From the NCBI RefSeq assembly GCF_002804065.1, contig NZ_CP024955.1, forward strand, positions 1,674,001-1,738,000: a stretch of DNA of 64,000 nucleotides, written 5' to 3'. How positions within the stretch are numbered: position 1 is the stretch's first letter; each line of letters opens with the position of its first letter. Made by a program: the position numbers and the translations under genes. This DNA comes from Kyrpidia spormannii. GTDB lineage: Bacteria > Bacillota > Bacilli > Kyrpidiales > Kyrpidiaceae. A model generated the notes under the pieces. It had not been told where the DNA came from. It made no database searches and worked only from the letters and a program-made list of their open reading frames with translations. Below are positions 1 through 64,000 of this stretch, piece by piece.

Positions 1-395
1 TGTAAAGGCGGCCGATCGGTAAAAGGAGCCAGGGTCAGGGGATCGGCCCCCCAGATCATCAGGGCGGCGCCCCGAAACACAATATCCACCCCGATGGTGA
101 TGATCACCACCGACAACAGGTCAATGCGCCGAGCCGGCCGGATCACCGCTCGTTCCATGACGATGCCCAGGAGCACCGCCGCAGCGGTCCCGGCCAACAC
201 CGACACCCACAAGGCCGCCCCGTGCATGTGGAGAGAGGCCGCCGTGAGCGCCCCGACGGCCGCGAATTCCCCTTGGGCGAGGTTCAGGATGCCCGTCACG
301 CTGAAGGTCACCACAAACCCGACGGCGATCAACGCGTAAATCGAGCCGATGGTCAAACCCGAAAAAAACAGTTGCAACAATGACGCTCCGCTCAC
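1..395 (-). CDS. livH: Branched-chain amino acid-type ABC transporter permease LivH, N-terminal part
   Basis: This is the inner-membrane permease of a HAAT-family ABC importer, which forms the channel with LivM and receives substrate from LivK. The gene starts at a GTG (393-395) after a GGGGAGGGG stretch and runs off the left edge of the window, so only about 131 residues are present. Reading this frame gives the family hallmark near residues 17-40: a first membrane helix IYALIAVGFVV, then FSVTGILNLAQGEF. More hydrophobic helices follow. It begins 25 bases after livK and is probably co-transcribed with it and with the hpa genes upstream. Substrate cannot be read from the permease. Its place behind a 4-hydroxyphenylacetate cluster suggests an aromatic acid rather than an amino acid, which is inference. 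Confidence 0.85.
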   Translation of the reverse strand, partial: MSGASLLQLFFSGLTIGSIYALIAVGFVVTFSVTGILNLAQGEFAAVGALTAASLHMHGAALWVSVLAGTAAAVLLGIVMERAVIRPARRIDLLSVVIITIGVDIVFRGAALMIWGADPLTLAPFTDRPPL

Positions 396-420
396 CGGCC
401 ACCCCTCCCCGCGCTCTCCT

Positions 421-1620
421 CTATTCCTGCAGCAGCGTCCACTTGCCGTCCACCACTTTAATCAAAGCCAACGCTTCTTTAGTGAGCCCGTTGTGATCGG
501 CGGGGTTAAAAGTGAACACACCGGTACATCCGACAAAATCCTTGGTGTTGTTTTCGACATAGTCTCTAATTTTCTGATGATCTCCGCCTACAGCACCCAC
601 GGCCTTGGCCACAATGTGGATGGCATCCCAGGCGTGGCCTCCGAACGCATTGGCCGGGTACCCAAACTTCTTCTCAAAATCGTCCTTATACTTCAATAAA
701 ACGGCTTTCTGCTTGTCCGTGTCGGGCAACTGATTCGCCACCAACAGTTTGGAGGCCGGGAACACGACGCCATTGGAAGCCGACCCGGTTTGTGTCAAGA
801 AGTCCTGGTTGGCAATTCCATGACTATGGATGAGCGGTACCTTAAAGCCAAGCTGGGCAAAATTTTTCGTGGCAATGGACGCCCCAGGCGGAATGCCGTA
901 GATAATCACCGCTTGCGGGTTCGCGTTTTTGATCCGGGTTAACTGCGGGATCATGTCTTTATCTGTGGGAACGTAACTTTCAAAGGCAACCCCTTGGATC
1001 CCGAATTTCGGGGCCAGGGCTTCAAAAGTGTTCTTCCCCCCTTGTCCAAAATCGTCCGAGGAGCTCAGCCATCCTACTTTGGTGATGTTTTGAGACTTCA
1101 GATAAGCGAGGATCCGTTCCACCACGAGATTGTCCCCTTGGGGCAGCTTGAACACCCAGGGCTTGACCGGCGTCGCAATTCGCTGATCAGCGGCAAGGGA
1201 GAAAAAGGGGACTTTAGCCTGCTCGATGGTGGGAATCAAACCCAGGCTGATGGCGCTCGTGGTGCCACCGATCACGGCCGACACGTGGTCTTGGTCCAGA
1301 AGTTTCTTCAGATTCAGAACGGCCTTTGTCGGGTTACTCTCGTCATCGTAGGTGATCAGTTGAAGTTTCTTGCCTCCGACGCCCCCAGAGGCATTGATTT
1401 CATCCACCACCATCTGGAGGGTGTCACGTTCTGGGCGTCCCAAGGAAGAGGCCGGCCCTGTGACCGAGAGCTCGGCGCCGATCTTAACCGTATCCGAAGG
1501 CGCCCCTCCCCCTGGAGAAGCACCCTGCCCGCCTCCGGAGCTCGCCGGGCTGCCTCCACAACCCGCCAACCCCAAAGCCAAAGCAAGGGTTGGAATAATC
1601 ATACGGAATTTTTTGATCAC
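421..1620 (-). CDS. livK: ABC transporter substrate-binding lipoprotein, LivK/amide-binding family
   Basis: This is the extracellular solute-binding protein of the importer whose permease follows at once. The 399-residue product starts at GTG after a GGGGGAG ribosome site. It has a lipoprotein signal peptide with lipobox LAGC and the lipidated Cys at residue 21, then a Gly/Ser-rich tether, then a type I periplasmic-binding fold (Peripla_BP_6) over about residues 45-395. Motifs such as KIGAELSVTGPAS, the SAVIGG region and the FVGCTGVFTFNP segment are typical of LivK-like proteins. It lies 66 bases after hpaE, behind a strong hairpin. Co-location with hpa genes suggests uptake of 4-hydroxyphenylacetate or a related aromatic acid. 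That substrate is inferred, and branched-chain amino acids remain possible. Confidence 0.85.
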   Translation of the reverse strand: MIKKFRMIIPTLALALGLAGCGGSPASSGGGQGASPGGGAPSDTVKIGAELSVTGPASSLGRPERDTLQMVVDEINASGGVGGKKLQLITYDDESNPTKAVLNLKKLLDQDHVSAVIGGTTSAISLGLIPTIEQAKVPFFSLAADQRIATPVKPWVFKLPQGDNLVVERILAYLKSQNITKVGWLSSSDDFGQGGKNTFEALAPKFGIQGVAFESYVPTDKDMIPQLTRIKNANPQAVIIYGIPPGASIATKNFAQLGFKVPLIHSHGIANQDFLTQTGSASNGVVFPASKLLVANQLPDTDKQKAVLLKYKDDFEKKFGYPANAFGGHAWDAIHIVAKAVGAVGGDHQKIRDYVENNTKDFVGCTGVFTFNPADHNGLTKEALALIKVVDGKWTLLQE

Positions 1621-1650
1621 ATTGATCTCCCCCTACCCATCGCAGGATGT

Positions 1651-1682
1651 GGGCGAAGCGGGGGAAGCTCCCCGCTTCGCCC
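1651..1682 (-). terminator. Strong hairpin between hpaE and livK
   Basis: Thirteen-base perfect arms (1651-1663 and 1670-1682) enclose a 6-base loop, starting five bases after the hpaE stop codon. No T-run follows on the minus strand, so it is a poor intrinsic terminator. It may be a partial terminator, or an mRNA-stabilising or processing hairpin that sets hpaE and livKH to different levels. Confidence 0.5.
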
Positions 1683-1686
1683 CGAC

Positions 1687-3168
1687 CTATTGACCAAATT
1701 TCGGGATCGGATGGTCAGACAGCGCCACATGAATCGTTTTTAACTCGGTGTAAAACTCGAAACTGTAGTGGCCACCTTCCCGGCCGATCCCGCTAAGTTT
1801 GCTCCCGCCAAAGGGAGTGCGCAGATCTCGGACATTCTGGGAATTGACCCACACCATTCCCGCCTCCAGACCCAGAGCCATCCGGTTCGCCCGGTCCAGA
1901 TCCTTTGTCCATACGTAAGCTGCAAGGCCGTATTTCACATCGTTCGCCATCCGGAGGGCTTCGTCTTCCGAATCGAAGGGGATCACTGTCATAACGGGGC
2001 CAAAAATCTCTTCTTGGGCGATCCTCATATCGTTTCTCACATCCACGAACAAGGTGGGCTGCAAATAATTCCCCCGGGGGAATCCCGGATGCCTGGCCCC
2101 TCCCACCAACATTTTCGCCCCTTCCTCCTGCCCCAGGGCGATATACCCCATCACCCGCTCCAAATGATCGGCGTGAATCAGCGGCCCCACTTCGGTGCGG
2201 TCGTCCATGGGGTCTCCCACCCGAAGATTTCGCACCCGGGAAGCCAGGGCGTCCACGAAGCGATCGTACAGATCCCGCTGGACGAACACCCGGGAGCCAG
2301 CGGTGCACCGCTCTCCATTCAGGGAGAACAGGCCGAAGATCGCCGCGTCCACTGCCCGGTCAAAATCGGCGTCCGCAAAGACCACCACCGGGGACTTGCC
2401 GCCGAGTTCCATGGAAAAACGTTTCAGCGTGTCTGCACCATTTTTCATGATCAACTGGCCGGTGACCGTTTCCCCGGTAAAAGAGATAAGCTGAACACCA
2501 GGATGCTTCACCAAGGCATCCCCCGCGGTTTCTCCAAACCCATTGACCATGTTGAACACGCCGGCGGGCAGCTCCGTCTCGTGGATGATCTGGCTCAGGG
2601 CAAAAGCCGTCAAGGGCGACCATTCCGCCGGTTTGAGAACGCAGGTGTTGCCCGACGCCAGACACGGAGCGATCTTCCAGGTCTCCAGCATCAAAGGCGT
2701 GTTCCAAGGCGTAATGAGCCCGGCCACCCCCACCGGGCGGCGAACGGTATAGTTCAGGAATCGATTGTCCAAGGGGTATGACTCTCCGGTGATGCGAACG
2801 GCCATTTCCGCAAAAAAATCAAAGTTCTGGGCCGCCCGCTCGATCTGCCCCTTCGTCTGGTGGATCGGGATTCCAGTGTCAAGAGACTCCAGATATGCCA
2901 TTTCGGCGCTGCGCCGGCGCAACCCTTCGGCGATCGCCCGGAGAAACCGGGCCCGTTCCGCCGCCTTGAGCCGCGGCCAGGGGCCTTCATCGAAGGCCCG
3001 GCGGGCGGCAGCCACCGCCCGGTCCACATCCTCGGCCAGCCCTTCGGCCACTTCGGTGATCACCTCGCCGGTAGCCGGATTGACTGTTGGGAACACGCGG
3101 CCTGACACGCCGTCGGTAAACGCGCCTCCAATGTAGTGCTTAATCGGCAAAATCGTCTCCTGGGTCAC
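1687..3168 (-). CDS. hpaE: 5-carboxymethyl-2-hydroxymuconate semialdehyde dehydrogenase (HpaE)
   Basis: This NAD-dependent aldehyde dehydrogenase oxidises the ring-cleavage product of homoprotocatechuate, 5-carboxymethyl-2-hydroxymuconate semialdehyde, to the diacid. The 493-residue length is usual for the ALDH superfamily. Visible catalytic elements are PWN with Asn156, MELGGKSP with the general base Glu254, and GERCTAG with the nucleophile Cys288. The open frame extends about 108 codons further upstream. The GTG at 3166-3168 is preferred because translation from it begins at the conserved N-terminus (KHYIGGAF) and it overlaps the hpaG stop by four bases (GTGA). The best family match by eye is HpaE/HpcC. 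Context (hpaB, hpaD, hpaG) strongly supports that over a generic betaine- or DhaS-type enzyme. Confidence 0.88.
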   Translation of the reverse strand: MTQETILPIKHYIGGAFTDGVSGRVFPTVNPATGEVITEVAEGLAEDVDRAVAAARRAFDEGPWPRLKAAERARFLRAIAEGLRRRSAEMAYLESLDTGIPIHQTKGQIERAAQNFDFFAEMAVRITGESYPLDNRFLNYTVRRPVGVAGLITPWNTPLMLETWKIAPCLASGNTCVLKPAEWSPLTAFALSQIIHETELPAGVFNMVNGFGETAGDALVKHPGVQLISFTGETVTGQLIMKNGADTLKRFSMELGGKSPVVVFADADFDRAVDAAIFGLFSLNGERCTAGSRVFVQRDLYDRFVDALASRVRNLRVGDPMDDRTEVGPLIHADHLERVMGYIALGQEEGAKMLVGGARHPGFPRGNYLQPTLFVDVRNDMRIAQEEIFGPVMTVIPFDSEDEALRMANDVKYGLAAYVWTKDLDRANRMALGLEAGMVWVNSQNVRDLRTPFGGSKLSGIGREGGHYSFEFYTELKTIHVALSDHPIPKFGQ

Positions 3169-3932
3169 CGCTGCTCCCCCCTCTGTAAAGTCTCCTCCGC
3201 CACAACCCAATTCTCCAATGTCCCAACTCCCGGGATCTCCAATCTCATGCGGTCTCCGGGCTCCACCCGACTGATCCCCTTGGGCGTGCCGGTGAGGATC
3301 AGGTCCCCGGGCTGAAGCGTCATGAACGAACTCAGGTAAGCAATGAGTTCCTGCACAGAATAAATCAGTTTGGATGTGTGGCCGCTCTGGCGCAGCTCCC
3401 CGTTGACGTAGGCAGCCAGGTCCAGATCGTTCGGATCCGGAATCTCCTCTCGATCCACGAGAAACGGTCCCACCGGGCCAAAGGTGTCCCATCCCTTTGC
3501 CCGAATGGGCGGGCGGTACATATCCCGGATAAAATCCCGCACCGTGACATCATTCACCACGGTGTAACCACCGACCCAATCCAGGGCTCTAGATTCCGGG
3601 ATTCTCCGGCCGGGACGTCCGATGACCACTCCCAACTCTACCTCGTAGTGCATAAACCGCACTCCACTCGGATACACCACCGGCGTTCGGTGCCCGGTCA
3701 GACTTGTGGGAGGTTTGAAGAACAACACCGGTTCCGGGGGTTTCTCCAGTCCAAGCTCCTCAGCATGGTCCGCGTAATTCAGTGCGAGACCAATAATCTT
3801 GCTCGGCTGGACCGGGGGCAGCCAGACCACCCTTTCGGGGTCGTGATCCCGCCCCGCCTCATCCCATAAAGCGCCGTCCTTCCACTCTCCATCGTGGATC
3901 CGGCCGTCCGCTATGAATCTCGCTCGCTTCAT
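3165..3932 (-). CDS. hpaG: Fumarylacetoacetate hydrolase family isomerase/decarboxylase (HpaG)
   Basis: This is the FAH-fold enzyme expected to decarboxylate and isomerise 5-carboxymethyl-2-hydroxymuconate towards 2-oxohept-3-ene-1,7-dioate in 4-hydroxyphenylacetate breakdown. The product has 255 residues. It carries the signature IGLALNYADHAEEL near residue 50, the metal-binding HYEVELGVVIG near residue 95, VVNDVTVRD near residue 128, and LTGTPKGISRV near residue 218. Escherichia coli HpaG is a tandem duplication of about 430 residues, whereas this is one FAH domain. No second copy is in the window, so one protein either does both steps or works with an unseen partner. It overlaps the aldolase gene upstream by ATGA and hpaE downstream by GTGA, which implies tight translational coupling. 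Confidence 0.83.
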   Translation of the reverse strand: MKRARFIADGRIHDGEWKDGALWDEAGRDHDPERVVWLPPVQPSKIIGLALNYADHAEELGLEKPPEPVLFFKPPTSLTGHRTPVVYPSGVRFMHYEVELGVVIGRPGRRIPESRALDWVGGYTVVNDVTVRDFIRDMYRPPIRAKGWDTFGPVGPFLVDREEIPDPNDLDLAAYVNGELRQSGHTSKLIYSVQELIAYLSSFMTLQPGDLILTGTPKGISRVEPGDRMRLEIPGVGTLENWVVAEETLQRGEQR

Positions 3933-4846
3933 GATTCACTCCGTTCCTTCGCCAACAGGCCGTACTTGGCCAGTACGGTGCGAATCTTTTCTTGGTTCTC
4001 CGGCGACGGTTCACACAGAGGCGGCCGTAGCCTCGGGTGAATCATCCCCGCTAACCCCATGGCATATTTGAGAGGCCCAGGATTGGTTTCCACGAACAGG
4101 ACGTCGTTCAATTCGAGAAGCTGGTAGTGCAAATCCCGGGCTTCTTCCCAGCGCCCGGCGGCGGTGAGATCGTATAGCCGCGCAACCTCACCAGGGAGAA
4201 GATTCGCCGTAGCACTGACGTGACCCGCTCCCCCCAGACACAACATGGGGTAACACAGGGTTTCGATCCCCGAGTAGACGAGAAAGTCTCGGCCACTCAA
4301 ATGAAGCACCCAACTCACTTGCTCAAAATTCTTGTTCGATTCCTTGATCCCGATAATGTTCTTGCTCTCTCGCCGGAGCCGGGCCACGGTACCGGGCTCC
4401 ATGTTGGCCGCCGTCCGGCCCGGAATGTTGTAGATGATGACGGGAATATCGACCTCGTCCGCCAACGCCCGAAAATACCGATACAGTCCCTCCTGGCTCG
4501 GGCGGTTATAGTACGGAACGATGACCAAAGCGGCATCGGCGCCCAGTCGCTGGGCGTGCCGGGTGAGTCTCAGGGTTTCTTCGTAATTGTTCGTTCCCGT
4601 CCCGGGAACCACCGGCACCCGGCCTCCCGCGTGACGAATAGCCGTCTCGATCACGTATTCCCGCTCCTCCAGGGATAGAGAACTGGGTTCACCGGTGGTT
4701 CCGGTACAAGAGATTCCGTGACTTCCGGATTCGATCTGAAAGTCGATGAGCCTCTGAAAGGTTTTCTCGTCAAAGCGACCTTCCTCATCAAAGGGCGTAA
4801 CCAAAGGGACGATCGACCCCTTGAGTCTGTCGATGTCCGTGGACAT
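3929..4846 (-). CDS. DapA-family aldolase, probable 2,4-dihydroxyhept-2-ene-1,7-dioate aldolase (HpaI-type)
   Basis: This is a class I (Schiff-base) aldolase of the DHDPS/N-acetylneuraminate lyase family, 305 residues. Visible features are GTTGE at residues 49-53, PYYNRPSQEG at 111-120, the catalytic Tyr139 in YNIPGRT, and the Schiff-base Lys168 in GIKESNKN. A second, bona fide dapA sits with asd and dapG at about 10.1-11.0 kb, so this copy is unlikely to serve lysine synthesis. A DapA subgroup found in 4-hydroxyphenylacetate clusters (the TIGRFAM class called HpaI-NOT-DapA) is held to cleave 2,4-dihydroxyhept-2-ene-1,7-dioate to pyruvate and succinate semialdehyde. No HpcH/HpaI class II aldolase is present here, which fits. 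It starts two bases after gntR and overlaps hpaG by ATGA. Confidence 0.8.
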   Translation of the reverse strand: MSTDIDRLKGSIVPLVTPFDEEGRFDEKTFQRLIDFQIESGSHGISCTGTTGEPSSLSLEEREYVIETAIRHAGGRVPVVPGTGTNNYEETLRLTRHAQRLGADAALVIVPYYNRPSQEGLYRYFRALADEVDIPVIIYNIPGRTAANMEPGTVARLRRESKNIIGIKESNKNFEQVSWVLHLSGRDFLVYSGIETLCYPMLCLGGAGHVSATANLLPGEVARLYDLTAAGRWEEARDLHYQLLELNDVLFVETNPGPLKYAMGLAGMIHPRLRPPLCEPSPENQEKIRTVLAKYGLLAKERSES

Positions 4847-4849
4847 GGG

Positions 4850-5518
4850 TCAACCTCCTTCCCTTTGCCAGATCTGAAAGGCTTCCACAGTCCGCAGTTT
4901 GTGCCGGCGCACAAAGGTTTCGATCTCTTCGGGGGCCGCCTGCGCCGCGAGAAGCTCATAGATTCGGCGGTGCTCCGCCAAAGACTCCTCACCTCGCCCG
5001 GGAATCACCATGAAAATATTGCGGCGCACGGCGTCCACCTTGGCTCTCAAATTGCGAATGTTGTCCAGCAGACAGGCATTCCCGCACCTCTGAACGGTCA
5101 CCCAGTGAAATTCCCGGTTCAGCCGGCCAAATTCCATAAAATCCATTCCCGCCAAGGCCCTTTCCATCTCCAAGAGCATCTCCTGAAGTTGCCCTAGATC
5201 TTCTTTGGTCAGATGGGGGCTTGCCGCCGACGCGGCGTATCCTTCCAGTACGGCGAGTACGGACAACGTCTCCACGTAGGCTTCGGGATTGATCGGCGCC
5301 ACCCGCACCCCGCTGTACCGTTGGTACTGCACCAAGCCCTCCGCCTCCAACCGCCGGATTGCCTCCCGGACGGGGGTCTGGCTCACTCCGAGTTCCCTGG
5401 ACAACTCGTCGATGATGAAGCGATGCCCCGGGCCGTACCGCCCTTCCAAAATCCGCTGCCGAATTGTCTGATAGGCCACTTCTTGCTTGTTGACGCCCGT
5501 TTCAAGTCCCTGTTTCAT
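4850..5518 (-). CDS. GntR-family transcriptional regulator with FCD ligand domain
   Basis: This is a cytoplasmic DNA-binding regulator of the FadR/FCD subfamily, 222 residues. Residues about 10-75 form a winged helix with the GntR signature LSRELGVSQTPVREAIRRLEAEGL. Residues about 85-215 are an all-helical FCD effector domain whose conserved histidines (for example FHWVTV and AEHRRI) can hold a metal and an organic acid. It sits inside the hpa cluster and is the obvious candidate to sense 4-hydroxyphenylacetate or a pathway intermediate and control hpaB and its own promoter. The ATG at 5518 lies only about 8 bases from a good -10 box, so the mRNA may be leaderless. No alternative start with a ribosome site was seen. 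Repressor or activator status cannot be told from sequence. Confidence 0.85.
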   Translation of the reverse strand: MKQGLETGVNKQEVAYQTIRQRILEGRYGPGHRFIIDELSRELGVSQTPVREAIRRLEAEGLVQYQRYSGVRVAPINPEAYVETLSVLAVLEGYAASAASPHLTKEDLGQLQEMLLEMERALAGMDFMEFGRLNREFHWVTVQRCGNACLLDNIRNLRAKVDAVRRNIFMVIPGRGEESLAEHRRIYELLAAQAAPEEIETFVRRHKLRTVEAFQIWQREGG

Positions 5519-5525
5519 ATCTCAA

Positions 5526-5555
5526 ATTATATAGGATAAAATATAGGATCGTCAA
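5526..5555 (-). promoter_or_regulatory. gntR promoter with overlapping 12-bp direct repeat
   Basis: On the minus strand TTGACG (5550-5555) and TATAAT (5526-5531) are 18 bases apart. The last base of the -10 is only seven bases before the gntR ATG, so transcription should start at or next to the ATG. The spacer and -10 box contain a 12-base direct repeat, ATCCTATATTTT then ATCCTATATAAT, which could be an operator, possibly for autoregulation. Confidence 0.65.
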
Positions 5556-5572
5556 TGAAAAATCACGTCGAT

Positions 5573-6568
5573 TCAATCATGCGCGATCTGCGGCGGAAGA
5601 ACCATCGTCTCCGGAGCCGTCACGGGCAACAACTCTCCGGTAAGCACCGATTCCACCGCCATGGCCTCATTGAACCATCGCCTCGGGGCCGCCGCTCCCC
5701 AGAATGTCTGCCGCATGGGATCGCTAATCTTCCACTGCACTGGACGCCAATCCGGATCGGCGATCAAATAATCCCCGGTGAACAGCTCAATGCGATTCCC
5801 ATCTGGGTCCCGGAGATATAGGAAAAACGCATTGGTGGTTCCATGCCGACCCGGTCCTCGCTCGATGTTTGTGTAATACCCTTTTGCAGCGAGAACATCG
5901 GCAATGCGGAGGATGTGCTCCCGACCGTCCACGACAAAAGAGGCGTGATGGATCTGAGGTCCCGTGCCCATGGAGATCGCCAGATCGTGAGAGGTCGCCT
6001 TGCGCCTCAACCAGCTTCCCCACAGCCTGGGCGGGTCATCATCGGTCACCGTATATTCAGAACACTGAAACCCAAGTTCCCCGGTGTACCAATCGTAGGC
6101 CCGCTGAACTTCTGGAGTGAAAAAGTTGACATGATCGATGCGCAGGATATTGGCGCCCCGGTGCAAATCGAAGCGCTGGAGGTACCACTCCACCTCTTCC
6201 ATTCCGGCGAAAAACTCAACGGGAAATCCAAAGGGATCCTGGACCCGAAAGGCCAACCCCTGGCCTTGTTCCTCCCCATCCTCCATCCAGCGCACAGTCA
6301 GCCCTTGGCCTTCCATAAAGGTCGCCGCCGCCCTCACCTCGTCGTCCGAGCGAACCCGAAAAGCCACGTGTGACACTCCGGGGGATGGGGATTTCGTCAA
6401 CACGAGGGAATGATGAAATCGGTCCTCATATCCCCGCAAATACATCCGCCGTTCATCCGAAGCCGTCTCCACAAACCCGAGGGTTTCGACATAAAAGGCC
6501 CGGGCGCGGTCGAGATCGGTCACGCGGTACTCCACATGGGCGGTTCGCAGGATTTCAAAATCCCTCAC
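5573..6568 (-). CDS. hpaD: 3,4-dihydroxyphenylacetate 2,3-dioxygenase (HpaD), vicinal oxygen chelate type
   Basis: This extradiol ring-cleaving dioxygenase opens homoprotocatechuate next to the hydroxyls. It has 331 residues in two VOC/glyoxalase modules, about residues 5-125 and 140-265. The 2-His-1-Glu metal site is visible as His146 (IDHVNFF), His207/208 (IHHASF) and Glu261 (GNRIELFTGDY). The spacing resembles that of the Fe/Mn homoprotocatechuate dioxygenases of Brevibacterium and Arthrobacter, not the LigB-type HpaD of E. coli. Two GTG codons compete as start. The second (6566-6568) stands ten bases from GGAGG, while the first abuts it, so the second is preferred. It is the second gene of the hpa operon, directly after hpaB. 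Confidence 0.87.
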   Translation of the reverse strand: MRDFEILRTAHVEYRVTDLDRARAFYVETLGFVETASDERRMYLRGYEDRFHHSLVLTKSPSPGVSHVAFRVRSDDEVRAAATFMEGQGLTVRWMEDGEEQGQGLAFRVQDPFGFPVEFFAGMEEVEWYLQRFDLHRGANILRIDHVNFFTPEVQRAYDWYTGELGFQCSEYTVTDDDPPRLWGSWLRRKATSHDLAISMGTGPQIHHASFVVDGREHILRIADVLAAKGYYTNIERGPGRHGTTNAFFLYLRDPDGNRIELFTGDYLIADPDWRPVQWKISDPMRQTFWGAAAPRRWFNEAMAVESVLTGELLPVTAPETMVLPPQIAHD

Positions 6569-6585
6569 GGTGTTCACTCCTCCCG

Positions 6586-8040
6586 TCAGTCGTCATTGCG
6601 ATACAAAAACTGCCTCACCCGCTTTTTGATGTCTTCGTGGTCATACCACTGGTACAATGCGCCGGCCATGCGAACCGGGTCGCCGAAGAAAAACCGTTCA
6701 TACAACACCTGCCGGCCTCCAAAGGTGCTGACGGCGATGTCCCAAGCGAGCCGGAACAAACGAATCCGCTCGTCGGCATTGGCGTTGCGGCCCTGGTAAT
6801 AGTGATCGATATCCGGGCGAATGGGACTGTTCATGTCCGCTTCGGTGGGAATGGCCATCAGACCCCCGGCTCCCAGCAACTGCAGAATCTCGACCAGTTT
6901 CGGGTAGATCCGGGGGAAGAGATTGCGCGCTGCGTTCAGCGGCTTGAAATCCGGAGTCATAATCCCCCAGCGATCGACCGAGGCGTCCACTTCGCTCGCC
7001 CTCTGGAAGGCTTTCATGGCCTCCACGGTCATGATGATCTTCGCAAGTTTCTCTTGAACGTGTTGGAATTGTCCGATTCCGATCATGTCGGTCATCAGGC
7101 TGGCGACGCCGAGGATAAATTCGGCTTTGGCGATGTCTTTCACCATCACCTGGTACGTCATGTGGACCACGGCGTTGGTCTCCATGTACATCCGGTTTGC
7201 AAGCTCCGGGCTGTCCAACAGGAACACGCGGTCCCAGGGCACCAACACATCGTCGAAAACCACGACGGCATCCATTTCTTCGAAACGGGCTCCAAGGGGA
7301 TGGTCAAAAGCCGGTTTTCCGTAATCGAAGGTTTCCCGGCACAGGAACCGCAGCCCCGGCGTGCTGAGAGGTACCGCAAAAGCGTAAGCGTAGGGCCGGT
7401 CTTCCTCGGTGGATCGCACCACTGTGGATGGGAAGACCAAAAGTTCATCCGCCAAGGGCAGGGTAGCCAGCATCCGCGCCCCCCGGACAATGATCCCGTC
7501 TTTCGTTTTGTCCACTACCCGGGCGGCCACGTAGGGATCCGGCTGGCCGGCGGCCCCCGCTGCCCGGTTCACCTGGGGGTGAATCAACGTATGAGTCGTG
7601 CACAGATCATTCTCCCGGACATACTCGTAATAAGCCCGGATATTTTCCCCAAACCGCGGATCGTTTTCGGCGAAAAAGTCTGACGCGGCGGCCAAAGCCA
7701 TGAGGTCGCTGTTGAGGTAATCCGGGGACCGCCCCATCATGCCTCCGGAATAGTCCGCCCAATGTTTCATCATCGTGCGCCGTTTGATCAGATCCTCCAC
7801 CGTCTTCGGTTGGAGAAACGACATGCCCACCCGCTCTCCGCTTTTCGGGGAGATGTACGTCATCTCATCGATCAAGGCCGGATCATTCTGCATATCATAC
7901 AAATGCGCGACACTTCTGGCGATGTTCCGAAACGCCGGGTGCTTGGTGATCCCTTCAGTGATCTTTTCCCCGTCGATCCAGATCTCCCGCGGGTTCCGAT
8001 CCAAATCGTCCAAGTACTGTTGCCCTGTTCGGATCCCCAT
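6586..8040 (-). CDS. hpaB: 4-hydroxyphenylacetate 3-monooxygenase, oxygenase component (HpaB)
   Basis: This FADH2-dependent hydroxylase converts 4-hydroxyphenylacetate to homoprotocatechuate, the first step of the pathway. The product has 484 residues and the acyl-CoA dehydrogenase-like fold of HpaB/PvcC proteins. Recognisable stretches are RTGQQYLDDL at the N-terminus, THTLIHPQVNR near residue 150, DDVLVPWDRVFLL near residue 275 and FGGRQVLYERFF near the C-terminus. The frame stays open 38 codons upstream, but ATG 8038-8040 has a GGGGAG site at good spacing and matches the family N-terminus. The flavin reductase partner HpaC is absent from the window and must be encoded elsewhere or replaced by a general reductase. 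It is the first gene of the operon and has its own promoter and candidate operator. Confidence 0.9.
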   Translation of the reverse strand: MGIRTGQQYLDDLDRNPREIWIDGEKITEGITKHPAFRNIARSVAHLYDMQNDPALIDEMTYISPKSGERVGMSFLQPKTVEDLIKRRTMMKHWADYSGGMMGRSPDYLNSDLMALAAASDFFAENDPRFGENIRAYYEYVRENDLCTTHTLIHPQVNRAAGAAGQPDPYVAARVVDKTKDGIIVRGARMLATLPLADELLVFPSTVVRSTEEDRPYAYAFAVPLSTPGLRFLCRETFDYGKPAFDHPLGARFEEMDAVVVFDDVLVPWDRVFLLDSPELANRMYMETNAVVHMTYQVMVKDIAKAEFILGVASLMTDMIGIGQFQHVQEKLAKIIMTVEAMKAFQRASEVDASVDRWGIMTPDFKPLNAARNLFPRIYPKLVEILQLLGAGGLMAIPTEADMNSPIRPDIDHYYQGRNANADERIRLFRLAWDIAVSTFGGRQVLYERFFFGDPVRMAGALYQWYDHEDIKKRVRQFLYRNDD

Positions 8041-8069
8041 CGTTCCACTCCCCTTTTTGATAACCTGGC

Positions 8070-8091
8070 TTCGTATCGAATGATATACGAA
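8070..8091 (-). promoter_or_regulatory. Candidate operator of the hpaB promoter
   Basis: This is a perfect inverted repeat: TTCGTAT (8070-8076), an 8-base spacer, and ATACGAA (8085-8091). It covers the -10 box of the hpaB promoter. Binding there should block transcription initiation. The GntR/FCD regulator in the same cluster is a candidate ligand, but its own promoter carries a different repeat. Confidence 0.55.
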
Positions 8092-8108
8092 ATCATATAT
8101 CTTGTCAA
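8080..8108 (-). promoter_or_regulatory. hpaB (hpa operon) promoter
   Basis: On the minus strand a consensus TTGACA (8103-8108) and TATCAT (8080-8085) are 17 bases apart. Transcription would start near 8073, leaving a leader of about 33 bases with a GGGGAG ribosome site before the hpaB ATG. A sigma-A type promoter; it lies directly downstream of the rnj terminator. Confidence 0.7.
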
Positions 8109-8173
8109 ATCTTATTTTTCCCGTTCCTATAGAGGAGTGGAGGAAAACCGACAAATCCAGTTGGCGTGGACTT

Positions 8174-8206
8174 ATAAAAAAAAGCCCCGGGGAAACCCGG
8201 GGTCTT
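8174..8206 (-). terminator. Intrinsic terminator of rnj
   Basis: A CCCCGGG/CCCGGGG hairpin with a short T-rich loop is followed on the minus strand by C and a run of nine T. It stands about 30 bases after the rnj stop codon and separates the core genes from the hpa operon. Confidence 0.85.
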
Positions 8207-8233
8207 TTGCTTCACTTAGCATCCGTATGCCTT

Positions 8234-9901
8234 TCACACTTCCATGATGATGGGGAGGATCATCGGTCGGCGTCGGGTCTGCTCGTATAAAAAGCGGCCC
8301 AAAGCATCCCGGACACCCGTTTTGATCGACGACCACTCGCTGACATTCTCGGCGACCAATTTCTTCAAAGTCACCGTCACGATCCGGTTGGCCTCTTCCA
8401 GGAGTGCTTCGGACTCCCGCACATACACAAACCCTCTCGAAATAATGTCCGGGCCCGACAGGATGGTTCCATCCTGCTTGGACATCGTCACCACCACCAC
8501 CAGGATGCCGTCCTGACTGAGCAGTTTCCGATCCCGGAGCACAATATTGCCCACGTCCCCGACGCCGAGCCCGTCGATCAGGACGGCCCCGGCGGTGACC
8601 TTTCCGGCCTGGCGCGCCTCGCCCCCCTGGAATTCCATCACATCTCCGTTATCCAGAATGAAAATCCGGTCCTCGGGCACCCCGGTGGCCTGGGCGAGCT
8701 CCGAATGAATCTTCAACATGCGAAACTCGCCGTGTACAGGAATAAAATACTTAGGCCGCACCAGGTTCAACATCAGTTTCAATTCCTCCTGGCTGCCGTG
8801 GCCAGATACGTGCACCCCCGAGACCTGTTGATAAATGACGTTGGCGCCAATACGAAACAGCTGGTCGATGGTGCGGGCGATGTCTTTCTCGTTCCCCGGA
8901 ATCGGGGAAGCCGCCACAATCACCGTATCCCCGGGGACGATCTCCACTTTTCGATGCGTGGCCCTGGCCATGCGCGTGAGCGCGGACATGGGTTCACCTT
9001 GGCTGCCCGTCGACAGAATGACGACCTTGTGAGCGGGAAGTTTTGCGATGTCGTCCGGGTCGACCATGGTTCCCTTGTTCACCCGCAGATACCCGAGTTC
9101 TACAGCGATATTGATATTGTTGACCATACTCCGCCCGACCACGCTGACTTTGCGACCATACCGTTCGGCGGCGTCGATCACCTGCTGGATGCGGTGAATA
9201 TTCGACGCAAAAGTCGCTAAAATGATTCTTTTCTCCGCTTGCCGGAATACGTCATCAATGGTCTGGCCGACCACCCGTTCGGACATCGTGTAACCCGGCC
9301 GCTCGGCGTTAGTACTGTCGGACAGCAGGCAGAGCACTCCTCGCTCGCCGAGTTCTGCCAACTTGTGATAATCCGCCATTCGCCCGTCCACCGGCGTAAA
9401 ATCGAACTTAAAATCCCCGGTGTGTACACAGATTCCTTCCGGACACTCCAGCGCGATCCCCACAGTATCCGGGATGCTGTGGTTCGTGTGAAAAAAAGAG
9501 ACTAAGAACTGTCCGAGTTTGATCTGACTCCGGTTGGTGACCGTCACGAGCTTCGTGACATCCAAAAGGTTGTGCTCCCGAAGTTTCGCCTCCACCAAGC
9601 CCAAAGTCAGACGGGTCCCGTACACGGGTACGTTAATATGCTTTAAAACGTACGGCAACCCCCCGATGTGGTCTTCGTGACCGTGGGTCAAAACGATTCC
9701 CCGCACCCGGTTCTTGTTCTCCACCAGATACGTGACATCCGGGATGACCACGTCGATCCCCAGCATGTCCTCCTCGGGGAACTTCAAACCCGCGTCCACC
9801 ACCACAATATCATTCCCATACTGGTAGGCCGTCATGTTTTTCCCGATCTCACCAAGACCTCCCAGGGGAATGATCGACAGTTTGTGATTGGACTTGCTCA
9901 A
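8234..9901 (-). CDS. rnj: Ribonuclease J
   Basis: This metallo-beta-lactamase/beta-CASP ribonuclease has endo- and 5'-3' exonuclease activity and is central to mRNA decay and rRNA maturation in Firmicutes. The product has 555 residues, the same length as B. subtilis RNase J1. The metal site THGHEDHIGG is at residues 72-81, followed by HTNHSIPD, HTGDFKFD and, near residue 390, the beta-CASP motif GSRGS-like segment and VHVSGHGSQEE. The start is a TTG at 9899-9901 with GGAGGTG six bases ahead. The longer frame to 9979 would begin inside the promoter. It follows dapA, as rnjB (ymfA) does in B. subtilis, so by position it is the rnjB counterpart. Which J paralogue it is by sequence cannot be decided here. 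Confidence 0.93.
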   Translation of the reverse strand: MSKSNHKLSIIPLGGLGEIGKNMTAYQYGNDIVVVDAGLKFPEEDMLGIDVVIPDVTYLVENKNRVRGIVLTHGHEDHIGGLPYVLKHINVPVYGTRLTLGLVEAKLREHNLLDVTKLVTVTNRSQIKLGQFLVSFFHTNHSIPDTVGIALECPEGICVHTGDFKFDFTPVDGRMADYHKLAELGERGVLCLLSDSTNAERPGYTMSERVVGQTIDDVFRQAEKRIILATFASNIHRIQQVIDAAERYGRKVSVVGRSMVNNINIAVELGYLRVNKGTMVDPDDIAKLPAHKVVILSTGSQGEPMSALTRMARATHRKVEIVPGDTVIVAASPIPGNEKDIARTIDQLFRIGANVIYQQVSGVHVSGHGSQEELKLMLNLVRPKYFIPVHGEFRMLKIHSELAQATGVPEDRIFILDNGDVMEFQGGEARQAGKVTAGAVLIDGLGVGDVGNIVLRDRKLLSQDGILVVVVTMSKQDGTILSGPDIISRGFVYVRESEALLEEANRIVTVTLKKLVAENVSEWSSIKTGVRDALGRFLYEQTRRRPMILPIIMEV

Positions 9902-9978
9902 TCCTGCACCTCCGAATAATTCCCGCTCCTTCGCGTAGCACGAAACGCAAAAAAGCCGCACCAAGACCGTCACGACCA

Positions 9979-10007
9979 TTATACATGACCGAGGGGCCGG
10001 CTACAAC
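9979..10007 (-). promoter_or_regulatory. rnj promoter
   Basis: TTGTAG (10002-10007) and a perfect TATAAT (9979-9984) are 17 bases apart on the minus strand. The predicted transcript has a leader of about 70 bases before the TTG start. It indicates that rnj is transcribed apart from the dap genes. Confidence 0.7.
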
Positions 10008-10099
10008 CCTTCTCTCTCCCTGAACGACGAACCGGGGTTCCCCCCGGCTATTTGGATGCTTTCATGGAATGCAGCGCATTACGAAAATCCCGCAGGATC

Positions 10100-10993
10100 T
10101 TAGACTAACCTCAGTTCCTCGAGAATCCGGCGGAAATCTTCTACCATCTTCTGGGGTGCCTCCACCAGCGGCAAACGCACCGGCCCCACCGGGTATCCGA
10201 CCATCGCCAACCCCGTTTTTAACAACACGGGGCTCGACGTCCAAAAAAGCCCTTCAAACAGCGGCAACAGCCGCCGGTGCCAAGATGCCGCTTCGGCGAC
10301 CTGTCCTGAGAGAAACGCTTGAATCATCTGGGTCATCTCCCGCCCGACCAAGTGGGAAGCCACGCTGACGACACCGTATCCCCCCACGGCCAGGGTGGGA
10401 AGAAACAGCTTGTCATCCCCACTGTAGAGCCGAAACCCTTCCGGTGCCCGTTCCACAATCTCCGCGATCTGCCCCAGGTCACCGCCGGCTTCTTTCACGC
10501 ATACAATGTTGTCCACTTCCGCAAGGCGCAGGGTCGTTGCCGCGGACAAGTTGACCCCGGTGCGGCCCGGGACGTTGTACACCATCACCGGAAGGTGGGT
10601 GGCTTCGGCCGCCGCCCGAAAATGCTGATACAGCCCCTCCTGGGAAGGCTTGTTATAATACGGGCACACCAACATGATGCCATCGACTCCGAGGGCCTCC
10701 GCCTCCCGGGTCAACGCCACCGTCGCCCGGGTGTCATTGCTGCCGGTCCCGGCGATCACCGCCGCCCTGCCCTTTGCCCGGCCGAGGACCCGTTCAAAGA
10801 GCTGTAACTTTTCCTCGTGGGACAAGGTCGGCGATTCCCCCGTCGTCCCCGCCACAACAATTCCCGTCGTCCCGGTCTCAATTAAGCGGTCCACCAACCG
10901 GTCCACCGCTGGGAGATCCAACTGCCCATCATCAGTAAACGGCGTCGCCATCGCCGTCAATAAGCGACCAAAATCCACTTTTTCTTCCCCCAT
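10100..10993 (-). CDS. dapA: 4-hydroxy-tetrahydrodipicolinate synthase (DapA)
   Basis: This enzyme condenses pyruvate with aspartate semialdehyde at the branch to lysine, diaminopimelate and dipicolinate. It has 297 residues from ATG 10991-10993. The Schiff-base lysine is Lys167 (VCVKEAGG), the catalytic tyrosine is Tyr139 (VYNVPGRT), and GTTGESPTL and PYYNKPSQEG complete the active site. GTG 11012-11014, which overlaps the dapG stop as GTGA, is an alternative start giving 304 residues. Neither start has a strong ribosome site, so coupling to dapG is likely. It closes the set ymxH-dpaA-dpaB-asd-dapG-dapA, the same order as in B. subtilis. It differs clearly from the DapA-like aldolase in the hpa cluster. 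Confidence 0.93.
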   Translation of the reverse strand: MGEEKVDFGRLLTAMATPFTDDGQLDLPAVDRLVDRLIETGTTGIVVAGTTGESPTLSHEEKLQLFERVLGRAKGRAAVIAGTGSNDTRATVALTREAEALGVDGIMLVCPYYNKPSQEGLYQHFRAAAEATHLPVMVYNVPGRTGVNLSAATTLRLAEVDNIVCVKEAGGDLGQIAEIVERAPEGFRLYSGDDKLFLPTLAVGGYGVVSVASHLVGREMTQMIQAFLSGQVAEAASWHRRLLPLFEGLFWTSSPVLLKTGLAMVGYPVGPVRLPLVEAPQKMVEDFRRILEELRLV

Positions 10994-11010
10994 CCGTTCA
11001 TCGTGTTGCT

Positions 11011-12237
11011 TCACCGCAGGATGCCGTCCAGGCCAAACCGGCGGTGCAGCGCGCAGACCGCCCGATTCATGTCTTCCTCCCGCACCAGGCACCAGATCGT
11101 GGTGTGGCTATCCGCCGACTGTAAGATCTCAACGCCCTCTTCAGCCAGAGCTCCGACGACACGGGCCATCACGCCCGGAACCCCGGCGATGCCCGCCCCC
11201 ACCACCGAAACCTTGGCACAGCCCGGAACGATCTCCGGCTCGACACCCAGGTGCCGAAGAATCTGTTCCGCTCGCCCCGCCTCCGCCTCGGAAACGGTGA
11301 ACGCCACCCCCCCCGGTCCGACGTTAATGAAATCCACACTGATGCCGGCGTCAGCCATCGCCTGAAACACGGCGCGATGAACCGGAGGCGCCCCGGAGGG
11401 CTGGGCAATCTTAATCTGCACGATCCGGGAAGTTTGTGTGATGCCGGTCACCAATCGGTCGCCGGGGTCTCGCCCCTCCAGCCTTCCGTCGTCTTCAACA
11501 TTGGTAACCAGGGTCCCCTCGTCATCGCTCATGGTCGCCCGGACGCGCACTGGGATATTCTTCCTCATCGCAATCTCCACGGCCCGGGGATGAATCACTT
11601 TTGCCCCTTGATAGGCGAGGTTACAAATCTCGGTGTACGTGGCCTGGGGGAGTCGCCGGGCATCCCGAACGATGCGCGGGTCTGCCGTCATGATCCCCTC
11701 CACATCCGTAAAAATATCCACGCGTTCAGCATCCAAAGCCACCCCGAGGGCCGCGGCGGTGGTATCGCTGCCCCCCCGGCCCAGAGTGGTGATTTCCCCA
11801 TCAGCGGTTCGCCCCTGAAAGCCGGCCACCACCACGACGTTTCCCTGTTCTAATTCCCGAAGAATTCGGCCCGGCTTTACTTCTAGGATCGGAGCTGCAC
11901 CAAATTCACTTTCGGTGACAATTCCAGCCTGGCCCCCGGTCAAGGCAGTGGCCCGAATCTTATGAGTCCTGAGGAGAGCCGCAAAACTCACCGCGGAAAT
12001 AATCTCCCCGCAAGAAAGCAGGAGGTCCATTTCCCGGGGCGTACTCGCCCCGGGGGGAATGAGTCCGAGCAACGTATCCGTCGCGTAAGGAGCCCCTTGT
12101 CGCCCCATGGCCGATACCACCACCACCACCCTGAACTCTTGGGCGAGGGCCTTCTCGACGTGATGCACCGCCCATTGTCTCGGCTCATCGCCGGCCAGGG
12201 AGGTGCCGCCGAACTTCTGGACCAGGATCCGCATCAA
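11011..12237 (-). CDS. dapG: Aspartate kinase DapG
   Basis: This is the first enzyme of the aspartate pathway and phosphorylates aspartate. It has 408 residues: a kinase domain (about 1-240) beginning VQKFGGTSLAG, with FQGRTADGEITTLGRGGSD and TDVEGIMTADPR, then two ACT domains (about 265-335 and 345-405) that bind the feedback effector. Position between asd and dapA matches DapG (aspartokinase I) of B. subtilis, which is inhibited by diaminopimelate and serves cell-wall and spore dipicolinate synthesis. The gene starts four bases inside the end of asd and runs into dapA. Effector specificity is inferred from position, not from residues. Confidence 0.92.
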   Translation of the reverse strand: MMRILVQKFGGTSLAGDEPRQWAVHHVEKALAQEFRVVVVVSAMGRQGAPYATDTLLGLIPPGASTPREMDLLLSCGEIISAVSFAALLRTHKIRATALTGGQAGIVTESEFGAAPILEVKPGRILRELEQGNVVVVAGFQGRTADGEITTLGRGGSDTTAAALGVALDAERVDIFTDVEGIMTADPRIVRDARRLPQATYTEICNLAYQGAKVIHPRAVEIAMRKNIPVRVRATMSDDEGTLVTNVEDDGRLEGRDPGDRLVTGITQTSRIVQIKIAQPSGAPPVHRAVFQAMADAGISVDFINVGPGGVAFTVSEAEAGRAEQILRHLGVEPEIVPGCAKVSVVGAGIAGVPGVMARVVGALAEEGVEILQSADSHTTIWCLVREEDMNRAVCALHRRFGLDGILR

Positions 12238-13274
12238 CGCAGACCTCCCTGTTCCACGAGAAGTTCGGCGATCTGCACGGCGTTGTACGCAGCTCCCTTG
12301 AGCAGGTTATCGGATACCACCCAAAGATTCAGGCCCCGGGGATGCCCGAGATCTTTGCGAATGCGCCCCACAAACACTTCGGGCCGCCCCTCGGTGTCGG
12401 CGGGCATCGGGTATTTTTGAGAAGCGGGGTCATCGAGCACCACGACCCCCGGTGCATGCTCCAAAACCCCGTAGACATCTTCGAGCTCGAAGGGCTCCTT
12501 GGTCTCCACGTAGACGGCTTCAGAGTGACCGGTTACAACCGGAACCCGCACACAAGTTGGGGTGACGAGGATCTCGGGGTCATCCAAGATTTTACGGGTT
12601 TCATTGACCATCTTCATCTCTTCTTTGGTAAAGCCATTGTCCTCGAACACGTCGATCTGGGGAAGGACGTTGAAAGCGATGGAGTGGTGCACGGGCAGGC
12701 TCGACACCGGGAGAATCTCCGCCGGGCGCTTCTCGCCGGATAGCTGCAACCGGGTTAACGTCATCAATTCCTCCACTGCCCGGGCTCCGGCCCCGGACAC
12801 CGCTTGGTACGTGGAAACGATGATTCGTTCGATTCCAAAGCGGTCGTAAATGGGTTTAAGGGCCACCACCATCTGGATTGTGGAGCAGTTTGGATTGGCG
12901 ATGATCCCATGGTGCCCAAGGGCCGCCCGGCCGTTCACTTCGGGTACCACGAGGGGAACTTCGGGATCCATGCGAAAAGCACTGGAGTTGTCGATGACGA
13001 CGGCTCCCCGCCGGGCCGCCTCGGGAGACAAGGCGCGACTCGTTTTGGCCCCAGCGCTGAACAAAGCGATATCCACCCCTTTGAAGGCCTCGGGCTGGGC
13101 TTCCACGACGGTCACGTTCTCTCCTCGAAACGTCACCGACTTTCCCGCCGATCGCGATGAGGCCATGGGCACCAGGGTTTTAACGGGGAAACGTCGGGCT
13201 TCCAGCGTTTCGATCATCTTCCGCCCTACGGCGCCGGTTGCGCCGACGACGGCCACGGTGAGTTCCTCGGTCAT
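12234..13274 (-). CDS. asd: Aspartate-semialdehyde dehydrogenase
   Basis: It reduces aspartyl phosphate to aspartate semialdehyde with NADPH, supplying dapA. The 346-residue protein opens with the dinucleotide-binding motif VVGATGAVGRKM, carries the catalytic Cys130 in ANPNCSTIQ, and has the conserved SSLPVHHSIAFN segment typical of the Gram-positive branch. It overlaps dapG by four bases (ATGA) and follows dpaB by 15 bases. Its place between dipicolinate synthase and aspartokinase is conserved in Bacillales. Confidence 0.94.
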   Translation of the reverse strand: MTEELTVAVVGATGAVGRKMIETLEARRFPVKTLVPMASSRSAGKSVTFRGENVTVVEAQPEAFKGVDIALFSAGAKTSRALSPEAARRGAVVIDNSSAFRMDPEVPLVVPEVNGRAALGHHGIIANPNCSTIQMVVALKPIYDRFGIERIIVSTYQAVSGAGARAVEELMTLTRLQLSGEKRPAEILPVSSLPVHHSIAFNVLPQIDVFEDNGFTKEEMKMVNETRKILDDPEILVTPTCVRVPVVTGHSEAVYVETKEPFELEDVYGVLEHAPGVVVLDDPASQKYPMPADTEGRPEVFVGRIRKDLGHPRGLNLWVVSDNLLKGAAYNAVQIAELLVEQGGLR

Positions 13275-13289
13275 CTTTCGACAACTCCT

Positions 13290-13901
13290 TTAATGATAAC
13301 GAAATCGTTCTATGAGTACAGGCTGTAATTGCCGCTTTTCCAAGGCCGCCTCCACGGTGGGAACCAGCAAGTCCATTCTCGCCACCAGCGAATTCATCTT
13401 CCGATCGGGATCGTCCTGCCCAAAGGGAACAAAAAAGATGTTTTTCGTCGCCATCAACCGGGCCAGGTTGACCATGTTCAACCCCAATCCATCGTTCGTC
13501 GAGACCGCCACCACCACGGGCCGATCATTGCGCAATGTGGCCTTCGCCGCCATGAGTACCGGGGAATCGGTGATGGCATTGGCCAGGCGGCTTAACGTGT
13601 TTCCCGTACACGGGGCGATCACCAGAACGTCCAGGGCTTTGGAAGGTCCGAGGGGCTCCGCGTCCACAATGCGATCAATCACTTTCGTTCCCGTTGTCTC
13701 CTCGATCTTAGCCAGCCAAGACGACGCCTCCCAGAATCGAGTGTCTGTAGAAGACACGGTGCCAGAAACAATCGGGACCACTCGGCACCCTTTCTCCACA
13801 AAATGAACAAGCTCCGGAAAGACGGCATCATACGTGCAGTGGGAGCCGGTGATGGCAAAGCCGACCGTTTTCCCTTCGAGTTCCAAGCTCGATACCCCCA
13901 T
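13290..13901 (-). CDS. dpaB: Dipicolinate synthase subunit B (SpoVFB)
   Basis: This is the flavoprotein-fold subunit of dipicolinate synthase, which makes the spore-core calcium chelator from the DapA product in the mother cell. It has 203 residues with the flavoprotein signature GFAITGSHCTYD at the start and IAPCTGNTLSRLANAITDSP in the middle. Its ATG shares one base with the dpaA stop (TGATG), so the two subunits are translated together. Presence of dpaAB is direct evidence that the organism makes endospores. A sigma-K promoter would be expected, but none was recognised. Confidence 0.93.
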   Translation of the reverse strand: MGVSSLELEGKTVGFAITGSHCTYDAVFPELVHFVEKGCRVVPIVSGTVSSTDTRFWEASSWLAKIEETTGTKVIDRIVDAEPLGPSKALDVLVIAPCTGNTLSRLANAITDSPVLMAAKATLRNDRPVVVAVSTNDGLGLNMVNLARLMATKNIFFVPFGQDDPDRKMNSLVARMDLLVPTVEAALEKRQLQPVLIERFRYH

Positions 13902-14779
13902 CAGCCGGATTCCCAGATGTACCGGGACAGCGTTCCCGCTAAGATCTGGCCGGCCGTCTTTGGGGCGACGATGCCGGGAAGGCTCGGCGCGAGCAGGGCT
14001 CGAATGCCTCGACGCTGGGCATAACGAAAGTCAGTGCCCCCGGGTTTCGAGGCAATGTCAATGATCAGGCAGTTCCGGGGCACCCGGGCAAGAATGTCAG
14101 CTGTCAGGACCGGAGCCGGGATCGTGTTGAAAATGATCTCGGTGTCTCCGACCTGGTCCCCCAGATCTTTCATCGGAAAGGCCGTCAACCCCATCTCCCG
14201 GATGCGGGCGAGGTCAGCCGGTTTGCGCGCCCCCGCCTTCACTTTTGCGCCCATGGCCGCCAAGGTCCTGGCCAGGGTTATTCCGCACCGGCCGAATCCC
14301 AAAACCATGGATCGGGACCCGTGAATGGTGATGTCGGTGTTCTCCATGGCCATCTGTATGGCGCCTTCCGCCGTGGGAATGGAGTTCAGAATCGCCACCT
14401 CGTCCAGATCCATCAACTTCACCAAGCGAAGTCCGTGTCGTCGGCAGATCTGTTCGAGGTAAGGACCCGCGATGCCGGAAAACACTTGGCAATAACTCGG
14501 CAGCACCGAAAAGTGTTCATCCTGGAGGCGAATCCGCCCCGCGCTGTACGCAGAGTCCGCATACCCCTCCTCGTCGAGACCGGCCAGGGGCAACACCAAT
14601 GCGTCCACATCCGCCAATGTTTCGACGGTGAGGCCCACCTTCTCCGCACCGGGAATCTCTGTTTCCAATCGGTCGAACCCCATCAGTACAGCCCCGGCAT
14701 CCAGTTCGATGAGGTGCCGGATCACCTCAAGGATACGGGCGTCGCCGCCGACAAAGGCAACTTTCTTTCCCGTCAACAT
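13901..14779 (-). CDS. dpaA: Dipicolinate synthase subunit A (SpoVFA)
   Basis: This is the NAD(P)-binding subunit of dipicolinate synthase, 292 residues. The N-terminal part (1-140) is the DpaA_N domain beginning KVAFVGGDARILEVI. A Rossmann domain follows, with VLGFGRCGITLARTLAAMG near residue 160 and IIDIASKPGGTDF near residue 240. It is followed directly by dpaB and then by the lysine-pathway genes that supply its substrate. About 100 bases separate it from ymxH upstream. Confidence 0.93.
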   Translation of the reverse strand: MLTGKKVAFVGGDARILEVIRHLIELDAGAVLMGFDRLETEIPGAEKVGLTVETLADVDALVLPLAGLDEEGYADSAYSAGRIRLQDEHFSVLPSYCQVFSGIAGPYLEQICRRHGLRLVKLMDLDEVAILNSIPTAEGAIQMAMENTDITIHGSRSMVLGFGRCGITLARTLAAMGAKVKAGARKPADLARIREMGLTAFPMKDLGDQVGDTEIIFNTIPAPVLTADILARVPRNCLIIDIASKPGGTDFRYAQRRGIRALLAPSLPGIVAPKTAGQILAGTLSRYIWESG

Positions 14780-14878
14780 CCGGGCAGACTCCTTTCACCA
14801 CATTTTACGCGATCGGCGCAGAATTGCAAGATTTGAAGATTCGCGATCCGCCTCCCGGCCGTCGTCCCCGGGAGTATC

Positions 14879-15208
14879 CTATGCATCCGGCTGGGCACCC
14901 GTGAAACCGCCTTGGTTTTCGTCCATTCTCGGATCGTTGAGGGGTTGGTTGGGGTCCCGATGTTCCCCCGACCGAATCCTCCGACGATCCAGAAGGCACA
15001 CGTCCGCCCCGATGTGTTGTACAGCCTGCCACGGGATGTCCACATAACTACGCTTCCGTCCCCACCGGCCCTGGACCCGGACTCGCAAAGCGATGACCCG
15101 CCCGTCGTCATCCAATATGAGATCGACATCCGCAAGGTCGCCGAGACACCGCCCATCTGCCGTATCAATAATTTTTCGCCCCACAACCTCACTCCAGCGC
15201 ACCCTCAT
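14879..15208 (-). CDS. ymxH: YlmC/YmxH-family PRC-barrel sporulation protein
   Basis: This is a small PRC-barrel protein of 109 residues. The family core, about residues 1-80, includes RWSEVVGRKIID, LGDLADVDL, WGRKRSYVDIPW and IGADVCLLD. Family members are usually about 80-90 residues, so the acidic, Asn/Gln-rich tail of about 25 residues is extra. In B. subtilis ymxH stands between mlpA and spoVFA, as here. Molecular function is not established. ATG 15208 has AGGAGGGG almost touching it, and GTG two codons later would have better spacing. The preceding terminator suggests it heads its own transcript. Confidence 0.8.
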   Translation of the reverse strand: MRVRWSEVVGRKIIDTADGRCLGDLADVDLILDDDGRVIALRVRVQGRWGRKRSYVDIPWQAVQHIGADVCLLDRRRIRSGEHRDPNQPLNDPRMDENQGGFTGAQPDA

Positions 15209-15240
15209 CCCCTCCTGCCTAGCCCATATGCAGGGGCGCG

Positions 15241-15284
15241 CAAAAACAGAACGGAGCGCCCCGGTGCCTAAAAGCGCGCTCCGT
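15241..15284 (-). terminator. Intrinsic terminator after the flavoprotein gene
   Basis: Nine-base perfect arms, ACGGAGCGC/GCGCTCCGT (15251-15259 and 15276-15284), are followed on the minus strand by a T5 run. The hairpin begins at the stop codon of the TrxB-like gene and separates the mlpA-dut block from the ymxH-dpaA block. Confidence 0.75.
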
Positions 15285-16222
15285 CAACCTTTGAATGGAT
15301 TGGCTCCCTCCATGTCCTGAACCGCCGCCTTCACCGCCCGCATGCCGTCGGCCACCGCCGAAGCGACACCCGTATAGGGAGCCGGGGTACACACATCCCC
15401 CGCTGCATAGATGCCGGGTAGGGAAGTCCTCCCCCACCGATCCACCGCCACTACGCCGTAAGAATCCAGGCGAGGAAGGCCGTGGATCCCCTCGAGATTC
15501 GGCTCGGTACCGATCCGAACAAAAACTCCCGCAGCAGGGACCTCGATCTCTCCTGCGCCTCCGAGCCGAATCCTGACGCTTTGGGTCTGGTCACTCCCTT
15601 GGATGGCTACCGCCCAGGCCGGGGCCATAACGGTGATGCCGGGATGCCGAAACACGCGCTCCCGCCATTCCCGGCGGGCCCGAAAGGACGTCCTCCGATG
15701 CACGATGGTCACCTGTGCCCCCGCCTCGGCCAAGAGCCACGCCCCTTCCAGCGCCCGGTCACCTCCTCCGATGACCACCACCGGGAGATGGCGAAACCTA
15801 CCGGCATCCCGGGAAGCGGACCACACTTCCCCCCGCCTTTCCATCGCCGCTTCCCCGGGAATACCCAGACGCCGAGGCCGGGCGCCAGTGGCCAATACGA
15901 TGGCCTCAGCTTCCCACTCCCCGGCCGCCGTGTGAACCAGACGCCCGGCGGTGTCCACTCGAACGGGTCCTGCCGAATCGACCAGAGGTGTCCCCGAGCG
16001 CAAGAGGTGATCCACCAGGGCACGGGCCAGTTCCGGGCCCTGGACCTCCCGCCATCCCGGGTAATCTGGAATGGGGCCGCGTACTCCTCGCAACTGTCCC
16101 CCGGGTTCACCGGCCTCGATCACCACGGCCGAAAGCCCCACTCTCCTCGCCCAAATCCCCGCGCTGATCCCGGCCGGACCGGCACCCACAACGGCAAGTT
16201 CCACCTTCTGTCGCTCCGACAC
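15284..16222 (-). CDS. Thioredoxin reductase-like FAD/NAD(P)H oxidoreductase lacking the redox CxxC
   Basis: This two-dinucleotide-fold flavoprotein has 312 residues. FAD-binding GAGPAG is at residues 13-18, ATGARPRRLG at 111-120, the NAD(P)H-binding GGGDRALEGA near 152-161 and the FAD-closing IYAAGDVC near 275. At the place where thioredoxin reductase has CATC this protein has SASR (135-138), so it cannot do the classical dithiol reaction. Ferredoxin/flavodoxin-NADP reductase or another one- or two-electron role is more likely. The GTG at 16220-16222 has GGAGGAGG ahead. It lies within the end of the preceding nucleotidase gene, a 116-base overlap. It is not part of the B. subtilis arrangement at this locus. 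Confidence 0.8.
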   Translation of the reverse strand: MSERQKVELAVVGAGPAGISAGIWARRVGLSAVVIEAGEPGGQLRGVRGPIPDYPGWREVQGPELARALVDHLLRSGTPLVDSAGPVRVDTAGRLVHTAAGEWEAEAIVLATGARPRRLGIPGEAAMERRGEVWSASRDAGRFRHLPVVVIGGGDRALEGAWLLAEAGAQVTIVHRRTSFRARREWRERVFRHPGITVMAPAWAVAIQGSDQTQSVRIRLGGAGEIEVPAAGVFVRIGTEPNLEGIHGLPRLDSYGVVAVDRWGRTSLPGIYAAGDVCTPAPYTGVASAVADGMRAVKAAVQDMEGANPFKG

Positions 16223-16784
16223 TCTCGCCTCCTCCTTCACCTCCCGATTCGGGAAACAACCGGTACACCAACTCCTCGAATTCCAACCAGCTCTTGACCC
16301 GGAGACAGGGGACGTGGCGATTATACGCATAATCCATTGCCACCGCCCTCCTGCCCGATCGCAGGAATGCCTCGAGGTTGTGTGGGGCATCGTCGAACAG
16401 AAGGTCTCCACATACTCGGTCTTTCCGGTGGGCGAAAATCAGATTTTTCCGCCCAATAAACGGAAGATACTGGGTCACCCACGCGTCCTTTTCTGCCATG
16501 GCACTGCGCCGGGCGCTGGTCACGATGAGGACCTCATACCGTTTTGACAGGCGCTCCAATACGTCAACAGCGTGGGGCAGGGGATCGAGATGCAAAAACA
16601 TGCCGGGTTCGTTGAGATATTGATAAATTTTGCGCCCGCACTCGGGTTTTACGTATTTTTCCCATTCCCAGGTCAAGATGTCGGCCGGGGTCAGATTATC
16701 GGCCCAGTCGGCGTTATACCGGCGACACCAAGCGGACATCAAATCGACAATCACCGAATCCATGTCGATAAGGAGCGTCGTCAC
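16107..16784 (-). CDS. 5'(3')-deoxyribonucleotidase-like HAD phosphatase
   Basis: This is a HAD-superfamily phosphatase resembling the NT5C/5'(3')-deoxyribonucleotidase family, which removes phosphate from deoxynucleoside monophosphates such as dUMP or dTMP. Motif I is IDMDSVIVD, with nucleophile Asp7 and general acid/base Asp9. Motif II is IVTSARRS near residue 93, and motif IV is LLFDDAPHN near residue 128. The catalytic part ends near residue 185. The remaining 40 or so residues are Gly/Arg-rich and are encoded in the 116 bases that overlap the flavoprotein gene, so they may be non-functional read-out. It overlaps dut by ATGA, which suggests linked dUTP-to-deoxyuridine disposal. Confidence 0.78.
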   Translation of the reverse strand: MTTLLIDMDSVIVDLMSAWCRRYNADWADNLTPADILTWEWEKYVKPECGRKIYQYLNEPGMFLHLDPLPHAVDVLERLSKRYEVLIVTSARRSAMAEKDAWVTQYLPFIGRKNLIFAHRKDRVCGDLLFDDAPHNLEAFLRSGRRAVAMDYAYNRHVPCLRVKSWLEFEELVYRLFPESGGEGGGESVGATEGGTCRCGCRSGRDQRGDLGEESGAFGRGDRGR

Positions 16785-17254
16785 CGAACATTCCCCTCCG
16801 GCTCAATCAGGCGCCCCGTCGACCCGAACCCGCCTTCTCCCCGCCGGGACTCCCCGAGTTCAGACACGTAGGCCACTTCCACCCGACAGATCGGCATGAC
16901 CACCAATTGGGCCACGCGCTGGCCGGGCTCGATTCGACGCGGTTGTTTCCCAAAGTTATACAAAGGCGCGTGGATCTCGCCGCGATAGTCACTGTCAATA
17001 ACGCCGACCCCGTTGGCCAACCCCAACTGCTCCCGGGTCGAGAGACCGCTGCGGGCAAACACCAGGCCGACAAACTCCGGCCCCGGCAGCTCCACGGCGA
17101 TGCCGGTGGGAATGAGAATCACCTCCCCGGGGTTGATTTCCAGGGGTTCGGAGATGGCCGCAGCCAGATCGAGGCCCGCAGAGCCTTCGGTCTGGTACGC
17201 CACGGGCATCGGAGGCACCCCCGACTTCTCCAGCTGCTTCACCTTGAGTTGCAC
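16781..17254 (-). CDS. dut: dUTP diphosphatase
   Basis: It hydrolyses dUTP to dUMP, keeping uracil out of DNA and feeding thymidylate synthesis. The 157-residue trimeric-type dUTPase shows motif 1 (TEGSAGLDLAAA), motif 2 (ARSGLSTREQLGLANG), motif 3 (GVIDSDYRGEI), motif 4 (IEPGQRVAQLV) and the C-terminal motif 5 (RGEGGFGSTG). GTG 17252-17254 has GAGGTG six bases ahead. The frame is open another 42 codons, but those residues are not conserved-looking. It begins 31 bases after mlpA and overlaps the nucleotidase by ATGA. Confidence 0.94.
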   Translation of the reverse strand: MQLKVKQLEKSGVPPMPVAYQTEGSAGLDLAAAISEPLEINPGEVILIPTGIAVELPGPEFVGLVFARSGLSTREQLGLANGVGVIDSDYRGEIHAPLYNFGKQPRRIEPGQRVAQLVVMPICRVEVAYVSELGESRRGEGGFGSTGRLIEPEGNVR

Positions 17255-17285
17255 CGCCCGCACCTCGCTTCTGTCCCTAGACACC

Positions 17286-18533
17286 TCAATCGAACAACCT
17301 TTCCAATTCCTCTCCGGGCACCGGTCCCAGCGCCGCCACGGCCGGAGCATTTCGCAAGCATTGCGCCACCCGTCGGACATCCTCCAACGTCACAGCATCG
17401 ATTCGCTCCAGGGTCTCGTCCAAGGTGTAGTGCCGTCCGAGAAGCAGCTCATTCTTGCCCAATCGGGTCATTCGACTGGTGGTACTCTCCAGGCTGAGCA
17501 TGAGGCTTCCTTTCACTTGTTCCTTACCGCGCTCCAGTTCTCCTTCCGTGATCCCGGACTCGGCGACATCTTCAAAAATCCGGCTTACTTCCCGAACGAC
17601 CTCACCGGTATATTCGGGCGCCATTCCGGCATAGATCCCCAGGAGTCCCGTATCCCGGTACGCCGTGTGGTAGGAATAAATCGAATAAGCCATGCCCTTT
17701 TCCTCTCGAATCGACTGAAACAACCGGGAGCTCATCGTCCCGCCCAGGGCGTTGTTCAATAAGATCATAGCGTGCAAATCCTCGTGGTCCACCGGCAGGC
17801 CGGGTACGGCCAAACAGAAGTGCTCCTGCTCGGTCTGTTTCACCCGGGTGCGCCGCTCGGGCATAAAAGTCGGCGGCTCGGTGATTACTCGTTCGGCCCG
17901 GCGATTCCACGGGCCCCCGAACAACTCCTCAACAATAGCCATCACCTCGTCGGTCCGCACGTGACCGGCCACTGTAATGACCGTGTTGCTCTCGACGTAT
18001 CGCTGGGACAGATAATCCACCAGGTTTTGTCGCTCGAAGGTTTGCAATGTCTGTTCGGTTCCCAGTATGTTGAACCCCAGCGGGTGATCGCCCCATACCA
18101 CCGAGGCCAGGAGATCGTGAACCAGTTCGTCCGGCGTATCCTCGTACATCCGGATTTCTTCGACAATCACCTTGCGCTCTTTCGCCAATTCCTCGGGGGC
18201 AAATCGGGAGTGGAAAAACATGTCTGCCAAAGTCTCCATCGCCCGCCTAAAATGAAGGTCCAGGACCTTGGCGTAAAAACAGGTGTACTCTTTTGCCGTA
18301 AAAGCGTTCACCTGTCCTCCCACGTGATCGAACACTTCCGCCAATTCCTTGGCGGATCTTGTCTCCGTCCCCTTAAACAACATATGTTCGATAAGGTGTG
18401 AGATCCCGTTGATCTCGGGGGTTTCATGTCGGGACCCCGTCCCGACCCATATCCCCACAGAAATAGAACGGATGCCGGGAATCTCTTCCACGACCACCGT
18501 CAATCCGTTGGAGAGCTGCTGCCGGTCGATCAA
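17286..18533 (-). CDS. mlpA: M16-family zinc protease (MlpA/YmxG)
   Basis: This pitrilysin/mitochondrial-processing-peptidase-like metalloprotease has 415 residues. The inverted zinc motif HLIEH is at residues 46-50, the downstream glutamate lies in the ELAKERKVIVEEIRMYEDTPDEL region, and the second M16 domain covers about 165-400. B. subtilis mlpA/ymxG sits between ylxY and ymxH, as here. The ATG at 18539 touches the GAGGAGG site. The TTG six bases later (18531-18533) is properly spaced and aligns with the B. subtilis N-terminus, so it is chosen. A promoter lies about 75 bases upstream. Substrate unknown; a role in regulating aspartokinase or proteases was proposed for B. subtilis. Confidence 0.9.
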   Translation of the reverse strand: MIDRQQLSNGLTVVVEEIPGIRSISVGIWVGTGSRHETPEINGISHLIEHMLFKGTETRSAKELAEVFDHVGGQVNAFTAKEYTCFYAKVLDLHFRRAMETLADMFFHSRFAPEELAKERKVIVEEIRMYEDTPDELVHDLLASVVWGDHPLGFNILGTEQTLQTFERQNLVDYLSQRYVESNTVITVAGHVRTDEVMAIVEELFGGPWNRRAERVITEPPTFMPERRTRVKQTEQEHFCLAVPGLPVDHEDLHAMILLNNALGGTMSSRLFQSIREEKGMAYSIYSYHTAYRDTGLLGIYAGMAPEYTGEVVREVSRIFEDVAESGITEGELERGKEQVKGSLMLSLESTTSRMTRLGKNELLLGRHYTLDETLERIDAVTLEDVRRVAQCLRNAPAVAALGPVPGEELERLFD

Positions 18534-18606
18534 GTTCATCCTCCTCGTCCACGCTACCCTTAACGCAGAACCGGCGCTTCCTAGAGCGCCGTCGCAATTC
18601 ACGTCT

Positions 18607-18635
18607 ACTATAACAGAATCCGGAACCTACCACAA
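18607..18635 (-). promoter_or_regulatory. mlpA promoter
   Basis: TTGTGG (18630-18635) and TATAGT (18607-18612) are 17 bases apart on the minus strand. The leader of about 70 bases contains a 7-bp hairpin (18572-18591) ahead of the GAGGAGG site. The promoter likely drives mlpA, dut, the nucleotidase and the flavoprotein gene. Confidence 0.6.
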
Positions 18636-18713
18636 CGTGGCGGGTGGGCAGAGTGACTGCAAGGCGCCCGTGAGGACACCAGGCCCCGGGCACCCTGTTA
18701 CCCCTCCAGTACG

Positions 18714-19691
18714 CTAAAGCGGCCGTTCCGGTGACAGGAGGTTCGACACCGTGACCAGATCGTATCCTTTGCCCCGAAGGCCTTGAATGATGCCCTCAAG
18801 GGCCGCCGGGGTCTCAGGCGTGGGATGCATCAACACCAGGGCCCCGGGTTCGGCATGCCCCACGATCCGCCGAACCATCAGATGAACCGGGGGCCTTTTC
18901 CAGTCCACCGTGTCCAAAGTCCACATAATCGTATACATTCCCATGCCCCAGGCCTGCTTCACGACCCGATCGTCGTACCAACCGGCTGGTGGCGCAAAAA
19001 GGACCGGTCGGACGCCCGACGCCTCCTCGATCACCCTCCGGCTCCGCTCCAAATTCTGCCTGATCTGTCCCACAGATTTTCCCCTTAGATCCGGGTGGCC
19101 CCAGCCGTGGGTTCCGATTTCATGTCCGGCCTTGGCAATGGCGGACGCCAAATCCCCGTGTTCGGCAACCCATTTGCCATCCAAAAAGAAGGTGGCTTTC
19201 ACCTGGTGCCGATCGAGCACCCGGAGCAGGTCGGGGACGTGTTCTTCGCCCCAGGAAACATTGACCATGAGGGCCATTTGCTTCTTCGAGCCATTGCCGC
19301 GATAGATCGGCGCCGGAGGAAGGTCTTTGAGGCTGACTTCGGCGGGAACTTGACGAATGACCCACGGGATTCCCCCTCCGGCCCCCCTAACCCCGGACTG
19401 CACCCGCTTCCACGTCTCTTCGACATCCACCTCGATGCCGTTGAGATCGGGAATCGCTTTCCACACCCGATCGATACGGGCATTTTGAGGCGGTTTCGAG
19501 AGCCTTGCCGCTTCACGTTCCACGTCTTCCCGGGTCCACCCAGATGAATTGGCAAAATGACTTGAAGTTACGTCGGCAAGTATCGGGGGACGAACAGACC
19601 AGCAAGAAGCTCCCGTCATGACAAGAAAGGCGACCAACATTCTGATGATCGGGAGAAAACGTTTGGGGATAAAACCCTTGCCGATTTTCAA
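18714..19691 (-). CDS. ylxY: NodB-type polysaccharide deacetylase-like protein YlxY
   Basis: This is an exported protein of the carbohydrate esterase 4 family, 325 residues. An N-terminal hydrophobic segment (about residues 15-40) is a signal peptide or anchor. The NodB fold covers about 140-320. Metal motif HGWGH is present (GTHGWGHPDL), as are LFAPPAGWYDD and TLDTVDWKRP. The first catalytic motif, normally TFDDG, is replaced by NVSWGEE, so deacetylase activity is doubtful. The start is TTG 19689-19691, eight bases after AGGAGG; the longer frame to 19793 lacks such a site. In B. subtilis ylxY follows pnp directly, whereas here an alcohol dehydrogenase gene intervenes. A function in sporulation or cell wall is assumed from location only. 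Confidence 0.85.
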   Translation of the reverse strand: MKIGKGFIPKRFLPIIRMLVAFLVMTGASCWSVRPPILADVTSSHFANSSGWTREDVEREAARLSKPPQNARIDRVWKAIPDLNGIEVDVEETWKRVQSGVRGAGGGIPWVIRQVPAEVSLKDLPPAPIYRGNGSKKQMALMVNVSWGEEHVPDLLRVLDRHQVKATFFLDGKWVAEHGDLASAIAKAGHEIGTHGWGHPDLRGKSVGQIRQNLERSRRVIEEASGVRPVLFAPPAGWYDDRVVKQAWGMGMYTIMWTLDTVDWKRPPVHLMVRRIVGHAEPGALVLMHPTPETPAALEGIIQGLRGKGYDLVTVSNLLSPERPL

Positions 19692-19862
19692 GACTTGCCC
19701 CTCCTTTTTACGACAGACATCTGCTTTTAACGTGGGGCCAATGATCCCGATCGTATACATGAAGACCACCGGGCCGGTCTGTTGAAATAGCAATAATCAT
19801 ATTTTTTAATGAAGGCAAGAGGATTGTGCTCGGACATGATCGCGTAGCGGTAACACGTAACG

Positions 19863-19901
19863 ACAAAAAACCGCCCAGGGTCTTATTCTCCCCAGGCGGT
19901 C
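19863..19901 (-). terminator. Intrinsic terminator of the alcohol dehydrogenase gene
   Basis: Arms ACCGCCTGGGG and CCCTGGGCGGT (11 pairs, two of them G-T) with an 8-base loop are followed by T6 on the minus strand. It stands about 25 bases after the adh stop and isolates that gene from ylxY. Confidence 0.85.
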
Positions 19902-19926
19902 TGAAGGTACTGGGCTTATCTCCAGC

Positions 19927-20982
19927 TTAAAACTTCGTAATCACATGAAAGCCTTTTGTGCGGAAATTACTCATATCTTCAAAGGTTTGTGATACATCCT
20001 CGAGTCCTACTTCTTTGTTGACCAAGGTTTTCGGATTCAGACGACCAGAGGATACGAGGCTGAGCAGCCCCCGATAGGCAGGATGGGGATTTCCAAGACT
20101 GCCCACAAACTCCAGTTCCATCGCTGTAATCATATCGACGGGAATCGAAACCATGCCCCCCTCTTCCGAGGTGGTCAAGCCGACTTGAACGTGACGTCCT
20201 CCTTTGCGAAGGGACAAAACGGAATTGAGGACAGTGTCACGGACGCCCAGGGCATCGATTCCGACATGAGCTCCGCCCTTCGTAATCTCTTTGATTGCTT
20301 CCGGCACATTCTCGCGTTTCGCATTGATGGTCGCTACAGCGCCTTCTTCCCGCGCCTTCTCCAGCTTCGCGTCATCGATGTCCACGGCGATGACTTGACC
20401 TCCAAGTGCCGCGGCCACCTGGACGGCGGATAAGCCCACACCTCCTGCACCTTGGATCGCAACCCAATCTCCGGGTTTCACATTGCCCCGGACCACACCA
20501 TGATAACCGGTCATATATCGGCACCCAATCGCCGCCGCAGTAACTCCGTCGACGTTCTCCGGGAGAGGAATCAGGTTGAAATCTGCATTCTTTACCAGGA
20601 CATACTGGGCATATCCACCGTCAAATCCGCTAACCAAACCATAGATTTGCAAGTTCTCGCAGAGGTTCGGCACTCCACTCAAGCAATATTGGCAATGCCC
20701 GCACCCGGCATGGAACGGCACCGTAACCCGGTCGCCGCGCTTATAGTTTTTCACATCTTTCCCGACTTCCTCCACCACGCCTCCAAACTCGTGCCCCGGC
20801 GTGATGGGCAATTCCGGGGAAAGCCCGATCCAAGACCAGTCACCTTGCCATGCGTGCCAGTCGCTGCGGCAAATCCCACACGCTTCGACTCGAAGAACAG
20901 CGTCTCCCGGGCCTGGCTTCGGATCAGGGACCTCCATGACCGGAAGGGGTTTCTTGTGCTCAACTAAGCGGGCGGCTTTCAT
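19927..20982 (-). CDS. Zinc-dependent alcohol dehydrogenase, medium-chain family
   Basis: This NAD(P)-dependent medium-chain dehydrogenase has 351 residues. Catalytic zinc ligands are in ACGICRSDWH (Cys35 or Cys38) and TPGHEFGG. The structural zinc lobe CGHCQYCLSGVPNLC has all four cysteines. The coenzyme motif GAGGVGLSAVQVAAALG is near residue 175, and the Asp of VIAVDIDD favours NAD. It resembles broad-substrate zinc ADHs that use short alcohols or aldehydes. The gene has its own terminator, and the preceding pnp is also terminated, so it is a one-gene transcript. It interrupts the pnp-ylxY pair of B. subtilis, which suggests a late insertion. The AAGGAGG site is 13 bases from the ATG, an unusually long spacing. 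Physiological substrate unknown. Confidence 0.88.
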   Translation of the reverse strand: MKAARLVEHKKPLPVMEVPDPKPGPGDAVLRVEACGICRSDWHAWQGDWSWIGLSPELPITPGHEFGGVVEEVGKDVKNYKRGDRVTVPFHAGCGHCQYCLSGVPNLCENLQIYGLVSGFDGGYAQYVLVKNADFNLIPLPENVDGVTAAAIGCRYMTGYHGVVRGNVKPGDWVAIQGAGGVGLSAVQVAAALGGQVIAVDIDDAKLEKAREEGAVATINAKRENVPEAIKEITKGGAHVGIDALGVRDTVLNSVLSLRKGGRHVQVGLTTSEEGGMVSIPVDMITAMELEFVGSLGNPHPAYRGLLSLVSSGRLNPKTLVNKEVGLEDVSQTFEDMSNFRTKGFHVITKF

Positions 20983-21137
20983 AATTTTTTGATAACCTCC
21001 TTATCGACATTGTAGTTTGACTTCTTGGAATAACTTATATATATCATATTCTTGCAATAAAAGAAACCCCTCACCCCCCGCCATTAGCCAATTGGTACAA
21101 CCGACCATTCAAACTTTATGCGTAAGGAGTCAGACAT
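20983..21137 (-). promoter_or_regulatory. Upstream control region of the alcohol dehydrogenase gene
   Basis: This is an AT-rich stretch in otherwise GC-rich DNA, bounded by the pnp terminator and the adh start. It contains TATATA/TATATAAG and TTGCAA elements, plus a CCAATTGG palindrome near 21090, but no single promoter with good boxes and spacing could be assigned. Confidence 0.4.
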
Positions 21138-21162
21138 GAAAAAAAGGCGTGGTTGCACGCCT
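21138..21162 (-). terminator. Intrinsic terminator after pnp
   Basis: Perfect 7-bp arms AGGCGTG/CACGCCT around a CAAC tetraloop are followed by T7 on the minus strand. It lies about 105 bases beyond the pnp stop. Confidence 0.9.
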
Positions 21163-21268
21163 ACTTTCTTATCCCTCTCAAAATCTTGATCACGATGGGT
21201 GCCGGCTCCGGGAGGGCGCCATATCCACGGATCGCCCGCCTCCCGCTTCATGGCCTCACCACCTGGCG

Positions 21269-23452
21269 TCAGGAACGCCGGCGCTGACCGCGTCCTCCCC
21301 GGGATGTGCCCCCTCCGACGACCTTTCCCACCTGCCGACCGGCTTCCTGGGGGTGCACCTCACCCGCAGTTCCCCGCCGAGCCTGCAGCACTTCCCGCCG
21401 AGAGAGGTTGATCCGCCCCTGGGAGTCGATTTCCGTCACCTTCACATCGATCTCGTCCCCCACTTGGACGACATCTTCGGTCCGGCCCACCCGCTCGTCC
21501 GCCAATTGGGAGATGTGGACCAGTCCTTCTTTTCCCGGAAGGATTTCCACAAAAGCTCCATACTTCTCCACCCGGGTCACGCGCCCGTGGTAGGTGTGTC
21601 CAACCTCCACCTCGGCCACGATTCCCTCGATCATCTTGCGGGCCCGCTCCCCGGCCTCTTGATCCACGGCGGCGATAAAAATCCGCCCGTCCTGTTCAAT
21701 GTCGATCTTCACCCCGGTGTCGTCGATGATTTTATTGATCACCCGGCCTCCGGGGCCAATGACCTCCCGGATTTTATCTGGGTGAATGCGCATGGTGATG
21801 ATCCGGGGCGCATAGGGGGACAGCTGTTGCCGCGGCTGTTGGATCACTTCAAGCATCTTGCCGAGGATAAACATCCGACCGCGATGGGCCTGTTCCAAAG
21901 CGGATGCCAGAATATCCCGGGTCAAGCCCTTGATCTTGATATCCATCTGAAGCGCCGTCACTCCAGCTGCGGTGCCCGCCACCTTAAAGTCCATGTCCCC
22001 AAGGTGGTCTTCCATTCCTTGGATGTCCGTGAGGATGGCCACCCGATCCCCTTCCTTCACGAGACCCATGGCGACCCCGGCCACCGGCGCCTTAATGGGC
22101 ACCCCGGCGTCCATCAACGCGAGCGTGCTGCCACAAATGCTGGCCTGGGAGGTGGATCCGTTTGATTCCAGGACCTCCGACACGAGGCGAATCGTGTAAG
22201 GAAATTCCTCTTCGCTGGGGATCACGGGTTCCAGCGCCCGTTCCCCCAGGGCCCCGTGGCCGATGTCCCGCCGGCTGGGCGCCCGAATGGGTCGCGCTTC
22301 TCCCACGCTGAAAGGCGGAAAATTATAATGGTGCATGAAGCGCTTCGACTCCTCCAGATCGAGGCCATCGAGAATCTGGACATCGCCGAGCGCCCCGAGG
22401 GTACAGACCGACAGCGCCTGGGTCTGGCCCCGGGTGAACAAACCGGACCCGTGGGTGCGGGGCAAGAGGCCGACTTCACAGGAGATCGGGCGAATCTCGT
22501 CCAAAGCCCGGCCGTCCGGCCGCATGCCTTCATTGAGAATCGCAGAGCGGACCTCCTCTTTGAGGATATCGTGCAGGACCTCGGCGATGTCTGCCGCCCC
22601 TTCCGGAAACTGTTCGGCAAAATGTTCCTGAGTCTCTTCTTCCACCGCCCGGATGGCGTCTTCCCGGGCTAATTTTTCCGGGGTGCGAATGGCGGTCTTA
22701 AGCTTTTCCGTGGCGAATTCCCTCACCGCCTGAATGATCTCCTCCTGAGGACGGTGCAACTCGGGCACGATCTTTTCTTGGCCAATCTCCTGGCGCATGC
22801 GTTCCTGCAGATCGATCAAGGGCTGCAGTTGTTCATGCCCGAACATGATCGCGTCGAGCATCTCCGATTCCGGCACTTCATTCGCACCGGCCTCCACCAT
22901 CACCACGGCGCTCCGGGAACCGGCCACGACCAGGTGCATATCGCTTTTTTCCGCTTGGGCCACAGTGGGATTCACCACGAATTGCCCATCCACCCTGCCG
23001 ACCACCAGTCCCGCGATGGGCCCATCAAAAGGGATGGAGGAAATCGTGAGAGCCGCGGAGGTTCCGATCATACCGGCAATCTCCGGGGGGCAGTCCTGAT
23101 CCACCGACAGGACCAGCGCCACCACCTGAACTTCATTTCGAAATCCTTCCGGGAACAGAGGCCGGATCGGCCGGTCGATTAACCGGCTCGCCAAAATCGC
23201 CTTTTCGCTGGGACGCCCTTCCCGTTTGATGAACCCCCCGGGAATCTTGCCCACGGCATAGAGCCGTTCTTCGTAGTTGACCGTGAGGGGAAAGAAATCG
23301 AGATCCTTGGGTTCTTTTGACATTGTTACGGTCGCTAACACCACGGTGTCACCGTAGCGCACCGTCACGGCGGCGGTGGCCTGTTTGGCCAGTTTTCCCG
23401 TCTCGAGCACGAGACGCCGTCCGCCTAGCACAGTCTCAAAAATATGGGGCAT
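21269..23452 (-). CDS. pnp: Polyribonucleotide nucleotidyltransferase (PNPase)
   Basis: This phosphorolytic 3'-5' exoribonuclease of the RNA degradosome has 727 residues. Two RNase PH domains (about 10-230 and 310-540) are joined by a helical linker. They are followed by a KH domain ([20 protein letters not shown] near 565) and an S1 domain ([25 protein letters not shown] near 625). Motifs [12 protein letters not shown] and [22 protein letters not shown] are diagnostic. The C-terminal 30 residues are Arg/Gly-rich ([15 protein letters not shown]), possibly an RNA-binding tail. ATG 23450-23452 is used because the conserved N-terminus starts there, although GGAGG is 13 bases away. It follows rpsO after an attenuating hairpin. 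Confidence 0.96.
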
Positions 23453-23540
23453 GGATTCACGCCAGCCTCCTTCCCATCCCGCCTTTGCGAGCTTGTCCGC
23501 CGTCCCGCTGCCCGCGCTTTGGCCAAGACAATTCAATACG

Positions 23541-23569
23541 AAAAGGGAAGCGGGGGGACTCCCGCTTCC
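23541..23569 (-). terminator. rpsO-pnp intercistronic hairpin
   Basis: Nine-base perfect arms GGAAGCGGG/CCCGCTTCC with a 6-base loop are followed by CTTTT on the minus strand, seven bases after the rpsO stop. The short T-run suggests partial termination, limiting pnp relative to rpsO. Confidence 0.65.
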
Positions 23570-23575
23570 TTGCTT

Positions 23576-23845
23576 CTACTTTCGCAGACCGAGCTTCTCG
23601 ATCAAGATGCGGTACCTGGCCACATCCTTCTTGCGCAGGTAATTGAGCAGACTTCGTCGCTGTCCTACCATCTTCAGCAGGCCTCGACGGGAATGAAAAT
23701 CTTTTTTGTGGATCTTCAAATGTTCGTTGAGGGTGTTGATCTTCTCGGTCAATAACGCCACCTGAACCTCGGGGGACCCGGTGTCCGACTCGTGCACCTT
23801 AAACGTGTCGATCAATTCCTTTTTCCGCTCCTGGGAGAGCGCCAC
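23576..23845 (-). CDS. rpsO: 30S ribosomal protein S15
   Basis: A primary 16S rRNA-binding protein of the small subunit platform, 89 residues including the initiator. Conserved features are [22 protein letters not shown], the loop [11 protein letters not shown] that contacts the rRNA three-way junction, and [20 protein letters not shown] at the C-terminus. The start is GTG, with GGAGGTG about seven bases ahead. A promoter and a leader of about 100 bases lie upstream, and S15 often represses its own leader. Confidence 0.97.
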
Positions 23846-23950
23846 CTGCCTTCACCTCCTCACACCATAATCGCCGAGAGCCCAGTCATCCGCCGGCAGA
23901 ACGGAAAACCGCGCCATCGGTTCGAAAGCGGCAGAAAAACGCCATGGTGA

Positions 23951-23980
23951 AGTATACCATATCGATTCCCGGGAAAGCAA
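23951..23980 (-). promoter_or_regulatory. rpsO promoter and leader
   Basis: TTGCTT (23975-23980) and TATACT (23951-23956) are 18 bases apart on the minus strand, ending exactly at the ribF stop codon. The transcript would have a leader of about 100 bases (23846-23944) with several GC-rich stems, long enough for S15 autoregulation. Confidence 0.65.
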
Positions 23981-24928
23981 TCACTCGTCTCCTTGGGCGG
24001 TTCGCCACAGATTCCGGGCGGTGCGTACATCCTGCTCAATCTGGGCGACCAACCGATCCACCGAATCGAACCGTTGCTCCGGCCGCAAATAATCAAGAAA
24101 CTCCACCCTCATCTCTTCCCCGTACAGGTCGACCCTTTGATCAAGAAGATGAACTTCCAGAGACAGGGTTCCCCGATCGTAAAAAGTGGGGCGCACCCCG
24201 ATATTCATCACCCCGGGACCCGTTTCCATGCCCCAGAACGCTCGGACGAGATAGACGCCGGTTCCTGGGATCAGAAAAGGATCATTCAGTTGAAGATTGG
24301 CCGTGGGAAAACCGATCCCGATCCCCCGCCCTTCCCCCTTGACCACACGCCCGGTGAGGGCGTAGGGCCGTCCGAGCAGCTCTCGAACCAGTTTGACCTC
24401 CCCATAGCGCAACCTCTCCCGAATGAGGGAGCTGCTGACCTTTTCTCCATACCGGTTAACCGGCGGCAGAATCCAAACGGGCAGAGCCCTCGTCTCTCCC
24501 ATCGCCTTGAGTAAAGCTGCATCCCCTTTGCCCCCCGCTCCAAACGTATAATCAAAACCGGCCACCAGCGCCTCGGGGGCCAAGGGGAGTAACAGGTCGA
24601 GGACAAACTGTTCCGGGGCCACCGCGGCAACCTCCCGGGTGAACATGAGAATATACACCAAGTCCGCACCATAATGCTCCAGCAGGCGCAATTTTTCGGG
24701 CAATGGAGTGAGGAGTACATCGTATTCCGCACCGATTCCCAGTACCTGGCGAGGATGGGGATCGCACAAAAATACGGCAAAAGGCACTCCTCGTCGTTTG
24801 GCTTCGGCTTTTCCTTGGGACAGAATCTCTTGATGTCCAATATGGAGGCCGTCAAAGGTACCCAGGGCCATCACGGAAGGACTCGGGGGCGACCAGTGCT
24901 CATGTAAGGTCAGGCGGATCGTTTCCAT
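23981..24928 (-). CDS. ribF: Bifunctional riboflavin kinase/FAD synthetase
   Basis: It makes FMN and then FAD from riboflavin. The protein has 315 residues. The N-terminal nucleotidyltransferase domain (about 15-185) has ALGTFDGLHIGHQ and the SSSLIRERL motif. The C-terminal riboflavin kinase domain (about 185-310) has GRGIGIGFPTANL and MNIGVRPTF. ATG 24926-24928 follows GGAGG by six bases. The open frame continues 88 codons further but overlaps truB and is discarded. It stands between truB and rpsO as in B. subtilis. Confidence 0.95.
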   Translation of the reverse strand: METIRLTLHEHWSPPSPSVMALGTFDGLHIGHQEILSQGKAEAKRRGVPFAVFLCDPHPRQVLGIGAEYDVLLTPLPEKLRLLEHYGADLVYILMFTREVAAVAPEQFVLDLLLPLAPEALVAGFDYTFGAGGKGDAALLKAMGETRALPVWILPPVNRYGEKVSSSLIRERLRYGEVKLVRELLGRPYALTGRVVKGEGRGIGIGFPTANLQLNDPFLIPGTGVYLVRAFWGMETGPGVMNIGVRPTFYDRGTLSLEVHLLDQRVDLYGEEMRVEFLDYLRPEQRFDSVDRLVAQIEQDVRTARNLWRTAQGDE

Positions 24929-24938
24929 GAGGAACCTC

Positions 24939-25841
24939 CTACGTAAGAAGCACTTTAAGCGGGAAAATCCGTTCACCGTTGCGGCGACACACCGCCACCA
25001 ATTGATCCTGATATGCAGCAACCAAAAGTCCGGGGGGAGACGTCCCCGGGGAAAGCCGGGCAGGGTCGGCCATGAGCTCCCGGCCTTGGCGTAGGCGATC
25101 CACTTCGCCCGCCAGGAGTGTGAATCGAGGCCATGTGCGTAGCGCCCAGAGCACCGGCCGGACGGCCTCTGCAAGCCGCCCCTCCTCTCCACCCCGCTGT
25201 ACCTCCGGCCAGGGCAAAGCTTGTTCTACCGTAAAGGGCCCTTGGCGGACCCGCCGCAACGAGGCCATGTGGGCGGGAATCCCCACCTTCGCCCCGAGGT
25301 CGCGACACAGGCTGCGCACATAGGTCCCTTTGGAGCAGGCAACGTGAAACGGTGCTTCGAGTAGCTCCCCCCGCGGGGTGGGCATGCCGACATCGAACCG
25401 GTAGACCTGCACCTTTCGGGCTGGCAAATCCGCCGGACGCCCTGCCCGGGCCAGGTCGTAAGCGCGCTTCCCTCCGACTCGGACGGCGGAAAAAGCGGGC
25501 GGACGCTGGAGAATCTCCCCGGTCAAAGCAGCTGCCGCCCGTCGTAGGGCTTTGGGATCGGCAGGGGGATTCGGCATGCGCTCGATCACCTCACCCGAAG
25601 CGTCGTCGGTGTCGGTGGCCGCCCCTAAAGCCAAAACCCCGATATATTCTTTGTCTTCGCCACTGAGGTACTCGGCTATTCGGGTCGCTTTCCCCACGCA
25701 GAGAACCAGCACGCCGGTGGCGTCGGGATCAAGGGTGCCCGTGTGCCCAATCCGCCGTATACCCAGCCATCGCCGCACCCGTCCGACCACGTCATGGGAG
25801 GTAAGCCCCGCGGGCTTATCGAGAACGAGAACCCCGTTCAC
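24939..25841 (-). CDS. truB: tRNA pseudouridine(55) synthase TruB
   Basis: Converts uridine 55 of the tRNA T-loop to pseudouridine. The 300-residue product has the nucleophile Asp38 in GHTGTLDPDATGVL, the N-terminal VLVLDKPAGLTSHDVV, RPPAFSAVRVGGKRAYDLAR and CSKGTYVRSLCRDLG. A short C-terminal PUA-like region follows residue 230. It is two bases after nrnA and ten bases before ribF, one polycistron. Confidence 0.96.
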   Translation of the reverse strand: MNGVLVLDKPAGLTSHDVVGRVRRWLGIRRIGHTGTLDPDATGVLVLCVGKATRIAEYLSGEDKEYIGVLALGAATDTDDASGEVIERMPNPPADPKALRRAAAALTGEILQRPPAFSAVRVGGKRAYDLARAGRPADLPARKVQVYRFDVGMPTPRGELLEAPFHVACSKGTYVRSLCRDLGAKVGIPAHMASLRRVRQGPFTVEQALPWPEVQRGGEEGRLAEAVRPVLWALRTWPRFTLLAGEVDRLRQGRELMADPARLSPGTSPPGLLVAAYQDQLVAVCRRNGERIFPLKVLLT

Positions 25842-25843
25842 CT

Positions 25844-26824
25844 TTACCCCTGCCCCACCTGGGCTGCCACCGCATCCACCACCTGCCGGATCGCCTTGTC
25901 CAGGGGGCCTTGCACCGTAAACCCGGCTGCCCGGGCATGCCCGCCGCCGCCAAACTGGGCGGCGATCTGTGAAACGTTCACTTCGTGTTTCGCCCGCAGG
26001 CTCACCTTGATCTCGTTATCCCCTTCTTCCCGAAACATCACGCCCACCTCCACTCCAGCGAGGTTTCTGGCGTAATTGACCAGCTCTTGGGTGTCCTCCA
26101 CTCCGGTTCCCGTCTCCTCCATCATCTGCCGGGTCACCGCGAGATAAGCGATTTTCCCCTTCGCGGCGGTACGCAACCCATCCAAAGCCGCCACCAGGAG
26201 GCGCAGCTGTTTCTCGGTCACCGTTTCCACCGCCTGAAGAGCGATGGGATAAGGATCCAGGCCGCTGTCGATCATCTCAGCCGCCAAGCGCAGCACCGCG
26301 CTACTTGTGTTGCTGTAGCGAAACCCACCCGTATCGGTAAAAAGGCCGGTGTATAAGCAAATGGCCGTCTCGCCCGCAAGAGGAACGCCCAGGCGTTTGG
26401 CCAACTCACTGACGAGCTGGCAACTGGCGGATGCGTCGGGATCGACCAGGTTTTCAGTTCCAAACCGATCGTTGGTCGCATGGTGATCCACATTGAGCAA
26501 CCGGGTGTCCGAGGTGAGCTTCTCCGCCGCCTTCCCAAGTCGCCGAAGATCAGCACAGTCCACGGCTACCGCGGCGGGGAACACATCAGTGACCTCATCC
26601 ACGGGTCTCACCTCTCCGATCCCCGGAAGATATGAGAATCGTTCGGGCATCGGTTCTTCGTGAGCCACCACCACCTCCTTGCCGAGGTGTTTCAGCACGG
26701 ACGCCATGCCCAAAACCGAGCCCAGCGCGTCGCCGTCCGGATGAACGTGAGTAAGGAGGAGAAACCGGTGATGGCTTCGAAGAAATTCCTCCGCCCGGCG
26801 ATAGGCCTCTTCCAGCTGGTTCAA
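25844..26824 (-). CDS. nrnA: DHH-family oligoribonuclease/pAp phosphatase NrnA
   Basis: Degrades short oligoribonucleotides and dephosphorylates 3'-phosphoadenosine 5'-phosphate. The 326-residue protein has the DHH domain with LLTHVHPDGDALGS near residue 20-33, the AVDCAD segment, the signature VDHHATN near residue 117, and a DHHA1 domain ending GGGGHARAAGF near residue 300. It overlaps rbfA by ATGA and is followed by truB, the usual Bacillales order (ytqI-like paralogues occur elsewhere). Confidence 0.92.
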   Translation of the reverse strand: MNQLEEAYRRAEEFLRSHHRFLLLTHVHPDGDALGSVLGMASVLKHLGKEVVVAHEEPMPERFSYLPGIGEVRPVDEVTDVFPAAVAVDCADLRRLGKAAEKLTSDTRLLNVDHHATNDRFGTENLVDPDASASCQLVSELAKRLGVPLAGETAICLYTGLFTDTGGFRYSNTSSAVLRLAAEMIDSGLDPYPIALQAVETVTEKQLRLLVAALDGLRTAAKGKIAYLAVTRQMMEETGTGVEDTQELVNYARNLAGVEVGVMFREEGDNEIKVSLRAKHEVNVSQIAAQFGGGGHARAAGFTVQGPLDKAIRQVVDAVAAQVGQG

Positions 26825-27180
26825 GTCCGATCTCCCCTTTCGTCCTGCAGCTGCCGAATGACGTGGGAGATCCGTTGGCTGTAGTCCTCGGAAGTGTCCA
26901 GCTTAAATACAATTTCCGGTGTGTGGTGCAGCCGGATCCTCCTTCCGATTTCGCTGCGAATGAACCCCGTCGCTTTTTGCAGTGCTTCCAGGGAAAGCGC
27001 TTTTTCTTCATCGCTCCCCATTACGCTGGCAAAAACCTTTGCGTGTTGAAGATCCCGAGAGATTTCCACACCGGTGATGGTGACAAACCCGATGCGGGGG
27101 TCTTTCAACTCGTGATACAGAATGTCGGTAATCTCTTTTTTGATCTGCTCTGCTACGCGATTGGGGCGAACCCGTGCCAC
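26821..27180 (-). CDS. rbfA: Ribosome-binding factor A
   Basis: A small KH-like factor that helps mature the 5' end of 16S rRNA in the 30S subunit. It has 119 residues with RPNRVAEQIKKEITDILYHELKDPRIGFVTITGVEIS at the start (positions 4-40) and RRIRLHHTPEIVFKLD towards the end. It sits 17 bases after infB and overlaps nrnA. Confidence 0.96.
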   Translation of the reverse strand: MARVRPNRVAEQIKKEITDILYHELKDPRIGFVTITGVEISRDLQHAKVFASVMGSDEEKALSLEALQKATGFIRSEIGRRIRLHHTPEIVFKLDTSEDYSQRISHVIRQLQDERGDRT

Positions 27181-27197
27181 CGCACTCCCTCCCGGAG

Positions 27198-29774
27198 TCA
27201 GACTTTCACCGCTTCCATCGTGAACACTTCGATGATATCGCCTTCTTTAATGTCGTTAAACCGCTCCAGGGTCATGCCGCATTCATATCCTTCCGCCACT
27301 TCCCGAACATCGTCTTTGAACCGCTTTAAGGAATCAATGGTTCCTTCGTGGATCACGATGCCATCCCGGACTACCCGGGCGCTGGCCCCGCGCTGGACCT
27401 TGCCCTCCACGACGTAACATCCGGCGATCGTCCCCACCTTGGACACTTTAAAGGTTTGCCGAACCTCGGCCCGCCCGAGGATCACTTCCCGATATTCCGG
27501 ATCCAGCATACCCCTCAGCGCCGCTTCGATCTCCTCGATGACGTTGTAGATCACTCGATACAGTCGGATATCCACCTTTTCAGCTTCGGCCATTTGGCGC
27601 GCTCCGGGTTCCGGGCGGACGTTGAACCCGATCACGATGGCATTCGAAGCCGAGGCGAGAAGAATGTCCGTTTCAGTGATGGCCCCCACCCCGTGGTGAA
27701 TGACCCTCACCCGGACTCCTTCAATATCGATTCGCTCCAGGGCGGACACCAAGGCTTCCACCGATCCTTGAACATCCGCTTTTAACACGACATTCAGTTC
27801 TTTGACTTGTCCTTCTTGAATCTGCTTATACAGATCATCGAGGGTCACTTTGGTTTGAGATTTGAGCTCCTCGGCCCGCTGTTTCGTCTGTCGCTTCTCC
27901 GCCAGGAGCCGGGCTTTGCGTTCGTCATCGTAGACCACAAAGGCGTCCCCGGCCATCGGGACACCCCCGAGGCCCAGGATTTCCACCGGGGTCGAAGGCC
28001 CGGCTTCCTTGACCCGGCGCCCGCGGTCATTGATCATAGCCCGAACCCGGCCGAAGGTCGTACCCGCCACCACGATATCCCCCACCCGGAGGGTGCCGTT
28101 TTGGATCAACACCGTGGCGACTGGCCCCCGCCCCTTGTCGAGTTCAGCTTCAATCACAGTCCCCCGGGGCCGAGCAGATGGGTTCGCTTTGAGTTCTGCC
28201 ATCTCGGCCACCAGCAGGATCATCTCCAGCAGGTCTTCAATTCCTTGCTTCCGCAGGGCGGACACCGGAACAAAAATCGTGTCGCCGCCCCATTCCTCCG
28301 GCACTAGCCCGTGCTCCGTCAACTCCTGTTTGACGCGATCGGGGTTGGCATCCGGTTTGTCAATCTTGTTCACCGCCACGAGGATGGGGACGCCGGCCGC
28401 CTTGGCGTGGTTGATGGCTTCCACGGTCTGGGGCATCACTCCATCGTCCGCCGCCACCACCAGTACGCACACATCTGTCACCTGGGCTCCCCGGGCCCGC
28501 ATGCTGGTGAAAGCCTCGTGACCCGGTGTATCGAGAAAGGTAATTCGCTTGCCGCCGACTTCCACTTGATAGGCGCCGATATGTTGGGTGATCCCGCCCG
28601 CTTCCTGGGCGGTCACGTTTGTCTGCCGGATCGCATCGAGCAACGTGGTCTTGCCGTGATCGACATGACCCATGATCGTCACCACCGGGGGGCGGGGAAC
28701 GAGATCTTCGGGTTTGTCCGTCTCCCAGAGAAGCTCTTCCATTTCTTCGTCCCGGGGCTCTTTCACCTGCAGTTCGATGCCGTATTCCTGAGCGACCAGG
28801 GTCATGGCATCCACGTCGATTTCCTGGTTAATGGTCGCCATGACGCCGAGGAACAGCAGCTTCTTAATCACATCCGCCGGCTCTTTTTTGATCGTTTTCG
28901 CAAAATCTCCAACACTCATCGGCCCTTCGACAACAACCTGTTTTGGCGCGTCCGCCGATTCCCGCTGGGCGCGCCGCTCCCGTCGCTGCTGGGACCGGGA
29001 AGGCGGCGCAACCTTTCGATTGTCTTTATCGCCCTTTGGAGAGGGTTTGGACTTGCGAACGATTCTCTCTCCCCGGATCACGGGTGCATCGAGGTCTTCA
29101 TACTGGTCGATGACCATGGCTGCCGTCGCATCCCGGCGCCCTCCCGTAGCCGCACCCTTGCCAGCCGGCCGGGACCGCTCGCCGGAACCATTTCGGCGCC
29201 CGGAGCCCGCTGAGGCCGCCGGAGACCGAGATCCCCCGGTTCGCTGGCTCCCGTTTCCCGACCGCTGCCCGCCAGTCTTCTGACCGTTTCCACCAGAGCG
29301 CTGACCGCCGTTGGCCCTTTGACCTTCGTCCCCGGGGCGCTGGGCGCCCTCCGACCGCCGCTCGTGGTTCCCGCCATTTCTCCCCTGTGCCGTCCGGCGC
29401 TCAGCATGGTTGGATCTGTTGCCATCTCGGGGGCCATTCCCATGTTCCCTCCGGGGTTGATCGGCGCGTCCTCGCCCCCCAGCCCCTTGGTTTCGGGACG
29501 GGGTAGAGCCGGATGCCGGGGATGCAGTCCCGGCCGTTTCGGCCGATCCAGATGCCGCCCCCTTAGCCGCCCTCCGGGCCTGTTCTTCGTTTTTCCTCGA
29601 CGCCCGAGCTTTCACGTCGGCAAAAAATTGCTCCACCTGATTAATCATCTCCTGGTCCATCACGCTCATGTGGTTGTTGACCGACACCCCGAGGCGTTTT
29701 AAGATGGTTATAATTTCCTTGCTCGACATATTCAGTTGTTTGGCGTATTCGTACACTCGGAGTTTCTGACTCAA
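27198..29774 (-). CDS. infB: Translation initiation factor IF-2
   Basis: This GTPase brings initiator tRNA to the 30S subunit. It has 858 residues. IF2_N-type segment [16 protein letters not shown] at the start is followed by a low-complexity Gly/Arg/Gln/Ser-rich stretch (about 70-205), a second IF2_N (about 270-320), the G domain with [15 protein letters not shown] and [10 protein letters not shown] (about 355-520), and C-terminal domains. The TTG at 29772-29774 is preferred because GGAGGTG stands six bases ahead and the protein then begins like B. subtilis IF-2; the GTG three codons earlier overlaps that site. The start lies 134 bases inside the upstream ylxQ frame. Confidence 0.95.
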
Positions 29775-30096
29775 ATCTGTCACCTCCGTGATGTTGCCGC
29801 AACTGGGTCAGCAGGTTTTCGGCGAATCCTTGCTCCGTCACCGCCGCCACGACCACGGTCTCTCGTCCAACGGCCTTGCCCAAGGTGTAGCGATCGACCC
29901 AAGCCGCCCACGGTACGCCGTGAGAGCGACATTTATCCACCGTTCGCTTTCTCGTGTTGGGACCTGCATCCGTCGCCAGCAGCACCAGATGAGCTCCGCC
30001 TCTGCGGATGCGCTCCAGCACCGCCCGTTCTCCCAACGCCAGACATCCGGCGCGCAGGGCCAAGCCGACCAAACCTAAGGTGCGCGGTTCACCCAT
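29641..30096 (-). CDS. ylxQ: L7Ae-family ribosomal-like protein YlxQ
   Basis: This is a small K-turn RNA-binding protein of the L7Ae/L30e family. The recognisable fold ends near residue 105 of 151 and includes [36 protein letters not shown] and [12 protein letters not shown]. The last 45 or so residues are read in another frame over the beginning of infB, a 134-base overlap. They look unlike the family, so they may be a lineage-specific tail. The gene overlaps ylxR by eight bases and sits in the conserved nusA-ylxR-ylxQ-infB order. Exact role unknown. Confidence 0.85.
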
Positions 30097-30364
30097 GGAC
30101 CGTTCCCTCCAGTTGCCGTTTCACCGAATCCCAGATCTCAGCGGGAACCGGACGTTTCAAAGCCCGTTCCAACGCTTTGCGCTTCAGGGCAAGTTCGAAA
30201 CATGCGACGGTGGGACACAAGTAAGCCCCCCGCCCGGCCGCCTTTCCCGTCGGATCGATCCGGATCGCGCCGTCCGGAGTGGCCACGATGCGGATCAGTT
30301 CGCGCTTGGCCTTCATCGTCTGGCAACCGATACATTTACGTAGCGGCACATGTTTGGGCGACAC
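30089..30364 (-). CDS. ylxR: YlxR (DUF448) nucleic-acid-binding protein
   Basis: A 91-residue basic protein of the YlxR family, between nusA and ylxQ as in most Firmicutes. RKCIGCQTMKAKRELIRIV at the start holds the CxxC pair, and GRGAYLCPTVACFELALKRK is the second signature. GTG 30362-30364 has GGAGG seven bases ahead. Family members bind RNA or DNA, and one has been reported to regulate the RNase P RNA gene. Function here is not known. Confidence 0.92.
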   Translation of the reverse strand: MSPKHVPLRKCIGCQTMKAKRELIRIVATPDGAIRIDPTGKAAGRGAYLCPTVACFELALKRKALERALKRPVPAEIWDSVKRQLEGTVHG

Positions 30365-30376
30365 CGTGGATCCTCC

Positions 30377-31528
30377 TCATTCGGTCCGTTCCGCTGCCCA
30401 GGCATCCGCGCCCTGGCCAGGCTCGCCATCGGGGGAGGACCACTCCTCGGATTCTTCTGGCTCCCTCGCTTCCTCGGAAGCCGCGGCCTGATTCGCTTCT
30501 ACCTGGGACTCACTTTTAATGTCGATTTTCCAGCCGGTCAACTTCGCCGCAAGTCTCGCGTTTTGCCCTTCTTTACCAATCGCCAGGGACAATTGGTAAT
30601 CGGGTACGATGACCCGGGCCACCCGTTCGTCCTCGGCGATCTCCACGCTGACGACCTTCGCCGGGCTCAGGGCATTCTTGACGAATTCCTCCGGGTCTTC
30701 GCTCCACTTGACGATGTCGACCTTTTCGCCGTGCAATTCCGCCACCACGTGTTGGACTCGCATGCCCCGGGGTCCCACACAGGCCCCCACGGGATCCACC
30801 TCGGGCTTCCGCGAAAAAACGGCAATCTTGGATCGATGACCCGCCTCCCGGGCCACCGATTTGATCTCCACAACACCCTCGTAAATTTCGGGAACTTCCA
30901 GTTCAAATAAGCGTTTTAACAAACCCGGGTGGGTTCTCGAAAGCAAAACCTGGGGGCCTTTGGTGGTCTTTTCCACCTTCGTGATAAAGGCTTTAACCCG
31001 ATCGCCCTGCTTGAGCTTTTCCCCGGGAATCTGTTCATGAAAGGGCAGCAAAGCCTCGACTTTTCCCAGGTCCACGTAGGTATACCGGGCATCCTGGCGC
31101 TGCACGAGGCCGGTGACAATGTCTTCTTCGCGATCGAGATATTCGTGGTAAATGAGTCCCCTCTCGGCCTCGCGAATCCGCTGGGTGACCACCTGTTTCG
31201 CCGTCTGGGCGGCGATGCGGCCAAAATCCTTCGGGGTGACCTCGATTTCCACGATGTCCCCCACCGTGTAATGGGGACTGATCTGCTCCGCCGCCTCCAG
31301 TGAAATTTCCAGGCGCGGATCCGCCGTTTCCTCCACCACCGTCTTGCGGGCGAACACCTTGACATCCCCGGTTTCCCGATTAACATCCACTCGCACGTTC
31401 GCGGCGGAGTTAAAGTTGCGCTTGTAGCCAGAGATCAGGGCCGCTTCGATCGCTTCGATCAAAACGTCCTTACTGATCCCCTTTTCCCGCTCCAACTGAT
31501 CCAGCGCCTCAATAAAATCCTGGTTCAT
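30377..31528 (-). CDS. nusA: Transcription termination/antitermination factor NusA
   Basis: Binds RNA polymerase and nascent RNA and stimulates pausing and intrinsic termination. The product has 383 residues: an N-terminal polymerase-binding domain (1-130), S1 (about 135-200), and two KH domains (about 205-345) with [13 protein letters not shown] and [21 protein letters not shown]. The tail is acidic and short; the C-terminal repeats of E. coli are absent, as usual for Firmicutes. ATG 31526-31528 matches the conserved start ([18 protein letters not shown]). The GGAGGAG site is rather distant. Confidence 0.96.
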
Positions 31529-31565
31529 GATGGCCGGTGTCTCCTCCTTCCTCCCCGGCATCCGC

Positions 31566-32030
31566 CTACGGGACAAAAACGGTTCGCGCGGATGCCACCG
31601 CCCGATACGGAATGGTCCAAACCACATCCCCGTCCGCGACCGTGATCCCCTCATCGTCCACCTCGGTGAGCAGCCCTTGAAAGGATTTGCGCCCTTGGAC
31701 GGGCTCATAGGTGGTCACCGCCACCGTCTGCCCGAGGGCCCGCCGGAAAGCAGGCATATTTTTCAAGGGACGCTCGATGCCCGGCGAAGAGACTTCGAGA
31801 AAATAGCTCCCCGGGATGGGATCGATTTCATCCAGTCGATCAGACAGCCGCTCGCTCACCCGGCTGCAGTCGTCGATATCGACCCCTCCCTCCGGGCGAT
31901 CCACAAACACCCGTAAAAACCAGTTCGCTCCTTCCTTCACATACTCCACATCCACCAGTTCCAACCCTTCCCCCTCGACGATGGGGCGCGCGATCTCCTC
32001 CACGACCGCCGCGATGCGTTTCTTCGCCAT
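31566..32030 (-). CDS. rimP: Ribosome maturation factor RimP
   Basis: Needed for 30S maturation. The 154-residue protein has the N-terminal alpha/beta domain with VEGEGLELVDVEYVKEG and LRVFVDRPEGGVDIDDC, then SYFLEVSSPGIERPL, and an SH3-like C-terminal domain. It is the first gene of the rimP-nusA-ylxR-ylxQ-infB operon and has a promoter about 120 bases upstream, with a leader hairpin between. Confidence 0.95.
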   Translation of the reverse strand: MAKKRIAAVVEEIARPIVEGEGLELVDVEYVKEGANWFLRVFVDRPEGGVDIDDCSRVSERLSDRLDEIDPIPGSYFLEVSSPGIERPLKNMPAFRRALGQTVAVTTYEPVQGRKSFQGLLTEVDDEGITVADGDVVWTIPYRAVASARTVFVP

Positions 32031-32079
32031 CGAATCCTCCTTCTCTGCCTCCGTCGGGTGGGTCTATCGCTGACCGCCC

Positions 32080-32113
32080 CCAACAAATCGAAAGAGTGGG
32101 TTGCCCCACTCTT
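32080..32113 (-). terminator. Leader hairpin of the rimP-nusA operon, possible NusA-dependent attenuator
   Basis: Perfect 9-bp arms AAGAGTGGG/CCCACTCTT (32092-32100, 32105-32113) around GCAA are followed on the minus strand by TTCGATTTGTT, an interrupted U-tract. It lies about 35 bases into the predicted rimP transcript and about 60 bases before its start codon. The interrupted tract fits a terminator that needs NusA. Confidence 0.6.
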
Positions 32114-32147
32114 GCGCGACCGATGGTATCCACATCATAGCAAAATC

Positions 32148-32176
32148 ATTATAGCACTGCCAAAAGCGGACGACAA
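32148..32176 (-). promoter_or_regulatory. rimP-nusA operon promoter
   Basis: TTGTCG (32171-32176) and a consensus TATAAT (32148-32153) are 17 bases apart on the minus strand, about 20 bases past the polC stop. Transcription would start near 32141, giving a leader of about 110 bases before rimP. Confidence 0.75.
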
Positions 32177-32195
32177 GGGCGTCCGACCCTGTGCT

Positions 32196-35100
32196 CTAAA
32201 ACAAAGACAATTGATTGGTTTGCGGGAGATCTTTCAGACACCCCATCTGTTCCAACAGTTCCACCACCGGTCTGGACAGACGGGCCCGTTCTTGCAAATC
32301 CTGCACAGACAGAAACTCCCCTTCCTCCCGGGCCGCCGCCACATTCCGGGCCGCCGACTCCCCGATTCCGGCCACAGCCGAGAAAGGAGGGATCAGCGTG
32401 CCTTCCCCATCCGGGAGAAACCGAGTGGCATCCGATCGGTACAGATCCAGCGGACCGAACCGAAATCCCCGCCGCATCATTTCCAGAGCCACTTCAAGCA
32501 CCGTGAGCAAACTCTTCTCCTTGGCCGTGGCTTGGCTGCCCTTTGCTTCCACCGCCTCGATCCGCCGGAGCACCACATCGGGCCCCTGTAGGACCAGTTG
32601 TAAATCGAAATCATCCGCCCGGACGGTGAAATACGTGGCATAAAAGGCCAGGGGATCGTGAACTTTAAAATACGCGATCCGCACGGCCATCAGCACATAG
32701 GCGGTGGCATGGGCTTTTGGGAACATATATTTGATCTTTTTACAAGATGCGATATACCAATCCGGGACCCCGTGCTCTTTCATCGTCGCCTCATCTTCCG
32801 GCGTGAGCCCCTTTCCTTTGCGGACCGACTCCATGATCCGAAAGGCCTGAACCGGTTCCAATCCCTTCTGGATTAGATAAACCATAATGTCATCCCGGGT
32901 GGAGATCACTTCCGACAACCGAGCCGTCCCGGACCGGATCAGGTCTTGGGCGTTGTTCAGCCACACGTCCGTCCCGTGGGACAATCCCGAGATGCGCACC
33001 AACTCGGCAAACGTCTTTGGCTTAGTGTCCTCCAGCATTTGGCGGACGAATTTTGTCCCGAACTCGGGAATCCCATAAGTCCCCACGGTGCTGCGGATCT
33101 GTTCCGGCGTGACCCCCAGTACTTCCGTCCCACTGAAAATCGACATGGTATCCGGATCGTCCACCGGGATCTCCTTCGGCGCGACGCCGGTGAGGTCTTG
33201 AAGCATCCGGATCACCGTGGGATCGTCATGGCCTAGCAAATCCAGTTTCAACAGGTTATCGTGGATGGAATGATAATCGAAATGGGTCGTCCGGGTGCCG
33301 GCGGTCTTGTCATCCGCCGGAAATTGAATCGGACAAAAATCAAAGATCTCTTTGTTGCTCGGCACCACCATCAGACCCCCGGGGTGCTGGCCCGTGGTTC
33401 GCTTAATGCCCGTACACCCCTGAACCAACCGCGTCAGTTCGGCATTTCGAAATTGCAATCCCCGTTCCTCGGCGAATTTGCGCACGTACCCGTAAGCCGT
33501 TTTTTCGGCCACCGTGGAGATCGTCCCCGCCCGGAACACATGATCGGAACCAAACAGGTGTTCTGTATACTTGTGTGCCCGGCTCTGATACTCTCCCGAG
33601 AAGTTGAGATCGATGTCCGGAACCTTATCCCCTTTGAACCCCATAAACGTTTCAAAGGGAATATCGTGGCCATCTTTGCGCAGCTTTTCCCCACATCGCG
33701 GGCATTCCCGGTCCGGGAGATCGAACCCCGACCCCACCGACCCGGCGGTCACGAACTCGCTGTAATGACAAGCCGGACAGAGATAATGGGGCGGCAGGGG
33801 ATTCACTTCAGTAATATCGGTCATGGTGGCGACCAAGGAGGATCCCACTGAACCCCGGGATCCCACCAGATACCCGTCCTCCAAAGACTTTGTTACCAGT
33901 TTATGGGCGATCAAGTAGATCACCGCATAACCGTGGTTGATGATGCTGTTCAGTTCTTTCTCCAGTCGGGCCTCCACCAACTCCGGCAGGGGATCCCCAT
34001 AAAGGCGCCGGGCTTTCTCATAGGCCAGAGACCGAATTTGTTCCTCTGCGCCATCGATAACCGGGGTGTACAACTCGTCTGGGATCGGCTTGACCACCTC
34101 GATCTCTTCGGCAATTCGATTTGCGTTCTCCACCACCACCTCAACGGCCCGCTGCCCCAGATGGCTAAAGGCCTCCAACATCTCTTCGGTGGTGCGAAAA
34201 TGATACCCCGCATCGGGGTCATCCACTTCCATGTTCGACCCCGCCTGAAGGATATCTCGATAAATTCGATCCTCCGGGTCCAAATAATGCACATCTCCCG
34301 TGGCCACCACCGGCCGACCGGCCCGATCGGCCAATTCCAAGATCCGGCGGTGGTATTCGGCAACGGCTTCCAGATCCCGAATTTCTTCATTCCGCAACAG
34401 GGGACGGTACTGGTCCAGGGGCTGAATCTCGACAAAATCATACCGCCGAATGATGTCGAGCAACTCCTCATCCGAGCGACCCCGCAACAACGCCTGAAAC
34501 AATTCCCCCCGTAAACACCCCGTCCCCATCATCAGCCCTTCCCGGTAATTCAGCCACTCGGTCCGGGGAATCCGGGGCTGGCGATGCAAGTACCGGGTAT
34601 GAGCCAAGGAAACTAGACGGTATAAATTTTTCAAGCCCGTGGGGTTTTTCACGAGAATCGTGGCATGGTACGGCCGGGCGTGGGACACGTCGATGCCTTC
34701 CCCGAGGGCGTTACATTCGTCCAAATGGTGAGCACCTCGTGCCTCAGCTTCCCGCAACAGATGCAGGAACACCTTCGCCGTCGCCTCGGCGTCCGCCGCT
34801 GCCCGGTGGTGGTTGACCAACTCCACATTGAATTTCTGGGTCAAGGTCTTCAGGCGGTGATTCCGCTCCCGAGGATACAGCACCCGGGCCAGTGCCAGAG
34901 TGTCCAGCACCGGATGGTCCCAGGGAGGCTGTCCGAGCTTGCGGGCGGCGGATTGCAAAAACCCCATGTCGAACTCGGCGTTGTGGGCCACAAGCACCGC
35001 CCCGGCCGCAAACTTCCGGAACCCTTCAAGAACTTCTGACAACCCGGGCTGACCTTTCACCATGTCGTTCGTGATCCCGGTTAACTCTTGAATCTTCGGC

Positions 35101-36485
35101 GAAATCGGCACTCCCGGGTCGATGAGCGAGGCGTAATGATCAACCAACTTGCCCCCACGCACTTTGACCGCCGCGATTTCAATCAGGGTATGTTCCCGGG
35201 CGTTCAGTCCGGTGGTCTCCGTATCGAACACGACGAACTCCGCTTCCTGCAATGGCCGGTGGTCCGCCCCCATCACCACGGCGGACCCGTCGTCCACCAG
35301 ATAGGCTTCGACCCCCAGGATGGGTTTGATCCCCGCCTTCTGGGCTTCTCGGAAGAAGTCCGGAAACGCCTGGGCAACTCCGTGATCGGTCACCGCCAAG
35401 GCCGAGTGCCCCCACTCCGCCGCCCGGCGTACCAGATCCCCGGGGGAACTCACGCCATCCAGGGCGCTCATGGGCGTGTGTACGTGCAGCTCCACCCGTT
35501 TCGCCCCGCTCTCGTCCTTGCGAACACGGGGAGGAATGCGCACCACATCCTGGGCCATCAGGACGAGTTCTTTGGCGAAGGTATCGTAAGATACCGCGCC
35601 CCGCACCCGAACCCAGTCCCCTTTTGACAACCCGTCGAGCCCGGCCTGCCGCTGATCGGGTTTGGCGAAAGCTTTCACCGAGATCGAATCGGTGCGGTCG
35701 GTCAGATAAAAATGATACAAAATCCTCCCGCTGGATAATTCCCGGGTTTCAATGAAAAAGACCGTCCCCTCGGCGACAACGCTGCGGACCTCTTCGGTAA
35801 TGCTGCGGAGGGGAACCGGGTCGTCAGCAACAAACTTTCCCAGAAGTACAGGGTCTTCTTCTTTTCCGGAAACGGCAGAGGGCCCTTCCTTTTCCGGGGC
35901 CGACACCAACTCGGCGACCATTGCCCGTTCTTCTTCCAGGCATTGTTCCCGAAGTTCCTGAAACGACTCCCCGGCCTCCACATCCCACTGCACCTTGATC
36001 GAAAGGCCCAGCACCCTGCGGTACCACGCTTCCACCGCCTGCCCCAACCCGCGGTGCCGTGCGGCGGCCGATACCATCTCGTGGGGCGCCACAAGGCGCA
36101 ACAGCCCCTCGCCCGCGTAAAAGCCGCGGATTTGGCCAAATAACCCTTCGGCGCACCCCGTGTCCCGAGCACAGATAGGATAATAAGCTTCCACCGCCTC
36201 TTCGGCGCCCATCCGGTCTGCAACCTCAGCCCACACTTCGACGCGCCACCCGCCGCAGGATGCGGCCAGACTTGTTAGCGTGTCCTCCAAGTTTACCCAC
36301 ATATCAGGCGGCAAGGGATGGCTCAAGGAGACGTACAAACGCCCGGAAAGGCTTGCCGGCGACACGGCGATCCGCACCACATCGATTTGGCCCATATAGG
36401 ACGTCAGCTCCGGGCGTAATTGTAAAATCCGTGCCACCCAGGGCCTTGGCGCATCCGCACTGTAGGAGGATACCGCACGCGTCAT
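32196..36485 (-). CDS. polC: DNA polymerase III alpha subunit, PolC type
   Basis: This is the Gram-positive replicative polymerase, 1429 residues (B. subtilis about 1437). In order come an N-terminal domain, an OB fold (about 215-320), a split PHP domain starting ELHVHTPMSALDG near 330, the inserted DEDDh 3'-5' exonuclease with VVFDTETTGLNAREHTLIEIAA near 420-440, the rest of PHP, and the polymerase core. A zinc-finger segment CPACHY...CPRCGEKL is near 930-965, and ending LFPDG and NQLSLF at the C-terminus resembles a sliding-clamp motif. The start ATG overlaps the glycosyltransferase stop by ATGA. Presence of PolC places the organism in Firmicutes or a close group. Confidence 0.97.
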   Translation of the reverse strand: MTRAVSSYSADAPRPWVARILQLRPELTSYMGQIDVVRIAVSPASLSGRLYVSLSHPLPPDMWVNLEDTLTSLAASCGGWRVEVWAEVADRMGAEEAVEAYYPICARDTGCAEGLFGQIRGFYAGEGLLRLVAPHEMVSAAARHRGLGQAVEAWYRRVLGLSIKVQWDVEAGESFQELREQCLEEERAMVAELVSAPEKEGPSAVSGKEEDPVLLGKFVADDPVPLRSITEEVRSVVAEGTVFFIETRELSSGRILYHFYLTDRTDSISVKAFAKPDQRQAGLDGLSKGDWVRVRGAVSYDTFAKELVLMAQDVVRIPPRVRKDESGAKRVELHVHTPMSALDGVSSPGDLVRRAAEWGHSALAVTDHGVAQAFPDFFREAQKAGIKPILGVEAYLVDDGSAVVMGADHRPLQEAEFVVFDTETTGLNAREHTLIEIAAVKVRGGKLVDHYASLIDPGVPISPKIQELTGITNDMVKGQPGLSEVLEGFRKFAAGAVLVAHNAEFDMGFLQSAARKLGQPPWDHPVLDTLALARVLYPRERNHRLKTLTQKFNVELVNHHRAAADAEATAKVFLHLLREAEARGAHHLDECNALGEGIDVSHARPYHATILVKNPTGLKNLYRLVSLAHTRYLHRQPRIPRTEWLNYREGLMMGTGCLRGELFQALLRGRSDEELLDIIRRYDFVEIQPLDQYRPLLRNEEIRDLEAVAEYHRRILELADRAGRPVVATGDVHYLDPEDRIYRDILQAGSNMEVDDPDAGYHFRTTEEMLEAFSHLGQRAVEVVVENANRIAEEIEVVKPIPDELYTPVIDGAEEQIRSLAYEKARRLYGDPLPELVEARLEKELNSIINHGYAVIYLIAHKLVTKSLEDGYLVGSRGSVGSSLVATMTDITEVNPLPPHYLCPACHYSEFVTAGSVGSGFDLPDRECPRCGEKLRKDGHDIPFETFMGFKGDKVPDIDLNFSGEYQSRAHKYTEHLFGSDHVFRAGTISTVAEKTAYGYVRKFAEERGLQFRNAELTRLVQGCTGIKRTTGQHPGGLMVVPSNKEIFDFCPIQFPADDKTAGTRTTHFDYHSIHDNLLKLDLLGHDDPTVIRMLQDLTGVAPKEIPVDDPDTMSIFSGTEVLGVTPEQIRSTVGTYGIPEFGTKFVRQMLEDTKPKTFAELVRISGLSHGTDVWLNNAQDLIRSGTARLSEVISTRDDIMVYLIQKGLEPVQAFRIMESVRKGKGLTPEDEATMKEHGVPDWYIASCKKIKYMFPKAHATAYVLMAVRIAYFKVHDPLAFYATYFTVRADDFDLQLVLQGPDVVLRRIEAVEAKGSQATAKEKSLLTVLEVALEMMRRGFRFGPLDLYRSDATRFLPDGEGTLIPPFSAVAGIGESAARNVAAAREEGEFLSVQDLQERARLSRPVVELLEQMGCLKDLPQTNQLSLF

Positions 36486-37102
36486 TTCGCCATCACCTTC
36501 AGAATATCCCAGTACATCCGCAGTCGCGCTGCGACCCCTTTTCTCCAACCCAGCTTCTCCTCTTTCATGTGATGCGTAACTTCGTCTAAGGATACCTCCA
36601 CGATTCGGCCTCCGGAGTCCTTGACATGTTTATGTAATAACACTTCAATCCCGTATCGCGCCGTAGAAAAATCTGCCGGGGGAAGCCAGCGGCGGTGCAC
36701 AACCCGTTGGCCAGTCAGAATGGGGGTCAACTTCTGGGCTAGATCGGTGCTCAGGCGTCCGCCGCCAAACAGTCCGATCGTCATGTCCGCTTGTCCCTCG
36801 ATCACAGGCAAGACCAAAGCTCGGATGTGTTCCGGGCGTAGTCCCACCAGGTCGGCATCGAGAAACCCGATCACCTCGCCCTGGGCCCTGGACAGCCCCG
36901 CTGCCACCGCTGCGCCCTTCCCTCGATTCGTAGGAAGGCGCACAACCTCCACCCGGTGCGCTGTGGCCACTTCAGCGGTCCGGTCCGTCGACCCGTCATC
37001 GACGACAATGACCTGATCGAACACCCGGGCTGCGATCACCGCGTCCAAAACTTGGCCGATGCGCTCTTCCTCGTTGTAGGCCGGAATGATTAAACTCAAC
37101 AT
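36482..37102 (-). CDS. GT2-family glycosyltransferase
   Basis: This is a GT-A fold glycosyltransferase of family 2, 206 residues. It has IIPAYNEEERIG at the start, VVDDGSTDRTAEVA near residue 33, NRGKGAAVAAGL, and the metal-binding FLDADLVG near residue 100. TGQRVVHRRWLPP lies in the acceptor region. There is no membrane helix, so it resembles cytosolic DPM- or glucosyl-3-phosphoglycerate-synthase-like enzymes. It is translationally coupled to polC (ATGA), a place where B. subtilis has no such gene. Donor and acceptor cannot be told. The frame looks complete, so it is not a truncated remnant. Confidence 0.85.
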   Translation of the reverse strand: MLSLIIPAYNEEERIGQVLDAVIAARVFDQVIVVDDGSTDRTAEVATAHRVEVVRLPTNRGKGAAVAAGLSRAQGEVIGFLDADLVGLRPEHIRALVLPVIEGQADMTIGLFGGGRLSTDLAQKLTPILTGQRVVHRRWLPPADFSTARYGIEVLLHKHVKDSGGRIVEVSLDEVTHHMKEEKLGWRKGVAARLRMYWDILKVMAK

Positions 37103-37147
37103 CCCGGACTCCCCCTTCGGAGGTTTTCACCGGCCCGCGGCGTTCGC

Positions 37148-38851
37148 TCATACGCTGCGAACGGCCTCTACCGCCGCCCGCACGGCCTCGTCCGGAGACA
37201 ATAAGGTGACTTCGCCAGTCTTGCGCCGTTTCATCTCCACCAGTCCTTCGGAGATCCGTTTTCCGACGATGAGTTGAATCGGTATCCCCATCAGATCGGC
37301 ATCATTAAACTTGACACCGGGCCGCTCATCCCGGTCGTCCAACAGGACTTCGATACCGGCATTTTCTAGGCGGGTGTAAAGCTGCTCGGCCGCGTCCCGC
37401 TGGGCCGCATCCTTGAGATTCACCGGAAGCACGTGAACGTGAAAAGGTGCGATAGGCATTGGCCACATGATCCCTTTGTCGTCGTGGTGCTGCTCCACTG
37501 CGGCGGCGATCAGCCGGGACACGCCGATCCCGTAACAACCCATGATCACCGGGCGCTGAACACCTCGTTCATCGAGAAACGAGGCGGACAGGGCTTCGCT
37601 GTACTTGGTGCCCAGTTTAAACACGTGACCCACTTCAATTCCCCGGTATTCTTCCAATGGCGCCCCGCACCGCACACATCTGTCCCCAGCCCGGGCCGTC
37701 CGGATGTCTCCCCGGCTATCCCAGTTGAAGTCTCGACCGGGAACCACGTGGCGATAATGGACATCCGGCTCATTGCCCCCAGCGACCCCTTCGGGCATCG
37801 ACGCCACGGCATCATCCACCACCAAAGGCATGTTCAAATTCATCGGCCCGACGCTCCCGAACCCGGTTCCGGTGAGCGCTCTCACAGTCTCCTCGTCGGC
37901 CAATTCCACGCGCCGGGCCCCGAGAAGCCGCTTCAATTTCACCTCGTTGACCTCGTCGTTGCCCCGAATCGCCACCGCTACAGGGCGGTCGTCCACCCGA
38001 TAGACCAGGACTTTAATGATGGTCTCCGGGTCGAGGCCATATCTGTCCCGAAGTTCTTCGATCGTCTTGGCGCCGGGGGTGAGAAACCGCTCTTTTTCGG
38101 ACACTGACCTTCGCCCGTCTTCGCCGGCCACCTTTCCCGATGCCAGCTCCACGTTGGCCGCATAATCACAGGCCGGGCAGACGAGGATCGTGTCCTCCCC
38201 CACCTCGGAGAGCACCATGAATTCGTGGCTTCCCCCTTCTCCGCCAATCGCCCCGGGATCGGCTTGGACGACGCGGAATTCCAGGCCACAGCGGCGGAAA
38301 ATCTGCTCATAGGCCTGATACATGGCCCGATAGCTCCGATCCAGACCCTCTTCGTCGACATCGAAAGAATAAGCATCTTTCATGATGAACTCCCGGGCCC
38401 GCATCACCCCGAACCGGGGACGAACTTCGTCTCTAAATTTGGTTTGAATCTGATACAAGGTCACCGGCAATTGGCGGTAGGACCTGACCTCCGTGCGCAC
38501 CAGATCGGTGATGACCTCTTCGTGGGTCGGTCCGAGTACCAACATCCGTTCGTGCCTGTCCTCGAAGCGGAGTAACTCCTTCCCGTAATCGTCCCAGCGA
38601 CCGGACTCTTGCCACAGAGAGGCGGGTTGGACCGCGGGGAGCAGAACTTCCTGTGCCCCCGCCCGGTCCATCTCCTCCCGGACGATGGCTTCGATTTTGC
38701 GCAGGACGCGGTACCCGAGGGGAAGGTATGAATAGACGCCAGACACCACCTGGCGAATCATCCCCGCTCGGAGCATCAGCCGGTGACTGGGCACCTCGGC
38801 TTCCGCCGGCACCTCCCTTAAAGTCTGAACAAAAAAGTGACTTTGTCTCAT
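37148..38851 (-). CDS. proS: Prolyl-tRNA synthetase
   Basis: Charges tRNA-Pro. It has 567 residues, class II synthetase, bacterial type. Motif 1 includes the region after GYRVLRKIEAIVREEMDRAGAQE, motif 2 is TKFRDEVRPRFGVMRAREFIMKDAYSF near residue 140-165, the INS editing domain covers about 225-405, and motif 3 is CYGIGVSRLIAA near residue 445. A C-terminal anticodon-binding domain follows. It lies between ispG and the glycosyltransferase. The 21-base gap upstream leaves no room for a T-box leader. Confidence 0.97.
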   Translation of the reverse strand: MRQSHFFVQTLREVPAEAEVPSHRLMLRAGMIRQVVSGVYSYLPLGYRVLRKIEAIVREEMDRAGAQEVLLPAVQPASLWQESGRWDDYGKELLRFEDRHERMLVLGPTHEEVITDLVRTEVRSYRQLPVTLYQIQTKFRDEVRPRFGVMRAREFIMKDAYSFDVDEEGLDRSYRAMYQAYEQIFRRCGLEFRVVQADPGAIGGEGGSHEFMVLSEVGEDTILVCPACDYAANVELASGKVAGEDGRRSVSEKERFLTPGAKTIEELRDRYGLDPETIIKVLVYRVDDRPVAVAIRGNDEVNEVKLKRLLGARRVELADEETVRALTGTGFGSVGPMNLNMPLVVDDAVASMPEGVAGGNEPDVHYRHVVPGRDFNWDSRGDIRTARAGDRCVRCGAPLEEYRGIEVGHVFKLGTKYSEALSASFLDERGVQRPVIMGCYGIGVSRLIAAAVEQHHDDKGIMWPMPIAPFHVHVLPVNLKDAAQRDAAEQLYTRLENAGIEVLLDDRDERPGVKFNDADLMGIPIQLIVGKRISEGLVEMKRRKTGEVTLLSPDEAVRAAVEAVRSV

Positions 38852-38872
38852 CGAACGACCTCCATCTTTCCT

Positions 38873-39952
38873 TTACCCCCGATCCTGCTCTTTCCGGGCG
38901 GCCATTTCCCGAATCTCTGCCAGCAGGACGTCCACGATTTGATCTTCTGAAACCTTCCGGACGACCTCCCCTTTTTTGAACAAGAGTCCTTCGCCCCGGC
39001 CGCCCGCAATTCCGATGTCCGCCTCCCGGGCCTCACCCGGGCCGTTCACCGCGCATCCCATCACCGCCACCTTCAGCGGCACCTTCAGGTCCGCGATTTC
39101 CCGTTCGACGCGGTTCGCGATCCCGATCAAGTCGATGGCGCAACGCCCGCAGGTAGGACAAGAAACGATGACCGGGCTGTCCGCCGCAATCCCGAGGGAT
39201 TTTAGAATTTCTTTGGCCACCCTCACCTCTTCCACCGGATCTCCGGTGAGGGAGACGCGGAGAGTATCGCCGATGCCCTTGGCGAGAATCGCCCCGATGC
39301 CCACTGCGGATTTGATGCTTCCGGCGAAAACGGTGCCCGCTTCGGTAATCCCGACATGCAGCGGATATTCCACCCGTTCGGCCATCATCTCATAGGCCCG
39401 GATCGCCGTGGGCACATCGGTGGATTTGAGCGAAATCACAATATCGTAAAATCCGTGCTCCTCCAGAATCCGCACGTGACCCAGGGCGCTTTCCACCATG
39501 GCCTCGGCACAGGGATAGCCGTATTTTTCAAGAAGATGGCGCTCCACAGATCCAGAATTGACACCGATTCGAATAGGGATCCCCCGCTCCTTGGCCGCCC
39601 GGACCACTTCCCGGACTTTGTCCGCCGAGCCGATATTCCCGGGATTGATTCGCACCTTGTCCACGCCATTCCGAATCGCCGTAAGCGCCAAGCGCCAGTC
39701 AAAATGAATATCTGCCACAAGGGGCATATCCGTTCCCTTGCGGATCTCCCCGAGCGCCTCGGCGGCCCGCATGTCGGGCACGGCGAGGCGCACGATTTGG
39801 CAGCCGGCTTCCTCCAGCCTCCGGATCTGATCCAGAGTTCCTTGGACATCCCGGGTGTCCGTGGTGGTCATCGACTGGATGACCACCCGGTCGCTTCCGC
39901 CGATCTGGACGTCCCGCACCCGCACCGGGCGGGTGTGTTCCCTTCTCACCAT
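38873..39952 (-). CDS. ispG: 4-hydroxy-3-methylbut-2-enyl diphosphate synthase IspG
   Basis: Sixth enzyme of the methylerythritol phosphate isoprenoid pathway, a 4Fe-4S protein that makes HMBPP from MEcPP. It has 359 residues with a TIM-barrel N-terminal part ([17 protein letters not shown] near 20) and cluster cysteines in [11 protein letters not shown] and [11 protein letters not shown] near 265-310. ATG 39950-39952 follows GGGGAG by six bases. It clusters with dxr and uppS, all isoprenoid genes. Confidence 0.95.
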
Positions 39953-39985
39953 GCTGTCTCCCCTCTTCTCCAATTCCCCCCGACC

Positions 39986-41224
39986 CTAAAACAGTCGCGT
40001 CACATCTTTGTACGTCACCAGGACCACGATGACCATCAACAGGGCAAACCCGACCAGATGCACCATGCTCTCCTTTTGTGGGTCCACCGGCCGGCCCCGC
40101 ACCGCTTCGACCAACAGGAACACCAATCGGCTGCCGTCCAGGGCAGGAATGGGCAACAAGTTGATGATCCCCAAGTTAATGCTCAGCAGGGCCGTCAAGG
40201 TCAGCAGATTCATCAAGCCCTCCCGGGTCTGTTCCCCGATCATCGCCACGATCCCCACCGGCCCGGCCACTTCGGGCGCAAGAGTCCCGGTAATCATTCG
40301 GCCGAAGGCCTGCACAATCTGAACGGAGATATCCCAGGTCTGTTTAATCCCGAGCCCAATGGACGCCAAGGGGTTATGGACCAGTACCGGGCTGATTCCG
40401 ATCACTCCGACCCCGCCGCGGATCTCTGGGGTCACCGTGACTTGCAGATGCTGGTTCCCCCGGACGACATCGAGGACCACCCGCTGGTCCGGCCGGGACT
40501 GCACGGTCTTAACAAGCTGATCCCAAGAGTTTACCGGCTCGCCATTTACGGCGGCGATGTGGTCTCCCGGCTGGATGCCGGCCCGAATGGCCGGGGAATC
40601 CGGCAGAACCTTTGCCACATCCGGCCCCGATGGCACGCCGGCAACCGTGAAATAGACCGCGAAAATCACCGCCGCCAAAACAAAATTCATGAGTGGACCC
40701 GCAAAAATCGTCGTCGCCCGGGCCCAAACCGGTTTTCCCATGAATTGCCGATCGTAGGGAGCCAAGGGAATCGCGCCGCCTTCGGCGTGAAGTACCGCCC
40801 CTGGCCCTAAGACGTATCGCCGGGTTCCGTCCTCTCCCTCAATGCGCAAAGAGTAATCGTCACGACTCGGCCCGGAGACCAGGCGCCCCACGAAGTCCGC
40901 CTGGCCCACCGCCCGGGGATCGCCAAAGGCCTCGACCTGTCCCGCCCCATCGAGGCGCACGGCGATGCTTTTCCCCGATTCCAGACCGTAATCCTCCGGC
41001 CCCTCCCCAGCCATATTGACAAACCCTCCGAGGGGGAGAGCCCGAACCGAATAGACCGTTTCTCCCCACCGGCGGCTGAAAAGTTTAGGTCCGAAGCCGA
41101 CGGCGAACTCCCGAACAAAAATCCCCACCCGCTTCGCCACATAGAAGTGCCCGAACTCATGGAAAACCACCAGCAACAGGAAGATCACGATCGCCGCCAC
41201 AGCCGTTTGGACACCGCCGATCAT
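39986..41224 (-). CDS. rseP: Intramembrane zinc metalloprotease RseP/RasP
   Basis: A site-2 protease that cuts transmembrane anti-sigma factors and signal peptides in the membrane. It has 412 residues. The zinc motif HEFGH is in the first helix (about residues 22-26), a PDZ domain with AIRAGIQPGDHIAAVNGEPV covers about 205-280, and NLLPIPALDGSRL near 355 provides the second zinc ligand region. Four hydrophobic segments are visible. An insertion of about 80 residues between the first helix and the third carries FEYG-like charged repeats not judged further. One base separates it from dxr. Confidence 0.94.
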   Translation of the reverse strand: MIGGVQTAVAAIVIFLLLVVFHEFGHFYVAKRVGIFVREFAVGFGPKLFSRRWGETVYSVRALPLGGFVNMAGEGPEDYGLESGKSIAVRLDGAGQVEAFGDPRAVGQADFVGRLVSGPSRDDYSLRIEGEDGTRRYVLGPGAVLHAEGGAIPLAPYDRQFMGKPVWARATTIFAGPLMNFVLAAVIFAVYFTVAGVPSGPDVAKVLPDSPAIRAGIQPGDHIAAVNGEPVNSWDQLVKTVQSRPDQRVVLDVVRGNQHLQVTVTPEIRGGVGVIGISPVLVHNPLASIGLGIKQTWDISVQIVQAFGRMITGTLAPEVAGPVGIVAMIGEQTREGLMNLLTLTALLSINLGIINLLPIPALDGSRLVFLLVEAVRGRPVDPQKESMVHLVGFALLMVIVVLVTYKDVTRLF

Positions 41225-42391
41225 TCAACGTGCCACCTTTCCTTTTTCCGCCACACAGGAGGCGGTTTTGCGGGCCCATGCATCCGCCTGCACAATCGCT
41301 TCAAGATCCGGGTGGGGGACGGGATCGTGCATGTCCATCACTCGACGGACCGTTTCCTCAATGGCGAGAAACGGGATTCGGCCGCGCAAAAACCATTCCA
41401 CCGCCACCTCGTTTGCGGCGTTCAGTACCGCCGGCATCGTGCCCCCGCTTCTCCCCGCTTCATAGGCGTAGCTGAGACAGGGAAATCTATCCCAATCCGG
41501 AGGATGAAAATGCAAACTCCCGATCTCGGTTAAACGCAGGGATTCCACCGCCCCCGGCCATCGCTCGGGGAAAGACAGAGCGTACTGGATCGGAATGCGC
41601 ATGTCAGGAATGGCCATCTGGGCCACCAGGGAACCATCGACGAACTCCACCGCCGAGTGGACAATGCTCTCGGGATGAATCACCACCTCGATCTGCTCGT
41701 AAGGAACGCCGAACAACCAATGGGCTTCGATGACCTCCAGGCCTTTATTCATCAGGGTAGCCGAATCTACGGTAATTTTATGACCCATTGTCCAGTTGGG
41801 ATGACGAAGAACGTCGGCGACCCGGGCGCTTTCCATCCGTCCCCGGGTCCAATCCCTGAGGGCGCCCCCGGACGCGGTGAGCCACAGGCGCGCCGCTTCT
41901 GAGATCCTCTCTCCGTTCAGACACTGAAAAATCGCCGAATGCTCGCTGTCCACCGGCAGGAGCTCGGCACCCCAGCGGCGGACTTCGTTCATGACCAACT
42001 CTCCCGCAGCCACCAAGGTTTCTTTGTTGGCCAGCGCAATACGTTTGCCTTCCCGAATCGCCCGCAACGTGGGGACCAACCCCACAAATCCCACCAAAGC
42101 GGATACCACGATCTGGACTCCGGGATGGGTGGCGACGGAGGTTAGCCCTTCTTCTCCCCAATACACCTTCACCCCGGCCGGAACCCTCGCCTTTACTTCC
42201 TCGGCGGTTCGCGCATCCGTCACGGCCACCAACTCCGGACGAAACCGGTGGACCTGGTCCACCAATCGATCCACGTTCCGCCCCGCCCCCAAAGCTTTGA
42301 TTGTAAAGCGATCCGGTTGGGCAGCTATCACCCGGAGCGTATTTCGACCGATAGAACCCGTCGATCCAAGTATCGCTACGCCTTTGCTCAT
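41225..42391 (-). CDS. dxr: 1-deoxy-D-xylulose-5-phosphate reductoisomerase
   Basis: Second enzyme of the methylerythritol phosphate pathway, NADPH-dependent. The 388-residue protein starts with the coenzyme motif AILGSTGSIGRNTL, and has NKETLVAAGELV, LPVDSEHSAIFQ and the loop around LTASGGALRDW near 205. ATG 42389-42391 with GGTGAAGG ahead is chosen over an upstream extension of 44 codons. A terminator after cdsA lies 110 bases upstream, so dxr-rseP-ispG-proS-GT2-polC may form its own transcript. Confidence 0.96.
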   Translation of the reverse strand: MSKGVAILGSTGSIGRNTLRVIAAQPDRFTIKALGAGRNVDRLVDQVHRFRPELVAVTDARTAEEVKARVPAGVKVYWGEEGLTSVATHPGVQIVVSALVGFVGLVPTLRAIREGKRIALANKETLVAAGELVMNEVRRWGAELLPVDSEHSAIFQCLNGERISEAARLWLTASGGALRDWTRGRMESARVADVLRHPNWTMGHKITVDSATLMNKGLEVIEAHWLFGVPYEQIEVVIHPESIVHSAVEFVDGSLVAQMAIPDMRIPIQYALSFPERWPGAVESLRLTEIGSLHFHPPDWDRFPCLSYAYEAGRSGGTMPAVLNAANEVAVEWFLRGRIPFLAIEETVRRVMDMHDPVPHPDLEAIVQADAWARKTASCVAEKGKVAR

Positions 42392-42502
42392 TCCTTCACC
42401 CCAACGGCAGGTCGGTTGGCAAGTCATTCTGATCCGCCTGTACTCTACAGTGTAACACAGCCGCCCCCCCGGCTCCACCATGGGGAAGTGGCAAAAATCA
42501 CG

Positions 42503-42536
42503 ACAAAAAAACCGGCCTCCCATCCGGGATCCCGGT
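42503..42536 (-). terminator. Intrinsic terminator after cdsA
   Basis: A GACCGG...CCGGT stem containing an inner TCCC/GGGA stem is followed by T8 on the minus strand, about 45 bases beyond the cdsA stop. Between it and dxr a TACACT element (about 42448) may be a -10 box, next to a CTGTA-GAG-TACAG palindrome, but no convincing -35 was found. Confidence 0.75.
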
Positions 42537-42579
42537 CATGATCATCGTGCACCAGTTGAGGCAATGCCCTCGCCCGGCG

Positions 42580-43404
42580 TTAACGTAAATACCCCAGAAG
42601 ATGATAAGCCACCGAACCCGCCAGCAACAAACTGTCGAACCGGTCCAGCACACCGCCATGGCCGGGGAGTAGGTTTCCGGAATCTTTTGCGCCGAATGCC
42701 CTCTTCACCGCGGACTCCGCCAGATCCCCCACCTGACCGGCGAAAGAGGCCACCATCCCGAGGACGACCATTCCCGGTAAGGAATAGGGCCGGATGTCGA
42801 CGGCGAAAAACACCAAAGCGGGCACCGGAGAAATTAAAATCCCCGCCGCGCTTCCACTCAAGGTTTTATTGGGGCTGAGGACCGGAGCGAGCTTCGGTCC
42901 CCTCACGCGTCTGCCCACAAAATAGGCCGCGCTGTCCGTGGCCCAAACGGATAACAGCACAAGGGTACACACCGCCAGCCCGTGTTCCCCGGACAGGCGG
43001 AGCCACGTAAAATCCCTAAAAAAGATCCCCAGATACAATACGCCGAGGAGGGTAAACGCAGTATCTAATACCGTTTGCTCATTCCGGATCAATACCGGAA
43101 TCAGAACAAAGAGGACAACCACCACCCATACCGCCTCGTCGAGATCAAACCCGACACTTCCCGGCCAAACCCACTGCAGCAGTCCCCCTTCGCTGCCGGT
43201 TAAGAAAAAAATACCTTCCAGCGCAGCAAAGCCCAAGACGGCGGGGAGGGACCATAAAGGCACCCCTTTCAGGTGGATCCATTCCCCGAAAGCCAAAGCG
43301 GCCACGATGCCGATAAATACGACGATCCAAGGCCCACCGAGATACAAAATCGCGAAAAATCCGCCGCCGCCGATCACCGCCGTGATGACACGCTGTCGCA
43401 ACAC
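42580..43404 (-). CDS. cdsA: Phosphatidate cytidylyltransferase CdsA
   Basis: Integral membrane enzyme making CDP-diacylglycerol from phosphatidate and CTP. It has 274 residues with about eight membrane helices. The family signature near the C-terminus, VKRAFGAKDSGNLLPGHGGVLDR (positions about 230-252), is intact. GTG 43402-43404 follows AAGGAG by nine bases; the longer frame runs into uppS. It comes 13 bases after uppS. Confidence 0.94.
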   Translation of the reverse strand: MLRQRVITAVIGGGGFFAILYLGGPWIVVFIGIVAALAFGEWIHLKGVPLWSLPAVLGFAALEGIFFLTGSEGGLLQWVWPGSVGFDLDEAVWVVVVLFVLIPVLIRNEQTVLDTAFTLLGVLYLGIFFRDFTWLRLSGEHGLAVCTLVLLSVWATDSAAYFVGRRVRGPKLAPVLSPNKTLSGSAAGILISPVPALVFFAVDIRPYSLPGMVVLGMVASFAGQVGDLAESAVKRAFGAKDSGNLLPGHGGVLDRFDSLLLAGSVAYHLLGYLR

Positions 43405-43417
43405 CCGTCCGCACTCC

Positions 43418-44212
43418 TTATTGTCCGCTGTGCACATCTGAAGGCGGGAGACTGTCCACCCCGCCAAACCGGCGCTGTCGGGATTGATAAGCTCGGACGG
43501 CTTCGAACAGATGCTCTCGGGTGAAATCCGGCCATAGCACGTCGGTGAACCATAGTTCGGAATAGGCAATTTGCCACAATAGAAAATTACTGATCCTGAG
43601 TTCTCCGCTGGTGCGAATCAACAGATCGGGATCAGGCAGTTCACGCGTTTGCAGAGCAGCGGAAATCGTGGCTTCGTCCACGTCCTCGGGACGGAGTTCC
43701 CCGTCCTTAACCCGGCGGGCGATCGACCGAACGGCATTCACCAACTCAGCCCGAGCCCCGTAGTTGAGCGCGAAATTCAGAATGAGACCCGTATTGTTTC
43801 GAGTGCGTCCCATGGCCGCCTCCACCGCTCGCAGGGTGTGAGGCGGAAGGCCATCCGTCTCCCCGATGAGGCGGACCCGTACCCCGTGTTCGTCTAACTC
43901 TTGCAACTCCCGATCCAGAAACTCCTGGGGCAGTCGCATGAGGTAATCCACTTCTTCCCGAGGCCGTTTCCAATTCTCCGTCGAGAACGCGTAAAGGGTC
44001 AACACCTGGATCCCGATCTCATCCGCTGCCCGGGTGACCTCTTTCACGGCCTTCATCCCCGCGCGGTGCCCCGCGACCCTGGGCAATCCCCGCCGGTGTG
44101 CCCACCGCCCGTTGCCATCCATGATAATGGCTACGTGGCGCGGAAGATTGCCCGAATTCACGTGCAGAGAGGATAGCGGTTGACCCTTTCGCATTCCCCA
44201 TCTCGGATTCAT
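43418..44212 (-). CDS. uppS: Undecaprenyl diphosphate synthase (isoprenyl transferase)
   Basis: Cis-prenyltransferase that makes the C55 lipid carrier of cell-wall synthesis. It has 264 residues with HVAIIMDGNGRWA near residue 25 (catalytic Asp), AGMKAVKEVTRAADE, LTLYAFSTENWKRP, and RTSGELRISNFLLWQIAYSEL near 210. Start is uncertain: GTG 44221, ATG 44212 and ATG 44194 are all in frame without a clear ribosome site; the middle one is used. It lies between frr and cdsA in the conserved order. Confidence 0.95.
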   Translation of the reverse strand: MNPRWGMRKGQPLSSLHVNSGNLPRHVAIIMDGNGRWAHRRGLPRVAGHRAGMKAVKEVTRAADEIGIQVLTLYAFSTENWKRPREEVDYLMRLPQEFLDRELQELDEHGVRVRLIGETDGLPPHTLRAVEAAMGRTRNNTGLILNFALNYGARAELVNAVRSIARRVKDGELRPEDVDEATISAALQTRELPDPDLLIRTSGELRISNFLLWQIAYSELWFTDVLWPDFTREHLFEAVRAYQSRQRRFGGVDSLPPSDVHSGQ

Positions 44213-44244
44213 CCACCCCACGCCTTTCGTCGGACGTCTTTCCG

Positions 44245-45554
<1,310 letters not shown>

Positions 45555-45610
45555 TTAGACCTCGACCCGGACTTATCGGTTGCACCCCCCGGCCAGCGGT
45601 CGGGTGCCCC

Positions 45611-46261
45611 TCACCGTTTCACCTGAGCCATGACCTCTTCGGCAAAGTTTTCTTCTTTTTTCTCCAAGCCCTCGCCCAGTTCAAAACGGGCGAATCGGCG
45701 GACCGAAATGTTCTCCCCGATCTTCGAGATCTTTTCTTTCACCAATTGTTCAACCGTGATATCTGGATTTTTGATAAAAGGTTGTTCCAACAGGCAAGCT
45801 TCTTTGTAAAACTTCTCCAACCGCCCCTCCACCATACGTTCCACGATGGCCGCCGGCTTTCCTTCCGCCTCGGCTTGGGCGCGGTAGATGGACTTCTCTT
45901 TTTCAATCACCTCGGCGGGAACCTCTTCCCGACGGACGTATTCCGGACGGGACGCAGCCACTTGCATCGCGATGTCTTTGACCAGGCTCCGGAATTCATC
46001 GGTGTTGGCGACGAAGTCGGTTTCGCAGTTAACCTCGACAAGGACGCCGATGCGCCCTCCTCCGTGAATATACGCTTCCACCAACCCCTCCGTTGCCACC
46101 CGGCCGGCCTTTTTCGCAGCGGCCGCCAGACCTCTCTCCCGCAACAGTTGAATGGCCTTATCCATGTCCCCTTCGGCGTCGGTGAGCGCCTTTTTACAGT
46201 CCATCATCCCGGCGCCGGTTCGTTCCCTCAATTCTTTCACCTGTGCGGCAGTGATCGCCAC
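45611..46261 (-). CDS. tsf: Elongation factor Ts
   Basis: Nucleotide exchange factor for EF-Tu. The 216-residue form has [30 protein letters not shown] at the N-terminus (UBA-like, residues 8-37) and NCETDFVAN near 80. It is shorter than the B. subtilis protein (about 293) and resembles the compact EF-Ts of many thermophiles. GTG 46259-46261 follows GGAGGAG. A terminator-like hairpin separates it from rpsB. Confidence 0.96.
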
Positions 46262-46300
46262 GATCCCACTCCTCCTTACGAGTTCTTCGGAAATTATCAC

Positions 46301-46346
46301 AAAAAAAGGGTGGACGGGGGGCGGGCGGCCCTCTTCAACCACCCTT
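46301..46346 (-). terminator. Terminator or attenuator between rpsB and tsf
   Basis: AAGGGTGG (46306-46313) pairs with CCACCCTT (46339-46346), with an inner GGGC/GCCC element, followed by T7 on the minus strand. It begins about 12 bases after the rpsB stop and probably lowers expression of tsf and later genes relative to rpsB. Confidence 0.75.
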
Positions 46347-46358
46347 GGAACTTTGCGA

Positions 46359-47054
46359 TCACGCGGTTTGTTCGCCTTGGCTTCCCTCCAGGACGGCGTC
46401 CGCCATCTTCGAGGTAAGCAGTTTCACCGCCCGGATGGCATCGTCGTTGCCTGGGATGACGTAGTCAATTTCGTCGGGGTCGCAGTTCGTGTCCACGATG
46501 GCCACGATGGGAATCCCGAGTTTGCGCGCCTCCGCCACGGCAATCCGCTCTTTCCGGGGGTCGATGACAAACAAGGCTCCGGGCAGATCTTTCATCCCCT
46601 TGATCCCGCCCAAAAACTTTTCAAGGCGCTCCTTTTCTTTTCTTAAAAGGTTAACCTCTTTCTTCGGCAAGACCTCGAAAGTGCCGTCTTCCTCCATCCG
46701 CTCCAACTCGTGCAGGCGGTCAATCCGCCGGCGTATCGTTTGAAAATTCGTCAGCGTGCCTCCGAGCCACCGCTGATTGACATAAAACATTCCACATCGT
46801 TCCGCTTCCTCTCGTACCGAATCCTGGGCTTGTTTCTTCGTTCCCACAAAAAGCAAGGTCTTGCCTTCCTCAGCGAGGGAGCGAACGAACTGATAAGCTT
46901 CTTCGACCTTTTTCACTGTCTTCTGCAGATCGATGATATAAATCCCATTGCGCTCCGTGAAAATGTACTTTTGCATCTTCGGGTTCCACCGGCGGGTTTG
47001 GTGGCCGAAATGGACCCCGGCCTCTAAAAGCTGCTTCATTGAAATAATGGCCAT
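46359..47054 (-). CDS. rpsB: 30S ribosomal protein S2
   Basis: Small-subunit protein of 231 residues. [22 protein letters not shown] is at the start (6-27), followed by [31 protein letters not shown], and [32 protein letters not shown] towards the C-terminus (about 170-200). ATG 47052-47054 follows GAGGGGG. Its promoter overlaps the end of the upstream swrB-like gene. Confidence 0.97.
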
Positions 47055-47164
47055 GACTTGTTCCCCCTCAGTTGGTTTTTGCACCTCCGCACACTTCATC
47101 CCCGACCGGGACCCTTGGGCACCACCGGCCTGATCTGCGCACGTGTGGAATTGTGCCAACCGTA

Positions 47165-47194
47165 ACTATAGCATATTCACCTCAGCCGTTGCAA
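47165..47194 (-). promoter_or_regulatory. rpsB promoter
   Basis: TTGCAA (47189-47194) and TATAGT (47165-47170) are 18 bases apart on the minus strand. The -35 lies inside the last codons of the swrB-like gene. The leader to rpsB is about 105 bases long. Confidence 0.6.
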
Positions 47195-47649
47195 TCCGGC
47201 GTTGCCGTCTTCTGGTTACTTTGAGTTCCGATGGGGCGCCGCCGGCGCCGCTCGGCGAGTGCCGCCATCAGTTGAACCTCTCCGACTCCCCGGCCGGATC
47301 GTTTCGCCCACTCCTCCATCGACAGGGAAACTCTCGCAGTGAATCCCGGCAACTCCTCTCCACCCGGGTACCCCCGAGCGCGGTCTTCCCCAAGGTGGAT
47401 CTCGGCCCTGCCCCCAGAATCCTGAGACAGGTCCGCTCTTCCCTCAGCCGGGTTTTGTCCCCCGGGCGGGACCGCGCTGTCCCCGGATCTCGGCATCCGG
47501 CTTTTCAACTGTTGTTCCAGTAGAAGGATCTTTTGCTCCAGGGCGCGAATGGCTTCGTCCCGTTCCTCCAGAAGACGCTCGATCTCATCGAGCAGAAGAT
47601 CATTTTCCTCCTGAATACGGCGAATCAATTCCTCCCACTGCGGGTCCAT
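47182..47649 (-). CDS. Coiled-coil protein at the swrB position (SwrB/DUF6115-like)
   Basis: This is a predicted soluble protein of 155 residues. Residues about 1-55 form a charged coiled coil (EENDLLLDEIERLLEERD and following heptads). Residues 56-105 are a polar linker. The C-terminal segment MEEWAKRSGRGVGEVQLMAAL resembles the small helix-turn-helix-like motif that ends SwrB-type proteins. B. subtilis has swrB between sigD and rpsB, where it promotes flagellar basal-body assembly. Unlike SwrB, no N-terminal membrane helix is present. ATG 47647-47649 follows GGAGGGG. Homology is suggested by place and motif only. Confidence 0.65.
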   Translation of the reverse strand: MDPQWEELIRRIQEENDLLLDEIERLLEERDEAIRALEQKILLLEQQLKSRMPRSGDSAVPPGGQNPAEGRADLSQDSGGRAEIHLGEDRARGYPGGEELPGFTARVSLSMEEWAKRSGRGVGEVQLMAALAERRRRRPIGTQSNQKTATPDCNG

Positions 47650-47693
47650 ACTCACCCCTCCTCCGCGATCGACAAGCCTGAGCCCGCGGGAGT

Positions 47694-49124
47694 TCATCCC
47701 TCCGAAGATACCCGGATTTCACCCCCGTCCAAAGTAAAACGCACCCGGTCCATCTCCTGGATCACCGTATACATGGCGTTGCCAATGATGATTTTCACGC
47801 CGGGGTACACCTTGTGAGCAGATACGGCAGCATCTTGAAACTGCCGCATATCTTCGGCAATCATCTGCAGTTCGAGTCGACTCTCCTGGATTCGTTCGTC
47901 CAATTCGGCCAAATCGCGCTGCAGCTTTTGTATCATCCCCACTGCCCCCGGATCCTGGCGCACCTGCAACCGTTTCTCCAGAACCTGGATGGCAAGGCGC
48001 AGTTTCGATCGCTGGCCGTCTATCCGGCGGAGCTCTTCCTGAACGCTTCGCCAACGATCCCGAACAGTTTGCGGGAGCCCCACGGCCACAGTGGTGGGGA
48101 CGGCCATGGGAGAACCCAGGACTGCGGCCCGGATCCGATGTACCGCTGTACACGTCCCACCGGCAATGGTGCCCGCCGGGGATATGACTTGGATATCCCG
48201 GCCCGCCGTGGTCTCACTGTGGAGGATGCTGCGCTCGGCCACGACGTCTAATTCTGCGGATACCCGCCCTTGTTGGATGAACTTCGCCTGAACGGAGCCC
48301 CCGGCCCGCACAGACCCTCGGGTGCCCCCGTAGATGCCGGCACCCACCTTCACATCGCCGCCACTTTCGACGATGCCGCCATCCACGGCCCCGTCAATGA
48401 CCACATCTCCGCTCGCTTTCACCCGAAATCCGGGTTGAACAGAACCGCCGATATGGAGGCTTCCTTCAAAAGAGACATGGCCGACTCCGTAATCCACGTC
48501 CCCCTGAACCCGGTACATCGGCTGAACATCGATCCATCTGCGCCGCGGGTTGTACACCGGGTGGCCCGCCACCCGGGCCAAAACTGTTGTATGATCCTCG
48601 TTCCACTGGGCACCCGGGCCCAGAACCACAGTGATCGCCCCGGGCGTCGGGGCGGGTATCGACACCCCTCGGACGCTCATCCCGTTTTTCCCAGGAATCG
48701 GGGGCACCACGCGTACAAGAGGTGTTCCGGGGGACACCGATGGAATGCCGCCGCGATCACGCAAATCCACGCGATTCGCCCCGCTGGGGTCCTGGGGTTC
48801 CCCTTGCGCTCCCTCCGCCTTGGAATCTTGCGTCAGCCACTCAATCCGACCGGGCTGTCCAGGTTCCGGTGGAATCCCCCGGGCGACCTCCACCCAACCC
48901 GCCTCGTCATCGGCCCGTACATTAAGAAGCCTCGTCAGTCCCTCCTCAGCCACCCCGAAATGAATACCGGATTTCACCAAAAAAGATTCCACGTCCGCGC
49001 TGTTCCACCTGGCCCGTTCCTCCGGACGTGTACCAGGTTTCCACCGGGCCCGGGCCGCCAAACCGTCCAGACCGATTTCGACCTCCAGCACGCTTCCGAT
49101 GTCCGGTTCCCGCTCCTGCCCCAT
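47694..49124 (-). CDS. FapA family protein (DUF342), flagellar assembly-type
   Basis: This is a FapA/DUF342 protein of about 476 residues. Residues about 75-345 carry the DUF342 core, a right-handed parallel beta-helix built of repeated GG/SGGDV-type turns (VSFEGSLHIGGSVQPG, VKASGDVVIDGAVDGG, VESGGDVKVGAGIYGG). Residues 365-430 form a coiled coil, and the C-terminus has VYPGVKIIIGNAMYTV. Family members in Bacillus (ylbF-independent yhfA-like genes) and Vibrio affect flagellar assembly or polar localisation, but the mechanism is poorly known. GTG 49142 and ATG 49139 overlap the sigD stop; ATG 49122-49124 has the better ribosome site (GGGGGAG). It is placed between sigD and the swrB-like gene. 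Confidence 0.85.
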   Translation of the reverse strand: MGQEREPDIGSVLEVEIGLDGLAARARWKPGTRPEERARWNSADVESFLVKSGIHFGVAEEGLTRLLNVRADDEAGWVEVARGIPPEPGQPGRIEWLTQDSKAEGAQGEPQDPSGANRVDLRDRGGIPSVSPGTPLVRVVPPIPGKNGMSVRGVSIPAPTPGAITVVLGPGAQWNEDHTTVLARVAGHPVYNPRRRWIDVQPMYRVQGDVDYGVGHVSFEGSLHIGGSVQPGFRVKASGDVVIDGAVDGGIVESGGDVKVGAGIYGGTRGSVRAGGSVQAKFIQQGRVSAELDVVAERSILHSETTAGRDIQVISPAGTIAGGTCTAVHRIRAAVLGSPMAVPTTVAVGLPQTVRDRWRSVQEELRRIDGQRSKLRLAIQVLEKRLQVRQDPGAVGMIQKLQRDLAELDERIQESRLELQMIAEDMRQFQDAAVSAHKVYPGVKIIIGNAMYTVIQEMDRVRFTLDGGEIRVSSEG

Positions 49125-49138
49125 CCTTCGCTCCCCCA

Positions 49139-49867
49139 TCACTCCATCAAATCTGCCCGATGCTGCGCCAACCGGCTTCTCAACCGCAGAAGAGCTTTCG
49201 AGTGGAGTTGACTGACCCGGGCAGGCGTAACCCCGAGAACAGCAGCGACCTCCCGAAACGACAATCCTTCAATATAGTGTAGGGACAGGACATACTGCTC
49301 TCTCTCAGGAAGTGATGTGATCGCTTCAGCCAACAGCTGTCGGATGGCCTGGCGGGACACCGTCTGCGCCGGATCCACACCTTCGGGATCGGGGATCGCA
49401 TCGGCAATACGGAAAGACTCCCCGTCCTCGGTATGTATGACGTGGTCCAAAGAAATCGGATGGAACCTCTCAAACTCTTCCAACCACCCGATAAACGTCC
49501 CCCGGTCCACACCCAGTTCTTGACACACCTCTTCATCACTGCCAGATTTCCCCTTGGAAAACAAGCGCTCATAAGCCTCTTGAACCTTCTTAACCCGTTC
49601 CCAGCGCCTCCTGGACGCCGGGCCCTCGGCCCGGACGCCGTCGATCATCGCGCCGCGTATCCGCAGTCTGGCAAACACCTCGAAAGGAGTTTCCTGCCCC
49701 GGGTCGTACCGCCGGGCTGCCTCCAACAACCCGAGCATCCCAAAGGAAACCAAGTCTTCCATGGCTGCTGGCTTAAACCGGGATTTCAACCGGCGTGCTA
49801 TATTTTCAACCATGGGCAAATAAAGGGTGACGTCCAAGGGGTCGGACTGTACACCAGGTTTCTCCAT
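49139..49867 (-). CDS. sigD: RNA polymerase sigma factor, FliA/WhiG (SigD) family
   Basis: Directs transcription of late flagellar, chemotaxis and autolysin genes. The 242-residue factor has region 2 (YLPMVENIARRL, EDLVSFGMLGLLEAARRYDP, RLRIRGAMIDGVRA), region 3 (about 95-160) and region 4 with LSLHYIEGLSFREVAAVLGVTPARVSQLHSKAL. It follows cheD and a small membrane protein, as in B. subtilis cheD-sigD, and overlaps the FapA-like gene. The cognate anti-sigma factor FlgM is not in the window. Confidence 0.94.
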   Translation of the reverse strand: MEKPGVQSDPLDVTLYLPMVENIARRLKSRFKPAAMEDLVSFGMLGLLEAARRYDPGQETPFEVFARLRIRGAMIDGVRAEGPASRRRWERVKKVQEAYERLFSKGKSGSDEEVCQELGVDRGTFIGWLEEFERFHPISLDHVIHTEDGESFRIADAIPDPEGVDPAQTVSRQAIRQLLAEAITSLPEREQYVLSLHYIEGLSFREVAAVLGVTPARVSQLHSKALLRLRSRLAQHRADLME

Positions 49868-49882
49868 CGTCCCGCCTCCCGT

Positions 49883-50278
49883 CTACCGGCGACGTTGCAC
49901 CCAGGCTGCCAAATCTGTCCACTGCCCCGCCTTCGCCCCATCTGCGTCAGGCCGCTGGGAGGGAAGCGGAGAGGCAGGCAGCGTCGATTCGCCCTCGGCC
50001 TCCGCCCTGGTGGTCTCCTCCCCTTCGAATCCGGGCGGCCGCCCCGCCACGGCTAACTGTGCGAGATCGTCATCATCTGGCTCTGACCGCAGGTCGATGG
50101 TCGAAGGAGCCGCCTCGACCACCCACCTCCGCACCCCCTCCACCACCAGGGCCACAATGGTCAACACCACCGCAGACACCCCGGTCCGCAACAAAGCCGT
50201 CGTCCACACGTGCCCAGCCGCCACCGCGATCAGAAAAAAAACTCCACTTCCGAAGACCGGGACCGTCCACAGCTTCAT
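49883..50278 (-). CDS. Small membrane protein of unknown function between cheD and sigD
   Basis: The product has 131 residues. Two hydrophobic helices are visible at about 8-25 and 30-48, followed by a basic flank (EGVRRW) and a polar, acidic, Pro-rich cytoplasmic tail of about 75 residues. No family is recognised. Its ATG overlaps the cheD stop (ATGA) and it ends 16 bases before sigD, so it is translated as part of the operon. B. subtilis has no gene between cheD and sigD. A role in motility or in SigD control is only suggested by position. Confidence 0.65.
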   Translation of the reverse strand: MKLWTVPVFGSGVFFLIAVAAGHVWTTALLRTGVSAVVLTIVALVVEGVRRWVVEAAPSTIDLRSEPDDDDLAQLAVAGRPPGFEGEETTRAEAEGESTLPASPLPSQRPDADGAKAGQWTDLAAWVQRRR

Positions 50279-50763
50279 AGCACAATCTGTCCCCCCCGCA
50301 CCGTGCGCACCCATAAACGGCCGTCCTCGCTGTGCAACTCGATGGTCCTCCCGGTGGAACCGCCGACATCCTCCCCAACCATTGGAATCCCCCATTTCGC
50401 CAGGGCCCGGCGACAGGCGTCGACATTCCGGGGGCCAATCTTCAACAAATCGTTTTTCCCGGCAAACGTGAACATCTGGGCACCTCCGGCCATTTTGGCC
50501 CGTAAACGCTCGACTCGGGCGCCGTTTTGCTGCATCATTTCCACCAGCCAGTCCACCCCCGTATCGGCGAACTTCGCCCTGGTGGCGTCAGTAAACCCCT
50601 CGGCGGAAGGGAGCATGATGTGAACCAGCCCCGCCACTTTCGTTTGCGGATCCCACAGGGCAACCCCTACGCAGGAGCCGAGGCCCACAGATCGCAGGCG
50701 ATCCGGACAATGGACCACTTTTAAATCTGCCATGCCGACATGGACCACTTGGCCGGCGATCAC
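50275..50763 (-). CDS. cheD: Chemoreceptor glutamine deamidase CheD
   Basis: Deamidates receptor glutamines and binds CheC. It has 162 residues. Catalytic Cys31 lies in VGLGSCVGVALWD and His48 in GLVHIMLP, with the conserved AGKNDLLKIGPRNVDACR further on. GTG 50761-50763 overlaps the cheC stop (GTGA), making the pair co-translated, which suits their complex. The longer frame upstream lies inside cheC. Confidence 0.93.
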   Translation of the reverse strand: MIAGQVVHVGMADLKVVHCPDRLRSVGLGSCVGVALWDPQTKVAGLVHIMLPSAEGFTDATRAKFADTGVDWLVEMMQQNGARVERLRAKMAGGAQMFTFAGKNDLLKIGPRNVDACRRALAKWGIPMVGEDVGGSTGRTIELHSEDGRLWVRTVRGGQIVL

Positions 50764-51377
50764 TCTCCGCGCACCCCCAAGGCCGTCAGCAAAGGCAACA
50801 CACTGTCGGGATCGGGAACGAGGAGGAAGTGGCACCAGACATCCAATTCCTCGATATGGGCGCCGGTATGCACGATCAGGCATTGGTCGGCATCCGCGGT
50901 GAGCATCCCAACTTCTAAAATCGCCTGGGCCATGTCCACGGCCACGGCGGGCACAGAAGTCTCCACCTTGCCATGGGTGAAATCACTCAGCGAGATGAGA
51001 TATGCCGATGTCAGAATATTTCCTATTTCTCCAAGGGCGGATAAGGCCATCTCATTTTGCAGGTCGTCACCGAAGTCGCCCTCCGTCCACATGGCCCGGA
51101 GTACGGCTCGGGCCGAACAGGCTGGAATGATGAAAAAAAAGTTGCCGGGATAATCTCCTCCGATGCGAAAATAGGTGCCCACTACGACGTCCTCCGCACC
51201 GCCCACGGCGTCCACCACGTGATCAAAAGCCAGCACCTGAACCGTGGGCACCGTGATCCGAACCGGTCGCTGCAAGAGAAGGGACAAGCTCGTGGCCGCG
51301 TGGCCTGCCCCGATGTTGCCCACTTCCCGGAGGGCATCGAGGTGTCGATCGCCTAGTGGTTGCACCGGGGACCTCAC
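50760..51377 (-). CDS. cheC: CheY-P phosphatase CheC
   Basis: Dephosphorylates CheY-P and is stimulated by CheD. The 205-residue protein has both phosphatase motifs, DALREVGNIGAGHA near 15-28 and SALGEIGNILTSAY near 113-126 (D/S-x3-E-x2-N), so both sites look active. GTG 51375-51377 overlaps cheW as GTGA. It is typical of the Bacillus-type adaptation system with CheD. Confidence 0.93.
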   Translation of the reverse strand: MRSPVQPLGDRHLDALREVGNIGAGHAATSLSLLLQRPVRITVPTVQVLAFDHVVDAVGGAEDVVVGTYFRIGGDYPGNFFFIIPACSARAVLRAMWTEGDFGDDLQNEMALSALGEIGNILTSAYLISLSDFTHGKVETSVPAVAVDMAQAILEVGMLTADADQCLIVHTGAHIEELDVWCHFLLVPDPDSVLPLLTALGVRGE

Positions 51378-51853
51378 CAAGACATCGCGCCGAGCTCGGC
51401 CACTTCCTGGACGCTCAGCACCCGGTCGAGATTGAGCAAGACCAGCAGTCGATCGTCCAGTTTTGCCACTCCGCGAAGATAGTCCGCCTTGACACCACCC
51501 ACCACGGCCGGAGGAGGATCCACCCGAGACATGGGGACGTCGATGACGTCATTGGCCGCATCCACCACTAAGCCCACCTCCATTTCCCCAACAGCCACCA
51601 CGACGATCCGGGTATCGTCCGTGTACTCCACTTCAGGGAGGCCAAACCTTGCCCGCAAATCGATAATGGGCGTCACCACGCCGCGCAGATTGATGACCCC
51701 TTTAACGAAAGCGGGCGTCCGGGGAACCCGGGTGATCTTTTGCACGCGTTCAATAGACAGGACCTGAGAAACCTCAACCCCGTATTCCTCCGTCGCCAAT
51801 TGAAAAACGATCACTTTGACTTCTCGATCCAGATCTTGAGCTTTCTGCTCCAT
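51374..51853 (-). CDS. cheW: Chemotaxis coupling protein CheW
   Basis: Links receptors to CheA. It has 159 residues of SH3-like CheW fold: VKVIVFQLATEEYGVEVSQVLSIERV (13-38), VINLRGVVTPIIDLRARFGL near 53-72 and LLVLLNLDRVLS near 140. It sits 15 bases after cheA and overlaps cheC by four bases. Confidence 0.95.
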   Translation of the reverse strand: MEQKAQDLDREVKVIVFQLATEEYGVEVSQVLSIERVQKITRVPRTPAFVKGVINLRGVVTPIIDLRARFGLPEVEYTDDTRIVVVAVGEMEVGLVVDAANDVIDVPMSRVDPPPAVVGGVKADYLRGVAKLDDRLLVLLNLDRVLSVQEVAELGAMSW

Positions 51854-51868
51854 CCGGAATGCCTCCTC

Positions 51869-53974
51869 TCACGCCGCAAGAAAAGCATTACAGTCGATGA
51901 TCAGCGCCACCTGCCCGTCACCGAGCACCGTGGCACCGGCGATGGAAAACACTTGTTGCAAATACCGCCCGAGAGACTTCAGCACAATCTCCTGTTGACC
52001 GAGAAACTCATCGACGATAAACCCTGCGAACCGGTCGCCCCGGCGCACGATCAGGACATTTTCTTCATCTTTGGTCTCCTCGCGCCGAAGCTCGTACAAC
52101 CGTTCCAAATCGATGAGCGGAATGACCCGCCCTCTAAAGGGGATCACCTGTTGTCCGTGAAGATCCCGGATGTCCCCTCGATTCACGACGGCCGTCTCCA
52201 CGATGGAGTGAAGGGGAACGGCATATTTTTCTCCGGCCAGGCTGACCAGCATGGCTTGAATAATCGAGAGCGTCAGAGGCAATTGAATCACCCATTTCGT
52301 CCCTCGACCCGAGATGGATTCCACCGTCACCTTGCCCCCGACCTGCTCCAACTTGCGTTTCACGACATCCAAACCCACGCCCCGTCCGGAAACATCGCTG
52401 ACCGTGTCTTTCGTACTGAATCCCGGTTGGAAAAGAAGGTCAAAAACCTGTCCGTCCGTCAAGGAAGCCGCGTCACTGCGGTCAATAAGCCCCCGCTGCA
52501 CAGCTTTCTGAATCACTTTCTCGCGATCCACTCCCCGGCCATCGTCAGACACCTCGATAAACACGTTGTTTCCGGAATGATAAGCCACCAGCTCCACTCG
52601 CCCCGCCTCGGGTTTGCCAAGTTTCCGGCGCTCCTCCGGCGTCTCAATTCCGTGATCCACGGCGTTCCTCAACAGGTGCACCAAGGGGTCGCCAATCTCA
52701 TCGATGACCGTACGGTCTAGTCCCGTATCCCCGCCGCGAACGACAAAATCGACACTCTTCCCCAACTCCCGGGCCAGGTCCCTGACCATGCGCGGGAAGC
52801 GATTGAACACCGTGTCGACGGGCACCATGCGAATCGTCATCACCAAATTTTGAAGATCGGCGCTGATTCTCACCATGTGCTCGACTGTTGCCAGAAGGTC
52901 CTGATGTCCGGTTTGCTTCGCCAACTCTTCGATCCGGGTCCGGTCGATCACCAATTCGCTGAACAGGTTCATGAGGGTGTCCAACCGATCGATGTCCACG
53001 CGGACCGATTTGAGCGTGCGGTGATTCGTCGCCCTTTCTTCCGGGGAACCCCCCAGAGCTGTCGTGCGTACCCCCTTGGGAGAATCCGACTCACTTCCCG
53101 ACCCGTTTCGTTCTCCCTTTCCGCGTGGGGCGAGACGTTCGGGCGATGGTCCATTCCCGGTGGTTCCAGCCCACGGCTTGACCACCACCTCCCGGATTTC
53201 AGAAATCCCGAGCAGTGCTTTCTCCACGGCTTCGGGGCTTTCTTGTTTCAGAATGAGAAGCAGGCGGATGTCCAGATCCAGATTCCCTTGTTCCAGCTCC
53301 TCCACCGGAGGGTCCACCTTGACCAATTCCCCAAATTGTTCACAGGCGTCCACCACCATGTAAGCCCGGGCAGCCTTTAAGATACAACCTTCATCGAGCC
53401 GGACGGCGATGGTCACCACCTGTAAGCCTTCCCTCCGGGCCTCTTCGGCCACAGACTCCTGGTACGCGTCCAGGACGAGGGCCGGCCCTTGGGAACTGTC
53501 GATCTCCCGCCCACCTCCCGTCCGCCCCGCCGAAGGCCCCTTTCCGGCAGAGCCAGACCCGGCGTCGGGAGCACCGGTCATGCCCCGAGATTCATCCAAA
53601 AGCCGCTGAAGGCCTTGCACCACGTCTTCGGTGGGAATCCCGGCCAGGTCCCCTCCTTCTTCCACCGCCGCGAGTTGGGCTTCCAACAGGTCGACGGCTT
53701 TGAACAGCACATCCATATGGTCCGGAGTGATGGCCGCCCGGCCGTTTCGGATCTCGTCCAGGACGTTCTCCATGTCGTGCGTGACCCATACCATGGGCTC
53801 AAAACCCATGGTCGCCGCCATCCCCTTAATGGTGTGCGCCGACCGAAAAACGGCGTGGATCGCCTCATGGTCCGAGGAATCCCGCTCGAGAACTAGCAAT
53901 TGTTCGTTCAATTGCTGCAGATGCTCCTTCGTTTCTTCAATAAACATGTCGAGGTATTCACTGTTCTCCACCAT
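51869..53974 (-). CDS. cheA: Chemotaxis histidine kinase CheA
   Basis: Receptor-coupled kinase that phosphorylates CheY and CheB. It has 701 residues. P1 (1-105) has the phosphorylated His47 in FRSAHTIKGMA. P2 (about 165-275) is a CheY-binding module, P3 (about 320-385) the dimerisation helices, P4 the ATPase with N-box LLRNAVDHGIE near 440 and VSDDGRGVDREKV, and P5 (about 560-700) the CheW-like domain. A charged linker with Ser/Gly lies between P2 and P3. ATG is preceded by a G-rich site, nine bases after cheB. Confidence 0.95.
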   Translation of the reverse strand: MVENSEYLDMFIEETKEHLQQLNEQLLVLERDSSDHEAIHAVFRSAHTIKGMAATMGFEPMVWVTHDMENVLDEIRNGRAAITPDHMDVLFKAVDLLEAQLAAVEEGGDLAGIPTEDVVQGLQRLLDESRGMTGAPDAGSGSAGKGPSAGRTGGGREIDSSQGPALVLDAYQESVAEEARREGLQVVTIAVRLDEGCILKAARAYMVVDACEQFGELVKVDPPVEELEQGNLDLDIRLLLILKQESPEAVEKALLGISEIREVVVKPWAGTTGNGPSPERLAPRGKGERNGSGSESDSPKGVRTTALGGSPEERATNHRTLKSVRVDIDRLDTLMNLFSELVIDRTRIEELAKQTGHQDLLATVEHMVRISADLQNLVMTIRMVPVDTVFNRFPRMVRDLARELGKSVDFVVRGGDTGLDRTVIDEIGDPLVHLLRNAVDHGIETPEERRKLGKPEAGRVELVAYHSGNNVFIEVSDDGRGVDREKVIQKAVQRGLIDRSDAASLTDGQVFDLLFQPGFSTKDTVSDVSGRGVGLDVVKRKLEQVGGKVTVESISGRGTKWVIQLPLTLSIIQAMLVSLAGEKYAVPLHSIVETAVVNRGDIRDLHGQQVIPFRGRVIPLIDLERLYELRREETKDEENVLIVRRGDRFAGFIVDEFLGQQEIVLKSLGRYLQQVFSIAGATVLGDGQVALIIDCNAFLAA

Positions 53975-53982
53975 ACCACCCC

Positions 53983-54588
53983 CTACCTGTTCATGGACAA
54001 CTTCATCAGGAGGGCTGGGATTTCCTCTAGATCTGCGACGTAATCCACACAGCCGCGTTCGATGGCGGCCCGGGGCATTCCGAACACCACGGAACTCTCT
54101 TTAGACTGGGCGATGGTGATCCCCCCCCGGCGATGAATTTTCTCCATCCCCTCGGCCCCGTCCTTTCCCATGCCCGTCAAGAGGACGGCAATCACCGGTT
54201 GATGAGCCGCTCTAGCCGCCGAGTCAAACAATACATCCACGGAAGGTACGTGGTTGTGCCACGGAGTTTCTTCCCCAAGTTCCACAAACCAACCTTCAAG
54301 ATCCCGATGGACTCTCATCTGTCGACCTCCAGGGGCAATGGCCACGGTTCCCGGCCTCAGCCGATTTCCCTTGGCCGCCTCAAACACCTGCAGTGACGAC
54401 TCTTGGTTGAGTCTGGCGGCAAAAGTCCGGGTGAAGGCCTCGGGCATATGTTGAACCACAGCAATGGGCAGTGGAAAGGTTTTTGGAAGTCCTGACAAAA
54501 TGGATGCAAGGGCGGTGGGTCCCCCCGTGGATGCCCCCATCACCACGAGTTCCGCCGCGCCCCACCTTTTATCCGCGCCCGAGGGCAT
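53983..54588 (-). CDS. cheB: CheB methylesterase catalytic domain, without receiver domain
   Basis: Removes methyl groups from chemoreceptors. Only the esterase domain is encoded, about 201 residues. The triad is Ser20 (MGASTGGPT), His47 (VVQHMPE) and Asp143 (TGMGKDGAEG). Full CheB has a CheY-like receiver of about 120 residues in front, which is absent here. The upstream DNA is the 3' end of flhG in another frame, so it is not a frame-shifted receiver. ATG 54586-54588 lies 20 bases inside flhG; the ribosome site is weak, and a later GTG is possible. Order flhG-cheB-cheA is as in B. subtilis. Confidence 0.87.
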   Translation of the reverse strand: MPSGADKRWGAAELVVMGASTGGPTALASILSGLPKTFPLPIAVVQHMPEAFTRTFAARLNQESSLQVFEAAKGNRLRPGTVAIAPGGRQMRVHRDLEGWFVELGEETPWHNHVPSVDVLFDSAARAAHQPVIAVLLTGMGKDGAEGMEKIHRRGGITIAQSKESSVVFGMPRAAIERGCVDYVADLEEIPALLMKLSMNR

Positions 54589-55453
54589 GCTGCAGTTTCC
54601 AGATGAACTCGCGCCAGCCGCGCCGACTCGGGGGGCTCTCTGCCGGAGCGACATCCTCACCGCCCATCAGGCGGCGGGCGATTTGTCGTACACACTGGGC
54701 AGCCCGGCTATCGGGAGCACTCAGGAGAAAGGGCGTTTGTCGAAAAACGGCCCGTCCCACCGCAGGATCCTCGAGAATATACCCCATCGCACCGGGCTCG
54801 AAAGAAAGAAAAGTTTTCGAAACCTGGACCAATCGTTGAAACGTTTGTATCCCCTCCGAAAACGTCCGGCACCGGTTGACCACGATCCGAATGCGGGCGC
54901 TCAGGGACCGCCGAACCAGTACTTTGATCAAGGCGTAGGCGTCCGCAAGGGCTGTGGGTTCCGGGGTTGTCACAAGCAGAATCTGATCCACACTTTCCAA
55001 TAGGTGAAGGCTCGATTCATTCAGCCCGGCGCCGGTATCGACGATGACCCAGTCGAGAGTCGATTCCAAATCCATCAATTTATCGAAACACACCTTGACT
55101 TGATCCCTGGAAAGCTGGATCCAATCGGGCAAGGCCGTGCCCCCTGAGATCCAGGAAATCCCTAGGGGGCCGGTCTGGACGACATCTGAAGCCAAAACCC
55201 CGGGCTGAGCCAAATCCAGCAACGTTCGGCCCGCACCACTTCCAAGTAAAACATTCACGTTGGCAAATCCGACGTCGGTGTCCAAGATGAGGGTGTTCTT
55301 GTGCTCCTGTTGAAGAGCCAAGGCGACATTGACGGCCACGTTGGACTTTCCCACCCCACCTTTCCCGCTGGTCACCGCCGCGGTCTTCAACGAGACTCCC
55401 CGGGGCCCGGACTGATGGGCCATCCTTTTGCGCAACTCGGATGCCTGATCCAT
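54569..55453 (-). CDS. flhG: MinD/ParA-like ATPase FlhG (YlxH)
   Basis: Controls flagellar number and placement together with FlhF. The 294-residue ATPase has the deviant Walker A GKGGVGKS at residues 30-37 and IVDTGAGLNESSLHLLE as Walker B region near 140. DQASELRKRMA at the N-terminus resembles the activator helix that stimulates FlhF GTPase. It follows flhF by 14 bases and ends inside the start of cheB. Confidence 0.93.
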   Translation of the reverse strand: MDQASELRKRMAHQSGPRGVSLKTAAVTSGKGGVGKSNVAVNVALALQQEHKNTLILDTDVGFANVNVLLGSGAGRTLLDLAQPGVLASDVVQTGPLGISWISGGTALPDWIQLSRDQVKVCFDKLMDLESTLDWVIVDTGAGLNESSLHLLESVDQILLVTTPEPTALADAYALIKVLVRRSLSARIRIVVNRCRTFSEGIQTFQRLVQVSKTFLSFEPGAMGYILEDPAVGRAVFRQTPFLLSAPDSRAAQCVRQIARRLMGGEDVAPAESPPSRRGWREFIWKLQHALGRG

Positions 55454-55467
55454 CGTCTCCCCCCGTC

Positions 55468-56658
55468 CTAAAAGAGCCGCTGTGCCAGATAAGCGGCATC
55501 CGCTTCGATAATGTCGTCCGGAACGCCTTGCCCGGTCGTGATGTATGCCACGGGTCGGGATTCTGCCAGTATGAGATCAACCGCCGAGGCCAAGCTTTCC
55601 GTTTCATCCGCCTTGGTGAACAGGTATTTGTCGATCGCCACCTCCCGGAGTGCCTCCACCGTCCGGTACAAATCCCGGCCTTTACCAGACAGGCTTAAGA
55701 CGAGGTAGGTCTCGTCGGGCTTTGCGGCCTGAAGCATTTCGCGCAACGACAACGCGTGTTCACGCTGGGTGTAATTGCGCCCCGCAGTATCCACGAAGAT
55801 GCGGTCATATTCTGCCAACTCCCCCACCGTGCGCCGCATTTCCTCGGGGGTGTACACGACGAAGCAAGGTATACCAATGATCTGGGCGTAGGTTCGCAGT
55901 TGGTCGACGGCGGCAATGCGGTACGTATCCGCTGTGATCAAGGCCACCCGGCGACCGGCGTCCAAAGTCTCGATAGCCGCGAGTTTCGCTATCGTGGTGG
56001 TTTTCCCAACCCCCGTGGGCCCAGCCAAGGCAATCACCCGAGACTCCGCCGCCATGGGTGAGCCGACCCAGGGCTGAAGCTGGCTGCGGACAATCTCCTG
56101 CAGCTGCTCGACCATATGCGATATTTCCCAGGACCCGTCGTCGGGAATCGAGATAACCGCCTGCTCGGCCAGAGCCCGGGCCCGGCGCTCGTCCATGCCG
56201 CCGGCCACCAGGCCTTCGGCCAAGTGTACGAGGGCCCGGGCTGCCGGGGATTCCCCCGAGGCCGCGATCTTGCGGATGAGCTCTCGCCACCCCGCATCGG
56301 TCAGGTCCCGGACATCGCCCGAAACACCGGAGCGTCCCGAGGAGCCCGTCAATGGATCCCGGTACAAATTGCCCCGTGTGAACTCAGCCCCTACCTCCCC
56401 GGGATCGGGACCTGATAAAAAATTCACCTCAGGGCGGGGGTTCGACCGGGGCCCGGTGGGCGCCGGTCCCTTCGCCCCTTGTCCGCCCCCATCTTCTACG
56501 GCGGCCACGATTTCAATCCGCTTTCTCCGCCGCCAGGGAACCCAACGAGAGGCCGGCACTTCCCTCGTGTTGAGAATCACCGCCTCTCCCCCGAGCTCGT
56601 CCCGAACCCGGGCCATGGCTGTCGCCATATCTTCGGCAGTAAATCGTTTGATCCTCAC
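55468..56658 (-). CDS. flhF: SRP-family GTPase FlhF
   Basis: GTPase that positions new flagella. It has 396 residues: basic N-terminal B domain beginning RIKRFTAEDMATAMARV, a variable linker (about 50-120), and the NG domain with ALAGPTGVGKTTTIAKLAA (P-loop 213-220), VDTAGRNYTQREHALSL and TKADETESL. GTG start overlaps the flhA stop (GTGA). Order flhA-flhF-flhG is standard. Confidence 0.94.
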   Translation of the reverse strand: MRIKRFTAEDMATAMARVRDELGGEAVILNTREVPASRWVPWRRRKRIEIVAAVEDGGGQGAKGPAPTGPRSNPRPEVNFLSGPDPGEVGAEFTRGNLYRDPLTGSSGRSGVSGDVRDLTDAGWRELIRKIAASGESPAARALVHLAEGLVAGGMDERRARALAEQAVISIPDDGSWEISHMVEQLQEIVRSQLQPWVGSPMAAESRVIALAGPTGVGKTTTIAKLAAIETLDAGRRVALITADTYRIAAVDQLRTYAQIIGIPCFVVYTPEEMRRTVGELAEYDRIFVDTAGRNYTQREHALSLREMLQAAKPDETYLVLSLSGKGRDLYRTVEALREVAIDKYLFTKADETESLASAVDLILAESRPVAYITTGQGVPDDIIEADAAYLAQRLF

Positions 56659-58691
56659 GATACATTCACCACCCCTGCCGTTTCAACATCCACCGCCGGA
56701 TCGATCTCTTGGTAAGACAACACCGCTACGTCGGGCAGAGTACGCTCCAACAAGCGACGCACATGAGACCGGATGTGTGGCGAGGTGACAATGACGGGAT
56801 GCTGTCCTGCTGCCATGGCGCGCCGCACCTGATCCACCAACTGCCCGACCATCTGTTGGTGGACCCGGGGATCGAGGACCACATAGGCGCCAAAATCCCC
56901 TCGGTGAATCGATTCCGCGATCTGCCGTTCGAGCCCCGGATGAAGGGTGATAGCGGTGAGAGGCTTGCCCGGGGCGGCCCATCGCTGGGTAATGGTTCTC
57001 CGCAGGGCCTGGCGGGCGAACTCCGTCAACAGTTCAGGATCGTGGGTGGTCTTCACGGCGTCGGCCAAGGTTTCCACGATGGTGGCCAAATCCCGGATGG
57101 GCACTCCCTCCCGCAAAAGATTGGAGAGCACTTTTTGGACCTCGCCGTACCCCACCACGTTCGGCACCACTTCGTCCACCAAGGCCGCGTGATGTCGGCG
57201 AAGGGCGTCGATCAACTGGCGGGTTTCTTGGCGTCCGATCAGTTCATAGGCGTGGCGCTTCAGGACTTCGGTCAGATGGGTGGCCACCACTGAAGGCGGG
57301 TCCACCACGGTGTACCCTGAAAGCTCCGCTCTCTCTCTCATCTCCGGCCCAATCCACAGCGCCGGGAGCCCGAAAGCGGGTTCCTTTGTCGCCACCCCCA
57401 CCACCCGGGGATCGTCCACCCCCGGACTGATGGCCAGATAATAGCCCAGCATCAATCGGCCCCTTGCTACTTCGGATCCTCGGATTTTGATCACGTACTC
57501 GTCCGGTTGCAACTGAATGTTGTCCCGAATTCGAACCACCGGAAGCACCACCCCGAGCTCCAGGGCCAACTGGCGTCGGATCATGACCACCCGGTCCAAA
57601 AGGTCGCCGCCCTGGGCGGCGTCAGCCAAGGGAATCAGCCCATAACCGAATTCGAATTCCACCGGATCCACCGGCACCATGGAGACGACACTTTCCGGCG
57701 TCCGAATCTCTTCGGTCTCCCGTTTCGCCTCCTGCGCCTGTTGTGCGGCGGCATCCGCCCGGAGTCGGCTCTGCATCCTCCATCCTCCAAACGCGACCAC
57801 CCCAGCGACGGGCCAGGTCTTCACCCACCCAATGGGGGTCAGAATTCCGAGAAGAGCCAGTGCACTAGCCACCACGAAAAGCATTTTCGGGTAGGACAAC
57901 AACTGGGTGATGACATCTCGCCCCATGTTGTTGTCGGAGGCGGCCCGGGTCACCACCAGTCCGGTGGCGGTCGAGATCAGCAGGGCGGGGATTTGGCTCA
58001 CCAGACCGTCCCCCACTGACAGCAGGGTGTAATGACTGAGGGCCGTGTTGAAATCCTGATGGTTGACGGCCATCCCAATGATGAATCCCCCGATGATATT
58101 GATCACCACGATGATGATCGAAGCAATGGCATCCCCTTTGACGAATTTGCTGGCGCCATCCATGGCGCCGTAGAAATCGGCCTCTCGTTCCACCGTCCTC
58201 CGGCGCTCCCGGGCTTCTTGTTCGGTAATCAAGCCCGAGCTCAGATCAGCGTCGATACTGATCTGTTTACCCGGCATGGCGTCCAGGGTAAACCGGGCCG
58301 CTACTTCCGCCACCCGCTCAGCGCCCCGGGTGATAACCACAAACTGGATCACCGCAAGGATGGCGAACACGATCAGCCCGACCACCACGTTACCCCGCAC
58401 CACGAAGTCGCCAAAGGTCTGAATGACTTCTCCGGCGTAGCCCACGGACAAAATCGACCGGGTGGACGAGACGTTCAGGGCGAGACGATATAAAGTCGTG
58501 AGCAACAAAAGGGCTGGGAACACCGAAAACTGTAAGGGCTCCCGGACGTTCATCGCAATCAGGAGAACAACCAGGGACACCCCCAAATTGATCACGAGCA
58601 AGAAATCGAGCAGAGAAGGAGGCAACGGGATGACCATCATGACCACAATTCCGATCACGCCGACCAAAACGGCCAAATCTGTCCGTTTCAT
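56655..58691 (-). CDS. flhA: Flagellar type III export protein FlhA
   Basis: Core of the flagellar export gate, 678 residues. Eight membrane helices occupy the first 330 residues or so, with the FHIPEP-type signature around MPGKQISIDADLSSGLITEQEARERR (about 140-165). The soluble C-terminal domain (about 340-678) docks chaperones. It overlaps flhB upstream by four bases and flhF downstream by GTGA. Confidence 0.96.
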   Translation of the reverse strand: MKRTDLAVLVGVIGIVVMMVIPLPPSLLDFLLVINLGVSLVVLLIAMNVREPLQFSVFPALLLLTTLYRLALNVSSTRSILSVGYAGEVIQTFGDFVVRGNVVVGLIVFAILAVIQFVVITRGAERVAEVAARFTLDAMPGKQISIDADLSSGLITEQEARERRRTVEREADFYGAMDGASKFVKGDAIASIIIVVINIIGGFIIGMAVNHQDFNTALSHYTLLSVGDGLVSQIPALLISTATGLVVTRAASDNNMGRDVITQLLSYPKMLFVVASALALLGILTPIGWVKTWPVAGVVAFGGWRMQSRLRADAAAQQAQEAKRETEEIRTPESVVSMVPVDPVEFEFGYGLIPLADAAQGGDLLDRVVMIRRQLALELGVVLPVVRIRDNIQLQPDEYVIKIRGSEVARGRLMLGYYLAISPGVDDPRVVGVATKEPAFGLPALWIGPEMRERAELSGYTVVDPPSVVATHLTEVLKRHAYELIGRQETRQLIDALRRHHAALVDEVVPNVVGYGEVQKVLSNLLREGVPIRDLATIVETLADAVKTTHDPELLTEFARQALRRTITQRWAAPGKPLTAITLHPGLERQIAESIHRGDFGAYVVLDPRVHQQMVGQLVDQVRRAMAAGQHPVIVTSPHIRSHVRRLLERTLPDVAVLSYQEIDPAVDVETAGVVNVS

Positions 58692-59800
58692 CGATCACTC
58701 CCCCTCCTTTCGCCCGTCCACCCCCGGAGGCGATACACGTATGCCAGCACCTCCGCCACCGCTTGGAACAACACTTCGGGAATGGCCTCCCCGATCTCCA
58801 CCATGGCATGCAACCGCCTGGCCAGGGGCGGATTTTCCACCACCGGGACTCCGTAGCGCCGGGCGGTCTCTCGGATTCTCCACGCCCAGACATCAGCCCC
58901 TTTGGCGATGACCACCGGCGTGTCCATCGATTCCGGCTCATACCGGAGGGCCACGGCGTAGTGGGTGGGGTTCGTGATAACCACCGTCGCCTTCGGCACC
59001 TCCTGCATCATCCGCCGCTGAGCCAAGGCCCGTTGCCGTTCCCGGATTTTGCGTTTGATGGTCGGATTGCCCTCGGTGCGCTTGAACTCCTCTTTGACCT
59101 CTTGTTTGGTCATCCGAAGTTGACGTTCGAAGGATACCCGCTGGTACCACGCATCGAGGATCGCAAGTCCAAGCAGAGCGAGGCTCGCTTCGAGGGCGAC
59201 GTTCCACAACTGGTCGCCGGTCCACCCAGCCAGGGCCGTGGGGTCCATCCCTCCTAAACTCCCGGAGCTTTCGAAAATTTGCCTGGCCAGGCTGTACCCG
59301 ATGCCGCCGAGAATGGCGATTTTTAGAATCATCTTGGCTCCTTCCACCAGGGAGCGGAGCGAGAACAACCGGCGGAACCCCTCCAAAGGGGAAATCCGCT
59401 TCCACTGGGGGGACACGGCTTTGAACGCGAAAAGTCCCCCCACCTGGATGAACCCCGTGGCCAACCCCGCTGCGGCCGGCAACAAAAGAAACAGAATAAG
59501 ATTTGAAAAAACCCCCATCACCTGCCCACCCAACCACGCCAGCCACCCGTCCGGCGTCGAGAACTGGACCGGAGAACCGCTGATAAAGGCGGCGAACAAC
59601 CTCCGCCATTCATCGATCCACGTCTGGCCCAGGGCCCGGACGGCCAAAACCGCGGCAAGCAAAACCAGTGCCGCCGTGAGGTCCGCACTGCGGGCCGCCT
59701 GACCTTCCTTTCTGGCTTCCTGGCGGCGACGGGGGGTGGGAGGTTCCGTTTTTTCCTCGGCAAACCATTGCAGGTCCCAGAGATAGGGAGTGGCCGCCAC
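58688..59800 (-). CDS. flhB: Flagellar export switch protein FlhB
   Basis: Membrane protein that switches export from rod/hook to filament substrates. It has 370 residues: a charged N-terminus (EEKTEPPTPRRRQEARKEGQ), four membrane helices, and the cytoplasmic domain with the self-cleaving NPTH at about residue 277. GTG 59798-59800 has CGGAG six bases ahead. The open frame extends about 190 codons into fliR and is not coding there. Confidence 0.95.
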   Translation of the reverse strand: MAATPYLWDLQWFAEEKTEPPTPRRRQEARKEGQAARSADLTAALVLLAAVLAVRALGQTWIDEWRRLFAAFISGSPVQFSTPDGWLAWLGGQVMGVFSNLILFLLLPAAAGLATGFIQVGGLFAFKAVSPQWKRISPLEGFRRLFSLRSLVEGAKMILKIAILGGIGYSLARQIFESSGSLGGMDPTALAGWTGDQLWNVALEASLALLGLAILDAWYQRVSFERQLRMTKQEVKEEFKRTEGNPTIKRKIRERQRALAQRRMMQEVPKATVVITNPTHYAVALRYEPESMDTPVVIAKGADVWAWRIRETARRYGVPVVENPPLARRLHAMVEIGEAIPEVLFQAVAEVLAYVYRLRGWTGERRGSDR

Positions 59801-59814
59801 CTTGTGCTCCGGGT

Positions 59815-60606
59815 TCAGCCGGTCCCCAGTGCTCGGAGCACCCCGTCCACCGCTTGATTCATCCATCCCACCACCCGCTCGATTCCGAGGATCAACACGG
59901 GCAACGTCCCCAGAGCAACCCCCCAGCCGACGAGAATTTTTCCGGGCAGGGCGACAAACAACAGATTGGTCTGGGGCGCCGCCCGGGAAACAAAGGCCAG
60001 GATGACATCGATCAACAGGAGCGTCAACAGAAGGGGCGCCGCCAATTGAACCCCAAGGATAAACAAGACCGCCACGCTTCTGGCCACCACTTCTGCCACC
60101 GGTCCCACCGGGATACCCGCACCCAGGTGGATCCATTCGAAACTGTGAAGCAGAGCCGAGAGCATCGCCAGATGGCCGTCGATTCCCAAAAACACGACGC
60201 TGGTCAGCCACATTTGCCAGTTGGCTAGGATCGACCCATTGGTTCCAAATTGGGGATTGAAGAGGGTGACCATCGAGAAACCCATTTGGATATCGATGAG
60301 TTGCCCGGCCATTTCGGCCGCTGTAAAAAGAACGGAAGCCATAAACCCGATGGCAGCGCCGATCAACCACTGCTTCACCACCTCAAACAGATAGGCACTG
60401 AGCGCGAGTCCTGCCACCGCCGCCCCCTGGGCGGGAATGACCGTTTGCGCCACCAACAGAGCCACAACCCCAGCCAATCCCATTTGGACAGGCGCCGGCA
60501 CCGCCCGACTCGAAATCACCGGGGCGGTCATCACCCATCCGATGATCCGGGCCAAGATCAATAGCCACACCTGAACCTGATCCACCAACGCCGCCAGGGA
60601 AATCAT
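59815..60606 (-). CDS. fliR: Flagellar export protein FliR
   Basis: Polytopic component of the export gate (FliPQR), 263 residues with about five to six hydrophobic helices. ILARIIGWVMTAPVI near the N-terminus and IQMGFSMVTLFNPQFG near 110-125 are typical. The ATG overlaps the fliQ stop (ATGA), and flhB follows after 14 bases. Confidence 0.93.
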   Translation of the reverse strand: MISLAALVDQVQVWLLILARIIGWVMTAPVISSRAVPAPVQMGLAGVVALLVAQTVIPAQGAAVAGLALSAYLFEVVKQWLIGAAIGFMASVLFTAAEMAGQLIDIQMGFSMVTLFNPQFGTNGSILANWQMWLTSVVFLGIDGHLAMLSALLHSFEWIHLGAGIPVGPVAEVVARSVAVLFILGVQLAAPLLLTLLLIDVILAFVSRAAPQTNLLFVALPGKILVGWGVALGTLPVLILGIERVVGWMNQAVDGVLRALGTG

Positions 60607-60872
60607 CGGATGAATCCGGACAACTGCCCGAAGATCCCCTCGGTGTAATCGAGCAGGGTGTGGAGCATCCACGGCCCCAACAGCAGAATCACCGCGAACA
60701 CAGCGAGCACCTTTGGCAAGAACGTCAAGGTCGGTTCTTGAATCTGCGTCACCGCCTGGAAAATACTTATAATCAGGCCCACCACCAGGGTGAAGCCCAG
60801 GAAGGGCAGCGACAATAAAAAGGCGATTCGCAGCGTTTCCTGCCCAATCTGAAGCACGTTGTCCGGACTCAC
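60603..60872 (-). CDS. fliQ: Flagellar export protein FliQ
   Basis: Small export gate subunit of 89 residues, the same length as in B. subtilis. Two membrane helices flank the conserved SIFQAVTQIQEPTLTFLPK near residue 40-58. GTG 60870-60872 lies five bases from GAGGTGG; the GTG nine bases earlier overlaps that site. It is coupled to fliR. Confidence 0.94.
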   Translation of the reverse strand: MSPDNVLQIGQETLRIAFLLSLPFLGFTLVVGLIISIFQAVTQIQEPTLTFLPKVLAVFAVILLLGPWMLHTLLDYTEGIFGQLSGFIR

Positions 60873-60882
60873 CGCAACCACC

Positions 60883-61671
60883 TCACACGTAGCCCGCCAG
60901 GAGCGATTTCACGATCAAATACCAGCCGTCCGCCAGAACGAACAAAAGAATTTTAAAGGGCAACGACACGATAACCGGTGGGAGCATCAACATGCCCATA
61001 GCCATGAGAACACTCGAAATCACCATGTCGATGATGAGAAACGGGATAAAGATCATGAATCCGATCTCGAAAGCGGTCTTCAGTTCACTGATGGTATACG
61101 CCGGCACCAACAACGACATGGGGATGTCCTCCACCCGGGCCGGAAGGGCCACATTTCGGTAATCCAAGAACAATTGCAAGTCCTTTTCCCGGGTCTGCTT
61201 GGCCATAAAATGTTTAAAGGGCACCTCGGCCCGGGCAATGGCCTGGGTCTGGCTCAATTCCCCCCGGAGATACGGCTGAACGGCCTGCTGATTGACCTGG
61301 GACAAAGTCGGGGCCATGACGAAAAAGGTCAGGGCCAAGGCAAGGCCGATCAACACTTGATTCGGAGGGGTCTGCTGCACCGCGAGGGCGCTTCGCACAA
61401 AAGAGAGCACCACGATCATCCGGGTAAAACTCGTGATCATGACGAGAATCCCGGGAGCCAGGGAAAGAACGGTGATCAGTAAGATAAGCTGAAGGGTGCC
61501 CGCGACCCCTTGAGGGGAAGAATCAGGTTGTAGCGTGGACGGCAATCCAGGAATGATAGCGGTCGGGTCCGCCGGCGCAGCCAGGGCGTACCCCGTCTTC
61601 ATCACCAGGAAAGCCGCCAGGACGACGGCAATCTTCATTCCCACGTGCTTATAACATCGAAGATCAGTCAT
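60883..61671 (-). CDS. fliP: Flagellar export protein FliP
   Basis: Export gate subunit, about 262 residues. An N-terminal signal-like helix (VLAAFLVMKTGYALA) is followed by the conserved body: ILVMITSFTRMIVVLSFVR near 90, QTPPNQVLIGLAL, VPFKHFMAKQTREKDL and FMIFIPFLIIDMVISSVLMAMGMLMLPP near 195-220. Several ATGs are possible; ATG 61669-61671 is used, and ATG 61677 with GAGGGG is nearly equivalent. It overlaps fliO by eight bases. Confidence 0.94.
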   Translation of the reverse strand: MTDLRCYKHVGMKIAVVLAAFLVMKTGYALAAPADPTAIIPGLPSTLQPDSSPQGVAGTLQLILLITVLSLAPGILVMITSFTRMIVVLSFVRSALAVQQTPPNQVLIGLALALTFFVMAPTLSQVNQQAVQPYLRGELSQTQAIARAEVPFKHFMAKQTREKDLQLFLDYRNVALPARVEDIPMSLLVPAYTISELKTAFEIGFMIFIPFLIIDMVISSVLMAMGMLMLPPVIVSLPFKILLFVLADGWYLIVKSLLAGYV

Positions 61672-62182
61672 CCCCATCCATTCCCCTCTGTTTCTGGAGC
61701 CACGTCCGGCGCCGATCGGCCATCTTTTGGAGGACCTCGGCCAGTCGGCGGTCAAAGCCCGGGGCCTTCCCTTCCTCTCTTTGGAGGCTTTGTTTCCGCT
61801 GTGGATCCTCAATCACTTCAAGTAAGCGGATGTCCTGGGCCACCCCCAACACGAGCACCCGGTCTGCCACTTCGATTAAATGAACCGCTTTACCTGGTCC
61901 GAGAGGGAGGACGCCCAGCACTCTGAAGCTGTCAGACCCCGCCGCTTTCGGCCAGCGCCCCCGCAGCCACCTGGACGCGAGCCAGATGAGGGCCAGAATG
62001 ACCAGCAAACCCAGCCCGAGCTTCAGAAAGGATAGCGACAAAGACGGCACGGGAGGGGGCGCCGAAGGGGTGCTGGGAGGAGCGTGACGGACTGCATCTT
62101 CCACAGAGTTCGCCACGGCCAAACTCGTACGTGGCCACGCGAGCAACCAACACCACCCGGCAAAAACCAACACGGCCTTCAT
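61664..62182 (-). CDS. fliO: Flagellar biosynthesis protein FliO/FliZ
   Basis: Bitopic membrane protein that helps FliP assemble. The 172-residue product has a signal-like N-terminus (VLVFAGWCWLLAW), a Pro-rich external stretch, a membrane helix at about 58-78, and the cytoplasmic FliO domain with VLGVLPLGPGKAVHLIEVADRVLVLGV near 85-112. B. subtilis calls it FliZ. The ATG overlaps the cheY stop (ATGA). Confidence 0.88.
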   Translation of the reverse strand: MKAVLVFAGWCWLLAWPRTSLAVANSVEDAVRHAPPSTPSAPPPVPSLSLSFLKLGLGLLVILALIWLASRWLRGRWPKAAGSDSFRVLGVLPLGPGKAVHLIEVADRVLVLGVAQDIRLLEVIEDPQRKQSLQREEGKAPGFDRRLAEVLQKMADRRRTWLQKQRGMDGDD

Positions 62183-62541
62183 CCCAAAGTCTTGCGGACC
62201 GCTTCCAAAACGCGATCCGCCTGAAACGGCTTTACGATAAAATCCTTGGCCCCGGCCTGTATCGCGTCGATCACCATCGCCTGCTGCCCCATTGCCGAGC
62301 ACATGATCACTTTCGCCTCCGGATCAATGGCCCGGATCCGCTTGAGCGCCTCGATCCCGTCCATCTCGGGCATCGTAATATCGAGGGTGACAAGATCCGG
62401 CCGAAGTTCCTGAAACTTTTCCACAGCCTGGATGCCGTTCACCGCCTCGCCCACCACTTCGTACCCGTGCTTGGTCAGAATCTCCTTGATCATCATGCGC
62501 ATGAACGCGGCATCGTCTACGACGAGAACTTTGCGACTCAC
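62179..62541 (-). CDS. cheY: Chemotaxis response regulator CheY
   Basis: Single-domain receiver that carries the signal from CheA to the motor. The 120-residue protein has the acidic pair Asp9/Asp10, phospho-acceptor Asp54 (LVTLDITMPEMDG), Ser82 and Lys104 (VKPF). GTG 62539-62541 follows GGGAGG by nine bases. It is placed between fliY and fliO, as in B. subtilis. Confidence 0.95.
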   Translation of the reverse strand: MSRKVLVVDDAAFMRMMIKEILTKHGYEVVGEAVNGIQAVEKFQELRPDLVTLDITMPEMDGIEALKRIRAIDPEAKVIMCSAMGQQAMVIDAIQAGAKDFIVKPFQADRVLEAVRKTLG

Positions 62542-62545
62542 CTTC

Positions 62546-63733
62546 TCACCCTCCCTGCTGTACACCGCGCATTCGATCGCGGGGGTGTACAATGTCTGTC
62601 ACCCGCACTCCAAAGTTTTCGTCGATGACCACAACTTCCCCTTTTGCGATCAATTTCTGGTTGACGTAAATATCCACCGGCTCCCCGGCCAGGCGATCCA
62701 ATTCCACCACAGATCCCAGGGACCAGCTCAGAACCTCCCGAACAGACTGACGGGTGCGGCCAAGCTCGACACTCACCGTGAGGGATACGTCGAGCAAAAG
62801 ATCGAGGTTATCCATCCGGGGCGTTTCGGCACCAGGGGAGTGCAGAGGGCCGAATTCCACCGGCTTGACGACGGTCTGCGCGCTGGCAGCCACCTCGGTT
62901 TGGGAGGTCCCGGCTTCGTGATAACCCCCCGGCCGATCCGCCACAGCCTTCTCTTGGGGGGAGACGGTTTGCTGGCCGGAAGCCTCTGTAGGAGACGGGG
63001 CACCTGTCCCTGTGGACGGCTGAGTTCCCGGGGTTTGCGATGGTGCCGTGGCAGAAGGACTCGCACTGTCCTGCGGCCCCATTAGCGCCGTCACCATTTT
63101 CTTGGCGAAGCTGAGAGGAATGATCTGCATGATGTGCGAGTCGATGAGATCAGCGACGATGAGGCGAAAAGCCACCTTCACCACGACTTCTTCTCCGGAA
63201 AACAGCTCCCCCGGCGTTTCCTTTTGAAAATCCACAATTCGGGCCGTGGGCGGCGAAATGTTGATTTTCATGTTAAACATCTGGGACATGGAGGTGGCCG
63301 CCGACCCCATCATCTGGTTCATCGCTTCACTCACCGCACTGAGCTGCAATTCATCGAGCTCGCCTTCCGGGGGAGCTCCTTGACCACCCATCATGAGATC
63401 AGCAATGATCCGGGCGTCCTCCGGGCGGATAAACAAAGCGTTGAGCCCCTCAAAACCCGCGGTATACTGGACCTGCACCGCAACATGGGGCACGGGAAAT
63501 TCGCTGCCCAGTTCCTGGGTTTTGGCCACACTCACCATTGGCGTGGTGATTTCCACCCGTCTATTTAAAAGGGTAGACAGGGCCGTGGCGGCAGTTCCGA
63601 AACTGATGTTGCCAATCTCCCCGAGGGCGTCCCGCTCCATGTCGCTCAGGGTTTCTCCTTGTTGCGGAGGCGTCATGGCCCCTCCTCCCCGAAGAAGCGC
63701 GTCGATTTCATCCTGAGATAACATATCGGACAC
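62546..63733 (-). CDS. fliY: Flagellar motor switch phosphatase FliY
   Basis: Switch-complex protein that replaces FliN in Bacillus-type motors and dephosphorylates CheY-P. It has 395 residues: an N-terminal CheY-binding peptide (MLSQDEIDALLRGG), a CheC-like domain (about 25-210) with active motifs DALGEIGNISFG and SAVSEAMNQMMG, a Pro/Ser/Thr/Gln-rich linker (about 218-300), and a C-terminal FliN/SpoA domain (about 305-385) with SVREVLSWSLGSVVELDRLAGEPVDI. GTG 63731-63733 has GGGGGTG ahead; the fliM stop is one base upstream. Confidence 0.94.
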   Translation of the reverse strand: MSDMLSQDEIDALLRGGGAMTPPQQGETLSDMERDALGEIGNISFGTAATALSTLLNRRVEITTPMVSVAKTQELGSEFPVPHVAVQVQYTAGFEGLNALFIRPEDARIIADLMMGGQGAPPEGELDELQLSAVSEAMNQMMGSAATSMSQMFNMKINISPPTARIVDFQKETPGELFSGEEVVVKVAFRLIVADLIDSHIMQIIPLSFAKKMVTALMGPQDSASPSATAPSQTPGTQPSTGTGAPSPTEASGQQTVSPQEKAVADRPGGYHEAGTSQTEVAASAQTVVKPVEFGPLHSPGAETPRMDNLDLLLDVSLTVSVELGRTRQSVREVLSWSLGSVVELDRLAGEPVDIYVNQKLIAKGEVVVIDENFGVRVTDIVHPRDRMRGVQQGG

Positions 63734-63734
63734 C

Positions 63735-64000
63735 TTATTCACCCCCTTCGTCATCGGCGATCTCTGTAATTTGAACAGCGAGCCGGCCGTGATCCACTCC
63801 CGGGCGGCCAAGATATTTCACCTTGTCCCCGACATAGATCTCCACGGGCCGGTTCACGGCTTGATGAAGGGGGATGACATCCCCGGCGGAGAGGTGCATC
63901 AAGTCGTAGAAATCGATCGAGGTCCTTCCCAAAACCGCCCGGATTTCCACCGGGGCAGCCCGCAAACGTTCCCGCAGCGCCTCCTCTCTCGCAGGATCCA
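63735..64000 (-). CDS. fliM: Flagellar motor switch protein FliM, C-terminal part
   Basis: Only the last 87 or so codons are inside the window; the gene continues beyond the right edge with no in-frame stop. The segment is the SpoA domain: RLRAAPVEIRAVLGRTSI, FYDLMHLSAGDVIPLHQ and VEIYVGDKVKYLGRPG. FliM carries CheY-P binding and torque-switch functions in its missing N-terminal portion. It ends one base before fliY. Confidence 0.9.
   Translation of the reverse strand, partial: DPAREEALRERLRAAPVEIRAVLGRTSIDFYDLMHLSAGDVIPLHQAVNRPVEIYVGDKVKYLGRPGVDHGRLAVQITEIADDEGGE

Follow-up and report, generated by a model that had tools for sequence, protein, structure and literature searches.

Background

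In two-domain CheB methylesterases the active site is occluded by the regulatory domain, and deletion of that domain activates the enzyme, albeit less than phosphorylation does (passages of PMC8609364). The Escherichia coli catalytic domain alone, CheBc (residues 147-349), is free of phosphorylation feedback and is described, in excerpts of PMC5809149, as capable of precise adaptation; the same excerpts report that in E. coli with CheBc kinase activity was bimodal and migration in soft agar severely impaired, and CheBc is given as binding receptor much more weakly than a phosphorylation mimic (PMC8609364, in part). With such bimodality, poor migration and weak receptor binding, it is not obvious that the isolated catalytic domain suffices.

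CheB proteins of this kind also occur naturally. The Campylobacter jejuni CheB has no CheY-like or response regulator domain according to passages in PMC3879368 and PMC340952. In Myxococcus xanthus, FrzG (334 aa) has its methylesterase domain at residues 150-330 and CheBa (185 aa) consists of the catalytic domain only (sections of PMC3945109), and the FrzG receiver is referred to as largely degenerate in part of PMC4546325. For Bacillus subtilis, passages of PMC340952 state that CheB phosphorylation is necessary for activity, which counts against the explanation that we favour below, and also that it makes little sense as a selective control and that its role is unknown.

The receiver-less architecture is already known, and the CheB described here is a further case. 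We report that Kyrpidia spormannii has an intact, selected and receiver-less CheB, confirming an observation made earlier from the DNA letters alone (the sequence-only reading). Among open-licence PMC papers we found no report of a receiver-less CheB in Kyrpidia, or of one order-wide in Bacilli; that such a CheB has become fixed in a Bacilli order whose chemotaxis pathway is of the Bacillus type is apparently unreported within that literature.

Results

The Kyrpidia cheB locus

In the window, i.e. the whole 64,000-nucleotide stretch of K. spormannii DNA that was analysed, cheB is located on the minus strand at 53983-54588, exactly where the sequence-only reading had put it, and encodes a protein of 201 aa that consists of the catalytic methylesterase domain alone. 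The reading frame extends over 53983-54660 (minus strand, 225 codons without a stop), and the ATG at 54588, from which the 201 aa are counted, lies within the end of flhG with an overlap of 20 nt. The upstream DNA had been read as flhG; we find a MinD/ParA-type ATPase gene at 54569-55453 directly upstream of cheB (minus strand; frame list and Pfam), and flhF at 55468-56658 on the same strand, the operon order being as in other Bacilli. The remaining chemotaxis genes, all on the minus strand and assigned with Pfam, comprise a complete cheA (51869-53974; Hpt, P2, dimerisation, HATPase and CheW domains), cheW (51374-51853; also found in the CheW-domain search), cheC with two CheC stretches (50760-51380), cheD (50275-50883; match on residues 90-194), cheY, a stand-alone receiver (62179-62592), and fliY, which has a CheC-like and a FliN C-terminal domain (62546-63811). 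CheC, CheD and FliY, which had looked intact in the sequence-only reading, are recognisable. In the cheD frame approximately 90 codons precede the Pfam CheD match, and the true start may be further in.

Pfam detected CheB_methylest (PF01339) alone in the window CheB (positions 1-173/174, E 1.6e-65), as a full-length domain match of 220.5 bits vs a cut-off of 24, and no Response_reg. The full-length CheB model NF001965 was matched at model positions 161-353 of 357 only, scoring 241.2 bits where the cut-off is 293, and the N-terminal phosphoacceptor receiver that belongs to this two-domain model is missing from the Kyrpidia CheB. In other Bacilli the receiver part of cheB is situated between flhG and the catalytic part, whereas Kyrpidia is without it. 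With an HMM trained on the N-terminal parts of 28 CheBs from Bacilli, six-frame searches of approximately 10 kb around cheB at the four Kyrpidiales loci showed no receiver remnant (best whole-frame E 9.6), and the four short CheB frames themselves gave no match better than E 1.2; three receiver-bearing loci used as positive controls were detected with E <1e-66 (L079 and L080 in the training set, L076 outside it). A receiver pseudogene near the locus could be ruled out, since the six-frame search was empty. That both receiver and linker are missing is borne out by Pfam, NF001965 and the six-frame HMM search.

Active site, fold and conserved residues

S20, H47 and D143, which correspond to the Ser/His/Asp triad of Salmonella CheB, are invariant in all 38 sequences of alignment A1 (the window CheB and 37 of 80 loci), in keeping with the earlier statement that the triad is intact. 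The AlphaFold model of the protein has a mean pLDDT of 92.8, with low confidence for residues 1-6, and Foldseek ranks 1chd, the Salmonella catalytic domain on its own, first among its matches (TM 0.90). Alignment of the model with 1chd using VIA-align gave Z 34.2 and rmsd 2.1 for 193 aligned residues, and Z was similar for 6ymz, 3sft and 1a2o; as modelled, the Kyrpidia CheB has the fold of solved CheB catalytic domains. From the conservation and a dN/dS of about 0.11 (see below) we predict that it hydrolyses methyl esters on receptors.

Among 46 positions that are invariant across 22 full-length Bacilli CheBs, 40 are retained in all four Kyrpidiales CheBs. In a comparison aimed at a loosened receiver-facing surface, just eight columns are conserved in full-length CheBs yet changed in Kyrpidiales, and at these the other short CheBs mostly have the common residue. 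The signature HRPSVDVLF reads HVPSVDVLF in 4/4 Kyrpidiales (window 54247-54255, CheB residues 112-114). Residue 112 is Asn in Kyrpidiales and Gly in 22/22 full-length Bacilli CheBs, and residue 114 is Val in Kyrpidiales and Arg in 21/22; three other short Bacilli CheBs retain both Gly 112 and Arg 114. At residue 114, a wider set of 36 relatives has 23 Arg and seven Lys. Since N112 and V114 depart from a well-conserved loop, the CheB activity in Kyrpidiales could be altered.

Conservation and selection in Kyrpidiales

One CheB match, each time receiver-less, was found in each of the four genomes examined from the Kyrpidia family/order, two of which are incomplete (86% and 79%). The open cheB frames in these genomes have lengths of 227, 227, 228 and 253, and in every one of them cheB begins, with its ATG, exactly 20 nt before flhG ends. 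The CheB of Kyrpidia sp. Bu79 is 81% identical to the window CheB. Two within-genus comparisons, calculated without the first eight cheB codons (dS being saturated vs G001), gave dN/dS values of 0.108 and 0.109, i.e. cheB is under purifying selection. When scaled to the remainder of the tree, the CheB lengths on the stem and in the crown (0.131 and 0.051) are similar to those of CheA (0.135 and 0.050), and both fall inside the ranges spanned by the seven genes analysed (0.026-0.202 for the stem and 0.015-0.066 for the crown).

The dN/dS values together with the fixation in four genomes rule out a recent decay of cheB; the loss of the receiver in Kyrpidiales is an old and fixed domain loss and not damage. 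Because the receiver is present in 20/20 other Bacilli (see below) and absent in all four Kyrpidiales, the loss most likely occurred on the stem of the Kyrpidia order. The sequence-only reading had proposed that relatives with an intact receiver at this locus would indicate recent damage: distant Bacilli do keep the receiver, but its absence from 4/4 Kyrpidiales and the selection on the gene speak against the damage.

Chemotaxis genes in the K. spormannii genome

The K. spormannii genome (single contig, 3.35 Mb, 99.99% complete) has one CheB domain in the whole-genome search, one CheR and 14 chemoreceptors. Another CheB and a CheR were the two proteins that the earlier reading proposed to look for: a second cheB is ruled out by the single CheB domain, and CheR is present in one copy. 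There are 20 receiver domains, two of which are stand-alone as judged by frame length, CheY (139 codons) and a 147-codon frame that resembles Spo0F and was named by eye (this reading of the receiver frames covered all except L020, L025, L026, L027, L029 and L030). No CheV was found in any of the four Kyrpidiales genomes, where the CheW domain is present on CheA and CheW only.

The receptor methylation consensus is present in 12/14 receptors; within the final 360 aa of the receptors there are approximately 26 sites, compared with a mean of 2.6 and a maximum of 9 in 500 shuffles (the shuffles were done on the set before receptor L011 was corrected). The chemoreceptor genes L007 and L011 are adjacent and on opposite strands (G000:C1 2936398-2938167).

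CheB in other Bacilli

Outside Kyrpidiales we compared 20 Bacilli operons, selected for long CheB frames. All 20 have the gene order flhG - cheB - cheA with CheB frames of 356-408 codons, and all 20 were positive with the receiver HMM at E values no worse than 2.4e-58, including nine that had not been used for training. CheB is present in 218/398 genomes of the class Bacilli, and among 151 rows listed nine CheB frames are <300 aa, including the four from Kyrpidiales; the remaining ones belong to G330, G037, G052, G304 and G359.

Two of these are receiver-less at the che locus, and the six-frame HMM search showed no receiver remnant at either. In G330, from another Bacilli family, the receiver-less CheB (L075, 4928-5605) is encoded in a fla/che operon that looks normal in other respects. 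The cheA of this operon has a CheW-domain match that crosses one stop, and G330 carries two more CheA genes besides. In G037 (L073, 4546-6853) the receiver-less cheB is directly followed by cheW in an operon without cheA; the sole CheA is located elsewhere in the genome, cheC is matched by a frame of 116 codons, and the chemotaxis pathway may be undergoing rearrangement. In the single-contig genome G052 the receiver and catalytic parts of cheB are in different reading frames (L076, 3992-5148), representing a mutation or a sequence error and no true receiver loss. The short CheB in G304, which groups with G330 in a 78-row tree, is too close to a contig end to be counted either way, and that in G359 is sited apart from the che operon.

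The 78-row tree was computed without odd-numbered non-Bacilli loci, L093 excepted. In this tree the G330 and G037 CheBs have separate places within the Bacilli clade and away from Kyrpidiales, which suggests that the receiver has probably been lost more than once at the che locus in Bacilli.

Discussion

Origin of the receiver-less CheB

We consider it quite probable that the receiver was deleted in an ancestor of Kyrpidia and that CheB is a constitutively active, CheA-independent methylesterase, with kinase feedback only via CheY-P together with CheC and CheD. Specifically, in the ancestor of the order the receiver and linker of the fla/che-operon CheB would have been deleted such that the start codon was left inside the end of flhG; the absence of both is shown by the anatomy, the synteny and the state of all four genomes, and a deletion in place is the route that we favour over replacement by horizontal transfer.

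According to the latter, which we find unlikely, an incoming catalytic domain displaced the resident full-length cheB and no deletion took place. Some of the data are in its favour: the Kyrpidiales CheB falls outside a clade of 30 Bacilli operon CheBs and has a long stem in the 78-row tree, a Bacilli tree of 26 rows pairs it with the single row L191 and not with the sister group seen for FlhA and CheA, and the CheB identities are not tracked by those of CheW or CheC (rho -0.10 and -0.16). However, after removal of six long-branch rows (L106, L049, L138, L148, L150 and L093) the four Kyrpidiales and the 30 Bacilli were on one side of a branch with a support of 86, which is not decisive, and the CheB identities to other Bacilli track those of FlhA (rho 0.64), CheD (0.58) and CheA (0.48), with weaker correlations for FlhF (0.36), SigD (0.35) and FlhG (0.25). 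Moreover, cheB occupies its usual position in the operon.

Activity and regulation of CheB

Following deletion in place, the remaining CheB would be a functional and constitutively active receptor methylesterase, equivalent to E. coli CheBc. The conserved active site, the selection and the modelled fold argue for a functional enzyme, and constitutive activity is expected since the occluding domain is absent and the start is near that of CheBc. On anatomical grounds CheA should be unable to phosphorylate the Kyrpidia CheB. The enzyme would work continuously against CheR on receptors that retain methylation consensus sites, and demethylation would be set by receptor conformation and the amount of enzyme, not by CheA phosphorylation. 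Given that there is no CheV and that CheB is receiver-less, kinase-dependent feedback on the receptors would pass solely through CheY-P with CheC and CheD, and CheC and FliY would take the phosphate off CheY-P. CheC, CheD and FliY have these roles in CheY-P feedback in B. subtilis. A Bacillus-type pathway with feedback by CheC, CheD and CheY may tolerate the loss of the CheB receiver. That adaptation would then rest on CheC/CheD and FliY, as was proposed from the DNA letters, is too strong, since CheR, the CheB active site and the receptor methylation consensus sites are all retained, and since E. coli with the catalytic domain alone is also described as able to adapt precisely (excerpts of PMC5809149).

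The kinase could instead act in trans, with CheY-P (or a different receiver protein) binding to the isolated catalytic domain and controlling it. Kyrpidia has a CheY, and its CheA retains the P2 domain, but as judged by frame length there are only two stand-alone receivers, CheY and the Spo0F-like frame, and we saw no sign of contact between CheB and CheY; there is little support for the separate receiver partner that had been suggested, and we regard control in trans as improbable, even more so than horizontal transfer.

A recently truncated and non-functional cheB has a precedent among other Bacilli in the split gene of G052, but with a truncated state common to four genomes, a dN/dS of about 0.11 and most of the invariant residues retained, we give this reading hardly any weight. 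An error of sequencing or assembly where flhG meets cheB is the least credible of all, with an identical 20-nt overlap in four genomes and no receiver-like stretch nearby in any frame.

For the favoured explanation, the broader consequence is that in a whole order of Bacilli CheY would be the sole chemotaxis phosphate acceptor from CheA, with methylation uncoupled and all kinase feedback passing via CheY-P, CheC and CheD; we hold this to be slightly more probable than the contrary. If true, the order is a natural experiment on the contribution of CheB phosphorylation, and feedback via CheB phosphorylation would be dispensable where CheR, methylatable receptors, CheC, CheD, FliY and a selected cheB are retained, in contrast to E. 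coli, where its loss is costly (as presented in parts of PMC5809149). The Kyrpidia CheB would also be a ready-made enzyme for direct tests of the role of CheB phosphorylation.

Comparison with known systems

Judged by published descriptions (passages of the papers cited above), the C. jejuni and Kyrpidia proteins are alike in being flagellar chemotaxis CheBs without a CheY-like domain, and as in C. jejuni the sole CheB is a single catalytic domain in the K. spormannii genome and in 4/4 Kyrpidiales (two of them incomplete). A CheV, and a CheY-like domain on CheA, are further present in C. jejuni (PMC3879368, in part) and missing from Kyrpidia, which differs as well in having CheC, CheD and FliY, with the genes ordered as in Bacillus. 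The cut in E. coli CheBc is close to the Kyrpidia start, with the ATG near Salmonella residue 145 as extrapolated from model residue 8 being equivalent to 1chd residue 152; CheBc is engineered, and its host pathway, in which CheB is normally phosphorylated, lacks CheC and CheD. FrzG and CheBa of M. xanthus are, as in Kyrpidia, methylesterases without a recognised receiver, but FrzG retains an N-terminal part and M. xanthus also has five receiver-bearing CheBs, CheB3, 5, 6, 7 and 8 (sections of PMC3945109).

With respect to the locus, the closest counterpart is the B. subtilis-type operon, in which the genes are arranged as flhG-cheB-cheA-cheW-cheC-cheD. This is the fla/che gene order of B. subtilis itself. 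Kyrpidia has its cheB at the same locus, and the 20/20 operons of this type that we compared have the receiver that the Kyrpidia CheB is without.
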